Shown here: in pieces, positions 1 through 64,000 of the stretch
How the letters are laid out: each line of letters begins with the position of its first letter
How positions within the stretch are numbered: position 1 is the first letter of the stretch
Source: an uncultured Verrucomicrobiales bacterium
GTDB taxonomy: Bacteria > Verrucomicrobiota > Verrucomicrobiia > Verrucomicrobiales > DEV007
Assembly (NCBI GenBank): GCA_943789025.1
Contig: CALSSN010000009.1
Coordinates: 62,001 to 126,000, forward strand
Reading direction: 5' to 3'
Length of the DNA stretch: 64,000 nucleotides
Notes under the pieces: generated by a model
Databases searched by the model: none
Seen by the model: only the letters and a program-made list of their open reading frames with translations
Told to the model about the DNA's origin: nothing
Position numbers and translations under genes: made by a program

Positions 1-162
1 CACTTTTCGGGATCGAGAGCGCATATGTGACAGGTTCGTTCAAGTTTGACTCGATTATTTTTCTGGCAGGCGGCCTCAGAAGTGGTGCCGCCAAACGGAG
101 CCACTTGCCTGTTGATGAATTGAGGCTGTTCTTGGTGGCGAAAACCACAGAGAACAAAACCA

Positions 163-480
163 ATGAAACGAAAAAGAAGGCACCTGAGTGCCGAATTCAA
201 AGCACGCGTAGCGCTTGAGGCCCTCAAGGGCATCCGCACGATCATAGAGATAGCCAGGGAAAACGAAGTGGCCCCGTCACAAGTCGGCGCCTGGAAAAAG
301 GAACTGGAGTCGCGTATTGACGAGATCTTCGAGGGCAAGAGCGAGGTCGCTCGGGAACTCGCGCGAAAGGAGGCGCGCGAGGTGAAGCTGGAGCGAAAAG
401 TCGGCCAGCTGGTCATCGAAAAGGAGTTTCTCGAAAAAAAGTGCGAACAGCTGGGGGTCGACCTCAGCGAAAAGCCATGA
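163..480 (+). CDS. IS3-family transposase OrfA (HTH)
   Basis: ORF MKRKRRHLSAEFKARVALEALKGIRTI..., transposase_8-like HTH plus coiled coil; the stop overlaps an ATG (ATGA) that begins OrfB at 477. Confidence 0.9.
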   Translation: MKRKRRHLSAEFKARVALEALKGIRTIIEIARENEVAPSQVGAWKKELESRIDEIFEGKSEVARELARKEAREVKLERKVGQLVIEKEFLEKKCEQLGVDLSEKP

Positions 481-1307
481 TTGAGCGAGACCACTCCCAG
501 CTGTCGATTCGCAGGCAATGCGAGCTGCTCGCGGTCAACCGCAACCGGCTGGAGCCACGGCAGGCGAAGCTGCGTGAGCAGGATGAGGAGCTCATGCGAC
601 AGATCGACATGATCCACACCCACCATCCTTTTCTCGGAACGCGTAAGATCGTGCTCGAACTACGGGATCTGGGTTGGAGTATCAGCAGGAGACGCTGCCG
701 GCGGCTGATGCGTATCATGGGTATCGAGGCGATGGTTCCCAAGCCGTCTCTGAGCAAGCCAGCGCCTGGGAATAAGATCTATCCTTATCTGCTACGAGAG
801 CTGGAAGTTAATCAGCCAGACCAGGTCTGGTGCACCGACATCACCTATATTCCGATGATCAAGGGCCATACTTACCTCATTGCGATCATGGATTGGCATA
901 CCCGCGCGGTGCTCTCATGGGATGTGTCCAACACCATGGATACGGCTTTCTGCCTGCGAGCGCTTCATCGTGCGGTCAAGGTCGCAGGGAGAGCTCCTGA
1001 GATCTTGAATACGGATCAAGGTAGCCAGTTCACCTCGAAAGAGTGGACCTCGGCAGTAGAGGCCTACGGCGCGAAAGTGAGTATGGACGGCAAGGGGCGC
1101 TGGGTAGACAACGTCTTTATCGAGCGACTCTGGCGCAGTCTCAAATACGAAAAGCTGCGTCTGTGGAGCTATCGGAATATTCCGGAACTTTGCGAGCACG
1201 TGGACACTTGGATGAGCTATTATAATCACAGTCGAAAGCACCAGACTCTCGACTACGCCACCCCTTGGAGTCTTTACCGCCCGGAAAAAGAAATGAAAGC
1301 AGCCTGA
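477..1307 (+). CDS. IS3-family transposase OrfB (DDE integrase core)
   Basis: WCTDITYIPM..., NTDQGSQFTS, DNVFIERLWRSLKYE motifs. Confidence 0.92.
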   Translation: MIERDHSQLSIRRQCELLAVNRNRLEPRQAKLREQDEELMRQIDMIHTHHPFLGTRKIVLELRDLGWSISRRRCRRLMRIMGIEAMVPKPSLSKPAPGNKIYPYLLRELEVNQPDQVWCTDITYIPMIKGHTYLIAIMDWHTRAVLSWDVSNTMDTAFCLRALHRAVKVAGRAPEILNTDQGSQFTSKEWTSAVEAYGAKVSMDGKGRWVDNVFIERLWRSLKYEKLRLWSYRNIPELCEHVDTWMSYYNHSRKHQTLDYATPWSLYRPEKEMKAA

Positions 1308-1325
1308 TAATCAGGAAATCCGAAC

Positions 1326-1377
1326 CTTCCCCCCTCCCCTCGGGGAGGGGGGAAGGCCGAGGGCCTTGCCCTCGGCC
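1326..1377. repeat. Two adjacent strong inverted repeats (REP-like palindromes)
   Basis: CTTCCCCCCTCCCC-tc-GGGGAGGGGGGAAG followed by GGCCGAGGGC-ctt-GCCCTCGGCC. Confidence 0.75.
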
Positions 1378-1486
1378 CCAACCCGACTCAAACCACAACC
1401 CACCGCCCCAAGGACAGCATCAATAAGAAACAGATTTTGCTGGCTCCGTTCCCGGCACCACTTGTCTCTTCATTCTTTACACCGCG

Positions 1487-1960
1487 ATGAAAGAGATCTG
1501 GCATCTGGTCGGATCTGAGGTGCACGGCGGCCCGGAGCGCGAAGCGACTGCGCCGTGGAAGGTGATTATGATGATCGTGATCATGAACCTGGTTTTCTCC
1601 TTTGACTCGATCCTGAGCGCGATGGCACTCAGTGAAACCTTCTGGGTGCTGGCTGCAGCGATTGTGATCGGTGGCATCCTGATGATTGCCCTGGCTGACA
1701 GGATCTCCTCTTTTCTGGAGAAGAACCGCATGTATGAGGTGCTCGGGCTCTTTATTCTTTTTCTCGTTGGAGTGCTGCTGATCTCTGAAGGGGGCCACAA
1801 GGCGCACCTCGCATTCTTTGGGCAGGAGATTCAGGCGATGAGCAAGGCGACCTTCTATTTTGTCCTCGTCGCTCTCGTGCTGGTTGATGTGATCCAGGGC
1901 AGGTATCAAAAGAAGCTGATCATGAAGCAGCGGATGATGTCTGCTGCCATGGAAGGATAA
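1487..1960 (+). pseudogene. TerC/YgdQ-family membrane protein, N-terminus missing
   Basis: KEIWHLV..., NLVFSFDSILSAMAL..., FLEKNRMYEVLGLFILFLVGVLLISEG match the C-terminal half of TerC-family proteins; the upstream half is replaced by IS3/palindromic DNA. Confidence 0.65.
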
Positions 1961-2050
1961 ATAATTACCTCCCTGAGAGTGGCTGAGGGTTTCTTAAGGT
2001 GATGAACAACCGGGATGGCAACCTGTTCCCGAATGCGTTAAGCTGAACCC

Positions 2051-3016
2051 ATGCCTGCCAAGAAGAAGGTGCGTCGGGTCTCATCAATCAGCGTTGGAGA
2101 GTTCTATGAACGCCACGCGAAAGAGTTAAAGATGAGAATGATAGGCGAGGAGGTCGGTTTCGACCGTCGGATCAGCGAATCCACGGTGAACCGGCCGGGC
2201 CTGGCTCTGAGTGGGTTCTTTCGATATTTTGCATTTCGCCGGATCCAGGTCATCGGGAATTCCGAGAGATCTTATGTCCTGAACCTCACGAAGGCGGAGC
2301 GTCTGCAGCGCTTCCTCGAGGTCTGTGAACAGAATATCCCGTGTCTCGTGGTGTCCCGCGGCAAGAAACCCCCCGAAGGGTTGCTAGAGATTGCGAATAA
2401 AATGGGGATTGCGGTTTTTGCTTCGTCGATGGTGTCGATGAAGTTCATGAATGCGGCGACTTTGATGCTGGAAAAAGAGTTTGCTCCATCCACCACCGAG
2501 CACGGAAGTATGGTAGATGTGCGCGGGATCGGGGTGCTTATCCGCGGGGACAGTGGCACCGGAAAGAGCGAGAGCGTGCTCGGACTTATCGAGCGTGGGG
2601 CAAGTCTGGTGGCCGATGATATGGTTCGCTTCCAGCCAATCGATGAGGAATTGCGAGGATCAGCGCCGCATATCGGGCAGAGCCATATGGAGGTCCGCGG
2701 GCTCGGGATCATCAATGTTGCCGCGCTTTACGGGATTGGCAGTATTCGTCTCGAGAAGCGAGTCGATCTCGTGATCACTCTCACGGTGGCTTCAAGACAC
2801 AACGACATTGATCGGCTGGGTCTGGAGCGGCAGGAGTACGAAATTCTTGGGATCCGGGTCCCCCACATTGAGTTGCTGGTCGCCCCGGGGCGGGATATTG
2901 CGGGTCTGATCGAGCTCGCGGCTCTGGATCAGAAGCTGCGGAGTTTCGGTCATAACTCTGCTCTCGAGTTCGAGACGAAGCTGCTTGAGACAATGCGCGA
3001 ACGTCAGATCAAGTGA
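2051..3016 (+). CDS. hprK: HPr kinase/phosphorylase
   Basis: GVLIRGDSGTGKSESVLGLIERGASLVADD (Walker A) and MEVRGLGIINV signature. Confidence 0.93.
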   Translation: MPAKKKVRRVSSISVGEFYERHAKELKMRMIGEEVGFDRRISESTVNRPGLALSGFFRYFAFRRIQVIGNSERSYVLNLTKAERLQRFLEVCEQNIPCLVVSRGKKPPEGLLEIANKMGIAVFASSMVSMKFMNAATLMLEKEFAPSTTEHGSMVDVRGIGVLIRGDSGTGKSESVLGLIERGASLVADDMVRFQPIDEELRGSAPHIGQSHMEVRGLGIINVAALYGIGSIRLEKRVDLVITLTVASRHNDIDRLGLERQEYEILGIRVPHIELLVAPGRDIAGLIELAALDQKLRSFGHNSALEFETKLLETMRERQIK

Positions 3017-3069
3017 GAATCACGACTTGAAAGCAGCCCGCTTGGGGTGTGCACTACCTCCTCACCATT

Positions 3070-3342
3070 ATGGGAGAGACACTGGAAAAGAAATTTATTA
3101 TCGAGAACGAGGCCGGGCTTCATGCACGGCCTGCTGCGATGTTTGTGAAGCTGGCGAACAGCTTCGCTGCAGAGATCTGGGTCGAGAAGGATGACGAGCA
3201 GGTTAATGGAAAGTCGATCATGGGCTTAATGATGTTGGCGGCTGGGCCGGGAAGTGTGGTTCTCATCTCTGTGGAAGGTGAGGATGCAGAGGCTGCTCTG
3301 GTTGCCATCGGCGAGCTGATTGAGGGTGGTTTCGAGAGGTAG
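3070..3342 (+). CDS. ptsH: Phosphocarrier protein HPr (start chosen at the internal ATG, MGETLEKKF)
   Basis: GLHARPAAMFV (active His) and NGKSIMGLMMLAA (regulatory Ser) motifs. Confidence 0.92.
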   Translation: MGETLEKKFIIENEAGLHARPAAMFVKLANSFAAEIWVEKDDEQVNGKSIMGLMMLAAGPGSVVLISVEGEDAEAALVAIGELIEGGFER

Positions 3343-3474
3343 GTGAAAGCAGGAAAAGGCAGGCGGGGTCAAAGAACAACGCCGGAGCAAGGAAAACCGG
3401 ACCAGAGGGGGGGATGGAGGCGAGAGCGCCGGGATTCTCCGGGTGCAGGTCCGCGGGGAAAACGCGGGTTGCGC

Positions 3475-6375
<2,901 letters not shown>

Positions 6376-6560
6376 TTGGTGGGGCTGAGGAAAAATTCCC
6401 GGGGGAGTATATCACCAGAAGAAGGAGAATCAGGGTATTTTTGAGGGCCAGGCAGAGAAAATGCAGCGCAATGGGATGAGGGGTGACGAGAGGGCATTCC
6501 GGTGGTAAGTAAACGATTGCTGGTGAGGGTAATTTTGAAACAGGGAAGCTCGCCTCCAGC

Positions 6561-8372
6561 ATGAATGCTGGTGTCAGAGATCTGGTCCAGGGAGCGTTGA
6601 TGAAAGAGGAAACAATCAGGAAGGAAATCCGGATGCAAGGGAGCGCTGTCTCCTCCGGGGTTGCCCATGCCAAGGTGTTTCTGAGAGGAAAAACCTTCCG
6701 GGAGCCTGTCAGGGAGCCGATCGAGGCATCAGAGATCGCGCGCGAGCGTGAGCGGCTCGAAGATGCCCTGACTCTGACGCGTCGGCAGATCCGTGAAATG
6801 TACGAAAAAGTGCTCGTAGAGCTCGGCGCCGAGCACGCGGCAATCTTCGAGGCCCACCTGCTGGTGCTGGAGGACAGCACTGTTCTCAAGCAGGTGAACG
6901 ATGCTATCGAATCCGAGGTGACCTGTGCTGATTATGCCTTTTGGTCGGTGATGAGTCGCTACATCGAGGCTCTGCGGGCGATTGACGACACCTATCTCAG
7001 TGAGCGTGTGGTAGATATCGAGGATGTGTCGAGGAGGGTGCTGAGCAATCTCAGGGGGGATGCAGCTCAGGGTGGAATCGTCGGCAAGCAGCCCACTGAG
7101 CCTTTTATTCTGGGCGCGCACGACTTGACTCCCTCGGACACGGCTGCGCTCGATCGTAAGTTGGTTCTGGGGTTCATCACCGAGGTGGGAGGAACGACGT
7201 CCCACACGGCAATTATCGCTCGCTCACTCCGGATCCCAGCCATCGTAGGGGTTCCAGATCTGGAAGGGTGTCTGCGCAGTGGGGATGATGTTCTTCTCGA
7301 TGGCTATGGTGGTCTGGTCATCGTGAATCCGTCCGAAGCGACGCGGAGGAGTTACCAGCGCCTTCAGGAAGAGAAAGGCGCGATCGAACAGCGAGTGCTG
7401 GATGAGCGGGACGCGGATTGTGAAACCTTGGACGGGAAGAAAATCGTCCTGAGCGCGAACATTGAGTTTGCGGAAGAGGTGGAGGACGTTCTTTCCTTCA
7501 ATGCCAAAGGGGTGGGGCTTTTTCGAACGGAATTTGCTTATCTCGAGAGCGAACGGCCCACCGAAGAGCGGCTGACCGAGGAGTATGGGCAGGTGGTGGC
7601 TTCACTGAATCCGGATCTGGTGATTTTTCGGACGGTCGACCTCGGCGGTGACAAGCTGGAGCCGGGACGGAGCGGCGAACCTGAACCGAACCCGTTCCTC
7701 GGGTGGCGAGGTATCCGTTACTGTCTCCAGAGGACCGAACTCTTCGAAGAGCAACTTCGTGCATTGCTGAGGGCAAGCGCTTTGGGGAAAGTTGGGATCA
7801 TGTTTCCTCTGATTTCGAGTGTTGAGGAGGTGATCGAAGGAAAGCGGATCCTGGAGAGGTGCAAGAAACAGCTTTCCGCGGAAGGAGTTTCTTTTGACTC
7901 AGAAGTTCAAGTCGGTGCCATGATAGAAGTTCCGAGTGCCGCTGTGGCAGCGGACTTGATTGCGCCGGAAGTCGACTTTTTCAGTATTGGAACCAATGAC
8001 CTGGTGCAGTATTCCCTCGCGGTCGACCGGATTAATGAAAGTGTCGCGCACCTGTATCAGCCGACCCACCCCGCGATTCTTCGCCTGATCCACCATACTG
8101 CGAAAGCAGGCAGTGAGAACGGCATCTGGGTCGGGATCTGTGGAGAGATGGCAGGCGATTTGAATCTCATCCCTCTCCTGATCGGCCTTGGGATGGACGA
8201 ATTGAGTGTCGCGCCCTCGCAAGTTCCATTGGTCAGGTATGCGATTCGGAAGCTCGATGCCAAAGTCTGCGCTTCAAAGGTCTCGGATTGGTTTAAGCTG
8301 GCAGATCCTGAGGAGATTTACGAGGCGACCCGCGCGATCGCTCTTTCTGCTTATCCGGAAGTTCTCGGTTAA
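6561..8372 (+). CDS. ptsI: Phosphoenolpyruvate-protein phosphotransferase (enzyme I); true start may be downstream of the ORF start
   Basis: GGTTSHTAIIARSLRIPAIVG (active His), GLFRTEFAYL, FSIGTNDLVQYSLAVDR, GICGEMAGD. Confidence 0.94.
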   Translation: MNAGVRDLVQGALMKEETIRKEIRMQGSAVSSGVAHAKVFLRGKTFREPVREPIEASEIARERERLEDALTLTRRQIREMYEKVLVELGAEHAAIFEAHLLVLEDSTVLKQVNDAIESEVTCADYAFWSVMSRYIEALRAIDDTYLSERVVDIEDVSRRVLSNLRGDAAQGGIVGKQPTEPFILGAHDLTPSDTAALDRKLVLGFITEVGGTTSHTAIIARSLRIPAIVGVPDLEGCLRSGDDVLLDGYGGLVIVNPSEATRRSYQRLQEEKGAIEQRVLDERDADCETLDGKKIVLSANIEFAEEVEDVLSFNAKGVGLFRTEFAYLESERPTEERLTEEYGQVVASLNPDLVIFRTVDLGGDKLEPGRSGEPEPNPFLGWRGIRYCLQRTELFEEQLRALLRASALGKVGIMFPLISSVEEVIEGKRILERCKKQLSAEGVSFDSEVQVGAMIEVPSAAVAADLIAPEVDFFSIGTNDLVQYSLAVDRINESVAHLYQPTHPAILRLIHHTAKAGSENGIWVGICGEMAGDLNLIPLLIGLGMDELSVAPSQVPLVRYAIRKLDAKVCASKVSDWFKLADPEEIYEATRAIALSAYPEVLG

Positions 8373-8415
8373 GGGAGAGTTGGTCGTTGGTGTGTCCGTA
8401 AATAGTTTTCACGAA

Positions 8416-10480
8416 TCAGACATCCTCTTTGCCCAGCGTCGTCGTCGGGATGGAGGGAAGTCCCGCGAGGAAGCGACGCCCGTAGCGCTTGTTGAGGATC
8501 CGGCTGTCGAGAATCGCTGCGATCCCGCTGTCCTTTTTCGTTCGGATCAGACGCCCGATCCCCTGTCGGAGCTTCACCACCGCTTCTGGAAGTGAGTATT
8601 CAAAAAAAGCATTGCCTCCCTCAGCCTGGATTTTCTCGATCTGGGAGGCAGTGATCGGGTGATCCGGAACTGCAAAAGGAAGGCGGGTGATAATGACGTT
8701 GCTGAGCGCCTTGCCCGGAACGTCTACGCCGGTCCAGAAACTGTCGGTTCCAAAGAGCACGGAATGTTTGTCTTCCCGAAACGTGCGCAGCATGCGGTCA
8801 CGTGGCATTTCCTGCCCCTGAACGAGTAGGCGCCAGCCGTTTTTCGTGCAGGCAGGTCCGAGTCGGGCAGCCATTTCCTTCAAGAGCTTGTAGCTGGTAA
8901 AAAGCACGAAAGCACTGCCATCGCTCTCGAGGAGAAAGTGCCGGATCCAAGCTTCGAGTTGCTCTTCAAAGTTCGGCTCGCTCGGCTCCGGCATCGACTT
9001 GACGAGGTAGAGCTGCATCTGCTTCCGGTAGTCGAAAGGGACTCCCGATTTTCTGGCATGGTCGATCTCGTCGCCACCGATTCGTTTGCGGAAATACCGC
9101 GAGGTCAGGTCTCGCCGGTGCCCAGGGTGGCGCTGGTCATCACGCAGGTGCGGCTCGCGGTCGAAGAAGATCTCCCGGCACCGGCCGGCGACGTCGATGG
9201 GTGCCGAGCGCAGGGTGGCCTGTGCCTGGGGCGGCGCCTCCGCTGGCTTGCCGCTGCGCTCGACCCAGTAGACGTGGCCTTCCTGCCCGCAGGTCGAGAA
9301 ACTCGGCCACCCCGAAGCACGCGTGGCTCAGCATGCGCTCGGCCAGGTCCTCGAGCTCGAGCCTGGTCGGCTTCCTTGTCCGTGCGGTCGGCCGACCTCG
9401 CGCAGCACGGCGGCCATCTGGCGCAGCGGCCCGGCCAAGGGGATCGTCGACCCCGATGGGGTTCGCGCACCCGGAATTCGCGCCCCCACGGACCCGAAAT
9501 CGCAGGCTTCCTCCACCTCATGCCAAAGAACCTCTCCACCCGTTCGATCAGGCGCAGCGTGGCCTCGACTCCCTTTGGCCTCTCCCAGAAGTTGGAAAGA
9601 GGCCCTTCTTTGGTCCGCGGGTTGAAGAGCTTGCGCAGGTCGAAGAGGATCCCCGGGCCGGAGAGCCGCATGCCGAGCTGAGCTGCGGCGCACTAGCCTC
9701 GAGCGTGTGGGCCTCGTCGAAGATGGCAAAGTCCCGCGGGTAGAGGAAGCCCCGCTCATCGCCGGCCGCGCCGTGTCTCTTCGCTGCTCCAGCGAGCAGG
9801 GTGAAGAAGAGCGTGTGGTTCATCACCACCAGGTCTGCCTCCATGCGCCCTGCGCCTTCGCCGCCTGGAAGAAACAGAGCGGTTCCTTCCCGCAGATGCG
9901 AGGCGAGCACGCCAGCGACTCCGAGCAGACCTGGTGTCCAGACCCCCGGGGAGGGTGGCGTGGGTAGCCATGATCGCTGCGCGATCCGTCCTCCGTTTCG
10001 TGCGCCCAGTCCCAGAGCATTTTGAGGTCATCCTGCTCGGAGGAGGTGAACAGGTCTCCCTTGTTGCGCATCGCGCGCCTCAGCCGGCTCATGCAGAGGT
10101 AGTTCCCGCGGCCTTTGAGCAGCGCGGCTCCGGAACGGGACGGTCGTGAACCTTCTGCAGGATCGGGATGTCCTTGTGGATCAGCTGTTCCTGCAGGTTG
10201 ATCGTGTGGGTCGAGATGAATCGCCTTTGCGGCGGTGCGCCTGCGCCGAAGAGGACGGCAGGCACCAGGTAGGCCAGTGATTTCCCTACGCCGGTGCCTG
10301 CCTCCACGGCGAGCGGGTGGCCGGCTCTGGAGGGCTTGCAGCCACGTGCCGGTTTGCCATCTCCTGCTGCTCGCCCCGGAACTCGAAGTCTGGGGACCGG
10401 GACAGCGGGACCGGTCTGCGGAGAAGAAGTCCGCTCGCGGGCGCCACGATATCGTCCGATGCCGCCTCCTGCCGTCATTC
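8416..10480 (-). CDS. DinG-like ATP-dependent helicase, multiply frameshifted
   Basis: EAGTGVGKSLAYLVPAVLF (10089-10478 frame), VMNHTLFF... and FDEAHTLE (9548-9910), GTDSFWTGVDVPGKALSNVIITRLPFAVP and GIGRLIRTKKD (8416-9018). Confidence 0.82.
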
Positions 10481-10653
10481 ATGCCGATCATTGCATCGTG
10501 GAACTGGGTGTGTGCCTTGTGCTTGTCGCACCCGTGAGCAGGTAGCCTAGATGCCCCTGGCCCACAATCGGATTCGCTGATGACGCGGTCGGTTGACTGT
10601 CAGGATTTTTAACACCATCCTGCGCTCCGGTTCTGGGACGCCGGAATGCACGG

Positions 10654-12390
10654 ATGTTTGCAAAATTTGGAAACGAGTCTTCGGAAGAGGTAGAATCCTC
10701 CCGCCGCACGGGAAGTCTGCCGCCTTTTTTATTTACCGGACCGGTTTTGATCGCTGTCCTCTGGTTGTTCTTGCAGCTTCTAGCGGGGGGTGATTTCCGA
10801 CTGGATCCGACCGATTCGGAGCTGCACTCTGCGATGGTGGCTCAGGAGTTGACGTCCCTTGAAGCGGTTGATCGCAGTATGATCAAGACTTCCATAAGTC
10901 CGGGAAAGATTTATCTCTGGCTGCGCGGCGGTGTCTTTGTCTGGATGGTCGTTTCTATCCCTGGATGGATTTTCTCACTTGTTCGTTGGCGTGATCAGGT
11001 GCCTCTGGAAGCTATCGCGAGCCTCTGTCTGGCTACTGCGGTGGTTGTTGTCGGGGACGATATTCTGCAGAACTGGACCTTCGCGAAGAATAGTTATCTC
11101 GGGGAGGAAACCTCTTTTCCTGCTTACCTGGTGAAATTACTGCTCGTTTTTGCGCTCTTTATTTCCCCGCCGATTGCACTTTTTTATTACGTTAGGAGTA
11201 GCATTATGGACCGCTACCTGATTCGCAACGTGGCCATCCCATTAGCTTTCTGCTTTGCGGCCTTCCTCGCGATCTGGCTGATTATTGATCTGAGTGACAA
11301 CGGGCCTGATTTCATCGATGCGGGTGTCCCGTTTCTCAAGGTTTTCTGGTTTTACGTCATCCAGGTCCCGATGATCATCGTTCAGGTCCTCCCGGTCACT
11401 GTACTTCTGGCGCTGCTTTATTCCCTCGGGCAAATGTCTCGATCAAACGAGATCGTCTCGATGCTCGGTTCCGGGAAGAGCGTGATCGAAGTATTGCGCC
11501 CTGCGTTTGTTTCGGGAGCGTATCTTTCCTTCGTCTGTCTTGTGCTCAATTATCATTGGGCTCCGACGGCTGAGGCGCACAAGGACTCCATGTACCGCGC
11601 GATTACGGAGGGATATGAAGATGATACTTTGGTAGAAAAGCAGTTTTATCGAAACCGTGAGGAGCGCCGCTCGTGGTATATTGGTGAAATTCCCTTCGAT
11701 TTGAAAAAGAAGAAACTCCGCAATATCTGGGTTGTGGAGCACGATGAGCAAGGGCGTCCAAGCAGCACGATTGTGGCGAGGCGGGCGCGCTGGTGGCCGC
11801 CCAATGGTCCCTGGCGGTTTTATTCTGGAAAAACGGTGCGTTACGAGAACGGCTTGCCGATGGCTCCCGTTTATTACGACGTCAAGTCGCAGGAAGGAGA
11901 AATTCCAGAGACCAGCGACAAGTTTGACGTGCACTTTCCGGAGACTCCATGGACGATCTTCAGCGCCTCATTCGATCCGAAATACCTGGGAATTCCTGAA
12001 TTACGATCGTTCTTAAAAACCAACGCATCACTCCCGGAGAGTCGGTTGGCGCCTTTCTGGACTTTTTTCCATTACCGTCTGGCCTTCCCCTGGAGTTGTC
12101 TTGTTGTCGTCCTTATTGCTACGCCTCTTGGTCTGGTATTTTCACGGAGGGGGCTTCTCGGAGGAGTCGCGACCTGTGTTTTCGTCTTTTTTTCTATGTT
12201 CTTTGTGGACAATTTATTTCTTGCCATGGGCCAGGGAAGTCGCCTCTCTCCCTTTCTCAGTGCCTGGGCGAGTAATTTGATTTTCGGTGCGATTGGAGGG
12301 TTTCTGTTATGGTTCGGATCCGCAACCGAGAGGTTCCCAAGTTCAGCGACCTCTGTCGCCTCGCGATACGTTCAGGAGGTGGTTTACTGA
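10654..12390 (+). CDS. LptF/LptG (YjgP/YjgQ)-family permease with an N-terminal membrane extension
   Basis: MDRYLIRNVAIPLAFCFAAFLAIWLI... and RSNEIVSMLGSGKS... from about 11206; about 180 residues with additional hydrophobic segments precede it in frame. Confidence 0.8.
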   Translation: MFAKFGNESSEEVESSRRTGSLPPFLFTGPVLIAVLWLFLQLLAGGDFRLDPTDSELHSAMVAQELTSLEAVDRSMIKTSISPGKIYLWLRGGVFVWMVVSIPGWIFSLVRWRDQVPLEAIASLCLATAVVVVGDDILQNWTFAKNSYLGEETSFPAYLVKLLLVFALFISPPIALFYYVRSSIMDRYLIRNVAIPLAFCFAAFLAIWLIIDLSDNGPDFIDAGVPFLKVFWFYVIQVPMIIVQVLPVTVLLALLYSLGQMSRSNEIVSMLGSGKSVIEVLRPAFVSGAYLSFVCLVLNYHWAPTAEAHKDSMYRAITEGYEDDTLVEKQFYRNREERRSWYIGEIPFDLKKKKLRNIWVVEHDEQGRPSSTIVARRARWWPPNGPWRFYSGKTVRYENGLPMAPVYYDVKSQEGEIPETSDKFDVHFPETPWTIFSASFDPKYLGIPELRSFLKTNASLPESRLAPFWTFFHYRLAFPWSCLVVVLIATPLGLVFSRRGLLGGVATCVFVFFSMFFVDNLFLAMGQGSRLSPFLSAWASNLIFGAIGGFLLWFGSATERFPSSATSVASRYVQEVVY

Positions 12391-12561
12391 AGTCAGCCGC
12401 GACTGTGTTGCGCCGTCGCTCGCTCTCCGGTCGTGGGCAGTAGGCACCAGAGCGGATGGATGAATTCAGTCGAGCCGAAGTGATCTGCAGTTGACCTCGC
12501 TGAGCTTGTCTGCTTGTTGGAACGCGCGGGGGTGATGCCCTGCCGACTGTCCTATTGTATC

Positions 12562-13166
12562 GTGGCCATGCATACCAGCTGGAAAATTCGCAAGCGTGCC
12601 CAGGCATGCTTCCACACCGGCGTGGCTTTCGAGGACGGTGACTCTTTTTACACGGCGCTCTTTGATGATGATTCTGAGGGGAGGACGCCTTGCTGCGAAA
12701 AGACTTCTCTGAGGATGCGTGGCGTGAATTGAGTGAATCGATCACCCCGTTTTCATTCTGGAAAACAAGGTTTGAGCTGCCTGTTGATGTCAAGAATGAG
12801 CCGGTGGTGAAGGAAGAGACGGCCGAAGATCTGTTGAGGCGCCTGCTTGAAGAGAACGATGAACATACCGAAAATGCCCGTTTCATTCTCGCTGCGATGC
12901 TCGAGCGAGACAAGGTGCTCAAGGAAGTCGATGCCAAAGAGACGGAAGGAGCAAAGTTTCGTATCTACGAGCACCGCGAGAGCGGCGATGTTCTTATCGT
13001 TCGTGATCCCGGTCTGCTGCTGGATGAGGTGGAGGAATCCAGGACGAGGTTGTTGCTTTGCTGGAAGGCGGGAGTTCAACTGGGGAAGAAGCAACGCTCG
13101 ACGAACCACCAGGCGCCGACACAGGCGATCATCAGGCTCAAGGGAACGGCGATGCGCCGGTGGTAG
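12562..13166 (+). CDS. Conserved hypothetical protein, one frameshift near 12685
   Basis: Frame 1 AMHTSWKIRKRAQACFHTGVAFEDGDSFYTALFDDDSEG continues in another frame as LLRKDFSEDAWRELSESITPFSFWKTRF...; start approximate. Confidence 0.6.
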
Positions 13167-14177
13167 AAGTCGCAGCGCAACCACCAGCCTAGGACGAGGA
13201 AAGAGAGGCCGACGACGGCGAGTTGACCGACTTCGACTCCGAGGTTAAAGCCGACGAGAGGGATGAGGAAGGTCTCACCCAGGTCGTATCCGGCGAGCAT
13301 GTTGGCGATCCCGAGCCCGTGGATGAGCCCGAAGCCGAAGACGATTCAGCCAGTCGTAGTCCTGCCGGCGTGTGTTCGGCTCGCCGCCCCGGAGGGCAGT
13401 TTTCCATGCCCCGACCACGACAATGCTGGCGGCGATGAGCGGTTCGGCGATCCTGCCGTCCATCATGCCGTAGATGTCCGAAGCGCGGATAGGCCCAGGG
13501 TGATGGAGTGGGCGCAACGGTGAAGGCCGTCACCTGGGCCAGCAGCGGCCGGCAGTGCGATGACTGAAGAGAAAGAGCCCTGTCGATGAAGAGGATGTGG
13601 TCGAGTCCGTCGGGAAGATGTGGCGGAATCCGAGGCGCAGGAAGTCCCAGAGAGTGGAAACATTTTCCTCTGGTTGTGGAGCCGTGGTCCGGCTGGTTTG
13701 GGTTTTTCTGCTACCTGGAATTTTTGGTTCTGCCGAAAAACCTCTCATAAGTTGGTCGCCCGAGGCTTTTTTCGCCTCTTTGCTGTGATTTTTCTCGGAA
13801 ACAGCCTCGTGCAAAGAGGGCGTCACGAGTGCGCAGGTACGGCTCTTTTCGCCTGGAAAAAGCACCTGAACCCGGCCGATTTGCTTGCCGGTTTCATCCC
13901 GTATCGAAAGCATTACGGTTGCTGGCGCATCTGCGAGGAGAGAAACCACCACTTCCCCGGCCTCCGGAGGGAGTGGGAGTTTTTGCAGGCTCACTGCCAG
14001 ATGATCCGGCTTTCCGTCTAATCCCGATCGCACTGCAATGGTGCATCGCCGTCGGGGTGTTATCTCCCTGCCATCTGTTGTGATGACAATGGCCTGCGCA
14101 AAAGCCTCAGCACACGCGTTCAGGAAAGCGGCATGGCTTTCCTCGTCCGAACTGGAGGCTGAGTGAAACCGTGTCAC
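13076..14177 (-). CDS. HupE/UreJ_2-like membrane protein, frameshifted
   Basis: LWDFLRLGFRHIFP... (13530-14177), AHSITLGLSAL (13463-13663), LVGFNLGVEVGQLAVV (13076-13300). Confidence 0.7.
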
Positions 14178-14418
14178 GGTTTCTGCATCGAGCAGAATTC
14201 TGATGTCTGCCTCCTCGGGTGAGCGTCGGTTCTCCTTCCTTGCTCAGTTGCAACTGGACCTGGATGACAGGCACAACATGAGCAATGCAGTCGCTTTCCC
14301 GAGGGGCGCTGTCAGGGTAACAGCCATGAGCGCCGAAAAAAGACGGCGAGAAGGGGCAAACACTCTATTTTCTACTCGCACTTTGTCGAGGTGTCCAGCA
14401 TCCTACCTCTACCCTCTC

Positions 14419-15334
14419 ATGGCTGACCAACTTCTTCATATCGACACCGGTGCGCGCATTGACCTCGTTGAATTCAATATGCTGGGTCGCGCTGTGGATG
14501 CCACCATCCCTCTCGAGGACGCCAGTGTATCGCGTCAGCACGCATCAATCCGGCGTCAGGGAAAAGAGTATTGGCTGACAGATTTGGGTAGCTCAAACTA
14601 CACGTATCTCAATGGCCTGGTCGTCCGCACACCACAGAAAATAGTTCCCGGTGATAGGCTGCGCTTCGGAAGTGTGGAGTTTGAATTTGTTTCCGGTGAC
14701 CCCGGAGAGATCAGTGACCAACTTGAGGGGCGGCATGTTTCAGACACAGGTGCTCACCCGTTCTGAGCCTGTGGTGCAGACCAGGCCGGTTGTTATGTTG
14801 GTAGGAGACATCAAGGCCTACAGCAGACTCTCCAGCAAGCTTGCGGCTGATGATCTGGCTAAATTAATGAACCACTGGTATGAAAAATGTCGCGACTTTT
14901 TGAAGCAGAAGGAAGCCGTGATTGACAAATTTACCGGCGACTGCGTGTTCGCTTACTGGCATTCAGATGGCCCACGAGCCAGGCAGCTCGCCCTTGATGT
15001 CGCCACAGCACTTGCCGATTCTAGTTGGTTGTTGACCGATTCCCAGAAGCAAATGCTTCTCCGGGTAGATGCGTCTTTTGACTGCTGCATCGGGATGCAT
15101 GTTGGGGAGGTCGCACTCAGTGGAGCGAGTCAGGACGATTTTACGGCGCTTGGAGATGCCGTGAATCTTGCTTTTCGTATCGAAGGCCTGACCCGTGACC
15201 TCGACCAGAAAATTCTTGCCTCCAGTGCTTTTGTTTCGGATTGGGATCCGGTGGGAGTCAGTTTCCAGTCATGTGGATTGCACGAGGTAAAGGGGTTTTC
15301 CGAGCCTGTGGAAGTCTATTCTGTGGGGGCTTAG
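14419..15334 (+). CDS. FHA domain + class III adenylate/guanylate cyclase (one gene, single frameshift at about 14720-14766)
   Basis: MLGRAVDATIPLEDASVSRQHASIRR...LTDLGSSNYTYLNG (FHA) then VVMLVGDIKAYSRLSSKL...IDKFTGDCVFAYW...ALGDAVNLAFRIEGL (cyclase). Confidence 0.85.
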
Positions 15335-15433
15335 CCAGAAGCGATGGCGGATTTAGGGTGCCGCCTTTGAAGATCCTGTGAGGCACTTCTTCTTCCATTG
15401 TCGAGACATCATCCGCACGCTAAGATTCCATTT

Positions 15434-16387
15434 ATGGCCACTGCAGCAACTGCCACTATAACGACCGATCTGCGCGAAGAAATCCTTCGCCTCAAGGAGG
15501 AGCGTAATGCGGTAATCCTCGCTCACAACTACCAGGACGGTGAGATTCAGGATATCGCCGACTATGTCGGGGATTCGCTCGGACTTGCGTATAAGGCAAA
15601 AGAGACTGCCGCTGATGTGATCGCTTTCTGCGGCGTGCACTTTATGGCGGAGACAGCAAAAATCATCAATCCCGAGAAGACGGTGGTTCTTCCTGACCGG
15701 GATGCCGGCTGTTCGCTTGAGCAGAGTTGCCCCGGTCCCGATCTCGAGCGCTTTCTCACGGAGCATCAAGAGAAGAATTATTACGTCATCGCCTACATCA
15801 ATTGCAGTGCTGCGGTGAAGGCACTCTCGGATTGTATCTGCACGAGCGGCAATGCCGTGAAGATCGTGGAGGCGGCGCCAGCGGACCGTCCGATTCTCTT
15901 CGTTCCGGATCAGAACCTCGGCGCCTGGGTTATGGAGCGGACCGGGCGAAAAATGGATCTCTGGCAGGGGGCGTGTTATGTGCACGTGGAGTTTACCAGA
16001 GAGTCGATCGCGAAAATTAAAGCGGAGTTTCCTGCCGCAGCCGTGGTCGCTCATCCAGAGTGTACTTACGCTGTTCGTATGCTTGCCGACGAGGTCTGCT
16101 CGACGGAAAAGATGGTGCAGTTCTGTCGCGATTCGCCCGCCCATGACATCATCGTCGTCACCGAGGCCGGCATGCTCCATCGTCTTCGCAGGGAAGTGCC
16201 AGGAAAGAACCTGATTCCTGGGCCGACCGAGCACTGTGCATGCAGCGAGTGTCGTTTTATGAAGATGAATACCCTCGAGAAGCTCCACGACTGTCTGCGT
16301 GATCTCGCGCCTGAGGTAACCATGCCCGAGGAGATTCGAGTGCGTGCTGAGCTTCCTCTTTTGAGGATGCTGGAATTGAGCCGGTAG
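15434..16387 (+). CDS. nadA: Quinolinate synthase A
   Basis: AVILAHNYQDGEIQDIADYVGDSLGLA, VVAHPECTYAV, GPTEHCACSECRFMKMNTLEKL. Confidence 0.94.
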   Translation: MATAATATITTDLREEILRLKEERNAVILAHNYQDGEIQDIADYVGDSLGLAYKAKETAADVIAFCGVHFMAETAKIINPEKTVVLPDRDAGCSLEQSCPGPDLERFLTEHQEKNYYVIAYINCSAAVKALSDCICTSGNAVKIVEAAPADRPILFVPDQNLGAWVMERTGRKMDLWQGACYVHVEFTRESIAKIKAEFPAAAVVAHPECTYAVRMLADEVCSTEKMVQFCRDSPAHDIIVVTEAGMLHRLRREVPGKNLIPGPTEHCACSECRFMKMNTLEKLHDCLRDLAPEVTMPEEIRVRAELPLLRMLELSR

Positions 16388-16428
16388 CCTTGAGTCGCAA
16401 AAGAGGGCAACGGCCTGACGAGAAGAAC

Positions 16429-17190
16429 ATGTCATCTGAACGGGAAATTTACGACGAGTACTGGAAGCACGGTAATCATCAGGGGTGGCGCGCATCAGCT
16501 GAAGATTCTCTTTTGGAAAGTGAAAGAGAGGCGTTCGGCGCCTTCGCCAAGGAAGGCACGCTTGTTGTCGATTACGGTTGTGGTCCGGCTGACCGTTACT
16601 CTGGGTTTATTGAGCGTCTGGGTGCCCGCTACCGCGGATTTGATATTTCCGAGACTGCCGTAAAAGAAGGCCGATTGAGCGGGAAGGATTCTAATCTGCT
16701 TACCATGGAAGGCCTGACGAATTGTCGGGAGGGCGAGGCAGACGTTGTCCTCTGTATGGAGGTGCTTGAGCATCTCATGAAGCCTTCCCGCGCCGTGGCT
16801 GAGTTGGCCCGGATCACAAAGCCCGGAGGCCATCTGATCCTCTCCGTTCCTAATGGAGGTGTCTGGATGGCTCGCTTGGAGTTTCTTTTGACTGGCTTTC
16901 TTTGTCCAAACGGCATGCCAAAGACATGCAGGTCAGAGCCATGGGATGATCCGCATATTCGTTTTTTTACTCCGACTACCCTTGCTCGTCTTGTTGCTGG
17001 TTCAGGCTTTGACATTCTCCGCCTGACCAGTGCGAATCCTTTTACCTTAGCCTCACTGCCATATTTTTACCGCATTCCTCCGGCGGCGAAGTTTTTGAAT
17101 CTGATTTCAAAGCCTTGTGGCTGGCTCTCGAAAGTTCGCCCTTCTTTATTCGCCACCCGTCTCCTTCTCGTCGCAAGACGTAGTGGGTAG
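16429..17190 (+). CDS. Class I SAM-dependent methyltransferase
   Basis: VVDYGCGPADRYSGFIERLG...MEVLEHLMKPSRAVAELARITKPGGHLILSVPN. Confidence 0.85.
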   Translation: MSSEREIYDEYWKHGNHQGWRASAEDSLLESEREAFGAFAKEGTLVVDYGCGPADRYSGFIERLGARYRGFDISETAVKEGRLSGKDSNLLTMEGLTNCREGEADVVLCMEVLEHLMKPSRAVAELARITKPGGHLILSVPNGGVWMARLEFLLTGFLCPNGMPKTCRSEPWDDPHIRFFTPTTLARLVAGSGFDILRLTSANPFTLASLPYFYRIPPAAKFLNLISKPCGWLSKVRPSLFATRLLLVARRSG

Positions 17191-17250
17191 ATTACGGTAT
17201 AGAAATTGCACGCCGCACACGACCCGCGCCGGTCACAATCCTTGCGTTTC

Positions 17251-18897
17251 TTACAGCTGCTCTTGAGGCAAGCGGGTTAATCCGGATGGGGCAATTTTCT
17301 GTTTGTTCATGAAGGCTTCATAGCGCCTTGTGAGCTCCGCTGCATACTCTTCACGGGTATGGATTTCTCCGGTGACACGTTGGTAGCGGTCGAGCCCTCG
17401 GCTGACATGTTCTTCGAGGGTGTCTGCGATAGCCTTCGCATCCCACTCGAGGAGTTCTCCGTTTTCTCCGGGTTTGAGATACATTTCATGGCCGTGATGA
17501 GGGGTCACAAAAAGTGGAATTCCCATGACTGAGGTCTCGATGCCAACCAGGGCACAGGCTTCAAAGTAGGATGGGAAGAGAAATCCATCCGAGGCAGCAA
17601 AGTAATATTCCGGCTGGTCGGTGATTCCCGTAAACTGAAAGAGAGAGAGAGCTTCCTGCCCATGACGGGCCTTAATCTTTTCCCGCGCCTGATGGACGGT
17701 GGGTTCGTTGCCTCCGATGACCAGCAATCGTGTGTTTTCGTGCCCCGGTCGCTTGGCAAGATCGACGATCGCGTCGACGGCGAGCCAGAGGCCTTTCCGA
17801 GTGAAATTTCCAAACCCTGCAAAGGAGAAGACCACGTGCTCGGAGTGGTAGTTCAATGCTTCGCGCGCGGGTTTTCTCAGTGTTTTTCTCATCTCCGGAT
17901 TGAAGCGTGTGGAATCATAGGAATTCGAAAGCACATGAATCTTCTCTCGTGGGACTCCATCCCGGAGCAGAAGATCCCCAATCGAATGTGAGGCGGGCAA
18001 GAACTGGGATATGTGCGGGTTTGAAAAGGTTTTTCGTTCTGCTCTCCGAATCAGCAGTTGGAGAGGAAGCAGGAGTTTTTCTTTCAAAGTCATGTCCCCA
18101 AGATCCTTGGAGATGCGCATCCATTCGCCGACATGAAACTGTATTGATGTGATGTCGGGTGAAGTGACATAGCTGCTGTGAAGGATGGCTGCCGGTGGGC
18201 GGCCTTTGACAAGGTGAAAGAAAGCCAATGCACCCTTGGCCACCTGCCTGAAGGAGTAGAGGTAAATCGCCCGGAGTGGTCCGGGAAGCCACGGGGATGG
18301 GAGTTTGAGAAATTCAATCTCGGAGGAGGGACGGCTGCACGCATGTCCCCAACCCCGGATTTTCCATCCGTGCTCACGAAGTGTTTGAGCAGAAGAAAGG
18401 AGATGTCGCATCGAGGGGCTTGCCTCTGTCAGGTTCGGATCGATCCAGAGCACTGTCTTGCGCTCGGCGGCGCGAAGAGTGAGCGCCTCTTTCGCCATGG
18501 TTCCGGGATGATGAAAGGCGCTCGATGGGAGCAGTGTTTCGCGATGGGCGCACCGCTCGGCCTGATCGCTGGCAGTCTCGCATAATGCGTGATCGAGCAG
18601 CGAAAAAAAATGGATTTTCGGGTGGCTTGTTGCTGCAGTCACGAGTGAGACGATAAGACACCCGGGGGCATACAGCCGCTTAGCGAGAAAGATGCGCAGT
18701 TGTTGGCCACGAGAAATATGTGCGTCGATGAGAAGCACTTGCGTCTTGTGCCAGGGAAGATCCCGCGCGGAACTTTCCGAATGCCCGACAGGTTTGCAGG
18801 TGCCATCTTCGTCGACAGCCATGGCTTCCCAGCGTCTTTCGGAACGAGGTGAATCGACTTTTCGGAGCCAGAGAACACTGGAGGCAGGGGTGGTCAT
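17251..18897 (-). CDS. Glycosyltransferase family 4-like protein (start uncertain, may be internal)
   Basis: VVFSFAGFGNFTRKGLWLAVDAI...LLVIGGNEPTV...PSYFEACALVGIETSVMGIPLFVTPHHG. Confidence 0.8.
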   Translation of the reverse strand: MTTPASSVLWLRKVDSPRSERRWEAMAVDEDGTCKPVGHSESSARDLPWHKTQVLLIDAHISRGQQLRIFLAKRLYAPGCLIVSLVTAATSHPKIHFFSLLDHALCETASDQAERCAHRETLLPSSAFHHPGTMAKEALTLRAAERKTVLWIDPNLTEASPSMRHLLSSAQTLREHGWKIRGWGHACSRPSSEIEFLKLPSPWLPGPLRAIYLYSFRQVAKGALAFFHLVKGRPPAAILHSSYVTSPDITSIQFHVGEWMRISKDLGDMTLKEKLLLPLQLLIRRAERKTFSNPHISQFLPASHSIGDLLLRDGVPREKIHVLSNSYDSTRFNPEMRKTLRKPAREALNYHSEHVVFSFAGFGNFTRKGLWLAVDAIVDLAKRPGHENTRLLVIGGNEPTVHQAREKIKARHGQEALSLFQFTGITDQPEYYFAASDGFLFPSYFEACALVGIETSVMGIPLFVTPHHGHEMYLKPGENGELLEWDAKAIADTLEEHVSRGLDRYQRVTGEIHTREEYAAELTRRYEAFMNKQKIAPSGLTRLPQEQL

Positions 18898-19124
18898 CGA
18901 TCAGGTCGCTCGGGGATGAGGAAGTGTCAGCGGACGATGAGTCAGCGTCAATGCAGACTTCTCAGGCCAGAGTGCATCGGACACCTGGTTTCAAGCTTGT
19001 GAAAAATTTCACAAACTCGCTTGCTGGCATCCCGTAGAGATAGATAGTGGCGTGTGCAAGATGGTCATGGTCTTCTCTGACTGTCTGCTGTCACGAATAA
19101 TTTAATAGCCCAGTCACAAGCCCG

Positions 19125-20888
19125 ATGCCCGCTCCAGAGACAGCCACGGCCGAAGCCGCGGAGGAAGAAAAGCCCGCCGTGGAGATGGTGGATGTGCAGA
19201 TCGATGGCGCCTGGCATCAAGTTCCCAAGGGGACGCGGATGATTGAGGCGGTGCGCATGGCCCGAGGTGACGGGTCCACCGTTCCTCATTACTGCTACCA
19301 TCCGAAGCTGACATCCCCAGGGAACTGCCGGATGTGCCTCGTTCAAATGGGGATGCCTCCACGCCCGGCACCCGGAGCGCAAGCTGCTGCGCCCGACGCT
19401 GACGGCCATCTGCCGATTTCATGGATGCCTCGCCCGGTGATTGCCTGCGCCAATACGGTTGCTCCGAATATGGGGATTCGTACCGACGGCGAACTCGTCG
19501 AGGAGGTTCGCCAGGGAGTGATGGAATTCCTGCTGATCAACCATCCCCTCGACTGCCCGATCTGCGATCAGGCCGGAGAATGTTCGCTTCAGGAGTTCTC
19601 GGTGGAATACGGCAAGGGCAGTAGTCGTTTCCGTGAAGCAAAGGTCAAAAAGCCTAAGAACGTGGACGTCGGCCCTCGGATCCGCCTCGATGACGAGCGT
19701 TGCATCATGTGCAGCCGGTGCATTCGCTTTTCTCGCGAGATTGCGGACGAGGATGTCCTTGGTTTTGTCGATCGCGGATCACGCACGGTTCTGGCAACCT
19801 ACCCAGGCAAGGAACTCGCCCACAATTATTCTCTTAACACCGTCGACCTTTGTCCGGTTGGTGCACTCACTTCGAATGACTTCAGGTTCCGCCAGCGGGT
19901 CTGGTTTCTAAAAGAGACAGAAAGCGTCTGCACCGGATGTGGCCGAGGCTGTAACATCCAGGTAGAAGCGCGTGAAGGCGAGGTTCTTCGTCTCACGCCG
20001 AGAGAAAATAACGATGTCAACTCATCATGGATGTGTGATCACGGTCGCATGACCTACCACGAATTGCATGTAGCCGACCGCCTCACCGACCACATGATTA
20101 AAGAAGGTGGGCGTCATCAGGTCGCTCGTCGTGGCGAGGCCGTTCGCTATGCCGCAGCCCTTCTGAAAGTTTTTAAGCCCGGTGAGGTTGCCATTGTGGC
20201 CTCCGGTCGGATGACGAATGAGGAGCTCTACCTGACGCGGAAACTCGCTGCGGTTCTTGAAGCGAAGCTTGTCGACATCATCCCGCGCGAGGCGGAGGCC
20301 GATGATTATCTTTTCGCGGCTGATCAAAATCCTAATACGCAGGGTGCCAGGTTGCTTCTCTGCGGCCGCAGTAAGCCGGGTAACAAACTCGCGAAAATCC
20401 GCAAGGGGATCGCCGCTGGGGAGATCAAGGCAGTACTTTCACTTGGCGAGGAACTCACCGACGAGCGGGTCGGACTCGCAGCAGAAGACCTTGCGGGTCT
20501 GAGCTTCCTCCTCCACCTGGGCACTGTGATGGGAGTCACCGCGGAGGCTGCGCAGGTTCTTTTTGCTGGTTCTTTCCCGATGGAGAAGCGCGGGTCGATG
20601 ATCAATGTCACCGGGCGGCTGCAACGCCTCGGGGGGGGCGGGATCGCTCCGGGAGCCTGTGCCGACGACTGGGAGGTTCTTCGTGATTTGATCGCTGAAC
20701 TCGGCGGAGGAAATGGGATTTACCTTCTGGAAGAACTTTTCAGCGAGATGGCTCGTGAAGTTTCCAAGTTGAAAGGATTGAGTCTGGGGAAAATAGGCTC
20801 TCAGGGGATGCATTTAATCGACTCGAAAGAGTGTGTTCCGCTGCTCCGCAAAGAGGCTGAACGTCGTGCCTCGGGTCTCATTCCGTAA
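19125..20888 (+). CDS. nuoG: NADH-quinone oxidoreductase subunit G
   Basis: VPHYCYHPKLTSPGNCRMCLV, DCPICDQAGECSLQEFS, CIMCSRCIRFSREI, CTGCGRGCNIQ. Confidence 0.92.
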   Translation: MPAPETATAEAAEEEKPAVEMVDVQIDGAWHQVPKGTRMIEAVRMARGDGSTVPHYCYHPKLTSPGNCRMCLVQMGMPPRPAPGAQAAAPDADGHLPISWMPRPVIACANTVAPNMGIRTDGELVEEVRQGVMEFLLINHPLDCPICDQAGECSLQEFSVEYGKGSSRFREAKVKKPKNVDVGPRIRLDDERCIMCSRCIRFSREIADEDVLGFVDRGSRTVLATYPGKELAHNYSLNTVDLCPVGALTSNDFRFRQRVWFLKETESVCTGCGRGCNIQVEAREGEVLRLTPRENNDVNSSWMCDHGRMTYHELHVADRLTDHMIKEGGRHQVARRGEAVRYAAALLKVFKPGEVAIVASGRMTNEELYLTRKLAAVLEAKLVDIIPREAEADDYLFAADQNPNTQGARLLLCGRSKPGNKLAKIRKGIAAGEIKAVLSLGEELTDERVGLAAEDLAGLSFLLHLGTVMGVTAEAAQVLFAGSFPMEKRGSMINVTGRLQRLGGGGIAPGACADDWEVLRDLIAELGGGNGIYLLEELFSEMAREVSKLKGLSLGKIGSQGMHLIDSKECVPLLRKEAERRASGLIP

Positions 20889-20904
20889 CCGAAGTCATTG
20901 ATTC

Positions 20905-22029
20905 ATGGATTTAGGTCTCATCATTTCCAGCGCTGTGAAGATCATCGGGTTTGTCTTCCTGATGCTCATGCCTATGATTGCTTATATCATCTGGGTCGAG
21001 CGCCGGTTTCTGGCAATTATTCAGGATCGTATCGGCCCGAACCGGGTAGGTATTCCGTGGACGAATGTCGGGCTTTTTGGCCTCGGTCAGCCGATTGCCG
21101 ACGGGTTAAAGTCGTTTCTGAAAGAGGATTTTACACCGGGGCACGTAAACAAGTTTTATTACGTCATTGCTCCAGCGCTGGTGATGGTTCCCGCGCTCCT
21201 CACCTGTGCCGTGCTTCCCTTTGGTCGTGACCTGGTTCTGCCATTTCTCGATGAACCGATACGTCTTGTCATCGCCGACCTGGATATAGGCCCGATCTGG
21301 ATCTTTGCCATCGCCTCGCTTGGGGTCTACGGCATCGTTCTCGCCGGCTGGGCATCGAATTCGAAATACCCGTTTCTCGGTGGAGTCCGTGCCACCAGTC
21401 AGATGATTTCTTACGAGATTTCCCTCGGTCTGTCGATTATCCCTGTTCTGCTGCTTTTTCAGCACCTCAATCTCAATGACATCGTGCGTTACCAAAGCGA
21501 ACATGGTTGGTTGCTCCTTCCGATGTGGGGTGATGGGTGGAGCGTGCAGCGGTGGCTCTACCTGATCCCCGCAGGAGTCGCCTTTATTATTTTTGTCGTC
21601 TCCATGTTCGCAGAAACGAACAGAACCCCATTCGATCTCCCGGAGTGCGAGACCGAGCTTGTCGCGGGATACCACACCGAGTACGGTTCGATGAAGTTCG
21701 CCATGTTTTTCATGGGCGAGTATGCTGCCATGATCATCGGATCGGGACTTGCCGTCACACTTTTTCTCGGGGGCTGGTCGCTGCCCTTTGGACTTGATGC
21801 TTTGGTTCTGGGGGTGTTTTCCGATACCTGGTTCTCGTGGGTTCCTGCGCTTCTCAGCACAGGGATCTTTTTCCTGAAGATCGTCTGCTTCATGCTGTTC
21901 TTTATCTGGGTGCGCGGAACCCTCCCCCGCTTTCGTTACGACCAGCTAATGAAGCTCGGGTGGATCATCTTCTTCGAGGCCGCCCTTGCCAACATCTTCA
22001 TTGCAGCCGGCATCCTCATGTTTGCGTAG
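20905..22029 (+). CDS. nuoH: NADH-quinone oxidoreductase subunit H
   Basis: WVERRFLAIIQDRIGPNRVG, AETNRTPFDLPECETELVAGYHTEY. Confidence 0.95.
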   Translation: MDLGLIISSAVKIIGFVFLMLMPMIAYIIWVERRFLAIIQDRIGPNRVGIPWTNVGLFGLGQPIADGLKSFLKEDFTPGHVNKFYYVIAPALVMVPALLTCAVLPFGRDLVLPFLDEPIRLVIADLDIGPIWIFAIASLGVYGIVLAGWASNSKYPFLGGVRATSQMISYEISLGLSIIPVLLLFQHLNLNDIVRYQSEHGWLLLPMWGDGWSVQRWLYLIPAGVAFIIFVVSMFAETNRTPFDLPECETELVAGYHTEYGSMKFAMFFMGEYAAMIIGSGLAVTLFLGGWSLPFGLDALVLGVFSDTWFSWVPALLSTGIFFLKIVCFMLFFIWVRGTLPRFRYDQLMKLGWIIFFEAALANIFIAAGILMFA

Positions 22030-22100
22030 CCTTTAGACAATAATTTCTGAACTCGCAGCAGCCACTTTACCATTTCGCAAAAACTCAAGAATCCTTCGCC

Positions 22101-22635
22101 ATGGCAACCGTAACCGTCCAGCGTCCAAAGCTGAGTCTCGCCGAGAAACTCTTTCTTCCCGGTGTATTGAAGGGTCTGGCTATCACTCTTGGCCATGCCT
22201 TGAGGATGCTTCGCGGCCAGAAAAAAGTCACCATGCAGTATCCGGAAGAGCGTTGGGACGCAAATCTTCCAGAACATTACCGGGGCGCTCCGGCTCTGGT
22301 CACGGATGAGCACGGCAGAGAGCGCTGTGTCTCGTGCCAGCTATGTGAGTTCATTTGCCCGCCCCGTGCGATCACAATCGTTCCGGAGGAGATTCCCGGA
22401 GATGACCAGTGGGCGAAAGTCGAGAAACAACCGAAGGCTTTTGAAATTGATATGATCCGGTGCATTTACTGCGGCATGTGTGAGGAGGTTTGCCCAGAGC
22501 AGGCAATTTTCCTCCGCAAAGACTATGCTATCACCGGTACCCTCCCGTGAAGAGATGAAGCACGACAAGAAAAAACTCTACGAGATTGGTGGCGTGCGCG
22601 TCGGTCTCGTCAATAAATGGAACGACCTCAAGTGA
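22101..22635 (+). CDS. nuoI: NADH-quinone oxidoreductase subunit I; C-terminus continues after a one-base insertion near 22546
   Basis: CVSCQLCEFICPPRAITI, CIYCGMCEEVCPEQAIF; the shifted frame gives SREEMKHDKKKLYEIGGVRVGLVNKWNDLK*. Confidence 0.9.
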
Positions 22636-22686
22636 CCCTTCTTGTGGCGACGGTTTTGTGCTGTCACCGCCATCGATAAGCCAAAC

Positions 22687-23322
22687 ATGCCTCTTCCACT
22701 CTTCATTCTCTTTAGTGCTCTGACCCTCGGCTTCGCCGTGGCGGTCATTGCCAACCGGAATCCGGTCACTGCTGCTCTTTGCCTGGTGGTGTCCTTTGTC
22801 GGTCTGGCTGCTTTGTTCATTGGCCTGAGTGCGTTCTTTATCGGCATTGTTCAGATTCTCGTCTACGCAGGTGCCGTCATGGTGCTTTTTCTTTTCATTA
22901 TCATGCTGATGGATATCGAGGAAGAAGAGCGCAAGCACTTCGACCGGCTCCGGACTGCAGGTGGCATTGCCGTCGGAATCGGCGTGGCGTTCCTCATCGG
23001 CGGTGTGCTCTGGGACTTTGATTACGGCAAGGCTTCACTCGACGATGTGCCTGTCCAGTTTGAAGCGGCCATCACCCTTCGCGAGGCCGACGCAGATTCT
23101 GGAATCGTCCGCTCGGCAAATGCGACCGCAGCACTTCGCGAGGGCAGGCTTAAAGATGTCGCCCTCGTGGGCGAGAAGCTCTTCAACGACTACAACCTTC
23201 ACCTCCAGATGATCGCGGTTCTCATCCTGATCGCTACCATCGGAGTTGTCACCCTCGGCAAGAAAGACAGCCCTGCTCCCGATTCTGGATCGAGCGGTGG
23301 TGACAAAGCCTCCGAATCCTGA
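22687..23322 (+). CDS. nuoJ: NADH-quinone oxidoreductase subunit J
   Basis: [52 protein letters not shown]. Confidence 0.92.
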
Positions 23323-23372
23323 GTTCCGAGTCCCGAACCGTTCAGTATCTGCCGAAAGCACGAAAGTAAGAC

Positions 23373-23692
23373 ATGGTCAGCCCTCAATTTATACCTCCTT
23401 GTCAGCGGGCTTCTCTTCTCTATCGGTCTCACCGGGAGTGATTATTCGCAGGAGTGCACTCGTGATCCTGATGTGCCTGGAGATCATGCTCAGCGCAGCC
23501 AATCTCGCTCTGGTGGCCTTCTCCCGGTTTCGGCTCGAAGCCGGGTTGCCTGACTACGACGGTCAGATGCTCGTCTTCTTTGTCATCACAGTGGCTGCTG
23601 CGGAGGTTGCGGTGGGACTCGCGATTGTTGTTGCCCTCTTCCGCTCACGGCGGACGATCGATGTCACCACCCTCACAAGTATGAGCCATTAA
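23373..23692 (+). CDS. nuoK: NADH-quinone oxidoreductase subunit K, two apparent one-base insertions in the first 60 bp
   Basis: Corrected reading [52 protein letters not shown]... Confidence 0.88.
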
Positions 23693-23698
23693 AAGTCG

Positions 23699-25531
23699 TT
23701 GTTCTTCATAGAAAACCAAACCTTCACCTTCTCTCTCGTGTCACCGGCCCTCCTGCTCCTCCTGCCTTTGCTTTCCGTAGTTGTCATTTTCTTTGGCACC
23801 AAGTGGTCGGGCACGCTGAGCGCTTTGGTCTCGGTCGCTTCAGTTGCCGGGAGCTTGGGCGTCACTCTGGCTCTTTTTTCCACGGACTCTTCCATGGTCG
23901 CTATGAACTGGATTGCTCTCGGCGATGTCTTGCAGGTCGATATCGGCCTGCGCTGGGATCGTCTTGCCCGTGGAATGATGTTCGTAGTCACGCTGGTCGG
24001 CACACTGGTGCACGTCTTTTCTCTGGCTTACATGCGCGAGGATGAGGCCAAGGCCCGTTATTTCGGGTGTCTTTCTCTTTTCATGTTCTCCATGACCGGA
24101 ATTGTCCTGGCTGACAACCTAGTCATGATGTTCATCTTCTGGGAGCTTGTCGGAGTCAGCTCCTATCTGCTGATCGGCCACTGGTTTACGAAGGCCAGTG
24201 CCGCAGATGCCGCCAAAAAGGCATTCATCACCAACCGCATCGGCGACTTTGGTTTCCTGATCGGGATCTTGATGCTCTTCGGTCTTACAGGAACGGTGTC
24301 ATTTACTGGTCTCGAGAACTGGCTTGCCGGTGGTCACGCCGGTGCCTCTGCCGGTCTGCTGACCGCCGCTGCTCTCTGCCTTTTCTGTGGCGCGGTAGGC
24401 AAGTCTGCCCAAGCGCCACTGCACGTCTGGCTGCCCGACGCCATGGAGGGCCCGACCCCAGTCTCAGCTCTCATCCACGCCGCCACCATGGTCGCCGCTG
24501 GTGTCTTCATGCTCGTTCGTGTGGGATTTCTCATCGAAGCCTCAGAAACGGCAGGGCTTGTGATCGCTTGGGTGGGCGGTTTCACTGCGCTCCTCGCGGC
24601 TCTCATGGCTACCCAGCAGGATGACATCAAGAAAATCCTCGCCTATTCGACTCTTTCCCAGCTCGGCTACATGGTGATGGTCGTCGGGCTTGGTTCCGGT
24701 GAGGCAGCCATGTTCCACCTCTACACCCATGCCTTTTTCAAGGCCCTCCTCTTCCTCGGAGCTGGAGCGATCATCTATGCCTGCCACCACGAGCAGAACA
24801 TCTGGAAAATGGGCGGCCTGAAAACCCGCATGCCGATTACTTTCGCCGCCTTTGGTATAGGAACCCTGGCCTTGATTGCGTTTCCTTTTACCTCAGGATT
24901 TTTCTCCAAGGAGGCGATTCTCGATATCGCATTGCACGAGAACAAATTGCTCTTTCTGATCGCTGCGGGCGTGGCCTTTCTGACCGCTTTTTATATGAGC
25001 CGTCTCCTGGTAGTCACGTTCCTGGGGGCGCCTCGCAGTGAGCATGCCGGGCACGCCAAGGAGGTTTCGGTTATCATGTTCGTGCCGCTGCTGATCCTGG
25101 CATTCCTCTCGGTTGTGGCCGGCTATAAGCCTGTTGCCGAGCTTCTCCAGGCCCAACTCCCCGATGTCCATTGGAACTGGTTTGTCTTCTTTGTCTCGCT
25201 TGCAACCATGCTTGCTGGAGCTGGGTTGGGTTTCCTCCGCTACCTGGACAAGCGGTCCGAACCGAAGGTGATCCCAGTTCTGGCCAACAAGTTTTATTTC
25301 GACGAAGCTTATGGCTGGGCAGTTCGTAATCTTCAGGATGGACTCGCCTGGGTGGTGCGCGGTCTCGATGCCCTTTTCATCGACGGCTTGGCGGTCGGAG
25401 GAATCACCCGACTCACCGAGGGGGTTGGTTGTCTGTTCCGGCGTGTCATCACCGGAAACCTTCAGGCATATTCTTATCTCTTCGGGGTCGGAGTCTTTGT
25501 GCTTATCTATTTCACTGTTTTCCTTCGTTAA
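23699..25531 (+). CDS. nuoL: NADH-quinone oxidoreductase subunit L
   Basis: FWELVGVSSYLLIGHWF, KSAQAPLHVWLPDAMEGPTPVSALIHAATMVAAGVF. Confidence 0.94.
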   Translation: MFFIENQTFTFSLVSPALLLLLPLLSVVVIFFGTKWSGTLSALVSVASVAGSLGVTLALFSTDSSMVAMNWIALGDVLQVDIGLRWDRLARGMMFVVTLVGTLVHVFSLAYMREDEAKARYFGCLSLFMFSMTGIVLADNLVMMFIFWELVGVSSYLLIGHWFTKASAADAAKKAFITNRIGDFGFLIGILMLFGLTGTVSFTGLENWLAGGHAGASAGLLTAAALCLFCGAVGKSAQAPLHVWLPDAMEGPTPVSALIHAATMVAAGVFMLVRVGFLIEASETAGLVIAWVGGFTALLAALMATQQDDIKKILAYSTLSQLGYMVMVVGLGSGEAAMFHLYTHAFFKALLFLGAGAIIYACHHEQNIWKMGGLKTRMPITFAAFGIGTLALIAFPFTSGFFSKEAILDIALHENKLLFLIAAGVAFLTAFYMSRLLVVTFLGAPRSEHAGHAKEVSVIMFVPLLILAFLSVVAGYKPVAELLQAQLPDVHWNWFVFFVSLATMLAGAGLGFLRYLDKRSEPKVIPVLANKFYFDEAYGWAVRNLQDGLAWVVRGLDALFIDGLAVGGITRLTEGVGCLFRRVITGNLQAYSYLFGVGVFVLIYFTVFLR

Positions 25532-25588
25532 AGTAACTATCGCGCAGACCTCACGTGTGAAGCCGAATATCCACCCATCCCGCTCAGC

Positions 25589-27199
25589 GTGATAGCTACT
25601 TTTGATCCCATGCCTACCTTGCTCGCATCAGCTTCTTCCGCCGCCCACGGTGTCTATTCCATGGGGATTCTTGATATCCTCATCATCCTGCCTGTCCTTG
25701 CGGCTGCTCTCATCGGCTTCGGTGCGCCAGCGCGCGTTACAGCTCTGGCCACAGCTGGGGTGAATTTCCTCGCCTCACTTTATCTCTTTTTCTGGTGCCG
25801 CGGGCAGGTTGCCGACTCCGCAGGCTACTTCTTTCGCACTTCGACCCCCATTGCCGAGAACCCAGGGATCAACTGGGCACTTGGTGTCGATGGAATGGCA
25901 CTCGTACTGGTTCTTCTCACGACCGTTGTGACTCTGGCTGCGACGCTTTTCACCAAAGGCGACGCCAAGCACGCTCGCCTGCTCTTCTCATCGATTCTGC
26001 TCATCGCGGCCGGTGCTCTCGGTGCTTTCCTCTCTACCGATATTTTCTTCTTCTACGCCTTTCACGAGCTCGCTCTGGTGCCTACTTTCCTCGGGATCGG
26101 CATCGCCGGCCATGGTGATCGCAAGGCCGCAGCCTGGAAGATCACTGTCTACCTCGGGGTCGGCAGCATGGTCCTTCTGATCGGGCTTCTCGGGCTTGTG
26201 CTCCACGCCAGTGGCGCGGGTGGGGTCACTTTTGACATGGTCGAGCTCATGGCACATGGAGCGACGCTAGGTGGAGCTACCCAGAACTGGATTTTCGCGG
26301 GTCTCTTTATCGGCTTCGGCATTCTAGTTTCTCTATTTCCATTCCATAGCTGGGCGGCTCCGGCTTACGCCTCTGCACCGACACCGATCGCCATGATGCA
26401 TGCTGGGGTGCTGAAAAAGTTCGGTCTCTACGGGCTCCTCCGTCTGGCAGTTCCACTCCTCCCTCAAGCCTCCCAGGGGTGGGCCATCAATCTCCTGCTC
26501 CTGCTGCTCCTCGGAAATATCCTCTGGGTGGGATTGATCACGATTGCCGAGCGCTCACTGGATACCATGCTGGCGAATTCCTCGGTCATGCATATGGGAT
26601 ACATTTTCCTCGGCGTCGCCTGCTTCAACGTCGTCGGGAGCAGTGGTGCCGTGCTTCTTATGTTTGCCCACGGAATTTCCATTGCCCTCCTTTTCGGGCT
26701 ATGTGGAAAGCTCCGCGACGATGTCGGCACCGTGCGCTTCGATATGCTGGGTGGTCTTGGATCGGTGGCACCCGGTTTCGCTTTTGTCTTCGGTCTCGGG
26801 GCTTTCGCTTCGATCGGGCTGCCGGGCTTCGCAAATTTCGCCGGTGAGGTCATGGTCTTCCTTGGCAGCTTCAAGGATTTTGGAGGCGAGATCGGGCGTC
26901 TGCAAGTCACCGCCATGCTCGCAGTCTGGGGGATCGTGATCAGTGCTGTCTACGCCCTCCGGGCTTACCGGAACATTTTCCAAGGTGAAGTGTCCGCTGC
27001 CAGCGACAGTCGAGTCATCACGAAAGGGTGGCGGTTTCCGTCTTATTTGCTGATCGCTGCACTCCTCATTATCGGCTGTTTCCCGAATCTCTTTCTTAAT
27101 CTTCTTCCCTCCACCGATTCCGCGGTTCCCGGTTCCGCGGCTACTGCTTCTCAGACAAGCGACCACCACGGCCACGACCACGACCACGACGGTCACTAA
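25589..27199 (+). CDS. nuoM: NADH-quinone oxidoreductase subunit M with His/Asp-rich C-terminal tail
   Basis: FYAFHELALVPTFLGIGI, PFHSWAAPAYASAPTPIAMMHAGVLKKFGLYGLLR; tail SDHHGHDHDHDGH. Confidence 0.93.
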   Translation: MIATFDPMPTLLASASSAAHGVYSMGILDILIILPVLAAALIGFGAPARVTALATAGVNFLASLYLFFWCRGQVADSAGYFFRTSTPIAENPGINWALGVDGMALVLVLLTTVVTLAATLFTKGDAKHARLLFSSILLIAAGALGAFLSTDIFFFYAFHELALVPTFLGIGIAGHGDRKAAAWKITVYLGVGSMVLLIGLLGLVLHASGAGGVTFDMVELMAHGATLGGATQNWIFAGLFIGFGILVSLFPFHSWAAPAYASAPTPIAMMHAGVLKKFGLYGLLRLAVPLLPQASQGWAINLLLLLLLGNILWVGLITIAERSLDTMLANSSVMHMGYIFLGVACFNVVGSSGAVLLMFAHGISIALLFGLCGKLRDDVGTVRFDMLGGLGSVAPGFAFVFGLGAFASIGLPGFANFAGEVMVFLGSFKDFGGEIGRLQVTAMLAVWGIVISAVYALRAYRNIFQGEVSAASDSRVITKGWRFPSYLLIAALLIIGCFPNLFLNLLPSTDSAVPGSAATASQTSDHHGHDHDHDGH

Positions 27200-27204
27200 G
27201 TCCT

Positions 27205-27232
27205 CTTTCTTTCTTTCTTTCTTTCTTTCTTT
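27205..27232 (+). repeat. Tetranucleotide microsatellite (CTTT)7
   Basis: Seven uninterrupted CTTT units between the nuoM stop and the nuoN start. Confidence 0.95.
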
Positions 27233-27250
27233 CCCGCAAGCCAGCCAGCC

Positions 27251-28717
27251 ATGCCTGCCTACATTCTCGAACTCATCGTTGTCGGACTTGGATTGATTCT
27301 CCTTCTCCTTGAGTCGTTCCTCCCACGTCTTGGAGCGAAAGGGCTTGCCGCCATAGGATCGGTGGGGCTCCTGGTTGTACTCTTTCTTCTGCCCTCGGTG
27401 ACGGGTGCGCCGAGCGAGTCTACTGGCATCATCTGGAAGTTCTACTCCGCTGATTCCCTCGCTCTCTTTTATAAGGGCCTGGCGCTAATCACGACTATTC
27501 TCGTCCTCATGATGTCTGTGGTCTACGTCCCAGTAATGCAGCGCTACCTGGGAACCGGAGGCGGAGTGGGGGAGTATCTCATTCTGCCTGTGTTTACCTG
27601 TGCGGGACTCATGTGGATGGCCTCAGCCAATGACTTGACCAGCATCTTCGTCTCGCTGGAAGTCGTCACCATCGGTTTCTACATCATGGTCGCCTACATG
27701 AGGCGGAATGTTGGCTCACTCGAGGCTGGGGTGAAATATCTGATTCTCGGCGCTGTTTCGACAGGCTTTCTTGTCTACGGGATCGCTTTTCTCTTCGGGG
27801 TTACCGGCCAGACGAACCTTGATGTGATCTCGACGGTTCTTGGTCTACTGGAAGGCCAGGACAAGATCATTCTTTTCAGTTTTGCGCTTCTCCTCGTTGC
27901 TTTTGGATTCAAGGTTGCTGCGGTTCCATTTCAGATGTGGGTCCCCGACGTCTACCAGGGAGCCCCTACCCCAACGGCTGCGTTCCTCAGTGTCGGTTCG
28001 AAGGCGGCAGGTTTCATTGTGCTCAGTCGGATCGTTGACGCTTTTTTAGGGGATCACGGGGTGCAGACAGGTGACGGTTCTTACCAGGATCAAATACAGC
28101 GTGTCCTTCTCGTTGTGGCTGGCGCCACGATCCTCTTTGGAAGTCTGGCAGCGATCCCGCAGACGAACTTTAAGCGGCTTATGGCCTACTCGAGCATTTC
28201 TCACGCGGGCTTCATTCTTCTCGCTCTGGCATGCGCCTACCCGGTCCGGATGGATATGGCGTCCGGTGAAGTGGTGGCTTTTTACCTTGCCGCCTACCTT
28301 CCTATGACCATGGCTGCCTTCTTCGTCCTCTGCATCGTGCGCAGCAGTCGTGGAGAGGAAGAAATCTCCGTCCTCGACGGCCTCGGAAAGCGTAGTCCGT
28401 TCCTTGCCTTTGTTCTGCTCGTTTCCGTCATGGGGCTGGCAGGCATCCCCCTTACGGTAGGATTTCTCGGCAAGCTTTACGTTTTCCAGGCAGCCCTTGA
28501 CCAAGGGCATTTTGTGCTGCTCGCGATCGCCACGCTTGGTGCCGCTGCCGGCTTCTACTACTACTTTAAGGTGGTCCGCTCGATGTATTGGAATGCTCCT
28601 TCTGATCAGGATGCCATTGCAGTCGGAACAGGGAGCAGAGTCCTGCTCGCACTACTCGCGGCCGCCATCATTTTCCTCGGACTCAATCAGGGAATTATCC
28701 TGGGTTTTCTCAGGTAG
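27251..28717 (+). CDS. nuoN: NADH-quinone oxidoreductase subunit N
   Basis: FQMWVPDVYQGAPTPTAAFLSVGSKAAGF, LMAYSSISHAGFILLAL. Confidence 0.94.
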   Translation: MPAYILELIVVGLGLILLLLESFLPRLGAKGLAAIGSVGLLVVLFLLPSVTGAPSESTGIIWKFYSADSLALFYKGLALITTILVLMMSVVYVPVMQRYLGTGGGVGEYLILPVFTCAGLMWMASANDLTSIFVSLEVVTIGFYIMVAYMRRNVGSLEAGVKYLILGAVSTGFLVYGIAFLFGVTGQTNLDVISTVLGLLEGQDKIILFSFALLLVAFGFKVAAVPFQMWVPDVYQGAPTPTAAFLSVGSKAAGFIVLSRIVDAFLGDHGVQTGDGSYQDQIQRVLLVVAGATILFGSLAAIPQTNFKRLMAYSSISHAGFILLALACAYPVRMDMASGEVVAFYLAAYLPMTMAAFFVLCIVRSSRGEEEISVLDGLGKRSPFLAFVLLVSVMGLAGIPLTVGFLGKLYVFQAALDQGHFVLLAIATLGAAAGFYYYFKVVRSMYWNAPSDQDAIAVGTGSRVLLALLAAAIIFLGLNQGIILGFLR

Positions 28718-28719
28718 GT

Positions 28720-28862
28720 AGAAGGGTCTCATCCAGGTGCCCCATCGCGAGATCGCTGAGCCCACCGAAACTCTTGCGCATATCCTGGGGTTCCAGGGCG
28801 ATGTAGATCCGCAGCGCTGCTGAACCCCAGCCTCAAGGGAGAGATTGATCACAGCCAGGTCT
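28720..28862 (-). mobile_element. IS66-type Orf2 (TnpB) 5' remnant
   Basis: Reverse strand reads (with one frameshift) SAALRIYIALEPQDMRKSFGGLSDLAMGHLDETLLP; the nucleotides match 45762-45809. Confidence 0.6.
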
Positions 28863-28894
28863 CCTCCTGAGTGCCTTCCCGCCTACTTGCGTGT

Positions 28895-29515
28895 CTATCG
28901 CTCCACTTTTTCCCGTAGCTTTTGAAGGATCTCGTCCATCTCTTCGAGTGCCTCACCGGCTATTTTTCCGAGTCGTTTTTCCGTGCCGCTGAGTGCTGAG
29001 CCGAGCCTGGTTGAGAGCTTATCAAGTCTCCTGTTGAGTTCTTTTTTGACCGCTTTGAGTTCGTCCTCGGCAATGATTTCGCAGAGCCCGAGGTTCAGTG
29101 CCAAAGTGTCGAACCGGGTCCGGTAGGTGGATGCCCAGCGCTCAACTTCGCCGCCGAGATTGACGGTCACAGATCCAGCCTTTGTGGCGAGCTCAGCGAT
29201 CTCGTCGCGGAGGTCAGTGAGGGCAGTATCGATTTTCTTTCGCTTTTCAAGGAAGGCGTCGCGGTTCTCCATCTTCCCGAGCGTGAGCTGAAGGCGGAGC
29301 TCGTCGATCTTCCTCTTGATCGCGTCAGCCTTTTTCTCGCTCACCTCACTTCCCACGTCGATCCGAGAGCGGAGATCCGCAAGGACAGAAGAAAGGTCGT
29401 GACCGCAGGCGTCGATGATGTCACGTGCTTCGGCGCGTCCAAGTGAGAGTTGGAGACGCAGTGTGTCGGCCTCGGACTTGAGGTCACGAAGAAGGGTGTC
29501 GGTGAATGATCGCAT
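28895..29515 (-). CDS. Coiled-coil hypothetical protein with internal duplication
   Basis: ADTLRLQLSLGRAEARDIID... and IDELRLQLTLGKMENRDAFL... repeats; charged heptad-like composition. Confidence 0.65.
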   Translation of the reverse strand: MRSFTDTLLRDLKSEADTLRLQLSLGRAEARDIIDACGHDLSSVLADLRSRIDVGSEVSEKKADAIKRKIDELRLQLTLGKMENRDAFLEKRKKIDTALTDLRDEIAELATKAGSVTVNLGGEVERWASTYRTRFDTLALNLGLCEIIAEDELKAVKKELNRRLDKLSTRLGSALSGTEKRLGKIAGEALEEMDEILQKLREKVER

Positions 29516-29649
29516 GCGCGTTTTGCCGGGTGATCAGAAGAGCGGTCAACTTAAGGTCTCAGAGAAATTATGCCATGGGACCCGTCCGGACAAGGAAAGA
29601 GGCATGCCAGTGCGTGCGGAGAAATCCCGGCTTGGTTCCGTCGCGCGCA

Positions 29650-30300
29650 TCATCCGTCGCATCCTGGATGCAACCGTTCATAGATTTCGCGGCAGATCCA
29701 CGCATCAGTGGCCGCATAGACCATCTGACGGCGACTTAATTCAGGGCGTTCCCAGTTGGTGGTCTGCTGACTCTTGGAAATCCGCTTGCCCAGAATGAGG
29801 GCCGCAAGTTTTCGCGCGCCAATGCTTTTATACCCGAGGTCACGGCAAATGATATTGAGGTCAAGAATTCCCTCTGGTTGGCACCCGAAGTCGCGCTTCA
29901 GTTCCCGGACATCATCTTTCTGAGCGATTCCGACCTTCTGAATATTCGGGTTCTCAAGGACTTCACGGAAACCTGTTGGCAGACCGTGTCTGTTGAGCCG
30001 GACAAGATAGACGATGTCTGCGAGCGCCAGCTGAAGCAAGGCGACCGGGTAACTTTGCCCTTTGCGGAAAGCGGGCCGCGTCTCGGTATCGATCCCGATT
30101 CGCGCGGCTTCCCGCATTCTCTCAGCGGCCTCGTTGAAGCTACTCTCGTGTTCAAGCAGTTCGATCTTTCCTTGATACTCCCAGAGAGGCAGAAGATTGA
30201 CTTCCTCTTTACTGATCTCCAGTTTTTGGCCGAGTGATCCGACCGGGTCTGTGTTTTGCCTGCTGTCCATTTGCCGCATGCGAGGTGCCTTGAGAATCAC
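29650..30300 (-). CDS. RNase D-like 3'-5' exonuclease domain protein
   Basis: ARIGIDTETRPAFRKGQSYPVALLQLAL, LDLNIICRDLGYKSIGARKLAALILGKRISKSQQTTNWERPELSRRQMVYAATDAW. Confidence 0.85.
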   Translation of the reverse strand: MILKAPRMRQMDSRQNTDPVGSLGQKLEISKEEVNLLPLWEYQGKIELLEHESSFNEAAERMREAARIGIDTETRPAFRKGQSYPVALLQLALADIVYLVRLNRHGLPTGFREVLENPNIQKVGIAQKDDVRELKRDFGCQPEGILDLNIICRDLGYKSIGARKLAALILGKRISKSQQTTNWERPELSRRQMVYAATDAWICREIYERLHPGCDG

Positions 30301-30355
30301 CTTGCCAGAAACTGTCCTGCTCTGTGATGCAAGAGATCAACCAGACCGGTTAGGT

Positions 30356-31363
30356 CTACGGCACGAGGAAAACCTTCCCATTTCTCGGGTCGACCCCGAA
30401 CTCTCCCTTCTTCATGCCGGTGATGTCCAGAATCTGTCTGGGAAGATAAGGACTGACCACTCGGCCGGGGATTCCAGTAGCTTCTGCGGTGGGGTAGTTA
30501 TTGGTCTCAGGCTGCTGTGGTTGCTGTGGTTGCTGTTCAGCTTCGGCCTGAGCTTCCTGACGTTTTTCTTCCTGGGGTGCGGGCGGCACCGGCGGCGGCG
30601 GCGGAGATGGTGATACCTCGTCAGGCGTTGTCAGTATCTGAAATTCACTGTTTTGTTGTTGGGCCGCAGATTTTTCTTGTTGCTGTGGCTGCTTGTTTTC
30701 GCGAGGGCTCGGAGCAGCCGGCCTTGGGGACTGCGTGTTGTTGTTGGATGGAATTGGTTTGGGATCAAGCGTCTGCTGGGCAGCCGTCGCGGGATAGGGG
30801 ATATCGTCACTTGGAGCAGAGCGATAAGAATCGGGGCGGGGAGCATCCTGCCGGGGCGCGGGTGAGATGCGCTGCAAGTTGTCAGACCATCGTCCCTCTG
30901 TGCGGGCAGGAATGTTTTCTGCAGGTTGCTGGGCAGCCTGCGGTTGGAGCGGGGCGGGGTATGTCGGGGTTGTCTGAGGCCGCTCAGGCTTTGGGGCAGG
31001 ATATGTCGAAGGGGTGTCTGCCGCATTTCTTGTGTCTTGTAATGGCATCTCTTGGGAGGGTCCGCGCGGTGATGGTGGCTGAGGGGCAGGTTGGGGAGCG
31101 GTCGACCGCCTTTTCAAGAGGCGATTGAAAAAACCTCCAATTGTCGGACGCTTGTCATTATCACCTGACTTCGCACGGCCCGGATGGTTCGGAGAGGCGG
31201 GATAGGCACTTGGCTCCGCCTCTGCCCGATGAGGGAGGGTTGAGCGGTTGCGGTGATGCTGCGCAATCGTTGAAGAGGTGGTGAAACAGAGCCCCAGAAT
31301 AAGGGCGAGGAGCGGGAGAGAAGGAACAATTAATTGGGACTTCATAAGGTTCAGCGGGTCCAA
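30356..31363 (-). CDS. Secreted Pro/Gln-rich low-complexity protein
   Basis: Signal-peptide-like N-terminus, long P/Q/A tract, C-terminal GMKKGEFGVDPRNGKVFLVP. Confidence 0.6.
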   Translation of the reverse strand: MDPLNLMKSQLIVPSLPLLALILGLCFTTSSTIAQHHRNRSTLPHRAEAEPSAYPASPNHPGRAKSGDNDKRPTIGGFFNRLLKRRSTAPQPAPQPPSPRGPSQEMPLQDTRNAADTPSTYPAPKPERPQTTPTYPAPLQPQAAQQPAENIPARTEGRWSDNLQRISPAPRQDAPRPDSYRSAPSDDIPYPATAAQQTLDPKPIPSNNNTQSPRPAAPSPRENKQPQQQEKSAAQQQNSEFQILTTPDEVSPSPPPPPVPPAPQEEKRQEAQAEAEQQPQQPQQPETNNYPTAEATGIPGRVVSPYLPRQILDITGMKKGEFGVDPRNGKVFLVP

Positions 31364-31676
31364 ATTCTGGAAGCAAAGTGGATCAGCAGGAGAGTGATGA
31401 CAAGGTGGAATTGTTTGGTGGTATGTTTTTCAAAAATGCGGATCAATTTGAGGCCTTTTTTAGTCCTCCGGTTTGGGAAATTTTTTTCCGTGATTCCTGA
31501 CATGGGAGCACCTGCTCGGTCTTCGCTTGCTTGTTCTCCATCCTCACGCGAATGGGAGGATGTATAGGAGCATTCCTTTTCCTTCGGATGCTGGTGGCGG
31601 GGGAGACGTTTTCTTCTCTGCATTTATAAAAAGCGGTTGCAGGGAAGTCTGCAGCGCTGATACTGCTGAACTATAT

Positions 31677-31753
<77 letters not shown>

Positions 31754-31760
31754 ACTTCAA

Positions 31761-31795
31761 AGCCCTCTAACTCAAGCAGTTAGAGGGCTTTTTTG
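31761..31795 (+). terminator. Rho-independent terminator downstream of tRNA-fMet
   Basis: AGCCCTCTAAC-tcaagca-GTTAGAGGGCT followed by TTTTT. Confidence 0.88.
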
Positions 31796-32689
31796 TGCCT
31801 TTTTGCAGCCTGCTAAATCGGCTACTGCTAAACAACTGCTAAAGTATTTGACCGGGCAAACCCGCCGCACCCTCAACGCTCTTCCGTTCGCGGCGCGTAA
31901 TTTCTCCTCAACCTCCAGTCCCGCTCCGAACTTTATTCCTCCTCTTCCGAATCAGAAACCGTCGTCTCGCACTGACCTGTTTCAGTCGGATAATCATTCG
32001 ACTGCCGCTCCGAAAGGATGGTCCTGTTTCGTTCGCTCAATTCCGCGAGCAAACTCTCGTCCCCTTGAAGCATCAGCCCTGAAGCGGCTCCCGCCATTGC
32101 CTGCTTGAGATCCTTCTTGGCTGGCTGTCGCGGCGTTTTGCGCGTTCCGATATGATACTGGGTCTGCTGCTCTGAGGACTCCTGTCCCTTCTCTCTGCGC
32201 CTCAGATAGCTTTCCATTCCAGCTATTTTTTTTTGGGTTTGGGATGCTGAAATTGCCGGATGGCAAAATAATGGCAAATGCTTTGGCCGCACGTTGCCAC
32301 TCCCGAGGGCGGGCAAGTCCACCTCCACGGCCTCGTCTCTAGAAGAATCCGCCGCTTTTTTTGCCCTGCCCGCACCCCCTTCGAGCCGCTCCTCCTCGAT
32401 CCCGCGATCGCTCCACACTTCCCCGGTCTTATTCGGCTTCGTCAGGCTCCAACCGGAGATAGGCACGTAAAATTGAGCACGATTTTCGCTGGCGGAGGAC
32501 CAGGACCACCACCCTCTGCCGCACTGCCTACCTCGCTCAAAAGTGCGCGGGTCCTTCTGGAGCCTTTTTTGAAAGTCAGGTTCCGCTTGACCCCTTTCTT
32601 CCAGCTGGAGGGTCGGCCATAGGCTTCCACCACCGAAAGTGAACGCCTCAAAGCGACTCAAATTTGGGCAAACTGTCAGGTTGGAAAAA

Positions 32690-33785
32690 TTATTTCTTTT
32701 TCCGGTCTGTCTTAATGAGCAACGTGTTTAGTGATGAGCCTCCGGGAAGGCTACGGAACCCGCCATATAATGCGCCATCAACATTCGCCCACGTTTCTCC
32801 CGGTGCCTCTGGGATATTCCCGGAATTTCGATTTGGCCATTTCCCCGTTCTTTCATTGTGGGCATCTGCCCATCCGAGAATCTTATCGATGGTAAAAGGC
32901 GGTAGAGCATTTCGATTACGAACCCCCCTTTTTTCAGTCAGTAATTGCGCCAAGGATGAGCCTCCGGGCAGATCCCTTGTTCCTTTGCCAAGTGCATGAT
33001 CGATGCTTGTCCATGTTTCTCCGATAGCTTCCGGAATTGATCCTGATTTTTGATTGGGCCACTTTCCCGTTCTCTCATTATGGGCATCTGCCCACACGAG
33101 GATCTTATCGATAGAAAGGGGCGGAAGGTCACTTTGGTTGCGGACGCCTCTTTTATTTGCCAGTAGTTGCGTCAATGAGGAGCCGCGTTTGAGACTTCGT
33201 TGACCTAAATAGATGGCATTAGCAACATTCGCCCACGTTTCTCCCGGTGCCTCTGGGATATTCCCGGAATTTCGATTTGGCCATTTCCCCGTTCTTTCAT
33301 TGTAGGCACCTGCCCACACAAGAATCTCGTCGATGGAAAGGGGCGGACGAGCCAAGTGATGCTGGTGGCCTCGTTTTTCTATCAGTAGCTGAGCCAATGA
33401 CGCGCCCCGTTGGAGGCTTCGCAGCCCCTTAATCAATGCTTGATTGATATTCCCCCAGTTTTCTCCGATAGCTTCCGGAATTGATCCTGATTTTCGATTT
33501 GGCCACTTTCCCGTTCTCTCATTATGGGCATCTGCCCACACGAGGATCTTATCGATAGAAAGGGGCGGAAGGTCACTTTGGTTGCGGACGCCTCTTTTAT
33601 TTGCCAGTAATCGCGCCAGCGATGAACCTCCGGGCAAGCCTCGTCCGCCGACCTCAAGCGATGCGTCTACATTCCTCCAAGTTTCGCCCGAAACCCCGTG
33701 TATCTCGCCGGAGAATCGTTTAGGCCATTTGCCTGTATTTTCGTGATGTGCATCCGCCCACGCAAGGATCTCCTCTTCGGTTAGC
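32690..33785 (-). repeat. Five tandem coding repeats, 222 bp (74 aa) period with a 444-bp higher-order unit
   Basis: Identical blocks at 444-bp offset, e.g. 32781/33225 (acattcgcccacgtttctcccggtgcctctgg) and 33111/33555 (atagaaaggggcggaaggtcactttggttgcgg). Confidence 0.92.
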
Positions 33786-35868
33786 CGAGGACTCTTCAAT
33801 CCCCCCAACCGATCCCACGCCCGGAGCCTTAACGCCTCATTGAAATCCTCAACATTGAAGACGGTTCGAGCGAACTCTTCGTCGGTGTCCTCCGATTGTC
33901 TTTCCCGGCCCACTTTCCTCCGCTCCTTGCCGACGACCACCTTGATGCGCTCGCTCACATCCCCGTCCACCGTGGCCATTGCCTTTAGGACGGAAACGAG
34001 ATTCTGAAAACCGGTTCCCTCAACGACCTCCTCAAGGTCGAGATCGCCGTCCTCGGTGAGGAGGGGGACTAGCACGTGCGCCATCTTCTCGTCCTGCCCT
34101 CGTGGCTTCCTCAGCGCACGACCCACCGCTTGGACGATGTCCACCTTGCTCTGTCGTGGCTGAGCAAAGAGTACGAGGTCTATTCCGGGGACATCAACCC
34201 CTTCTGTCAGGCAGCGGGCATTTGAAATGAGTGCGGTTTTCGCCTTCTCAAATCCCCGAATCTGGGATTGTCTCGTTCCACTTTTGTCTTCCGATGAGAC
34301 CCGAAACGTCTTAATTGATTTCGAGAGCCCTACATTGTTGAGCGCATTCTGGGCGGTCGCGAATGCTCTCGCGTAGCGGTTGCGTGAGTGGAAGGAAACC
34401 GCGTGGTGGACCTTGTGCTGGCGAATCGTCTTTCTCAATGCCACCGCAGTCGCCAGATCCTCCGCAGTGAGAGGTTCCAACTCTTGCCCGTCATCAAGGT
34501 GGGCATCCACGTAGATGCGCTCCTCGATTTGCTGCCTGTATCTCTCCGCCTCGGCTCCGGTCACCCCCAAGGCTATGACGGTGTAATCAGCGAGAATGCC
34601 GTCCTCGATAGCCTTAGCGAAATCCATGTGGTGGTATCGCTTCCCGTAGATCCGCTCGTCGTTCATCCCCACCACCTCATCACGTTCCCCGTGGTAGAAA
34701 CGTTCCGTGGCGGTCATAAAGACACGGTGCCTGACGTCGATGTTCTTCTGGTAGAGCAGGTGCTGGTATGCCTTGCCTTCGGCTCCTGCCGTCTTGTGCG
34801 CCTCGTCCAACAAGGCCACATCGAACTTGGCGCGGCCTACGGCCTCTGCGAAGACTTTGCCGCTCTGGTAGGTGACGAAAGCCACCTTGAGGTCCTTTTT
34901 GCCACACGGTTGCTGCACCCAGTCCTTGATCTTGGTTGGCTTGGTTGTGACCGTCGCCCTGAGGTCATCCACGTGGGTGTCTCCCTTACCGGTTGAAGCA
35001 TCGGAGCACACCAGCAGGGGGTTGAGGTTCTTTCCGTTCGCCAACGCCTCCCGTGCCCATGTCGAGAAGGTCTGGCCAACCAGATAGAGGCTGGGCACTG
35101 CTACCCACCACCGTCTTGGCCTTGAGCGCATTTACCGCCGTCCAGTAGCCGGTCAGACTCTTTCCCGTGCCACACGGCATGATGAGCTTGCCTCGCCGCT
35201 TGCCGTTTGTGATGAAATGGCGCTTGGCAGCCTTGGTAGCCTCATCTTGATATGGGCGAGGGGTCCAGGGTTTTGGTAGTTCCACCTCCTTGCCAACAGC
35301 GACGGCGCGCACGGCCCTCCAGAACTCGTCAGGAAGTGACTGCCACGTATCGAGCAGCACGTGGCGGTAGTCGAAGCCCTTGGCTTCGGCGAAATCAGGA
35401 GTCCTCTCCCAGACCGAGGCGCAGATGATTCCCCCGGTTTAGATGCGGGGGAGTGACGGCGGCAGATTGGGTGCCGAAGGTTGAGAGTTTTTCGTATGGG
35501 ATACACCCATTTGGATTCGTTTGGTATTTCGCCTGTACGCCCCAGAATTCGCCGCTTTTGGTTCGGACAAGAATGTCGACCCCCTTGTCTTTCTTTGGAA
35601 GGTTCAGGTCCTCTTTGATCTCCCACGGAATCTCCTCATCGAGCCATACCTCCTCCACATCGTGGGCGTAGTCAGGGTGGTGCAGAAAGTAGAATTTGAC
35701 CAGCCGCTCGAAGACATCACCCTTCACCTTGTTCGTGGCCTTCGTGTTGCCCAGCGCCCGCTGGCGCGCCTGGAAGTCCTCCCACGACCGGACGCCCTTG
35801 AGGCGCTTTAGCGAGTCGGCTGAGGCATTCCATTCCATTTGTGACCCTACGGCAACCGCTTCTCGCAT
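32690..35868 (-). CDS. PD-(D/E)xK-like nuclease + SF2 DEAD/DEAH helicase + five C-terminal ~74-aa repeats; candidate restriction/defence-type protein (two one-base frameshifts near 35430 and 35100)
   Basis: N-term KGVDILVRTKSGEFWGVQAKY (35395-35868 frame); helicase GKLIMPCGTGKSLTGYW, LLDEAHKTAG, FMTATERF, IVQAVGRALRKPRGQ; repeats WADAHNERTGKWPNRKSGSIPEAIGENW...SLAQLL. Confidence 0.85.
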
Positions 35869-36145
35869 GTCAACGGAGTGCAGGTGCTAATCATGCGAAA
35901 AATAGCAGAATCAACCAATGCTCACCCTCTATTTGTCATACCCCTGGGTAATTAGAGAGAAAAAGGTCGACATTTTGCACGGGCACTCTGAGGTGTTTTT
36001 CGTATAGAGTATCGTAAATCCTGCGCTAGATTGGCCTCTCGTCTGCTTTTCCCGTAATCTCCTGACCGCAGAACCTGAGTGTTTCAGGAACTTGCTTTAA
36101 AAGTCCGACGTTTATAAGACTCACCTCAACAATGAGAGAAAAGCA

Positions 36146-36454
36146 ATGAACCCAGCAAAGAAAGCATACTTGGAACGCATACGCTCTGAATCATCATACC
36201 CAACCTTCCGGTCATTGGTGAAGGTCATAGCAGTTATTCTTTACACGTTTGGAGTGATTGTTCTCGTCGCATCACTTATTATTGGGCTGATGGCCATGGC
36301 GAATTCGGTTGAGCACGGTGCGGGCATTATCTTTGGAGGTTTGATTCTTGGTATATCACAAATTATTACCGGTAAGGTTTTTCAAGAGACATCTTATATG
36401 CTTACAGATATTGCTGATAGTATAACGGATCTTAATTGTAGGTACGAGCAGTAG
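36146..36454 (+). CDS. Small membrane protein, hypothetical
   Basis: Two hydrophobic segments (VIAVILYTFGVIVLVASLIIGLMAM; GIIFGGLILGISQIITG). Confidence 0.55.
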   Translation: MNPAKKAYLERIRSESSYPTFRSLVKVIAVILYTFGVIVLVASLIIGLMAMANSVEHGAGIIFGGLILGISQIITGKVFQETSYMLTDIADSITDLNCRYEQ

Positions 36455-36489
36455 TAGGAAGGCCTTCTTTGGTAAGAGTTATGTAACTT

Positions 36490-36888
36490 GTCTGCAGTGA
36501 ACCCCGAGAGCATTCATTCCATTCCTTGCCGAAGCCGAAACCTGTTTCCGCTCCGGGGACTACGAGGGAGCCAATGGCTACCTGGAGCAGATGCCCGATA
36601 TCGACCGTATCGAGCCAGAAGTCATCGATCTGGAGCATCGCCTAATCCCCAAAACAGGCGAGTGGGAGAAGGCTCGGCGATTCTCCAATGTCATGGAGTT
36701 CGCAGTGCACGACCAGCACAGGATCACAGCGGCAGAGTTCCGGGTCGAGTGGGCCGCATACTGGATGGAGCGAGGGAAAGAAGAGCCTCGCCATGGAACA
36801 GCTACAGCAGGCATCTAAGCTCTGGCCGCCTATCCGGCAGCAGATTATTGACGACCCGAGGCTGGAGGGGGTATTTGGGGCGAATTAA
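36490..36888 (+). pseudogene. TPR-like protein fragment, frameshifted
   Basis: AETCFRSGDYEGANGYLEQMPDIDRIEPEVIDLEHRLIPKTGEWEKARRF... then, after a shift, LAMEQLQQASKLWPPIRQQIIDDPRLEGVFGAN. Confidence 0.45.
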
Positions 36889-37206
36889 GGTGCGCAGGCG
36901 ATGCTCCCACTGAGATTCTAGGCAACCCTCTTGATTGCCCTCGCATTCGGCCATCTTTTTTAGCTATTCTATTCCCAGCGAGTTCTGAGCCGTTCTTCTT
37001 TATTGGGATTTGCTAAATTCTCGGATAGCTAAGGGATCATATCAGAAGCACCGTAGATTGCTGATAATCAAGATAATTGAGCTTTTACACCAGACGACAA
37101 GGAATTAGTTAACTTATTGATGGTCAATGACTAAGACTCTAAGAATGGCTCTGGCGACAATTTTCTTGTGAAAAAATAGCATTCGCTACATGCTCTATTT
37201 ATACTG

Positions 37207-37674
37207 TTCGGCTTAGAAAATATTCCCGATTTTGTAATCTACAAAACGAGAGTTGAGACGATTATCGTAGCGACCACCCCAAAATAGAGAACCCATGAGA
37301 AAAGCAATTATAGTCGCGCTGGATGTCAATGCGCTTGCTGGAAGGAAGAAGGAGCAAGCTTCTGGAAATGCGCTCAATGAACTAAACCAGTATCTAGATG
37401 AGGGTTGGAAGGTACACAATTCCATTCCCATGAGCGGGACTGGACATGGACTCCAATCTGTCACTATCGTCATTTTGGAAAAGGACTGAAGCGATTCGTA
37501 TGAGCTCCCTGACAAATGCTGACCGTGCCGATCGGCCTCTCCGATAAACAAGATGCCGAACAAGGCGTGGCTACCAACAGGCTGCCCACCGCGAGGCGAA
37601 AGCGACATGACAATTCAACCATCAACCGTGAAATCGGAGCGCGCTCCCAGGCAGCCTGTGGCAGCACTCATTCG
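37207..37674 (+). mobile_element. Integron gene cassette 1 (left boundary inferred from GTTCGGC at 37206)
   Basis: Bounded by G|TTCGGC motifs; one small ORF followed by attC 37555-37680. Confidence 0.7.
37295..37489 (+). CDS. Cassette protein 1, short DUF4177-like hypothetical
   Basis: MRKAIIVALDVNALAG...LNELNQYLDEGWKVHNSIPMSGTGHGLQSVTIVILEKD. Confidence 0.6.
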   Translation: MRKAIIVALDVNALAGRKKEQASGNALNELNQYLDEGWKVHNSIPMSGTGHGLQSVTIVILEKD

Positions 37675-37680
37675 TTCGGC
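37555..37680 (+). other. attC recombination site (integron cassette)
   Basis: GCCGAAC...GTTCGGC termini; GCTACCAACAGGCTGCC pairs with GGCAGCCTGTGGCAGC; 126 bp. Confidence 0.85.
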
Positions 37681-38262
37681 ATAAAAATTCACGACGATTT
37701 CATCCCGCCTTCATACTGATTTCACATATGAGTGACACCGTTCAACCGATATGAACCAAACAACATCTAATCTAACATATCCCCAGAAAGGGATCACCTC
37801 CATTGCGCATTTTCTCTTTATGGGAACCGGAATTTACGCGCTTGCCTGTGCTCCCGCGATTCTTCTCGCTGAACGGCTCGGTTGGTCGCAGTCTTTTTTT
37901 CACGCTACCCAACTCGTCGCTACGATTCTATGCGTTCCTGCCGCCGCCTGTTTTCTCTTAAATACGCGAGGGTTGCGTTTTAATTGGGCACGCTGTTTTG
38001 CGTTTGTCGCCTGCGTATTGTCTGGCCTCTGGTTGGCGTTTGTTCTTCATGTTTTTCTGACTCTGGATTTCAGCGCGATGGACTGAAGGGAAAAGCTGGG
38101 TCGACGACCTATCCCTGATCAACCCGCGATCAAGAAAACAATAGCCGAACAAGGCGTCGATCCTAACGCCTGACCCGCTGCGAGTTCAACCCGTCATGAC
38201 CATTCAACCATCAACCAAGAAGTCGGAGCACGCCCTCGGTCAGGCGTAGGATGACTTGGACG
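37675..38262 (+). mobile_element. Integron gene cassette 2
   Basis: Between the G|TTCGGC junctions of two attC sites; single ORF in attC orientation. Confidence 0.8.
37751..38086 (+). CDS. Cassette protein 2, hypothetical membrane protein
   Basis: Several hydrophobic segments; single ORF of the cassette. Confidence 0.65.
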   Translation: MNQTTSNLTYPQKGITSIAHFLFMGTGIYALACAPAILLAERLGWSQSFFHATQLVATILCVPAAACFLLNTRGLRFNWARCFAFVACVLSGLWLAFVLHVFLTLDFSAMD

Positions 38263-38268
38263 TTCGGC
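38144..38268 (+). other. attC recombination site (integron cassette)
   Basis: GCCGAAC...GTTCGGC; left TCGATCCTAACGCCTGACC vs reverse complement of right TCATCCTACGCCTGACC; 125 bp. Confidence 0.9.
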
Positions 38269-38277
38269 AAACAAGAA

Positions 38278-38714
38278 TGGGCCCCGCAAAAATTGCCATG
38301 AGACGAAACCGCGATCTGCCGCTAGCCCTCGCTACAATTTTCCTGACTCTCCTGTTGGGCGGATGCCAGACTCCGGATCAGGTATTCTCAGGGTTCCTAT
38401 CGGTCGGTAACGAAGGCAGCGAGACCATATGGGTAGATCGTACAAAAGGCCTTCAGAACGAGATTACCGCGGGCCGAATCGGCGCCCTGCCCAAGCATAC
38501 CTACAAATACTTGCCGCTTGGAAGAATGCCCTTGCCGAACAGCCTCACGATCTATTGGCGAGAAGCCGATGGAGGAGATGTCAGAAGCTCAGTCCTGAAC
38601 TTGGCGGATTTCCAGCCAACAGAGCGATGGATGCCATTGGTTCTAAGCTACAAGAACGGGGCATGGGAAGCGACATTGGTAAAGGAGCGATCTCCAGTAT
38701 GGTCTCTGGATTAG
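38278..38714 (+). CDS. Cassette protein 3, putative lipoprotein
   Basis: ORF MGPAKIAMRRNRDLPLALATIFLTLLLGGCQTPDQ..., lipobox LGGC; directly follows attC 2. Confidence 0.7.
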
Positions 38715-38730
38715 CGAGGAGGCACGCCAT

Positions 38731-38760
38731 GCCGAACAAGCGGATACAGACCAAAGCACA
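38731..38760 (+). other. Truncated attC (5' end only)
   Basis: GCCGAACAAGCGG matches the attC 5' core of the two upstream sites; no GTTCGGC partner found before the next gene. Confidence 0.5.
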
Positions 38761-38796
38761 TGGACCCCGTCCACAAAAACTGACACACTGGATAGC

Positions 38797-39843
38797 ATGA
38801 GAATACTACTGATCCTGATTGCCATGACATCCTGCCTTGCTGCTGAGGTTACCAGCGATGTCGTGGAGAACGACCGCTCGATCACCAGGATCGCCTTTGG
38901 TTCCTGCTACAACCCGCATAAGAAAACAACCCCGATCTTCGACGCGATACTGCAACACGAACCCGATATCTTTATCTTCCTGGGCGACAACATCTACGGC
39001 GACACGGAAGACATGAACCTGCTGAAGACGAGATACCGGAAACTCGGTGCCGTCGAAGGCTACCAGAAATTACGCAGGCAGGCGCAGATACTCGCCACCT
39101 GGGATGACCACGATTACGGAGTCAATGATGGCGGAAAATCCTATCCTAAGCGCGAGGAGTCCCAGCAGGTGTTCCTCGATTTCTTCGGCGACCCGGAGTC
39201 CTCGGTAAGACGCACCAGGCCGGGGATCTACACCTCTTACTCGTTTGGAGAACCGGGCAGGAGGGTTCAGATCATCCTGCTCGACACCCGCTACTTCCGG
39301 GATGAACTCCCTCGTAACGAGGAACTATCGGGGTCCGGCAAGGTCGGCTGGTACACCCCGACCACGGACACCACCAGGACGTTGCTGGGTGATACGCAGT
39401 GGCAGTGGCTGGAGAAACAACTGCAGGTCGAGGCGGATGTCAGGATCATCGCCTCCAGCATCCAGGTTCTCGCCCATGAAAAAGGCATGGAGAACTGGGG
39501 CAACGTGCCCCACGAACAGCAACGGCTCTTCGACTTGCTACAACAACACAAGGCCAACCATACCGTTATGATCTCAGGAGACGTCCACTACACCGAGTTG
39601 TCGAAGGTCATGCTCGGTGACTACCCGCTCTATGACCTGACCAGCAGCGGAATGTCGCACGCCAACACACGCTGGGCAAAGGCCCCCAACTCGTTCCGGG
39701 TCGGCCAATCCCATGGTGAGATCAATGCCGGGCTCATCGAGATTGACTGGGCAAAGCAGTCCCTGACCCTCAATGCCATCAACGGGGAGGGCAGCAAGTT
39801 GATCGAGCACCCGCTGGAGTTCACTGCGCTGGAGTTCGATTAG
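38797..39843 (+). CDS. PhoD-like phosphatase (secreted)
   Basis: ITRIAFGSCYNPHKKTTPIFDAILQHEPDIFIFLGDNIYGDT, ILATWDDHDYGVND, VMISGDVHYTEL. Confidence 0.88.
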   Translation: MRILLILIAMTSCLAAEVTSDVVENDRSITRIAFGSCYNPHKKTTPIFDAILQHEPDIFIFLGDNIYGDTEDMNLLKTRYRKLGAVEGYQKLRRQAQILATWDDHDYGVNDGGKSYPKREESQQVFLDFFGDPESSVRRTRPGIYTSYSFGEPGRRVQIILLDTRYFRDELPRNEELSGSGKVGWYTPTTDTTRTLLGDTQWQWLEKQLQVEADVRIIASSIQVLAHEKGMENWGNVPHEQQRLFDLLQQHKANHTVMISGDVHYTELSKVMLGDYPLYDLTSSGMSHANTRWAKAPNSFRVGQSHGEINAGLIEIDWAKQSLTLNAINGEGSKLIEHPLEFTALEFD

Positions 39844-39943
39844 CCATCAACAACGGGACCAGGCAGAGCGCCGGGGTAAGCATGAGCAGGTGGCTTCTCG
39901 CAATGAAGCAGGCGGTCCGGGCACACCGCACTCCCCGAGCACT

Positions 39944-40456
39944 TCAGGGTTGCCCACGTTTTGGGCTGTGATCCTTGCGGGTGGCGAACGTCGCCCCGAT
40001 CCAGAGGATGCCGCCCACTGCGACCAGTGCGGCGCCGACCGGGGCCAGGTAGAAGAGCAGCACCGCGCTGAGCAGCCCGAGCGGGTGCATGTCGGTCGGC
40101 GGGACGATCCACTCGTAGATGAATGTGATCAGCAGAGAGCATGCAGTCAGCCCGATGAGTGCCCCCCCGAGCCAGCAGGTCAAGATGGCCAGCCGGAGAA
40201 TCCAATCCGAGCTGGTTTTTCTTCCCTCCACAGGTGTCCCGCCGGTTGCCACCATTAGCCTGACCATAGTCCGACCCGACCTGCCTGGCAATCTGCCCGC
40301 ATAGCGCTCAGCTGCCCGCGCCCCTGAAGAGCGCGCACCAATGATTGACCCGCATGGCCTCCCCGGGGTATTAATCAGGTGGCATACCACCCGGCAAGTG
40401 ATGAAAACTCTTTTCCATAAAGCATCCTCCCGCCGCCGGCTCACCCGTGCTTTCAC
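39944..40456 (-). CDS. Hypothetical membrane protein
   Basis: Hydrophobic segments LRLAILTCWLGGALIGLTACSLLITFIYEW and LLSAVLLFYLAPVGAALVAVGGILWIGATF. Confidence 0.5.
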   Translation of the reverse strand: MKARVSRRREDALWKRVFITCRVVCHLINTPGRPCGSIIGARSSGARAAERYAGRLPGRSGRTMVRLMVATGGTPVEGRKTSSDWILRLAILTCWLGGALIGLTACSLLITFIYEWIVPPTDMHPLGLLSAVLLFYLAPVGAALVAVGGILWIGATFATRKDHSPKRGQP

Positions 40457-41475
40457 CCTGCCGCTGGCGCTGACCTGGATCCTGATCGCCAGCCCGCTCC
40501 AGGCTGCCGCACCCGCCGGCTTTGCCGAACCGGTCCGCCTGCGGGCCGGGGATGGCTACGTGAAAACCGAGAGACCCGGCTACGCGTCACCCTGCCTCGC
40601 GGACGTCGACGGCGATGGTGTCACCGAACTGCTGGTAGGCCAGTTCATGCGGGGCAAGATCCGTATCTACGAACCGGTGGCCGACGACCCGTCTAATACC
40701 CGCTATGATGAGGGACGCTGGCTGGAGGCGGATGGGAAAGTCGCCGAGGTTCCCGGTGTCTGGTGATGCACCAGTTCGACGCCACAGTTTGTGGACGTCA
40801 CCGGGGACGGCATCGCGGACATCATCTCGGGCGACTACGTGGCCGATGCGGAACGCAAGCAGGGCCTCGCCTACCAGTATGTGATCGCTGGCAAACCCGA
40901 CGGCAGCTATGCCAGGGCGACACCGATCAAGGCAGCAGACGGCAAGCCACTGGTCCTGCCCGGAATCACCGGCAAGGACCGCTACGACCTTTCCAGCATC
41001 TGCAGCCACCCTTTCGCCTGCGACTGGGACGGGGACGGGGAACCTCGACCTGCTGATTGGCAACTTCCAGGGCACCTTCTACCTCGCGGAAAATACCGGC
41101 AGTGCCGAAGTGCCGTCGTGGAAGGCGCAAGGCGAATGGATCCAGGGCGGTGACGAAAAGCTGCTCGGTCTCGGCCAGCCGAGGATCTACCACAGCGCCC
41201 CCTTCGTCATCGACTGGGATGGCGACGGGGATCTCGACATCATCAGCGGTGACTCCAATGGCGGCGTCTACTGGGCAGAGAATTCAGGCACGCGCGAGGC
41301 ACCAGTGTTCGGCGACTTCCAGGAACTGGTCGCGAAGCCGAAGCAGGCGGACCTGAGCCGTCATATCGACACCGAGGACCAGGTCATTCCCGGAAAGGCC
41401 ACGCGTGTCCGCACCCCCTCCAACCCCGACCGCCAGACGCCGCGGGAGGAACGGGTTGAAAAAGGAAATTCCTAG
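40401..41475 (+). CDS. Secreted FG-GAP/VCBS-repeat protein with an in-frame TGA (40764-40766) and a frameshift near 41040
   Basis: LADVDGDGVTELLVGQFMRGKIRIYEPV, FVDVTGDGIADIISGDYV, DWDGDGDLDIISGDSNGGVYWAENSG. Confidence 0.8.
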
Positions 41476-41479
41476 CAGC

Positions 41480-43126
41480 CCCCCTCCCGGGCGCGCCCGG
41501 GGAAAGACATCGATGAAACTTCCTTGATGGGCGTTCGGCCATCAGGCACGCTGTCGGTGCATCCTGCTGCGAGGCAAGCAATACACCGACTTTACAGTGG
41601 TGCTCCTCGAGCCCGTCTAGCAGCTTGGTGCCGGAGGCCGTGCGTGAAGTCATTGGTGGCGAGCCTGGCACAAGCCAGGCCGACCCCGCATAAGAGAATA
41701 CTCATGCTTTTGCCCCTCCGGGCCGCCGCAGTCAGGATGCACAACCCAGACCCACCGCATCATGACCAGAAAGACCAACCGCAAGCGCAAAAAGAAATCC
41801 GCGTCGAAATCGCCAGCCCCCGCTACCAAGATGAACCCCGACGCCGCCGGCATCGACCTCGGGGCCACGGTCCACTACGTGGCGGTGCCCGCGGATCGCG
41901 ACCCGCAGCCGGTGCGCCACTTCGGAACCCTCACCGAGGATCTCCAGGCACTGGCAGATTGGCTCGGAGCCTGTGAGATCACCACCGTAGCGATGGAGGC
42001 CACCGGGGTCTACTGGATCCCGCTTTTCCAGATCCTGGAGGGCCGCGGCTTCGAGGTCTGCCTGGTCAACGCGCGCCATGTCAAGAACGTGCCAGGGCGC
42101 AAGAGTGACGTGCAGGACTGCCAGTGGCTGCAGTACCTGCACAGCGTGGGATTGCTCAACGCATCCTTCCGGCCGCCCGCCGCAATCTGCGCGGTGCGTT
42201 CCCTGATGCGCCACCGCGAGAGCCTCATGCGCACCAGCTGCGACCACCTCCTGCGCGTCCAAAAGGCGCTCGATCAGATGAACGTGCAGCTGCACCACGC
42301 CGTCACCGACATCACCGGGGTCACCGGCCTCGCGATCCTCGACGCAATCGTGGCGGGCGAGCGCGACGCCAGGGTGCTCGCCGGCCACCGCGACCCCCGC
42401 TGCAAGAAGAGCCAGGCCCAGATCGCCAAGGCGCTGCTGGGCGACTGGCGCGAGGAGCACCTCTTCACCCTGTGCCAGTCCCTCAAGGCGTGGCGCTTCC
42501 ACCAGCAGCTCATGGGCGAGTGCGAACAACAGATCGACAAACACATGGGTTCTCTGGAAGATCGCAGCGACGGACCGCCCCCGCCGTCGGTCAAAAAGAG
42601 CATCAAGCCGCCAGAGCAACCGATGCGTCAGCACCTCTTCTCCAAGTTCGGGGTCGACCTGACCGCCGTCGAAGGCGTGAGCATCCAGACATCCCTGGCA
42701 TTCCTCGCAGAAGTAGGCACCGACGTGGGCAAGTTCGCCACCGCCGAACACTTCGCCTCGTGGCTGGGCCTGTGCCCCGACAACCGCATCACCGGCGGGC
42801 GCACCCACGCGGCCCACACCCGCAAGGTCAGCAACCGTCTCGCCACCGCCCTTCGCATGGCCGCCCAGTCGTTCCATCGGTCGAAGTCCTCGCTAGGCGA
42901 CTGGTTCCGCCGCATCCGCGCCAAGCTCGGGACCAAAGCCGCCGTCACCGCCGCCGCACACAAACTGGCCCGCATCCTCTACGCCATGGTAAAACACCGC
43001 ACCCCCTTCGACCCCGACCGCATCGGCAACCCCGAGCAGGCCCGCGCAAGAAAAGAACGCTTCCTGCGCCGCCAGGCAGAGCAACTCGGGTTCGCCTTGA
43101 CTCCCGTGGAGGGGGAAGTTTCATAA
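41480..43126 (+). mobile_element. IS110-family element (boundaries approximate)
   Basis: IS110-type recombinase with ~280 bp 5' noncoding leader. Confidence 0.7.
41762..43126 (+). CDS. IS110-family DEDD transposase/recombinase
   Basis: AGIDLGATVHYVAV, TVAMEATGVYWIPLFQILEGRGFEVCLVNARHVKNVPGRKSDVQDCQWLQYLHSVGLL, and C-terminal GVSIQTSLAFLAEVGTDVGKFATAEHFASWLGLCPDNRITGG. Confidence 0.93.
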   Translation: MTRKTNRKRKKKSASKSPAPATKMNPDAAGIDLGATVHYVAVPADRDPQPVRHFGTLTEDLQALADWLGACEITTVAMEATGVYWIPLFQILEGRGFEVCLVNARHVKNVPGRKSDVQDCQWLQYLHSVGLLNASFRPPAAICAVRSLMRHRESLMRTSCDHLLRVQKALDQMNVQLHHAVTDITGVTGLAILDAIVAGERDARVLAGHRDPRCKKSQAQIAKALLGDWREEHLFTLCQSLKAWRFHQQLMGECEQQIDKHMGSLEDRSDGPPPPSVKKSIKPPEQPMRQHLFSKFGVDLTAVEGVSIQTSLAFLAEVGTDVGKFATAEHFASWLGLCPDNRITGGRTHAAHTRKVSNRLATALRMAAQSFHRSKSSLGDWFRRIRAKLGTKAAVTAAAHKLARILYAMVKHRTPFDPDRIGNPEQARARKERFLRRQAEQLGFALTPVEGEVS

Positions 43127-43166
43127 GAGAGAGAGCCAATGACGAGGCTTTGAAATTTTCCCAATC

Positions 43167-43943
43167 ATGATTCAAATAGCGGCCCCTTCGACGGCATTTC
43201 TTCTCGCATTGTTTTTACGCCGTGCCGAGGTGATTTGCGACGTGGGCTCGTGTGATGGGGATGCCGCCAGGCGGTTCAAGCGATGGTTTCCAAAGTCGAG
43301 AGTGGTGGCTTTTGAGGCTAACCCCGATAACGCGGCGTTAATCGCACGCCGGGAACAGGAGTCTCCGTTGGGTATCGAGCTCCGGCATCATGCGGTCTGG
43401 AATAAAAATCAGACTTTGACCTTCAACATCGAACAAGTGCCCGCCGGCGAAGAGTGGCGGCAAGGCAGCAGTTCCTTACTCCAGAAACAAAATGACAGTT
43501 TATTGGACCGAGTTGTGGAGGTTCAAGCCCATCGTCTTGACGAAGTAATTGATGACCTTTCCGAAAAGGATCGTATCGCTCTTTGGATGGATGTTGAAGG
43601 AGTTGCCTATGAAGTCCTGGAAGGCCTCGAAGGTATAGCTCGCCGGATTACGGTCATTAATGTGGAAGTCGAGCTTGAGGCGGTCTGGGAGGGACAGCGA
43701 CTAAAGACAGATATTGTGGTCTTGATGGATCGGCTAGGATTCGAGTGCATCATGGCAAGCCCTCCATCCGGGTCACAGCAGGACCTGCTCTTTGTGAACC
43801 GACGAAATTTCCTCCGAACCGGATTTGGTCTTCGCGCGTTCCAAATTCTGTCGCTTGCTGCTGTGACGCCTCAGCCTAAATCAGACAAAACCCGATTGCC
43901 TGCTATTGAGTTCCTGACCACCATCAGGAACCACAATGACTAA
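43167..43943 (+). CDS. FkbM-family methyltransferase, 3' end interrupted by an IS3-family element at 43862
   Basis: VICDVGSCDGDAARRFKRWFPKSRVVAFEANPDNAALI...; excising 43862-45257 restores ...LSLAAAKAHSALLPLLLWRNRRISTAKK* ending at 45330. Confidence 0.85.
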   Translation: MIQIAAPSTAFLLALFLRRAEVICDVGSCDGDAARRFKRWFPKSRVVAFEANPDNAALIARREQESPLGIELRHHAVWNKNQTLTFNIEQVPAGEEWRQGSSSLLQKQNDSLLDRVVEVQAHRLDEVIDDLSEKDRIALWMDVEGVAYEVLEGLEGIARRITVINVEVELEAVWEGQRLKTDIVVLMDRLGFECIMASPPSGSQQDLLFVNRRNFLRTGFGLRAFQILSLAAVTPQPKSDKTRLPAIEFLTTIRNHND

Positions 43944-44244
43944 AAGAAAAAGACGACAGTTCAGCGCGGAGGAAAAAGTCAGAATCCTCCGCCTCCACCT
44001 CCTCGAAGGCACCCCCGTCAGCGAGGTCTGCGCCTCTCAGGAAATCAGCCCAACCCTCTTCTACCAGTGGCAGAAGACCCTTTTCGAGGAAGGGGCTGCC
44101 GCCTTTGATCGCGCACGCAGACGCCCCGACCCGAAGGATCGTGAGATCGGCCAGCTTAAAGAGGAGCTCACTCGCAAGGTGGCCGTCATCGGCGAGCTTG
44201 CACAGGAGCTGGTAGAGGCAAAAAAGCCACTTGGGGGATCGTGA
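43936..44244 (+). CDS. IS3-family transposase OrfA
   Basis: MTKRKRRQFSAEEKVRILRLHLLEGTPVSEVCASQEISPTLFYQWQ. Confidence 0.9.
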   Translation: MTKRKRRQFSAEEKVRILRLHLLEGTPVSEVCASQEISPTLFYQWQKTLFEEGAAAFDRARRRPDPKDREIGQLKEELTRKVAVIGELAQELVEAKKPLGGS

Positions 44245-45218
44245 AGGGACGCTGGGTCGAGCCCGATCTGCGCGACGAGGTCGTCGACAGGATCGAGGCC
44301 TGGCACACTCTCACCGCGATCCCCCGCACTTCCTTGCTTTCCTGGGCCGCCATTCGGCGTGCCACCTACTACGACTGGAGCGGCCGTCAGGGCTTGGCCA
44401 ACCGACATAACCCGCCGCCCCACCAGTCCCACTGGACTCTGCCGCAGGAGCGGGAGGCCGTGCTCACGTATGCCCGGGAGCACCCCGGCGAGGGCTACCG
44501 CAGGCTGACCTACATGATGATCGATGCCGACGTAGCTTACCTCTCGCCCGCGACCGCCTACCGCATCCTTTCCGGTGAGGGGATGCTCGGGCGGCCGCCG
44601 AAACCCTCGAAGAAAGGCACCGGCTTCCACCAGCCTTCGGCGGCTCACCGGCACTGGCATATCGACTTCACCTACCTCAACTTGTCGGGAACTTTTCATT
44701 TCCTCTGCGCCATCCTCGATGGCTACAGCCGAGCCATCCTCTCCTGGGACATCGCCCCCACGATGACCTCTGAGGACGCACAGATCGTCCTCCAGCGAGC
44801 CCGCGAGGCCTTTCCCGATGCCCGCCCGAGGGTCATAAGCGACAACGGCAAGCAGTTCGTGGGACGGGAGTTTACCAGCCTTCTGAAAACAGCCGACTTC
44901 ACCCGGGCTACCACCTCACCTTACTATCCCCAGTCCAACGGCAAGATCGAGCGCTTCAACGGCAGCCTCAAAAATGAGTGCATCTACCCCACCACCCCGC
45001 TCACCCTGGAAGATGCCAAGCGGGTCGTCTCAGGCTATGTCGACCATTACAACAACGTCCGTCTACACTCAGCCATCGGCTACGTCCCGCCCGCAGCCGT
45101 CCTCGAAGGGCGCCGGGACGCCATTCACGAACAGCGGGACAAAAAGCTTGCCAAAGCTCGACTCCATAGGATAGAAATCTCAGACAACAAGAACCTTCAG
45201 GACTCAATAGCAGCGTAG
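44241..45218 (+). CDS. IS3-family transposase OrfB (DDE)
   Basis: WHIDFTYLNLSGTFHFLCAILDGYSRAILSW, VISDNGKQFVGREF, SNGKIERFNGSLKNE. Confidence 0.92.
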   Translation: MKGRWVEPDLRDEVVDRIEAWHTLTAIPRTSLLSWAAIRRATYYDWSGRQGLANRHNPPPHQSHWTLPQEREAVLTYAREHPGEGYRRLTYMMIDADVAYLSPATAYRILSGEGMLGRPPKPSKKGTGFHQPSAAHRHWHIDFTYLNLSGTFHFLCAILDGYSRAILSWDIAPTMTSEDAQIVLQRAREAFPDARPRVISDNGKQFVGREFTSLLKTADFTRATTSPYYPQSNGKIERFNGSLKNECIYPTTPLTLEDAKRVVSGYVDHYNNVRLHSAIGYVPPAAVLEGRRDAIHEQRDKKLAKARLHRIEISDNKNLQDSIAA

Positions 45219-45364
45219 CCTTGCCTTTGTCCGATTCAGGGTGAACCAGTACACTGCTGCCAAAGCGCATTCTGCCCTTCTTCCCCTCTTACTTTGGAGA
45301 AATCGACGGATCTCTACTGCCAAGAAATAGATTTGCGGTGACGAATATTTGATCTCGAAGGAGA

Positions 45365-45474
45365 GAAGTGGTGCCGCTAAACGGAGCCACTTGCCTGTTG
45401 ACGAATTGAAGCTGTTCTTGGTGGCGAAAACCACAGAGAACAAAACCAATGAAACGAAAAAGAAGGCACCTGAG
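45365..45474 (+). mobile_element. Truncated left end of the first IS3-type element (copy of 79-188)
   Basis: 110-bp near-identical match GAAGTGGTGCCGC(T/C)AAACGGAGCCACTTGCCTGTTGA...GGCACCTGAG. Confidence 0.9.
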
Positions 45475-45809
45475 GTAAGCGTCACATAATTGGCCTCCTT
45501 CCGCAGTGAGGCGATCTCGCGGAGTATGTGCGCTTGAAAAAGCGATTTGATCGGCACAGGCCGAATACAGCAGGGCATGTCCAAGACGTGCGGTTTATCG
45601 AGGTGGACGTGGCGCAAGCCGCTCCGGTTCGCCAGATGGTCATCAAGCTCGGCGAAGCGGTCGAGCTCTGCGTCGGGAAGGAGGGCATCGAGCTGGCGGC
45701 AAGCCTCATCGAGCATCTACGGGAACTCCGCAGCAAGGGAGGTGCATCATGATCGGCTTGGGTTCAGCAGCGCTGCGGATCTATATCGCCCTGGAACCCC
45801 AGGATAAAA
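45475..45809 (+). mobile_element. IS66-family remnant (left end, Orf1 C-terminus, Orf2 N-terminus)
   Basis: Starts GTAAGCGTC (IS66-like end); FIEVDVAQAAPVRQMVIKLGEAVELCVGKEGIELAASLIEHLREL then ATGA-coupled MIGLGSAALRIYIALEPQD. Confidence 0.7.
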
Positions 45810-45829
45810 CCATAAAGGGTCAGACCTGA

Positions 45830-46195
45830 ATGTCGCTGGAGCGGAAGCAGGATTTCGGTAACAAATCGAAGCAGGCACTCTCTGACCTCGTCTTCGGCAA
45901 GGAGATACGAGTCGAGACTGATGGCAAGGATCGCTACGGCAGGGTCATCGGAACCTTGTTCGTGGAGGGTAAAAACGAAAACCTCGCCATGGTCGAGCGG
46001 GTGGTCGCGGGATACGTCGACCACTACAACAACGTCCGTCTACACTCAGCCATCGGCTATGTCCCGCCCGCAGCCGTCCTTGAAGCCCGCCGGGATGCAA
46101 TTCACGAGCAGCGGGACAAAAAGCTTGTCAAACCCCGACTCCATAGGATAGAAATCTCAGACAACCAGAACCATCAGGACTCAATAGCAGCGTAG
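45830..46195 (+). pseudogene. Chimeric ORF: thermonuclease (SNase)-like fragment fused in frame to an IS3 OrfB C-terminus
   Basis: KSKQALSDLVFGKEIRVETDGKDRYGRVIGTLFVEGKNENLAMVE (SNase-like) then RVVAGYVDHYNNVRLHSAIGYVPPAAVLEARRDAIHEQRDKKL... Confidence 0.75.
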
Positions 46196-46228
46196 TTGCC
46201 TTTGTCCGATTCAGGGTGAACCAGTACA
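45997..46228 (+). mobile_element. 3' fragment of a second copy of the 43862-45253 IS element
   Basis: Close match to about 45021-45253, including right end TTTGTCCGATTCAGGGTGAACCAGTACA. Confidence 0.88.
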
Positions 46229-46316
46229 CCATGCCCGCACGATTCGTTTCCGTTGACTGTGATATGGAGAGCTTTTTGAGTGGGCAGATTGGATGGGGCG
46301 TATTTAATTAGTAGCT

Positions 46317-47153
46317 ATGCAAGTTAGAACAAATCAGGCGCGGCCATGGATTACCTTCATAACTTTATCGGGATTATTATTAGGCTTTGTCTCTGCGCAG
46401 GATTATTCGGCACTTTATCAAGTTAGGCTCTCGGAACGAGATCATTACAGTAGCAGCGGTGTCAAACTGACCAGTGTGGCGGCCATTCTGCGCCAAGACA
46501 GAGCCAATTATCATAAGTTCAACAAGAGGGATGCTGAAGACCAAAGCGATCGCTTTTTTTCCAGTGTCGGCAATAGGGGACTCCTAGAGGGATACTACAA
46601 CAATGTTGCCAATAACTCCCCACTCAGTAAAGCTGACAGGAATGTGATTATCAACGGAACGCCCCTTGTAAAGGTGAGTCTGGTAGACGGTGTTGGCACT
46701 AAGTATCTAAGGGTTAAAATCCTAGATAGAGCGGCTGGAGCCGGCGACGCCAGAAGAGGTGGGGGAAATGTTGGGGGATTGCAGAAACCCAAGCCAGGCA
46801 ATCCACTTCGTAAGGCGGTCTTGGACGGTCTGCGCTCCACAATTCAGAATGACCTCGGGCAGAAGGTTATTTTTATCGTTGGCGATATCCGTGTTGTTGA
46901 GGATTGGGCTTATGTGCAAGTGACTCCGGTCCAGACTAACTCGAAGCCAATTGATTTCACCAAGACACGTTATAAGGAGGTTATCGACAAGGGTGCCTTT
47001 GACGGCCCCACGACCTATGCGCTGTTGCGTAAACAAGGGGAGCAGTGGGTGACGATAACGTTTCAGGTCGGGCCCACGGATGTCTGCTGGATAGGCTGGA
47101 GCGAGGCTCCCTACAATGCGCCGGGCAGGGTTTTGCCATCGGGGGGAGATTGA
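46317..47153 (+). CDS. Hypothetical secreted protein
   Basis: Signal peptide TFITLSGLLLGFVSAQD; long open frame. Confidence 0.6.
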   Translation: MQVRTNQARPWITFITLSGLLLGFVSAQDYSALYQVRLSERDHYSSSGVKLTSVAAILRQDRANYHKFNKRDAEDQSDRFFSSVGNRGLLEGYYNNVANNSPLSKADRNVIINGTPLVKVSLVDGVGTKYLRVKILDRAAGAGDARRGGGNVGGLQKPKPGNPLRKAVLDGLRSTIQNDLGQKVIFIVGDIRVVEDWAYVQVTPVQTNSKPIDFTKTRYKEVIDKGAFDGPTTYALLRKQGEQWVTITFQVGPTDVCWIGWSEAPYNAPGRVLPSGGD

Positions 47154-47499
47154 GATAGCCACTTTGTGGCGTTCTTGGTTCCTAGCAAAGGGCTAACCGG
47201 GTAGGCATTGGCTTTACCGTGCTGATGGGACTCGGTGAAGGGTTGGGTGGAATGCGCTGTGGGCTTTTCTTTGGACGAGATCCTTGCCCGAGTGGATTCG
47301 CAGGCGCTACCTTGAAGAAGACTATAACTGCCTGACCTGTGAGCGTGATGAGGACCGGGCTTGTGGGACCTACAGAGGGTGAGAAAAGGAGATCCCCAAA
47401 TTTCGCCAAAATATTTCGCAGCTACGCGGAACAAGGCTCCGCTCTCGGCTCGCTCTTCCCCGTAAGCGGTCGCCCTCCCGTGCGCTTGCCGCTTTCAGG

Positions 47500-47898
47500 C
47501 TAGCGGATGATGACCTTGCCCTCCCCGCCCTTCTCCTCTCCCGGCCACCTTCGCTTCGCGGCTTCCGTGTTCTTGAACTCGGCGACCTGCTCCCCACCGG
47601 CGTCGAAAACCCGCAGCATGATGCCGTCGAGCCTGTCCTTGTAGCGGCCGCTCGAGTAGCTGTAGTCCACCGTCTCGATCTTTGCCTCTTTGGTCTGGAC
47701 GGTGACCGTGTGGTTGTATTTCAGGGTGGCGTCGACCTTGAGCTCCCCCTGCACGATCTCCCCGGACTGGCTGCTCGAGGCGCTGTAGCTGCCGTCGGCC
47801 TCGTTCTCCACGAAGACGATGTGTATTTGACCTTGAGCGGGCCGACCGGGTCGCGGGAGGCCGCTGCTGTGGCTTCCCGTCTGGCAGCGGCACCTCAA
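47500..47898 (-). CDS. Hypothetical protein
   Basis: IHIVFVENEADGSYSASSSQSGEIVQGELKVDATLKYNHTVTVQTKEAKIETVDYSYSSGRYKD; immediately downstream of the PLD gene. Confidence 0.45.
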   Translation of the reverse strand: MRCRCQTGSHSSGLPRPGRPAQGQIHIVFVENEADGSYSASSSQSGEIVQGELKVDATLKYNHTVTVQTKEAKIETVDYSYSSGRYKDRLDGIMLRVFDAGGEQVAEFKNTEAAKRRWPGEEKGGEGKVIIR

Positions 47899-49451
47899 AG
47901 CTGCCCCTCGATCGGCAGCAGCCCGCCGATAAAGGACAGGATGCGCTTGCCGAGTGAGGATGCCGGCTCCCTAGCGAGCATTTCGCCGCTGCTACTTCGC
48001 CACTGCAGTCGGTCCTTGTCATCGGTGACTACTTCCAGGGCATCGTCACTGAGCGCGATGGAGCGAAGGATTTCCAGCAGTTTACCGGCGAGCTCCGGCG
48101 AGTCGATGAGCAGGCCGCTCTCGGTGTTGATGCGCATGGCGCGGGGATCGAGGTTGAGCGACCCGATAAAACAGCGTGACCGGTCTCCCACCAGCGCCTT
48201 GGCATGCAGGGAAATCGGCCTGCCGCGGATCGGCGCGGTCTCGGCAAGTTCCCGCGCCCTCCCGGGTGGGTCGGCCCGCAGCTCGAAGAGTCGGGCGCCG
48301 CTCGCGATGACCGGCTTGCGCTTCTTCTTGTAGTGGGAGTGCGCCAGCGGCTGGTTGTTGGCGGCAAGGCTGGGAGTCAGGATGCCGACGGTGATCCCCG
48401 AGTCGACGGCCTTGCCGATGTTCTCGATGGCGCCTGCGGACGGGATGAAGTAGGGCGAGACCAGGATGAGTTCTCCCTGCTGGTTGCTGGTCATCTGTTG
48501 CAGGCTGGTGACCACCCGGCGGTCATCTTTCTGCGGGTCCGGGTGGTCTTGCAGGAACTGTGCTCTGCCGGTGGTCATGCGGGCGGGCAGGCCTGCGAGT
48601 TCCTGGGACCAGTCCTGCGGCGCGACCGGGAACTGGCGCAGCTTGTCGTTCTGGTGCTCGGTCAGGGCCGTGGCGAGTTGTGCTTTGAGTTCCTCGAGAT
48701 CTTCCGCTGTGCCCCGACGTGAGAGCTGTGCCCCGGAACGGGACTGCGCGGCGTTCCAGAACAGGTCGAAGCCCGTGGCGACCTCGTTTACCATCGGCCC
48801 GCAGGCCAGCACGTCGAGGTCGAGAAAGTTGTAGTGGTCGTCGAGCCCGTAGTAGTGGTCGTGGACGTTGCGGCCGCCGACGATGGTGAAGAGCCGGTCG
48901 GCGGTCCAGGTCTTGTTGTGCATTCTGCGGTTGAGGCGGCGGAACTTGCACAGGAACTCGACCGCAGCGCCGAGCCGGCTGTTGCGGATGCTGCTCGGGT
49001 TGAAGATGCGGATGTCGATGTTGGGGTGGTGGCGGCAGACGCTTGCCAGCGTTTTCTCATCACCCTGGAAGAGAAAGTCGTCGACCAGAATGCGCACCCG
49101 GACGCCACGTTGCGCGGCTTTCAGGATGCGGTCGAAGAGCAACTGGCTGGCGGCCCCGGACTGCCAGAGGTAGAGCTGGATGTCGAGCGAGGAGCTCGCC
49201 GAGTCGATCAGGGCGAGGCGCCAGTGAAGGGCGTCCTCGTTGGCGGCGAGCAGCAGGAAGGAGCCATGGTCTTCCGGGCGACCGGAGGCAAGACGTTTCG
49301 AGGCGCTGGCCAGGGGGCCGGAATGCGGTGCAGGCAGGGCAGTGGTGATCGGCTTGCCCGGCGTCTGCGGAAGGGAACTGCAACCGCCGAGCACGAGCCA
49401 GGCGGTTGTCATGACAAGGCAGATGGCGCTGCGCAGTAGGAGTGGATTCAT
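47895..49451 (-). CDS. Phospholipase D-family lipoprotein (cardiolipin synthase-like)
   Basis: Lipobox VLGGCSS; first motif MHNKTWTADRLFTIVGGRNVHDHYY, second LHAKALVGDRSRCFIGSLNLDPRA (HxK...D). Confidence 0.9.
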   Translation of the reverse strand: MNPLLLRSAICLVMTTAWLVLGGCSSLPQTPGKPITTALPAPHSGPLASASKRLASGRPEDHGSFLLLAANEDALHWRLALIDSASSSLDIQLYLWQSGAASQLLFDRILKAAQRGVRVRILVDDFLFQGDEKTLASVCRHHPNIDIRIFNPSSIRNSRLGAAVEFLCKFRRLNRRMHNKTWTADRLFTIVGGRNVHDHYYGLDDHYNFLDLDVLACGPMVNEVATGFDLFWNAAQSRSGAQLSRRGTAEDLEELKAQLATALTEHQNDKLRQFPVAPQDWSQELAGLPARMTTGRAQFLQDHPDPQKDDRRVVTSLQQMTSNQQGELILVSPYFIPSAGAIENIGKAVDSGITVGILTPSLAANNQPLAHSHYKKKRKPVIASGARLFELRADPPGRARELAETAPIRGRPISLHAKALVGDRSRCFIGSLNLDPRAMRINTESGLLIDSPELAGKLLEILRSIALSDDALEVVTDDKDRLQWRSSSGEMLAREPASSLGKRILSFIGGLLPIEGQL

Positions 49452-49493
49452 CTACTGGCAGGGTGGCAAAGATAGCGCGCCGTTGCAACGATG

Positions 49494-50396
49494 TTATTGC
49501 AGGGGTTTCCGCTCGGGTGTCTTTGCGGAAGGTGATCCCGCATCGCCACCACCGCTGACCTCGATCACGACGCGAAATCCGTAGAGGTTATACCGGTACA
49601 ACGGGTGGCGGACGACCCGGTAGGAGGCACGCAGATTCATTTCTGCATGGCCTCCCCAGGATCCTCCTCGCAGCACGTGGTAAGTTCCGGTCTTCGGTCC
49701 TGATGGATCTTTTGTTCCCAGGCCCTTGTAGCTGTCTTGATACCAGTCGCGGCACCATTCCCAAACGTTCCCGTGCATGTCGTAGAAGCCCCACGTGTTG
49801 GGTTTTCTGGTGGCCACTGGGTGCGTCTGGTAGCCGGAATTCTCTCCATACCATGCCATTCTGAGAAGGTCTTTCTTTTCGCATGTCCAGTCTCCCTCCG
49901 TCCCTGCACGGCAGGCGTGTTCCCACTGCGCCTCGGTGGGCAGCGTGTAGACGGAGCCCTCGGGCAGACGTCCGGCCTCCTGTTCCATTCCGGTGAGGCG
50001 GCGCGAGAACTCCATGGCTTCCTGCCACTGCACGCTTTCCACGGGAAGTTTTTTTTGGTCCGAAAGCCGTCTCTTTCTTTGCTGCGCTCTGTTCCTGAAC
50101 TTGGGGAAATGGCTTGGATTATTTCCCATCACTTTCTGCCACTGCTCCTGCGTCACTTCTGTGGCTCCCATGTAGTGACCGGAAAGTTCTACCGTTCGCA
50201 CAGGTTTCTCGTCGGAGTCCCCGTTTCCCGTGAGATCTCCCATCCGGAAGCTCCCCGGTTCCACCCAGATCATCTTTTGCCCGATCCCGTTGGTGAAGAT
50301 TTTCTCTGTTGCCGAGGAGTATTTTTCATCGGCGTAGGCAGTCAGGGCGCTGGCCAGCACGGCGATAACTGCCGGGGCGAATCTCACGTGGTGCAT
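49494..50396 (-). CDS. Formylglycine-generating-enzyme (SUMF1/FGE-sulfatase) domain protein
   Basis: MIWVEPGSFRMGDLTGNGDSDEKPVRTVELSGHYMGATEVTQEQWQKVMGNNPSHF, NTWGFYDMHGNVWEWCRDWY, VLRGGSW. Confidence 0.9.
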   Translation of the reverse strand: MHHVRFAPAVIAVLASALTAYADEKYSSATEKIFTNGIGQKMIWVEPGSFRMGDLTGNGDSDEKPVRTVELSGHYMGATEVTQEQWQKVMGNNPSHFPKFRNRAQQRKRRLSDQKKLPVESVQWQEAMEFSRRLTGMEQEAGRLPEGSVYTLPTEAQWEHACRAGTEGDWTCEKKDLLRMAWYGENSGYQTHPVATRKPNTWGFYDMHGNVWEWCRDWYQDSYKGLGTKDPSGPKTGTYHVLRGGSWGGHAEMNLRASYRVVRHPLYRYNLYGFRVVIEVSGGGDAGSPSAKTPERKPLQ

Positions 50397-50775
50397 GGTG
50401 TGGCAGGGGGTGGAAGGAGCGAAGCAAAAACCGAAAGATTGGCAAATTCATGCACGGTTGCATGGCGCACCAAGGAACGCACGCGGTGAGAATGGTGCGC
50501 AGAGGTGGATTCTATCATTCGCCACGCCCGGCGCTCAGCGTCCTGTGGTGGAGGTATGGCTTGCTGGAAGTGGTGTTTTTTTAGTGAAGGCGATCACGGG
50601 GGTGCAGCATTTCTTTTTTGGCAGGCGGATGCTGGAAGTTGGTAGTCGACAGCGATGATGCGCGCTGAAAGAAGGTCGTGAAGAACCATTGCAATAGCCG
50701 ACAAGGGTGTATGCACTACTTCCAGTATCTTGGTTGCTTGTGGTGTTCTTTCTATCCTTTGAACTGAGGGAAGGG

Positions 50776-51762
50776 ATGTGGCTGGGTGGAGGGATGGAAA
50801 TTGAGAGATTTGTGGTAGAGGCGACGGGGGCAGATGCGGCGCTACGTGGGGAGCGAGTGCAGGCGCTCTGGAGTGGTTATGGTGAGATCGTGCGTTACCA
50901 TCTGAGCGGATGGAAGCCGGAAAGTGCCATCGTGAAACATGTATCTCCTCCTGATGGCGGGAGGCATCCGCGAGGGTGGAACACGGACCTTTCACATCTG
51001 AGAAAACTTCGCTCTTACGAGGTGGAGATGGTCTTTTACGAGCGCTATGCACGGCGCTGTGGCAGTGGCTGCCGAGTGGCGGAGCTGCTCGGTAGCCGTA
51101 GGACAGACAATGGCTGGATGATGGTCTTGGAGGATCTCGACGCGTCGGGATTTACGGGTCGCAATCCGTCGCCGATCAGAGACGAAGAAATCGAGGCTTG
51201 CCTCGGGTGGCTGGCGCATTTCCACGCAGCTTTTCTGGGTGAAGCTCCGGATGGCTTGTGGGAGGCGGGGACTTACTGGCATCTGGCGACGCGGCCGGAC
51301 GAGCTGGCCGCAATGGAGGAGGGGCCCTTAAAGCGTGCGGCCGAGATTATCGACACACGGCTCTCGGGCGCGCGGTTCCAGACCTTCGTGCACGGGGACG
51401 CCAAGCTTGCGAATTTCTGTTTTCGGGAGAGCGCCGCCGTGGCTGCGGTCGACTTCCAGTATGTGGGTAGAGGCTGCGGTATGAAGGACCTTGCGTATTT
51501 CCTCGGGAGCTGTTTGTCGGAGGAGGAGTGTGAGAAGCGGGAGCGCGAGCTTCTGGATGTCTATTTCGAAAAATTTTCCGCGGTCATGGGTGAGCTGGGA
51601 ACCGAGGCAAATCCTGCTGAGATCGAAGCCGAGTGGCGTGGGCTTTATCCTTTTGCGTGGGCTGACTTTCACCGGTTCCTGGCGGGATGGTCACCCGGCC
51701 ATTGGAAAATTAACCGCTATTCGGCACGGCTGGTGCGCGAGGTGGTGGAGGCTTTGAACTGA
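50776..51762 (+). CDS. Phosphotransferase/ecdysteroid-kinase-like (APH fold) protein
   Basis: [43 protein letters not shown]. Confidence 0.78.
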
Positions 51763-51849
51763 GGAAAAGGGTGCGAGGGCACAGATATTTACCCGTGCCT
51801 GCAGGGAGCGTGAAGGAGTGTTCGGTGAAGGTGAGGGCCTCTCTTTAGT

Positions 51850-52359
51850 TTAGAAGACTGGGACGCCGGAAGGAGTGGGGGTCGATGCGGTGGGAGCACA
51901 CGGAAAATTTTCCCCCACGAAGCGATCCCAGCGTTCTCGGGTTTCCGGCGAGATGAGTGACTGCATCCGCTCGGTGCAGGTGCCGCATACCATGAGGTCG
52001 TGCATGACCTCGTCTCCGAGGCACATGGCGGCGAGGCCATACTCGCTGGGACCCTCATCGGTGCGTTTCCCCGCGCAGACGGCGCATTGGAAGAGGCCAT
52101 CTGCATGATGGAAGTTTTCGGCTTGGAATTTTTCCATTTTTGCTCGTGAGTCTGCGGAGAACTCAGCGACCATGGAGCTGTGGCACGGGAGACAGATCGC
52201 GTATTCCATAATGCACTCGCCGTTCCGGTAGACCTTGGAGATCTGGTAGCCCTCCTCAAAGTCGACGAGGCTCTCGCCGCACCGGGTGCAGATGTGAAAT
52301 GGACGCTCCTCGAATTCTGAGTGGAGTTCATCGGGAATCGAATGCTCGGGTTTGTTCAT
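51850..52359 (-). CDS. Cys-rich hypothetical protein with repeated CxxC motifs
   Basis: CTRCGES, CLPCHSS, CAVCAGK, CGTCTER. Confidence 0.65.
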   Translation of the reverse strand: MNKPEHSIPDELHSEFEERPFHICTRCGESLVDFEEGYQISKVYRNGECIMEYAICLPCHSSMVAEFSADSRAKMEKFQAENFHHADGLFQCAVCAGKRTDEGPSEYGLAAMCLGDEVMHDLMVCGTCTERMQSLISPETRERWDRFVGENFPCAPTASTPTPSGVPVF

Positions 52360-52388
52360 AGTCTGGTTTTAGATTACGTTTCTCGACG

Positions 52389-53561
52389 ATGGCTTGTAAA
52401 CAGGCAATGCTGGTAACCTCTGTTCTTGCAGCTCACTGGCTGACAGCAGGAGTGGTCGGGGCGGTTGAGGAAGGAGCGGATTCAGAGACCTCCTGCTGGT
52501 CTTGTTTTCGCGGAAATCCAGCGATGACCGGGGTGGCGGAGTTTGTTCTGGCCCCGCCCTTGGAACGTGTTTGGAGCTTCCAGCCACCGGATAAGCAGAT
52601 TGGGTGCAAGGCCTCGGCAGTTATCCGTGCCGGTCAGATTTTCCTGGGAGATGATGCGGGGGTTTTTCGGGCGCTTAGTTTGGAGGATGGAAGTGAAAGG
52701 TGGCGCTTTGAGACGGATGCTGCGGTCGAGGGCAGTGCCTGCTTTACCACTGCCGGCCTCGTAGTGTTCGGTTCCGGGGACGGTTACGTTTATGCGCTGG
52801 ACCAGATTACGGGAGCGGAGCGATGGCGCTTTGAGACCGGCGGCGAGGTGCATGGTGGGATGAATATTTACCGGAAAGACGGGAGTGATGAGGAGTTGGT
52901 TATTTTCGGAAGTTACGACAACTTTTGTTATGCGCTGAATGCTGGGACTGGAAAAAAAGCGTGGGAGTTTGAAACCGGGAACTACATCAATGGTGCGGTG
53001 GCGATCGCAGATGGCAGGGTGCTCTTCGGGGGCTGTGACGGTTTCCTTTACGTGTTGGCGGCAGACTCAGGGAAGTCGCTTGGCCCGATTGAGATAGGCT
53101 CGTATGTGGCCTCTACTGTGGGTGTCGACGAGGGAGTGGTTTACACCGGTCATTACGGGAACCGGGTAGTGGCCTTGCGCGTGGAGGATGGGGAGCAGGT
53201 CTGGGAGTATGGAGATCGGGAGTTTCCCTATTTTTCCTCGCCCGCGGTGCTGGCTGATCGGATCATTGTCGGTGGCAGGGATAAGCGGGTTCATGGTATC
53301 GACCGGTTCACCGGCGAGGGGATCTGGGAGTTTCGTGCCCGTGACCAGGTAGACAGCTCGCCGGTGGTTTGTGGTGGGGTGATTTTTGTCGGTTGTGACG
53401 ACGGGGTGCTCTACGCTTTGTCGGTGGAGCATGGCGAGGAGCTGTGGAGTTACGAACTTGGTGCCGCGATCAAGGGGTCACCGGCAGTGGTCGATGGGAT
53501 GCTCGTGATTCCAACAGATGACGGGGGCGTGCATGCTTTTTGCTCGGTAAGCGGCGAGTAG
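52389..53561 (+). CDS. PQQ-binding-like beta-propeller repeat protein
   Basis: Repeats: GYVYALDQITGAERWRFETGG, NFCYALNAGTGKKAWEFETGN, GVLYALSVEHGEELWSYELG. Confidence 0.88.
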   Translation: MACKQAMLVTSVLAAHWLTAGVVGAVEEGADSETSCWSCFRGNPAMTGVAEFVLAPPLERVWSFQPPDKQIGCKASAVIRAGQIFLGDDAGVFRALSLEDGSERWRFETDAAVEGSACFTTAGLVVFGSGDGYVYALDQITGAERWRFETGGEVHGGMNIYRKDGSDEELVIFGSYDNFCYALNAGTGKKAWEFETGNYINGAVAIADGRVLFGGCDGFLYVLAADSGKSLGPIEIGSYVASTVGVDEGVVYTGHYGNRVVALRVEDGEQVWEYGDREFPYFSSPAVLADRIIVGGRDKRVHGIDRFTGEGIWEFRARDQVDSSPVVCGGVIFVGCDDGVLYALSVEHGEELWSYELGAAIKGSPAVVDGMLVIPTDDGGVHAFCSVSGE

Positions 53562-53598
53562 AGCGCAGGAAGAAGGCAGCAGGTAGACTTGATGGCGT

Positions 53599-55992
53599 AT
53601 GTTTGTAAGGTGCAAATCGGTGAGAAACGTTTGGAGAGTGGGCCTGATTGGCTTGGGATGTCTGGTGGCATGCGACCGCAATGAGGAGATCACCTCGCGA
53701 TCCGGAACCGGCTCTGCAGCGGTGGAAAAAGCTCCGCGAGCAAAACCTGAAGTTGCTTTCACAGGGACAGCGAGTTGTCGCGAGTGTCATTTGGGCGAGC
53801 ACGGAAGTTGGGCGGGGTCACATCATGCCCTGGCGATGCAGGAGGTGAACGAGGCGACAGTGCTTGGAGATTTCAATGACACGAGTTTTACGCATTTTGG
53901 ACAGGAGACACGCTTCAGTCGGGATGGGGAGAAATTCCTGGTGACCACGGATGGCCCGGACGGTGCCATGGAAACCTACGAAGTGGCATATGTGTTCGGG
54001 GTTGATCCGTTGCAGCAGTATCTGATTGCGTTTCCCGGTGGGCGTTTGCAGGCCCTTCAGGTGTGTTGGGACAGCAGGCCGCAGGAGGCGGGCGGACAGC
54101 GATGGTATCATCTGTATGCAGACGAGGCGATTCCTCACACCGATGTGCTCCATTGGACAAAAGAGCACTTTAACTGGAACTATATGTGCGCGGACTGCCA
54201 CTCGACAAATCTGGTAAAAAACTTTGACCCAGGCGCAGCCGCATACCAGACAACCTGGCACGAAATCAATGTCGGTTGTGAGGCCTGTCATGGCGCCGGA
54301 GAAAAGCACGTCGCCTGGGCACGCGAGGTGGCAGGAAAGAAAATGCCGAAGGCGGGGTATCCGCACGGGACAATGGGCCTGGTCAATGTGCTCAAAGAGC
54401 CTGTGGAAGGTGGGTGGGAACTCAATCCCGAGACCCTTCAGCCGCGGCGGACGGTGGCTCTGGAGTCGAATGTTCAGGTGGAAAGTTGTGCGCCGTGTCA
54501 CTCGCACCGGCGTCTGCTCGCGCACCCGTGGAAGCATGCTTACCGGGGGCAGGGGCTTTACGACACGCACGTGCCGTCAATCCTCGATCAGGCCCTGTAT
54601 CACGACGATGGGCAGATCAAGGAAGAGGTCTACGTTCACGGTTCATTCGCGCAGAGTAAGATGTTCCACCAGGGGGTGCGTTGCAGTGATTGTCATGACC
54701 CGCACAGTCTTAAGCACCATGCGCCAGGAAACAGTCTGTGCATTCGTTGTCACACGGGAAAAGCCTACGATTCTCCAGAGCACCACAAGCACGCTGTAGG
54801 GAGCAGGGGATCACTTTGTGTGGACTGTCACATGCCAGGAAAATACTACATGGGTGTGGATTGGCGGCGGGATCACAGCTTTCGCGTGCCACGTCCTGAC
54901 CTGGCGGAGGCTTTCGGGACTCCCGACGCGTGTTCTGGCTGTCATGCTGACAAAAACGTACGCTGGGCGGCGGACCGGTTCCGGGAGTGGTATGGCGAGC
55001 GGCTCGATGAGATATCGGTGCATCCCGGGCTTGAGCTTGCGCGGGCTCGCAGTGGTGCGGCGGATGCCGAGGGGATCCTGGAACGACTTGTCTCCAACCC
55101 GGCGACAGTGCCTCCGATTATCAGGGCGACGGCGGTGGCGGATCTAGGCATGCAACTGACTCCCTCGAATCTTTCGACTGTCAAGAAGGCCTTGCGGGAC
55201 GAAAATCCAGCGGTGCGCAGGGCTGCTGTGGAGGCGTTTTCTGTGCTTCCTCCAGAACAGCGGGTGCGTGATCTGGCGCCGATGTTGCAGGATAAAGCAG
55301 TGGCGGTTCGGGTAGAAGCTGCACGTCATTTGGCTCCCGTCCGGGGGCGGCTTGTGGGAGAGATTGGTGACCATTTCGAGCAGGCAAGAGTGGAACTTTT
55401 CGAAACATTCGAAGCAGTCAATGACCGGGCATCCTCGCACATGGGAAAAGCCATTGTGCTGGCAGATCTCGGGCAGGTTGAAGCGGCGGAAGCATCCTAC
55501 CAGATGGCCGTGAAGCTGGATCCACGGTTTATGCCAACCCGTATCAACCTGGCGGAACTTTATCAGAAAGCGGGGCGCTCCGAGGAAGCTGTGGAGACTC
55601 TGGTCAAGGGGGCAGAGTTTGACCCCGAAAGTGCAATGATTCAGGAGGCGCTCGGAAGATTCTATGTCCGGCAAAAGCGCTACGACGAGAGCCTTACGCA
55701 CCTGGAGAAAGCCGCAAAGCTTGCTCCGGAGGACGCACGGATTCAGTTTTTCTTCGGAGTGGCGCTCAATTCGCTGGGAAAAGTGGATCAAGCCTTGCCC
55801 GTTCTCGTGCGGGCGCACGAGATCGACCCTGAGAGCGGTGAATATCTTATGGGCATCGTGACGATTGCGAGGGACGCGCAACGTTGGGATCTGGTGGCTG
55901 AATACGGCAGGAGGCTCCTGGAGAAAAGCCATTCTCCGCAGCTTGAACTCTTAGTGAAAGAGGCAGAAGCGAAGGCGCAACAAGACAGATAA
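53599..55992 (+). CDS. Multiheme cytochrome c with HEAT-like/TPR C-terminus (lipoprotein)
   Basis: Eight CxxCH motifs (CRECH, CADCH, CEACH, CAPCH, CSDCH, CIRCH, CVDCH, CSGCH) then TPRs; lipobox GCLVAC. Confidence 0.9.
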   Translation: MFVRCKSVRNVWRVGLIGLGCLVACDRNEEITSRSGTGSAAVEKAPRAKPEVAFTGTASCRECHLGEHGSWAGSHHALAMQEVNEATVLGDFNDTSFTHFGQETRFSRDGEKFLVTTDGPDGAMETYEVAYVFGVDPLQQYLIAFPGGRLQALQVCWDSRPQEAGGQRWYHLYADEAIPHTDVLHWTKEHFNWNYMCADCHSTNLVKNFDPGAAAYQTTWHEINVGCEACHGAGEKHVAWAREVAGKKMPKAGYPHGTMGLVNVLKEPVEGGWELNPETLQPRRTVALESNVQVESCAPCHSHRRLLAHPWKHAYRGQGLYDTHVPSILDQALYHDDGQIKEEVYVHGSFAQSKMFHQGVRCSDCHDPHSLKHHAPGNSLCIRCHTGKAYDSPEHHKHAVGSRGSLCVDCHMPGKYYMGVDWRRDHSFRVPRPDLAEAFGTPDACSGCHADKNVRWAADRFREWYGERLDEISVHPGLELARARSGAADAEGILERLVSNPATVPPIIRATAVADLGMQLTPSNLSTVKKALRDENPAVRRAAVEAFSVLPPEQRVRDLAPMLQDKAVAVRVEAARHLAPVRGRLVGEIGDHFEQARVELFETFEAVNDRASSHMGKAIVLADLGQVEAAEASYQMAVKLDPRFMPTRINLAELYQKAGRSEEAVETLVKGAEFDPESAMIQEALGRFYVRQKRYDESLTHLEKAAKLAPEDARIQFFFGVALNSLGKVDQALPVLVRAHEIDPESGEYLMGIVTIARDAQRWDLVAEYGRRLLEKSHSPQLELLVKEAEAKAQQDR

Positions 55993-56045
55993 TAAGGTGG
56001 AGGTATTGTTGCCTCGGACAGTCACTTGTGTTCAAGCGGGCAAAC

Positions 56046-56077
56046 AAAAAACGCGCCCCGTTGCCAGGGCGCGTTTG
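56046..56077 (-). terminator. Rho-independent terminator of the glutamine synthetase gene
   Basis: Minus strand AAACGCGCCCTGGCAACGGGGCGCGTTTTTT. Confidence 0.8.
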
Positions 56078-56105
56078 GTATTATGAGAGTTTTCAGAATT
56101 GATCT

Positions 56106-57125
56106 CTATGCGGTCGGGACCTCAGAGATCGTCCTGAGAACCCGAGCCGCAATGGCATACGGGTCACCCTGGGAGTTAGGACGGCGGTCTTCAAGATATC
56201 CTTGGTATTTGTCCCCTTCTACGAAGGAGTGAGGAATACGGATCGAGGCACCCCGATCGGCGATGCCGTAGCTGAAGGTGTCGATCGCCTGGGTCTCATG
56301 AAGGCCGGTGAGACGCAGTTCGTTCTCCGGACCGTAGGCAGCAATGTGCTCCTCCATATTCTCACGGAACTGGTCCATGAGGGCCTCAAAGTAGGCTTTC
56401 CCTCCAACTTCACGAAGGTGTTTGGTAGAGAAATTGCAGTGCATGCCGGAGCCGTTCCAGTCGCCTTTGAAGGGCTTGCAGTGCCAGTCGACATCGACGC
56501 CATACTTCTCGCAGACACGCAGGAGAAGATAGCGGGCAACCCAGATCTGGTCGGCTGCGGTGCAGGCGCCCTTACCAAAGACTTGGAACTCCCACTGCCC
56601 TTTCGCCACCTCAGCATTGATGCCTTCGTGGTTGATTCCCGCGTCGAGGCAGGCGTCGAGGTGCTCATCGACGATGGTACGAGCAAGGTCACCGACGTTT
56701 TTGTAGCCGATGCCGGTGTAGTATTCTCCCTGTGGCTCGGGGAAGCCGTGCTCGGGCCAGCCGAGAGGGCGTTCGTCCTGGACGAGGAAGTATTCCTGCT
56801 CGAAGCCGAACCATGCGTCCGGGTCATCGATGATCGTTGCGCGCGCGTTGGAGGGGTGAGGATCTCCATTCGGCAGCATGACTTCGCACATGACGAGGAA
56901 GCCGTTTCGGCGCGTGCTGTCCGGGTAAAGAGCGACTGGCTTGAGCATGCAATCCGAGTCGCTGCCTTCCGCTTGTTGGGTCGACGAACCGTCAAAACCC
57001 CACTCAGGGCAGTCTTCCAGAGACAATCCATCAGGATCCCCCTCAATGATTTTTGTTTTGCCGCGAAGGTTGGGAACGGGCTCGTATCCATCGAGCCAGA
57101 GGTATTCGAGTTTCAATTTAGCCAT
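56106..57125 (-). CDS. glnII: Type II (eukaryotic-type) glutamine synthetase; start at MAKLKLEYLWLDGY
   Basis: PVPNLRGKTKII, WGFDGSSTQQAEGSDSDC, WFGFEQEYFL, GDWNGSGMHCNFSTK, IADRGASIRIP. Confidence 0.92.
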   Translation of the reverse strand: MAKLKLEYLWLDGYEPVPNLRGKTKIIEGDPDGLSLEDCPEWGFDGSSTQQAEGSDSDCMLKPVALYPDSTRRNGFLVMCEVMLPNGDPHPSNARATIIDDPDAWFGFEQEYFLVQDERPLGWPEHGFPEPQGEYYTGIGYKNVGDLARTIVDEHLDACLDAGINHEGINAEVAKGQWEFQVFGKGACTAADQIWVARYLLLRVCEKYGVDVDWHCKPFKGDWNGSGMHCNFSTKHLREVGGKAYFEALMDQFRENMEEHIAAYGPENELRLTGLHETQAIDTFSYGIADRGASIRIPHSFVEGDKYQGYLEDRRPNSQGDPYAIAARVLRTISEVPTA

Positions 57126-57428
57126 GGTTTTTATCAGTAGACTGTTGGTTCTGGTTTGGGTGTGCGTGAATTTGGTTTCGCTCTTGCACTGTTTAGAGCA
57201 AGGGAGCCTATAGAGCATTGCAGCTTCCGTGCCAAGTGAGGATCTTTGCTAAATTACGTGAATTTTGCCTCAGAGAAAAAAGCATGGGTGGGCCCGAAAG
57301 GAGAGAAATTCACGCCTGAGAGCGCGGTTGCTTAAGTTCAAAGCAGTCGTAAAAAAAAGATCATAAAATTGTTTAAGAGTTCCTAATTATAGGTTTTAAT
57401 AGGCATCTAAAGCATCCTGATTGAAATT

Positions 57429-58664
57429 ATGGCGCGCAGCAACATCTACGTTGGTCTGGAGATTGGCACCTCGAAAATGTGTGTGGTGGTCGGTGAAGTA
57501 AAGCATGATGGCACCATCAAGATCCTGGGAGTAGGGACCGCGCCGTCCCGGGGCGTCCGTAAGGGAGAAATTTGTGACTTCGATACCGTCCAGACCTGCT
57601 TGCATGATGCTCTGGTAAGGGCGGAGGACAGGAGTGATGTGATGATTCGAAATGTTTTCCTGAGTGTGACCGGTTCACACGTTCAAGGAATCAATAATCG
57701 GGGAAGTTATGTGCTCCCTGAAGGTCAGGACGAATTGACAGAAGACGACCTTGAGGAGGTGAAAGAAATCGCCAGAGAAGTGGCCATCCCGCAGCAGAAT
57801 GTTTTTCTTCACAGCATCATCCGTCATTATTACGTGGATGGTCAGGAGGGAGTTGTCAATCCTGTCGGCATGATGGGAAGCAAATTGGAAGCGGATTACC
57901 ATATCATTCATGGTGTGAGGAGCAGGATTCAAAATTCTATTCGTTCGGTTCGAGAGATTCCGCTTGAGGTAGAGGATGTCGTTTTCGCTCCGATTGCATC
58001 GGCTCAGGTGGTTTTAAGCCGGGAGGTGAAGAATTCGGGGGCTCTGGTGATTGATATTGGAGGCGGGACATCGGATTACGTGGCTTATGCTGACGGGGTG
58101 GTGAGTGCCAGTGGCTGCGTCCCGATCGGAGGAGATCACATCACCAATGATCTTTCTGTGGTTTTGAACCTGCCACTTCGGGAAGCCGAGAAGCTGAAGA
58201 TGAGAGAAGGGAGCGCGGAGCTTTTTGAGGGCCCGGAGGATATGCGAATGATACGGGTGGAAGGGGATCACACATTTACGGGGATGGATGTGGAGAGGCC
58301 TGTCGTCAATGAGGTGATTCATATGCGTGTTCGAGAGGTGATGGATCATGTCCATGCCAGAGTGGCGGCTACCGGTGCGCTCGACCGCATCGCTGGTGGT
58401 GTCTACCTCACCGGCGGCTCCAGCCTTCTTCGCGGCATTGACGCCGTCGCTGAGGATGTCTTCGCGATGCCGGTTCACCGGACCAATTCAGTGCCTGTCA
58501 GCGGCTTGAATGCAACCTTTGAGAACCCACAATACGCAACCGCGATAGGATTGATTCGTTATGCTCAGATCCTCGATGAGGAAGCTCCGATTGCTTCTCC
58601 AATCGCACGAATCAAGAATAGATTAAGCGGGATGTTTGGAAGCGTTCGCTTTGTTTTGGGGTAA
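57429..58664 (+). CDS. ftsA: Cell division protein FtsA
   Basis: IYVGLEIGTSKMCVVVGEV, NRGSYVLPEG, GALVIDIGGGTSDYVAY, IAGGVYLTGGSSLLRGI. Confidence 0.93.
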   Translation: MARSNIYVGLEIGTSKMCVVVGEVKHDGTIKILGVGTAPSRGVRKGEICDFDTVQTCLHDALVRAEDRSDVMIRNVFLSVTGSHVQGINNRGSYVLPEGQDELTEDDLEEVKEIAREVAIPQQNVFLHSIIRHYYVDGQEGVVNPVGMMGSKLEADYHIIHGVRSRIQNSIRSVREIPLEVEDVVFAPIASAQVVLSREVKNSGALVIDIGGGTSDYVAYADGVVSASGCVPIGGDHITNDLSVVLNLPLREAEKLKMREGSAELFEGPEDMRMIRVEGDHTFTGMDVERPVVNEVIHMRVREVMDHVHARVAATGALDRIAGGVYLTGGSSLLRGIDAVAEDVFAMPVHRTNSVPVSGLNATFENPQYATAIGLIRYAQILDEEAPIASPIARIKNRLSGMFGSVRFVLG

Positions 58665-58720
58665 TAATGGCCCTACCCGCATTGATGCACTGATTATTTT
58701 TGACCCAACCGTAATAGCCA

Positions 58721-60616
58721 TGATTGAATACAATCCCGAGAATGAAACAAAAGAGAGGCTTTCTGGGTCTTCTGGAATTTGCGTGGTTGGAATCGGGGGT
58801 GCGGGAGCAAACGTCCTCGATCGTATTGCTCTCGAGAATTTGGTAGATACAGAGCTGATAAGCATGAACACAGACGTTCGTGCTCTTTCCAATGCCGTAT
58901 CGAGCAAAAAGCTGCAGTTGGGTGCCGATATAACACGCGGCCTGGGAGCAGGTGGTGACCCGGAGCTTGGCAGCGAAGCCGCGAAAAGCGAAGAGATTGC
59001 TATCAGGGAGGCGCTTACAGGCAAAAATATTGTTTTTATCTGCGTCGGACTTGGAGGAGGAACCGGTTCTGGAGCGGGGCCTTATGTGGTGAATATTGCC
59101 AAGGATCTCGGTGCTTTTGTTGTGGTATTAGCAACCATGCCTTTTTCTTTTGAGGGGCGGCGTCGTATCGAACAAGCAAAAAGTGCCCTGGAGGAGATGG
59201 AGGAATCGAGTGACGCCTTGATTGTCTTCGAAAATGATAAAATGGGCCAATTGGCTCTTAATAAGTCTGGGGTTCAGGAGGCCTTTGCCACGGCAGATAA
59301 GATTATCGGTCAGAGTATCCGCGCCGTGACGACCTTGGTTGCCCAACCGGGGCTGATTCGTATCGGGATGGATGACCTGATGTCCGTGCTGCGGAATAAT
59401 GAGTCCCGCTGCTTGTTTGGCTATGGAACAGCCAAAGGCAAAAAACCGCTCGCAGGAAGCGCTCAAGGAGGCATTGAAAAGTCCTCTTCTTGATCGCGGG
59501 AAAATGCTGGAAGGAGCAAGCAGTGTGCTTGTCCACATCACAGGGGGCGACTCGATGACCTTGTATGAAGTCGAATTGCTCATGAATGCCTTGAAAAAGC
59601 ATGTCAATGAGGGAGCGCATCTTCTGTTTGGTCTGGCGACGGATGAAAATTTTGGCGAGAGCCTTGCAGTGACATTGATCACATCGATTTCAAATATCGA
59701 AATTCCGTCAGTGGAAGATGAACGTCCTGTTTTGAGTGATTCAGGCGCTTGTGAAGAATCACTGGCAGAAAATGCCGATGAAAGATCGGAAAAAGATCGA
59801 GAGAGAGAGCCAGAATCGGAAGGCACAGAGGAGGTGGTTTCACAGGGTAGACAAGAGGCCCGCAACGAGCCTCAAGCGGAAATGGATTTGCTCAGCCTCG
59901 ATCCGGGACAGTCTGAGAGGGATCAGAAACTTGAGATGCAGTCAGACTCCGGAGAAGGATCTCTTGAGAAGCCCGCTTCTGCAAAAAAAAGTAAGCCTTC
60001 CGAGGTAACCCCTGGATCAGAAACAAAGGCTGGAAATGACGAGAGTTCTGCCGCAGAGATTGAGGGAAAGCCGTCCAAAAGAAAAGTTAAGAAAGAGCCT
60101 GAAACCGACCGGCAGGGAGGCATGCGCCTGAATTTGCTTCCAAGGGTCTTCGGAGGAGGCAAACATAAGCAGAAAGAGCAGCAAGACACTCAGGGCGCAT
60201 CAAAAGCAAAAAAGGACGCTTCAGAATCAGATCTTGGAATTATTGAGGCAGAAGAGAAGGTCGATGCTGCCGCCAAAAATACAGGCAAGAAGAAAAAAGC
60301 GGAAGAGGCACCCGAAGTTTCTACTTTTGTTGATCGCTCAAGGATTACGAGCAAGACAGACGCATCAGCAACAGAGGGGCCCGAAGCGGCGAGAGGAAGC
60401 AGTAAAAGTTCTGCTGAAAAAGTAAACGAACATCAGGCCGGAACCTCAGAGAGGATGACGGACGAGTCGAGATTTACGGAGGAAGAGAATGAGATTACGG
60501 ATCAGGGAGCCCTTCCCTTGGACGGCGGAAAAACAGGAAGATTTCTCAAGGGCGAACCGACCATTGTCGATGGGGAGGACTTGGATGTTCCGACTTTTAT
60601 GAGGAAAAAAGAATAA
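58721..60616 (+). CDS. ftsZ: Cell division protein FtsZ with ~290-aa charged C-terminal linker; one-base insertion in A6 run near 59443
   Basis: GGAGANVLDRI, GLGGGTGSGAGPYV; shifted frame continues KNRSQEALKEALKSPLLDRGKMLEGASSVLVHITGG...; ends with LDVPTFMRKKE, an FtsZ-type C-terminal peptide. Confidence 0.92.
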
Positions 60617-60770
60617 GCGGCTTTTCCGAAGTCGCATTGGCGCGGCTTTTTCAATAGCTTGCAGGTCCCAGGTTCGGACAGAATGCCGTTTTTTGTGTCT
60701 CGAGGTGTAAAGCAGAGTTGGGTTTCTTGAGTGATACAGCTTAAATGATTATTTCCAATGAACTTCAAAT

Positions 60771-61828
60771 GTGCTTATACGCTCTGTCATGAGCAGACCG
60801 CGCAAGAAACTCGATACACACGGCCGGTCCGAACTCATCCTCGAGCACTTTCGCTCTGAACCTGAGGGCTGGCGACGTGATCGCCTTAACTGTATCCGCC
60901 TCGGCCTCCAAGGCGATAAGTCGCTGGTTGAGATTGGAAAAACCCTTGGTATCAACGCCAGCACGGTGGCCGACTGGTTCGGGCGCTTTCGTGAGGGTGG
61001 AATCGATCTGCTATTTACCAAGGATAAGGGAAATGGACCGGCGCCGGCCATGAGTGCCGCTAACTTTGAGCGCTTTCGTCAAGAGCTTGAGAAAGGCAAG
61101 TGGCGCATCGCCAGCGAGGCCTACGACTGGGCGAAGGAGGCGCTCGGAGTCACTTTCAAGATGCCGACCATTTACAAGTATCTGGGAAAGCGCGAGCGCG
61201 GCTGAAGGTGCCGCGCTCTTGCCACCGCAAGAGAAATATTGAAGCGGGTGTCGCCTTTAAGGAAAGACTCACCCAGCGCCTCATTGCCCTTGACCTTCCC
61301 CGTGACAGACCTGTGCGGCTCTGGATTTATGATGAAATGAGATATGGTCTCGCTCCGGTAACCAGACGGACGTGGGCACCCAGAGGAATCGAGATTGTGG
61401 CACCGGTGTACGAGAGAGATCAATGGGGCTACGGTTATGGTGGGCTTCAGGCAGGTGGTGGCGGAGCGGAGTTCCTCATAGCTCCGCGGATGAGCAAGGA
61501 AGTTGACCTTATTTTTCTGGAACAGATTTCGCAGCGTGATCCATGGGTTACCCTGGTGGTGATCGGCGACGGTGCGGGCTTCCATCATCGAGAGAAAAAT
61601 ACCGCGCTTCCTGACAACCTGCACATACTGGGGCTGCCGCCCTACAGCCCGGAACTCAACCCGGTGGAGCGTCTCTGGGACGTCGTCAAAGATGGGATCT
61701 GCAACACACAGTTCACGATACTCTCGAAGACTTTGAGGAAGCCATTGGAGAAAAACTGCGCGATTATTGGGAGAACGTGGAGAGGGTCTTTTCGCTTGTG
61801 GGCAGCAGCTGGCTGCCCGGCAGCTTAA
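60771..61828 (+). mobile_element. IS630-family transposase, two frames (frameshifted or programmed)
   Basis: HTH part 60771-61205 (LGINASTVADWFGRFREGGIDLLF); DDE part 61100-61828 (WIYDEMRYGLAPVTRRTWAPRG, LGLPPYSPELNPVERLWDVVKD). Confidence 0.88.
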
Positions 61829-62009
61829 AAGCTATCTCCAGCGGTGCCATTGCTCGTAATTAACTGTATAAATCGTATGGGAACGTGAAAAGAAGTTGCT
61901 CCAGGATGAAGGATCGTCTCTTGAGATCAGTGAGGGTTTCCATTAGGTTTATCAGGTTCTGTATAGAAGAGGGAGTTGTTAAGTAGAGGTAAGCGAGGAG
62001 AATGAAGTG

Positions 62010-64000
62010 ATGGAATTTCCAGCCATAGAAGGATACACCCTGAAGTCGGTTATCGGAATCGGTTCTTCTGGTGCTGTTTACCTAGCTGAGAGGTCTGGAG
62101 GAGAAATTTGTGCAGTGAAAGTCCTGCATTCCCTGAGCATTAACCGGGAAGTGCTTGATTACTCTTTCAGAAAAATCGGAGATGTGCGGCGCCCTGAAAG
62201 TATTCTGAATGTCTACGAATACGACGTTGTTCAAGCTCCGCTTTTCATCTCGATGCCGTTTCTCGGAGAATTGGTTGAAGGAAGAAGGCCTATTCCTCAT
62301 AGTTTAGAGTCGGTTTGTGGGAAAATTTCGGAGGCAGATGCCTGGGGACTCTTGGCCAAGATTGCCTCCGGGTTAGCGTTTCTGCATCGTGAGGGCGTGA
62401 TTCATTGCAATATCAAGCCGTCAAATATTTTCTACATCGTAGAAGGCGGTGAGGTTGATGTGCGGATCGGCGATGTGTCTCTCGGCTGGCTGGGTGGCGT
62501 GCATCGCATGGACCTGGATAAGCTTCTCATCCATCTCGCTCCAGAGCAGATTGAGTCTCCTAGAGAAATTTTTGAAGGAGCGGGGCTGCGTTGGGATGTC
62601 TATGGGTTTGGGGTCCTCGCATATCAACTCATTACAGGTCGGCCTCCAAGGTGTGCGGGTTATGTGGAAGAGGCGCGTCAGGAGCAGGATCCGAACGGGG
62701 TCGGGTTGCCTTTTGTTCTGGATACCCAGCATTTCATGGGCAAGTTGGTAGATCAGGAGGTAATCCAATGGCCAGGAAAAGCTTCCTCACCTGGGGATGT
62801 CCGGCGACGGGCGGTGATCGAGCGTTGTCTCAAGATTGACTCGAAGGAGCGGTGGGTGGATTTGCGCGATATTGAGCGGGAGTTTATCGCGATCGACCAG
62901 TCTTTGGTAAGGGCGAGAATTGAAGCCAAGGCAAAGAACGAGAAGGCACGGCAGAGAAAAAAGTTGCTGCGGGCGAGGGTTATTCTCCTGGCTGCTGTTG
63001 TGGGATTCACGGCGGTTGCCATCTTTGGTTCCCGGAAAGCTGGGCAGCTTTCAGATATCAGGTCGGAAAGTAATCTCAGCGACGCAGCGCTTCTTAAGAA
63101 GATTGCTGAGCGTGATGGAAGGTTGGGGGATATGAAAGAGAAATTAGAGGCATCTCAATCCCATCATGCGGAGGCTCTCACGAACTACAAGGAGTCTCGC
63201 CAGCAGGCGGATGCATTGCTTTTCGCTCTTCTGGAGCCGAGAAACGAGAAGTTGGATATTCTCGATGAAGATAAGTTAGCCGGTGCTCTTGTTTTTTACC
63301 AAGGCAGGCTGGAAGACCGGCCGGTTGCCGATCTTTCGGTGCGGGGGGTTCACGATCTTTTTAATGTGGCTTTCTTGAAGCAAAAAACCAAAGATGTGCA
63401 GGGAGCGCTGCTCGCATACCGATCTGTTCAGCAGGCGACGGAAGCCCTTCGCAAAAAGCCAGTGCCAAAGGAAGCGCGTGTGGGGTGCCTGCAGCGGGCT
63501 GCTCGCGCGGGGCTCGAGGAACATGACTTGCTCATCACGCAGGGAGAAAGCGGTGAGGCGATGAAAGCGCTTCGGCGGAGCGAAGTGTTTTTGGGACAGC
63601 TGAAGAGTGAGGGAATTCGAGATCCAGAGTCCGCATACCAGGAAGCGAGTGTCAGTCTCCGCCTCGGTCAGAGGCTGAGGGAGCTTGGTCGTTATGAAGA
63701 GGCTGCGAAGACTCAGATGCATGTCTCGCGTATTTTAGAGGAGACTCAGGCTGCTCCCGGCGAGCAATCGCAAAGGTTTGCCTTCGTCATGGGGCAGAGC
63801 ACGCATGAACTTGGTGTCGCGCGTCGCCTTCAAGGGCAGGTTACCGCGGCGGTAGATTTGCAGCTGAGCCTTGTGGAAAAGATACTCGCACTGGTTGAAA
63901 AAGGTGCCGCCACTTTTGAAGACAGGCGCCTGCTGGCCTTTGCTTATACCGAACTGGGAGAAATGGTCACGGCGATGGCCGGCCCGCAGGAAGGGCTTGA
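62010..64000 (+). CDS. Ser/Thr protein kinase-like protein with TM and C-terminal repeat region; catalytic Asp replaced; runs off the window
   Basis: My translation: MEFPAIEGYTLKSVIGIGSSGAVYLAERSGGEICAVKVLHS...VIHCNIKPSNIFYI...RIGDVSLGW...LAPEQ; TM RVILLAAVVGFTAVAIFG. Confidence 0.85.
   Translation, partial: MEFPAIEGYTLKSVIGIGSSGAVYLAERSGGEICAVKVLHSLSINREVLDYSFRKIGDVRRPESILNVYEYDVVQAPLFISMPFLGELVEGRRPIPHSLESVCGKISEADAWGLLAKIASGLAFLHREGVIHCNIKPSNIFYIVEGGEVDVRIGDVSLGWLGGVHRMDLDKLLIHLAPEQIESPREIFEGAGLRWDVYGFGVLAYQLITGRPPRCAGYVEEARQEQDPNGVGLPFVLDTQHFMGKLVDQEVIQWPGKASSPGDVRRRAVIERCLKIDSKERWVDLRDIEREFIAIDQSLVRARIEAKAKNEKARQRKKLLRARVILLAAVVGFTAVAIFGSRKAGQLSDIRSESNLSDAALLKKIAERDGRLGDMKEKLEASQSHHAEALTNYKESRQQADALLFALLEPRNEKLDILDEDKLAGALVFYQGRLEDRPVADLSVRGVHDLFNVAFLKQKTKDVQGALLAYRSVQQATEALRKKPVPKEARVGCLQRAARAGLEEHDLLITQGESGEAMKALRRSEVFLGQLKSEGIRDPESAYQEASVSLRLGQRLRELGRYEEAAKTQMHVSRILEETQAAPGEQSQRFAFVMGQSTHELGVARRLQGQVTAAVDLQLSLVEKILALVEKGAATFEDRRLLAFAYTELGEMVTAMAGPQEGL

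What the first reader, a model, noticed from the sequence alone, without database searches (positions are those of the whole stretch)
32690..35868. Nuclease-helicase-repeat protein: candidate uncharacterised defence or anti-MGE factor
After repairing two one-base insertions (near 35430 in a G run, and 35100), a single ~1,050-aa protein appears. It has a PD-(D/E)xK/Mrr-like N-terminus (GVDILV...VQAKY), an SF2 helicase, and an array of ~74-aa repeats in place of the methylase often seen in large restriction helicases. It lies next to a tRNA and an integron array, a typical accessory setting. No cognate methyltransferase is visible.
Basis: partly seen in the sequence, partly recalled or inferred. 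Interest (0 to 1): 0.8.

Follow-up and report, generated by a model that had tools for sequence, protein, structure and literature searches.

The report
Nuclease-motor protein with swappable repeats
This gene encodes the DNA-cutting and DNA-walking half of a known type of bacterial restriction enzyme, but the methylating and recognition half is replaced by a string of repeats that relatives exchange and reshuffle quickly, so it may be a self-contained, easily re-aimed defence against foreign DNA.

Summary
On the minus strand, 35868-32690 encodes an Mrr-like PD-(D/E)xK nuclease, an SF2 motor and five 74-aa repeats. One protein is spread over three frames. The breaks are probably assembly errors, because ftsZ and gcvP are also split in this window. 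An intact 1,035-aa homologue with the same order exists (L118, in a phage-like contig).

Nuclease and motor are those of Type ISP restriction enzymes (LlaBIII/LlaGI). The coupler, methyltransferase and recognition domain are absent, and four DNA-methylase families give no match in the 81%-complete genome. The repeat has no Pfam family and no confident structural match.

Relatives carry INT_rpt or HA arrays after the same motors, the array type changing just after a shared linker. The two motors with the window's repeat type belong to different motor lineages. In one genus, orthologues keep 91-95% identical enzymes while their arrays are partly or wholly replaced.

Best reading: a methylase-free translocating restriction nuclease aimed by a modular DNA-binding array. 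Defence and DNA binding are inferred, not shown. It is a new variant of a known kind.

The parts
35440..35868 (-). Mrr-family PD-(D/E)xK nuclease domain (first 143 residues)
   Evidence: Mrr_cat_2 E 3e-10; phmmer to LlaBIII 4xqk E 7.5e-9; AF2 model of an intact homologue's domain hits 4xqk, TM 0.72
35707..35709 (-). invariant Glu (E54) of the nuclease, motif KGDVFERL
   Evidence: invariant in 26 homologues
35575..35577 (-). invariant Asp (D98) of the nuclease, motif GVDI
   Evidence: invariant in 26 homologues
35527..35535 (-). invariant Q112-x-K114 of the nuclease, motif VQAKY
   Evidence: invariant in 26 homologues
35432..35476 (-). first frame break (-3 to -1), probably a sequence error
   Evidence: tblastn frames; ftsZ and gcvP also split in the window
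35136..35432 (-). start of the SF2 motor with Walker A (GTGKS), in frame -1
   Evidence: ResIII E 2.5e-6; tblastn
35116..35136 (-). second frame break (-1 to -2), probably a sequence error
   Evidence: tblastn frames
33818..35116 (-). rest of the SF2 motor (DEAH, TAT, QAVGRALR motifs)
   Evidence: Helicase_C E 4.5e-9; phmmer to LlaGI 1.1e-30 and LlaBIII 1.4e-30
33785..33817 (-). linker WDRLGGLKSPR: conserved WDRL, then switch to the array
   Evidence: same WDRL/WSRL linker precedes INT_rpt arrays in L002-L004
33563..33784 (-). array repeat 1 (74 aa)
33341..33562 (-). array repeat 2 (74 aa)
33119..33340 (-). array repeat 3 (74 aa)
32897..33118 (-). array repeat 4 (74 aa)
32690..32896 (-). array repeat 5 (68 aa, C-terminal) and stop codon

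Best explanation
A single-chain, ATP-driven restriction nuclease built on the Type ISP nuclease-motor, aimed by a C-terminal array of small basic three-helix repeats instead of a methyltransferase and recognition domain. The array is proposed to bind a DNA sequence set by the order of its repeats, the motor then to translocate away, and the Mrr-like nuclease to cut on collision or stalling, as in LlaBIII. With no methylase, self would be spared because the long target is absent from the host, and the enzyme would be re-aimed by exchanging repeats or whole arrays. Shown here: domain identity, intact homologue, absence of the methylase half, array swapping between motor lineages, array turnover within a genus (in INT_rpt relatives). 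Inferred: DNA binding and specificity of the array, translocation, cleavage, the self/non-self rule, and defence.
For: Nuclease and motor match LlaBIII/LlaGI by sequence and the nuclease by fold; catalytic residues are invariant. PADLOC's ISP-like model matches L118 only over 5-647 of 1646 positions. No ISP_coupler, Type_ISP_C or N6_Mtase match, although a control ISP enzyme has all three. No PF02384, PF01555, PF07669 or PF00145 match in the genome. Motors with the window's repeat are not one clade (AU p 9e-75), whereas methylase-bearing motors form one clade, 100/100. The array type changes right after a conserved linker. Congeneric G125 and G817: enzyme DNA 91% identical, repeats 1, 2, 5, 6, 7 at 93-99%, repeats 3 and 4 at 66-72%; G898: enzyme 91% identical, nine repeats instead of seven, nearly all at the level of unrelated repeats. 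Within arrays, positions picked from other arrays (22-24, 29, 37, 41, 45, 47 among them) vary most in the window and in L083 too (p 5e-4 and 2e-4), while the rest is under purifying selection (dN/dS 0.11-0.27). Arrays are basic, pI 9.3-10.6.
Against: No DNA binding or cleavage has been shown for any member. The repeat has no significant match to a solved structure. Array turnover was seen in INT_rpt siblings, not in arrays of the window's own repeat. The window copy is frame-broken as assembled. Many homologues lack defence neighbours. Surface positions of any repeat protein vary more than its core, so hypervariability alone does not prove specificity. The genome is 81% complete, so a methylase may be missed.
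Confidence: 0.52

Rival explanations
1. A methylase-free nuclease-helicase that senses DNA state (ends, gaps, forks), as Hachiman does, with the array serving as a general DNA-holding tether. It would clear invader, or cell, DNA when replication intermediates appear.
For: Hachiman pairs a PD-(D/E)xK nuclease with an SF2 helicase, needs no methylase and responds to free ssDNA ends (PMC12278908). Low pTM (0.55) beside high pLDDT (90) suggests loosely linked beads rather than one rigid solenoid.
Against: The motor is of the LlaGI/LlaBIII translocase family by sequence, not known to be end-activated. A tether without sequence preference would not be expected to have repeats replaced in blocks within a genus.
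Confidence: 0.2
2. A modification-dependent (Type IV-like) restriction enzyme: the array recognises modified bases of phage DNA, so no methylase is needed.
For: No methylase found in the genome. The nuclease model's next structural relatives are MspJI and AspBHI, which cut modified DNA.
Against: The similarity lies in the nuclease core, which is not what reads the modification. No known reader domain is found by Pfam. A modification reader would not be expected to be five to twelve variable repeats.
Confidence: 0.1
3. A gene serving mobile elements themselves: competition between phages or plasmids, or an aid to transfer, as suggested (from memory) for helicases at the ends of Streptomyces linear replicons.
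For: The intact homologue L118 lies between a prohead protease and an integrase. INT_rpt versions occur in contigs called viral. An HA version is on a Rhodococcus plasmid, and a nuclease-less HA helicase lies near the end of linear SLP2.
Against: Many copies are chromosomal singletons. The nuclease is kept in most, which a transfer helicase would not need. Phage-borne defence against rivals would be the same mechanism in another owner.
Confidence: 0.12
4. A decaying remnant: a Type ISP gene that lost its methylase half and is now frameshifted.
For: Two frame breaks in the assembled sequence; the methylase is missing.
Against: L118 has the same architecture intact. Array-bearing motors are separated from methylase-bearing ones by a 100/100 branch, so the array form is not a recent truncation. 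Repeats are under purifying selection. ftsZ and gcvP show the same kind of break in this window.
Confidence: 0.06

Closest known systems
Type ISP restriction-modification enzymes (LlaGI, LlaBIII)
   Same: Mrr-family nuclease and SF2 motor in the same order in one chain; E, D and QxK conserved; fold match to 4xqk
   Different: No coupler (PF22240), no N6 methylase, no Type_ISP_C recognition domain; a repeat array instead
Mrr-motor proteins with HA (PF03457) arrays, e.g. Rhodococcus WP_064689746.1
   Same: Same nuclease and motor, C-terminal array of 5-9 short repeats, no methylase
   Different: Repeat type differs; no sequence relation by profile comparison
Mrr-motor proteins with INT_rpt (PF14882) arrays (L002-L004)
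   Same: Closest motors to the window's, 100/100 branch; same linker before the array
   Different: Repeat type differs
Hachiman (HamAB)
   Same: PD-(D/E)xK nuclease plus SF2 helicase, no methylase (PMC12278908)
   Different: Two proteins, a different nuclease family (DUF1837), no repeat array, damage-sensing
Mrr-type Type IV restriction enzymes
   Same: Mrr-family nuclease, no methylase
   Different: No LlaGI-type motor and array (general knowledge, not tested)

Membership tests
Type ISP restriction-modification enzyme | N-terminal Mrr-family nuclease | tested here: met
   Mrr_cat_2; 4xqk match by sequence and fold
Type ISP restriction-modification enzyme | SF2 helicase-like ATPase of LlaGI/LlaBIII type | tested here: met
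   profile vs 4xqk 1.7e-106; window vs 5ffj 1.1e-30
Type ISP restriction-modification enzyme | Coupler domain (PF22240) | tested here: not met
   absent in window and L118; found in control L115
Type ISP restriction-modification enzyme | N6-adenine methyltransferase in the same chain | tested here: not met
   no PF02384 in protein or genome; control L115 has it
Type ISP restriction-modification enzyme | C-terminal recognition domain (PF18135) | tested here: not met
Type ISP restriction-modification enzyme | Translocation and collision-dependent cleavage | not testable with these tools
   needs protein
Array-bearing Mrr-motor proteins (HA, INT_rpt or this repeat) | Mrr nuclease plus ISP-type motor plus C-terminal tandem repeats, no methylase | tested here: met
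HA helicases (PF03457) | HA domains in the array | tested here: not met
   no HA match; hhalign probability 0.3%
INT_rpt proteins (PF14882) | INT_rpt units in the array | tested here: not met
   no match; hhalign probability 0.1%
Hachiman | HamA DUF1837 nuclease with separate HamB helicase | tested here: not met
   nuclease is Mrr_cat_2 and N-terminal to the motor; no Hachiman model among PADLOC hits
Type IV (modification-dependent) restriction | Cuts only modified DNA | not testable with these tools
   needs protein; no reader domain in Pfam

The most novel reading that the evidence does not exclude
A class of methylase-free restriction enzymes in which tandem repeats spell out a long target sequence, repeat by repeat, and whose target changes in evolution by swapping repeats: a protein-coded counterpart to programmable nucleases, joined to a DNA-translocating motor, with at least three unrelated repeat types recruited to the same engine.
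Probability: 0.35. Interest if true: 0.9.

Novelty: new variant of a known kind. Interest (0 to 1): 0.7.

Why it matters
Restriction enzymes are normally tied to a methylase that protects the host. An enzyme keeping the engine of Type ISP but carrying an exchangeable array instead would need another way to spare self. If each repeat reads DNA, the arrays would be a new natural code for DNA recognition, testable directly by comparing congeneric proteins that differ in only two repeats. The repeat type found here has no Pfam family and occurs in at least two phyla and on several kinds of protein.

Tried and rejected
Repeats in plasmids by tblastn: no match. Repeats in viral contigs by pattern: none confirmed, though the motor search later found L118. 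Profile comparison of the three repeat types: no detectable relation. Solved structures by sequence for the repeat: only 5tgf at E 1.7, not significant. Fold search of the repeat pair in PDB and BFVD: nothing below 1e-3; best PDB hits are sigma factors at E 0.04; one HA-annotated phage protein and two Pithovirus helicases appear at E 1.4-4.7, suggestive only. An HTH-like tail on the G514 arrays was suspected by eye but Pfam found nothing. Defence-island enrichment was judged by eye on a few loci with mixed result; no statistic was possible. A phase-variation reading of the frame breaks was dropped because ftsZ and gcvP are broken too. Literature searches found no paper on this architecture, but the library holds only openly licensed papers.

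Full report
What is there. The minus strand from 35868 to 32690 encodes one protein in three frames. Homologues that are single proteins align across it in consecutive frames -3, -1 and -2 (35784-35476, 35432-35136, 35116-33797; E = 9e-131 for L002), so the frame changes twice. Pfam finds Mrr_cat_2, ResIII and Helicase_C in that order. The last 368 residues are five repeats of 74 aa (the last 68), 59-74% identical to the first row in alignment A1.

Are the breaks real? Probably not. In the same 64 kb, ftsZ is split into a Tubulin piece and an FtsZ_C piece in overlapping frames, and gcvP is also in two pieces. A growing cell is not expected to have a broken ftsZ, so assembly or sequencing error is the simplest cause. 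L118, a 1,035-aa open frame with nuclease, motor and five repeats of the same type, shows that the architecture exists intact. From motor to stop it aligns to the window over 817 residues at 36.7% identity. Reads were not available to prove the point.

Nuclease. The N-terminal piece matches LlaBIII (4xqk) at E = 7.5e-9. Across 26 homologues including Type ISP enzymes, G50, F53, E54, D94, G96, D98, Q112 and K114 (window numbering) are invariant. AlphaFold2 on the domain of L118, with the window among the 20 rows, gives pLDDT 90 and pTM 0.84. Foldseek returns LlaBIII first (E = 8e-10, TM 0.72), then MspJI; EndoMS and AspBHI follow at weaker E-values.

Motor. A profile of five homologues matches LlaBIII over 31-654 at E = 1.7e-106 and LlaGI at 1.9e-85. 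The window's own motor matches both at about 1e-30.

What is missing. A control Type ISP enzyme (L115) shows ISP_coupler, N6_Mtase and Type_ISP_C. The window and L118 show none. PADLOC's closest model is matched only over its first 40% (positions 5-647 of 1646 in L118). The assembled genome (2.57 Mb, 81% complete) has no match to PF02384, PF01555, PF07669 or PF00145, each of which rings in 10-13 of 14 control genomes. So no candidate cognate methylase is seen, with the caveat of completeness.

The array. The repeat has no Pfam family. It was not found in 288 other genomes of the window's phylum but occurs in Planctomycetota, where it sits on an Mrr-motor (L037/L083, 12 repeats), on other SF2 helicases without Mrr (L076-L078) and in stand-alone arrays (L031-L036). 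A two-repeat model has three helices per repeat with pLDDT 90 but pTM 0.55, so the repeats look like linked beads. No solved structure matches significantly. Arrays are basic, pI 9.3-10.6.

Other arrays on the same engine. L002-L004 carry INT_rpt-type units (where Pfam names them in L002 and L004; L003 has the same units by eye); a Rhodococcus plasmid protein and Planctomycetota L098 and L099 carry 5-9 HA domains. More INT_rpt-like and HA-like cases appear in the window's class and in contigs called viral. The three repeat types are not relatable by profile comparison. In L002-L004 and the window the array type changes just after the linker W-D/S-R-L; in L118 versus Rhodococcus it changes just after another conserved linker.

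Tree. Using the motor alone, the window groups with the INT_rpt motors (100/100) and the Planctomycetota motor bearing the window's repeat groups with HA motors (98/94). Holding the two together as one clade is rejected (AU p = 9e-75). All 13 methylase-bearing motors form one side of a 100/100 branch. The window's branch is long, so its exact place is uncertain, but its separation from L037 is strong. The same repeat type was thus joined to two motor lineages.

Turnover within a genus. G125, G817 and G898 are three species of one genus with the INT_rpt form. G125 and G817 have 95.5% identical enzymes (91.2% DNA). Repeats 1, 2, 5, 6 and 7 are 93-99% identical in DNA, but repeats 3 and 4 are 66% and 72%. 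Different repeats within one array average 57% identity in protein. G898 has a 91% identical enzyme but nine repeats, with best matches of 58-73% to any repeat of the other two. The enzyme part and the 3' flank of G898 still align to the G125 locus while most of the array between them does not, so it is the same locus with a replaced array. This looks like replacement of a targeting module. It was seen in the sibling INT_rpt form, not yet in arrays of the window's repeat.

Variation within arrays of the window's repeat. Positions chosen as most variable in other arrays (4, 22-24, 29, 37, 41, 45, 47, 54, 61, 63) are also the most variable in the window and in L083 (Mann-Whitney p = 5e-4 and 2e-4). 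Outside the hypervariable positions dN/dS between repeats is 0.11-0.27; at positions 37, 38, 41, 44, 45 and 47 it is about 1 where it can be estimated (those positions were picked from the same data, so that figure is descriptive). This fits a scaffold with changing contact residues but would also fit a variable surface.

Setting. The distribution is sporadic. By the classification used here, 4 of 289 genomes in a phylum sample bear the array form (G000, G012, G125, G162), and 4 of 392 in Planctomycetota (G289, G602, G639, G684). L118 lies between a prohead protease and an integrase. L083 has a Ppl-like ATPase next to it, L086 a BglII-like nuclease and an HNH-WYL protein, L088 a NACHT protein and an RT-associated PD-DExK match. 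Others stand among ordinary genes. This supports an accessory gene, with only moderate support for defence.

How it most likely works. By analogy with LlaBIII, where the nuclease is activated when translocating enzymes collide (PMC4666363), the array would bind a target, the motor would move and the nuclease would cut at a collision or roadblock. Host DNA would be spared because a long target is absent. The main alternative is sensing of DNA ends or damage, as in Hachiman (PMC12278908), with the array as a tether. Block replacement of repeats favours sequence reading over tethering, but only a binding experiment can decide.

Verdict. A real, functional-looking architecture; a new variant of a known kind. 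The novel reading, a natural repeat-coded and methylase-free restriction enzyme, is not excluded and is directly testable.

Noticed in passing
window 37555-37654, 38144-38243, 38731-38743: Three attC-like sites (GCCGAACAAGGCG core, about 588 bp apart) with small ORFs between them, consistent with integron cassettes; no integrase was identified.
   Followed up: partly
window 58636-60616 and 3475-6375: ftsZ and gcvP are each split by frame changes, so frame-based calls in this assembly should be distrusted.
   Followed up: yes
L076 8379-11828, L077 8512-11433, L078 7365-10079: One Planctomycetota genome has three paralogous SF2 helicases without the Mrr nuclease, each ending in four or five of the same repeats.
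   Followed up: partly
L080 8350-9768, L081 7507-8637, L082 7428-8792: Arrays of the same repeat with a shared C-terminal tail of unknown type in one genome (three loci); the tail looked HTH-like by eye but Pfam finds nothing.
   Followed up: partly
L083 9269-9408: The Planctomycetota homologue also has a frame break, at the start of its array; cause unknown (low-coverage assembly).
   Followed up: no
L086 11669-12175 and 12216-13175: A BglII-like nuclease and an HNH-WYL protein lie next to the INT_rpt form, with an integrase-like gene further on.
   Followed up: partly
L114 1641-4286: A nuclease-less HA helicase near the end of the linear plasmid SLP2 shares the motor type; helicases annotated with HA domains are frequent on Streptomyces plasmids.
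   Followed up: no

Follow-up and report, generated by a model that had tools for sequence, protein, structure and literature searches.

Integron gene cassettes are joined at attC sites, which have been described as hairpins in which the central spacer is unpaired, the R''-L'' arm carries extra-helical bases and the terminal structure varies (PMC2727003). Clusters of at least two attC sites with no intI nearby are referred to as CALINs, for which off-target insertion, intI loss and rearrangement have been given as origins, and Verrucomicrobiota is listed among the integron-bearing phyla (PMC8618304). In the sedentary chromosomal integrons (superintegrons) of Vibrio, where the expression of genes deep in arrays has been raised as a question, promoter-bearing gene-less cassettes drive downstream cassettes, and one transcription start site was mapped within an attC (PMC11014356).

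Here we analyse a short cassette array in a 64,000-nt stretch (the window; contig C9, 62001-126000) of a Verrucomicrobiales assembly of 2.57 Mb that is 81% complete. The array consists of two complete cassettes followed by a third with a broken attC (Table 1). With a probability of about 0.93, it is a CALIN on an assembled chromosome without IntI, since the attC sites form a cluster without intI and the recombinases of the assembly are only of the XerC/XerD types. Two complete attC sites in tandem, short co-oriented ORFs and an assembly that yielded no intI are what it shares with the CALINs of PMC8618304, from which it has no essential difference; its left edge lies on plain sequence, and its final attC is broken. 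The array is thus a further case of a known structure in a phylum already known for integrons. It also documents clearly that integron cassettes occur outside Proteobacteria, and it offers a base-by-base view of cassettes crossing genus and family lines in Verrucomicrobiales.

Table 1. Parts of the cassette array (window positions; R1 is the covariance model described in the text).
Feature	Position	Strand	Size or content	Basis
Left junction core	37206..37212	+	GTTCGGC	Homology to G235 and G239 starts exactly at 37206
Cassette 1	37207..37674	+	468 bp	Same unit in G235 and G239 (another family), 91-92% DNA identity
Cassette 1 ORF	37295..37489	+	64 aa, weakly DUF4177-like	Pfam PF13783
attC site 1	37555..37680	+	126 nt	R1 104.9 bits (seed member of R1); arms; two extra-helical bases
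Cassette 2	37675..38262	+	588 bp	78% DNA identity to G012 over exactly 37673-38151
Cassette 2 ORF	37751..38086	+	111-aa membrane protein, without known family	
attC site 2	38144..38268	+	125 nt	R1 110.3 bits (seed member of R1)
Cassette 3, broken	38263..38740	+	attC down to R'' and a few bases	Sequence
Cassette 3 ORF	38298..38714	+	Putative lipoprotein, lipobox LLLGGC	Reading frame
Orphan R'' core of cassette 3	38731..38740	+	GCCGAACAAG	Exact match

The two complete attC sites had been proposed by a sequence-only reading, and their coordinates, ends and lengths are borne out, as are the GTTCGGC at 37206 and the lone R'' at 38731. Each site lies 3' of a short co-oriented ORF, and the R'' and R' boxes of both form seven complementary bases (GCCGAAC...GTTCGGC). 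The left arm was aligned with the reverse complement of the right arm for each site. Both have an R-L spacer of 6/7 nt that is mostly unpaired. Beyond it come two pairs and then a first extra base on the R''-L'' arm; a second one (A on the top strand, T on the bottom) follows after another five to six positions and is itself followed by about ten paired bases. The same alignment script gives the same layout for the aadB attC of a class 1 integron plasmid, with the two extra-helical bases of the R''-L'' arm placed alike. An imperfection on one arm, as had been read from the sequence, is present, but it comprises two bases in each site and not one. With the canonical attC sites of class 1 integrons and the Vibrio VCR, the window's sites thus share the R boxes, the unpaired spacer and the extra-helical bases, and with VCR also a long terminal loop.

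They differ from the canonical sites in three respects. The fourth base of the core GTTCGGC departs from the consensus RYYYAAC / GTTRRRY, being G / C in both sites, and is variable across the family; because the core preserves GTT and the crossover point and the cassettes are shown to be mobile (see below), we take it as a variant core, and such a departure of a whole lineage from the textbook consensus matters for detection tools. The first extra-helical base is C on the bottom strand instead of G, and a G-to-C change at this base of a VCR site had minor effects (PMC2727003). Finally, the loop centre of the window's type is conserved across genera. Over 100 nt the two sites share 73% identity, and the similarity of their centres, from which a single cassette family had been proposed, extends to many other loci with the same central consensus. 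As single-stranded DNA, both strands of each site are more stably folded than most shuffled sequences, with z = -3.4 and -2.0 for the bottom strands (1 and 6 of 200 shuffles fold equally well) and z = -2.5 and -3.3 for the top strands.

A covariance model (R1) was built from 11 related sites, including the window's two, that were aligned without imposed structure. In this alignment 9 of the 15 predicted pairs show two-sided changes, and none shows one-sided changes only. Among 150 model-aligned sites, standard pairs fill 91.7% of the pair cells (64.4% when shuffled, 30-38% when the partners are slid), with a covariation score of 0.588 versus 0.143; because this larger alignment was fitted to the model, the 11-site alignment is the cleaner evidence. 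In both, structure is kept while sequence varies, and the near-absence of G-U intermediates would fit a hairpin of DNA. R1 finds more than 200 sites beyond its 11 seeds, and the pattern at the window's two sites thus exceeds chance. The check by covariance model that had been suggested for the locus gave matches at the window and elsewhere in its genome. Some points weigh against the CALIN reading: the variant core, the presence of the window's own sites in the R1 seed, the lack of any recognised attC- or attI-like sequence before cassette 1, and the class 1 attC sites of a Providencia plasmid, which R1 did not detect although it detected a 59-nt attC near IntI on a Diaphorobacter plasmid (E = 2.5e-4). 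An Rfam scan of 35500-41000 gave no match up to E=1, and a plasmid DNA search with the array gave none.

R1 sites are present in 58 of 76 genomes of the family. The integron integrase model has matches (E <= 1e-60) in 117 of 291 genomes of the order, with 107 above the curated cut-off, and in relatives attC sites of the window's type adjoin a full-length IntI. In Verrucomicrobiales bacterium bin_ma_oilr2.031 (G058), the IntI (TIGR02249, 327 bits, cut-off 265) points away from three adjacent attC sites (72-105 bits), which is the usual integron layout. In a genome of another family of the order (G064), about 40 co-oriented attC sites occupy one 20-kb stretch (L036, G064:C1:2979000-2998900), with IntI 5 kb upstream (G064:C1:2974296); many sites of this array belong to a shorter class of about 106 nt. 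Such long arrays of the window's attC type beside IntI in relatives resemble superintegrons, whereas in the window neither intI nor attI was found and there are only three cassettes.

The integrase was missing from the first reading of the window, and a search of the whole assembly likewise found no intI in the 81% that is covered; the two Phage_integrase proteins present are both of the XerC/XerD types. The array might nevertheless belong to a complete integron that has its intI and attI in the unassembled 19% or elsewhere on the chromosome, in which case it would be merely a detached part of an integron. The completeness of 81% and the frequency of intI in the order make this conceivable, but we consider it unlikely. 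Unrelated genes flank the array to the left and right within its 163-kb contig, so that no intI adjoins it, and attC sites are scattered over three contigs, with two further sites on contig C2 and one good and one weak site on C4. The C2 cluster lies at G000:C2:134773-135491 (L104:7264-8492), where an Unstab_antitox/ParE toxin-antitoxin pair overlaps the first attC. Upstream of 37206 within the window there is no R1 match and no recognised attC or attI (for which there is no general model), and downstream of the R'' of cassette 3 a scan of the window found neither a second core nor an R1 match.

For the CALIN, the attC clusters on two other contigs lead us to favour, tentatively, repeated off-target insertion over one decayed platform. 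An IntI that uses the bottom strand of attC in folded form and cuts at G^TTCGGC would have inserted the cassettes, with the crossover at the left junction core expected between G37206 and T37207. This IntI would have been present earlier and lost, or would be encoded in the unassembled 19%. Without it the cassettes would be fixed, and could move only if IntI were supplied in trans.

Many attC sites of relatives contain a promoter-like motif in the terminal loop. About 40% have TTGAC and TAnnnT spaced by 17 nt and facing the next cassette (examples with TTGACT and exactly this spacing are L035:2355-2479, L107, L108, L114 and L202:236-360), and all instances so far come from two genera (g2 and g12). 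The word TTGAC occurs in the loop of 69 of the 150 sites when the top strand is read, of 3 when the bottom strand is read and of 12 when the word is reversed, and the T, A and T of TAnnnT at 17 nt from it are conserved at 94, 94 and 95%, the top three of 36 unanchored positions; these sites share ancestry, and the R1 seed held two such loops. Between genomes, identity is 85% in the hexamers, 69% in the spacer and 53% in the stem arms. In 56 further long sites from other stretches, TTGAC is found in 13, of which 10 have TAnnnT at 17 nt and none has it at any other spacing from 12 to 22. Of the TTGAC-TAnnnT pairs outside attC, 8 of 15 are intergenic at spacings of 16-18 nt and 1 of 19 at 13, 14, 20 and 21 nt (p = 0.004, with the spacings grouped after the table was seen). 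In the window's own genome TTGAC-N18-TAnnnT is not abundant (14 sites versus 48 for the backward pattern), so no genome-wide promoter consensus can be derived in this way.

From these sequence patterns, we put at even odds the proposal that many attC sites of this Verrucomicrobiales lineage carry in their loop a sigma-70-type promoter aimed at the next cassette. Each captured cassette would then bring a promoter for its neighbour, and a transcription start past the left arm would yield a message without the attC hairpin. The promoters of Vibrio superintegrons belong to particular cassettes (PMC11014356), whereas in the window's relatives the predicted motif recurs in the attC loop itself, of which a limited literature search found no description. 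If these loops work as promoters, they would provide an answer to how genes deep in long arrays are expressed.

The promoter-like motif is absent from the window's two attC sites, which belong to a sister class with an equally placed centre without -35 and -10. This second loop class, to which most sites without TTGAC also belong, shares CATGAC-ATTCAACC-TCAACC across genera (37608-37629 and 38197-38218 in the window), and is not promoter-like or coding. A reading of the conserved centre (ATGACCATTCAACCATCAACC and the like) as a short leader ORF for translational coupling to the next cassette is suggested by an ATG in the same stretch in 75 of 107 long sites without TTGAC. It is very improbable and was rejected for want of codon periodicity: variation is not concentrated at third positions (information by codon position 0.64, 0.44 and 0.45), and a stop lies inside attC for 68 of the 75 frames and, in frame +1, for 69.

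Cassettes 1 and 2 are gene-plus-attC units that occur in different contexts with ends at cores, and by comparison of sequences they are demonstrably mobile. The sample includes no other member of the window's genus. The DNA identity of cassette 1 to both G235 and G239 begins at G37206 exactly, which upholds the left junction that had been suggested there, and runs into the left arm of attC 1, where it stops. Upstream of the cassette, G239 has a 128-nt attC, G235 a different 71-nt attC and the window neither. The copy of cassette 2 in G012, which is of a different genus, extends exactly from the preceding core to R'' (L127), and its attC is kept as R'' alone. These boundaries are those expected of cutting at G^TT. 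Identical flanks in other genomes, which would have spoken against mobile cassettes, were not found for either, and both have different neighbours elsewhere. A site in G054 shares 95% identity with attC 2, and sites in G034, G008 and G109 share 91%; in no case does the likeness to the window go further than the site itself. In an integron-bearing stretch (L034), the sole window gene found is a PhoD relative (41%). The cassette ends at 38731-38740 and in L127 are independent and both fall directly after R'', which may reflect hairpin-driven deletion. A dispersed palindromic repeat (REP/MITE type) placed after short genes and moved by a transposase instead of an integron integrase, to which the near-identical copies (91-95%) in different genera and the lack of IntI in the window's assembly could point, is very improbable and already contradicted by the cassette-exact boundaries, as whole gene-plus-site units and not repeats alone move with ends at cores, the arms differ between copies by compensatory change, the extra-helical bases are placed as in attC, and the same sites occur in arrays adjoining IntI.

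As to their contents, the cassettes had been read as encoding a DUF4177-like protein, a membrane protein and a lipoprotein. The similarity of the cassette 1 protein to DUF4177 is present but weak (19.1 bits, E=0.0015) and below the Pfam cut-off of 25 bits. This protein is 95% and 94% identical to those in G235 and G239, which belong to another family, and only 52% identical within its own family. The cassette 2 membrane protein matched no known family in domain searches; it has 76% amino acid identity in G012, where the copy contains an in-frame TAG, and 46-49% in two other families. For cassette 3, no family was found in domain searches, the ORF most likely starts at 38298, and the term lipoprotein is based on a lipobox read by eye and nothing else; its single distant relative (30% identity) contains an internal stop.

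Cassette 3 is followed by a PhoD-like gene (38797-39843). On the left of the array, overlapping frames at 32690-35868 (-) encode a Mrr_cat_2 domain and a helicase with repeated C-terminal modules, and look like a single restriction-type gene broken by a frameshift. To the right, a secreted repeat protein of FG-GAP look is encoded in two frames at 40341-41475 (+), with a break near 40760 (by eye), and a 454-aa ORF at 41762-43126 (+), 3 kb from the array, has by eye the look of an IS110-type transposase.
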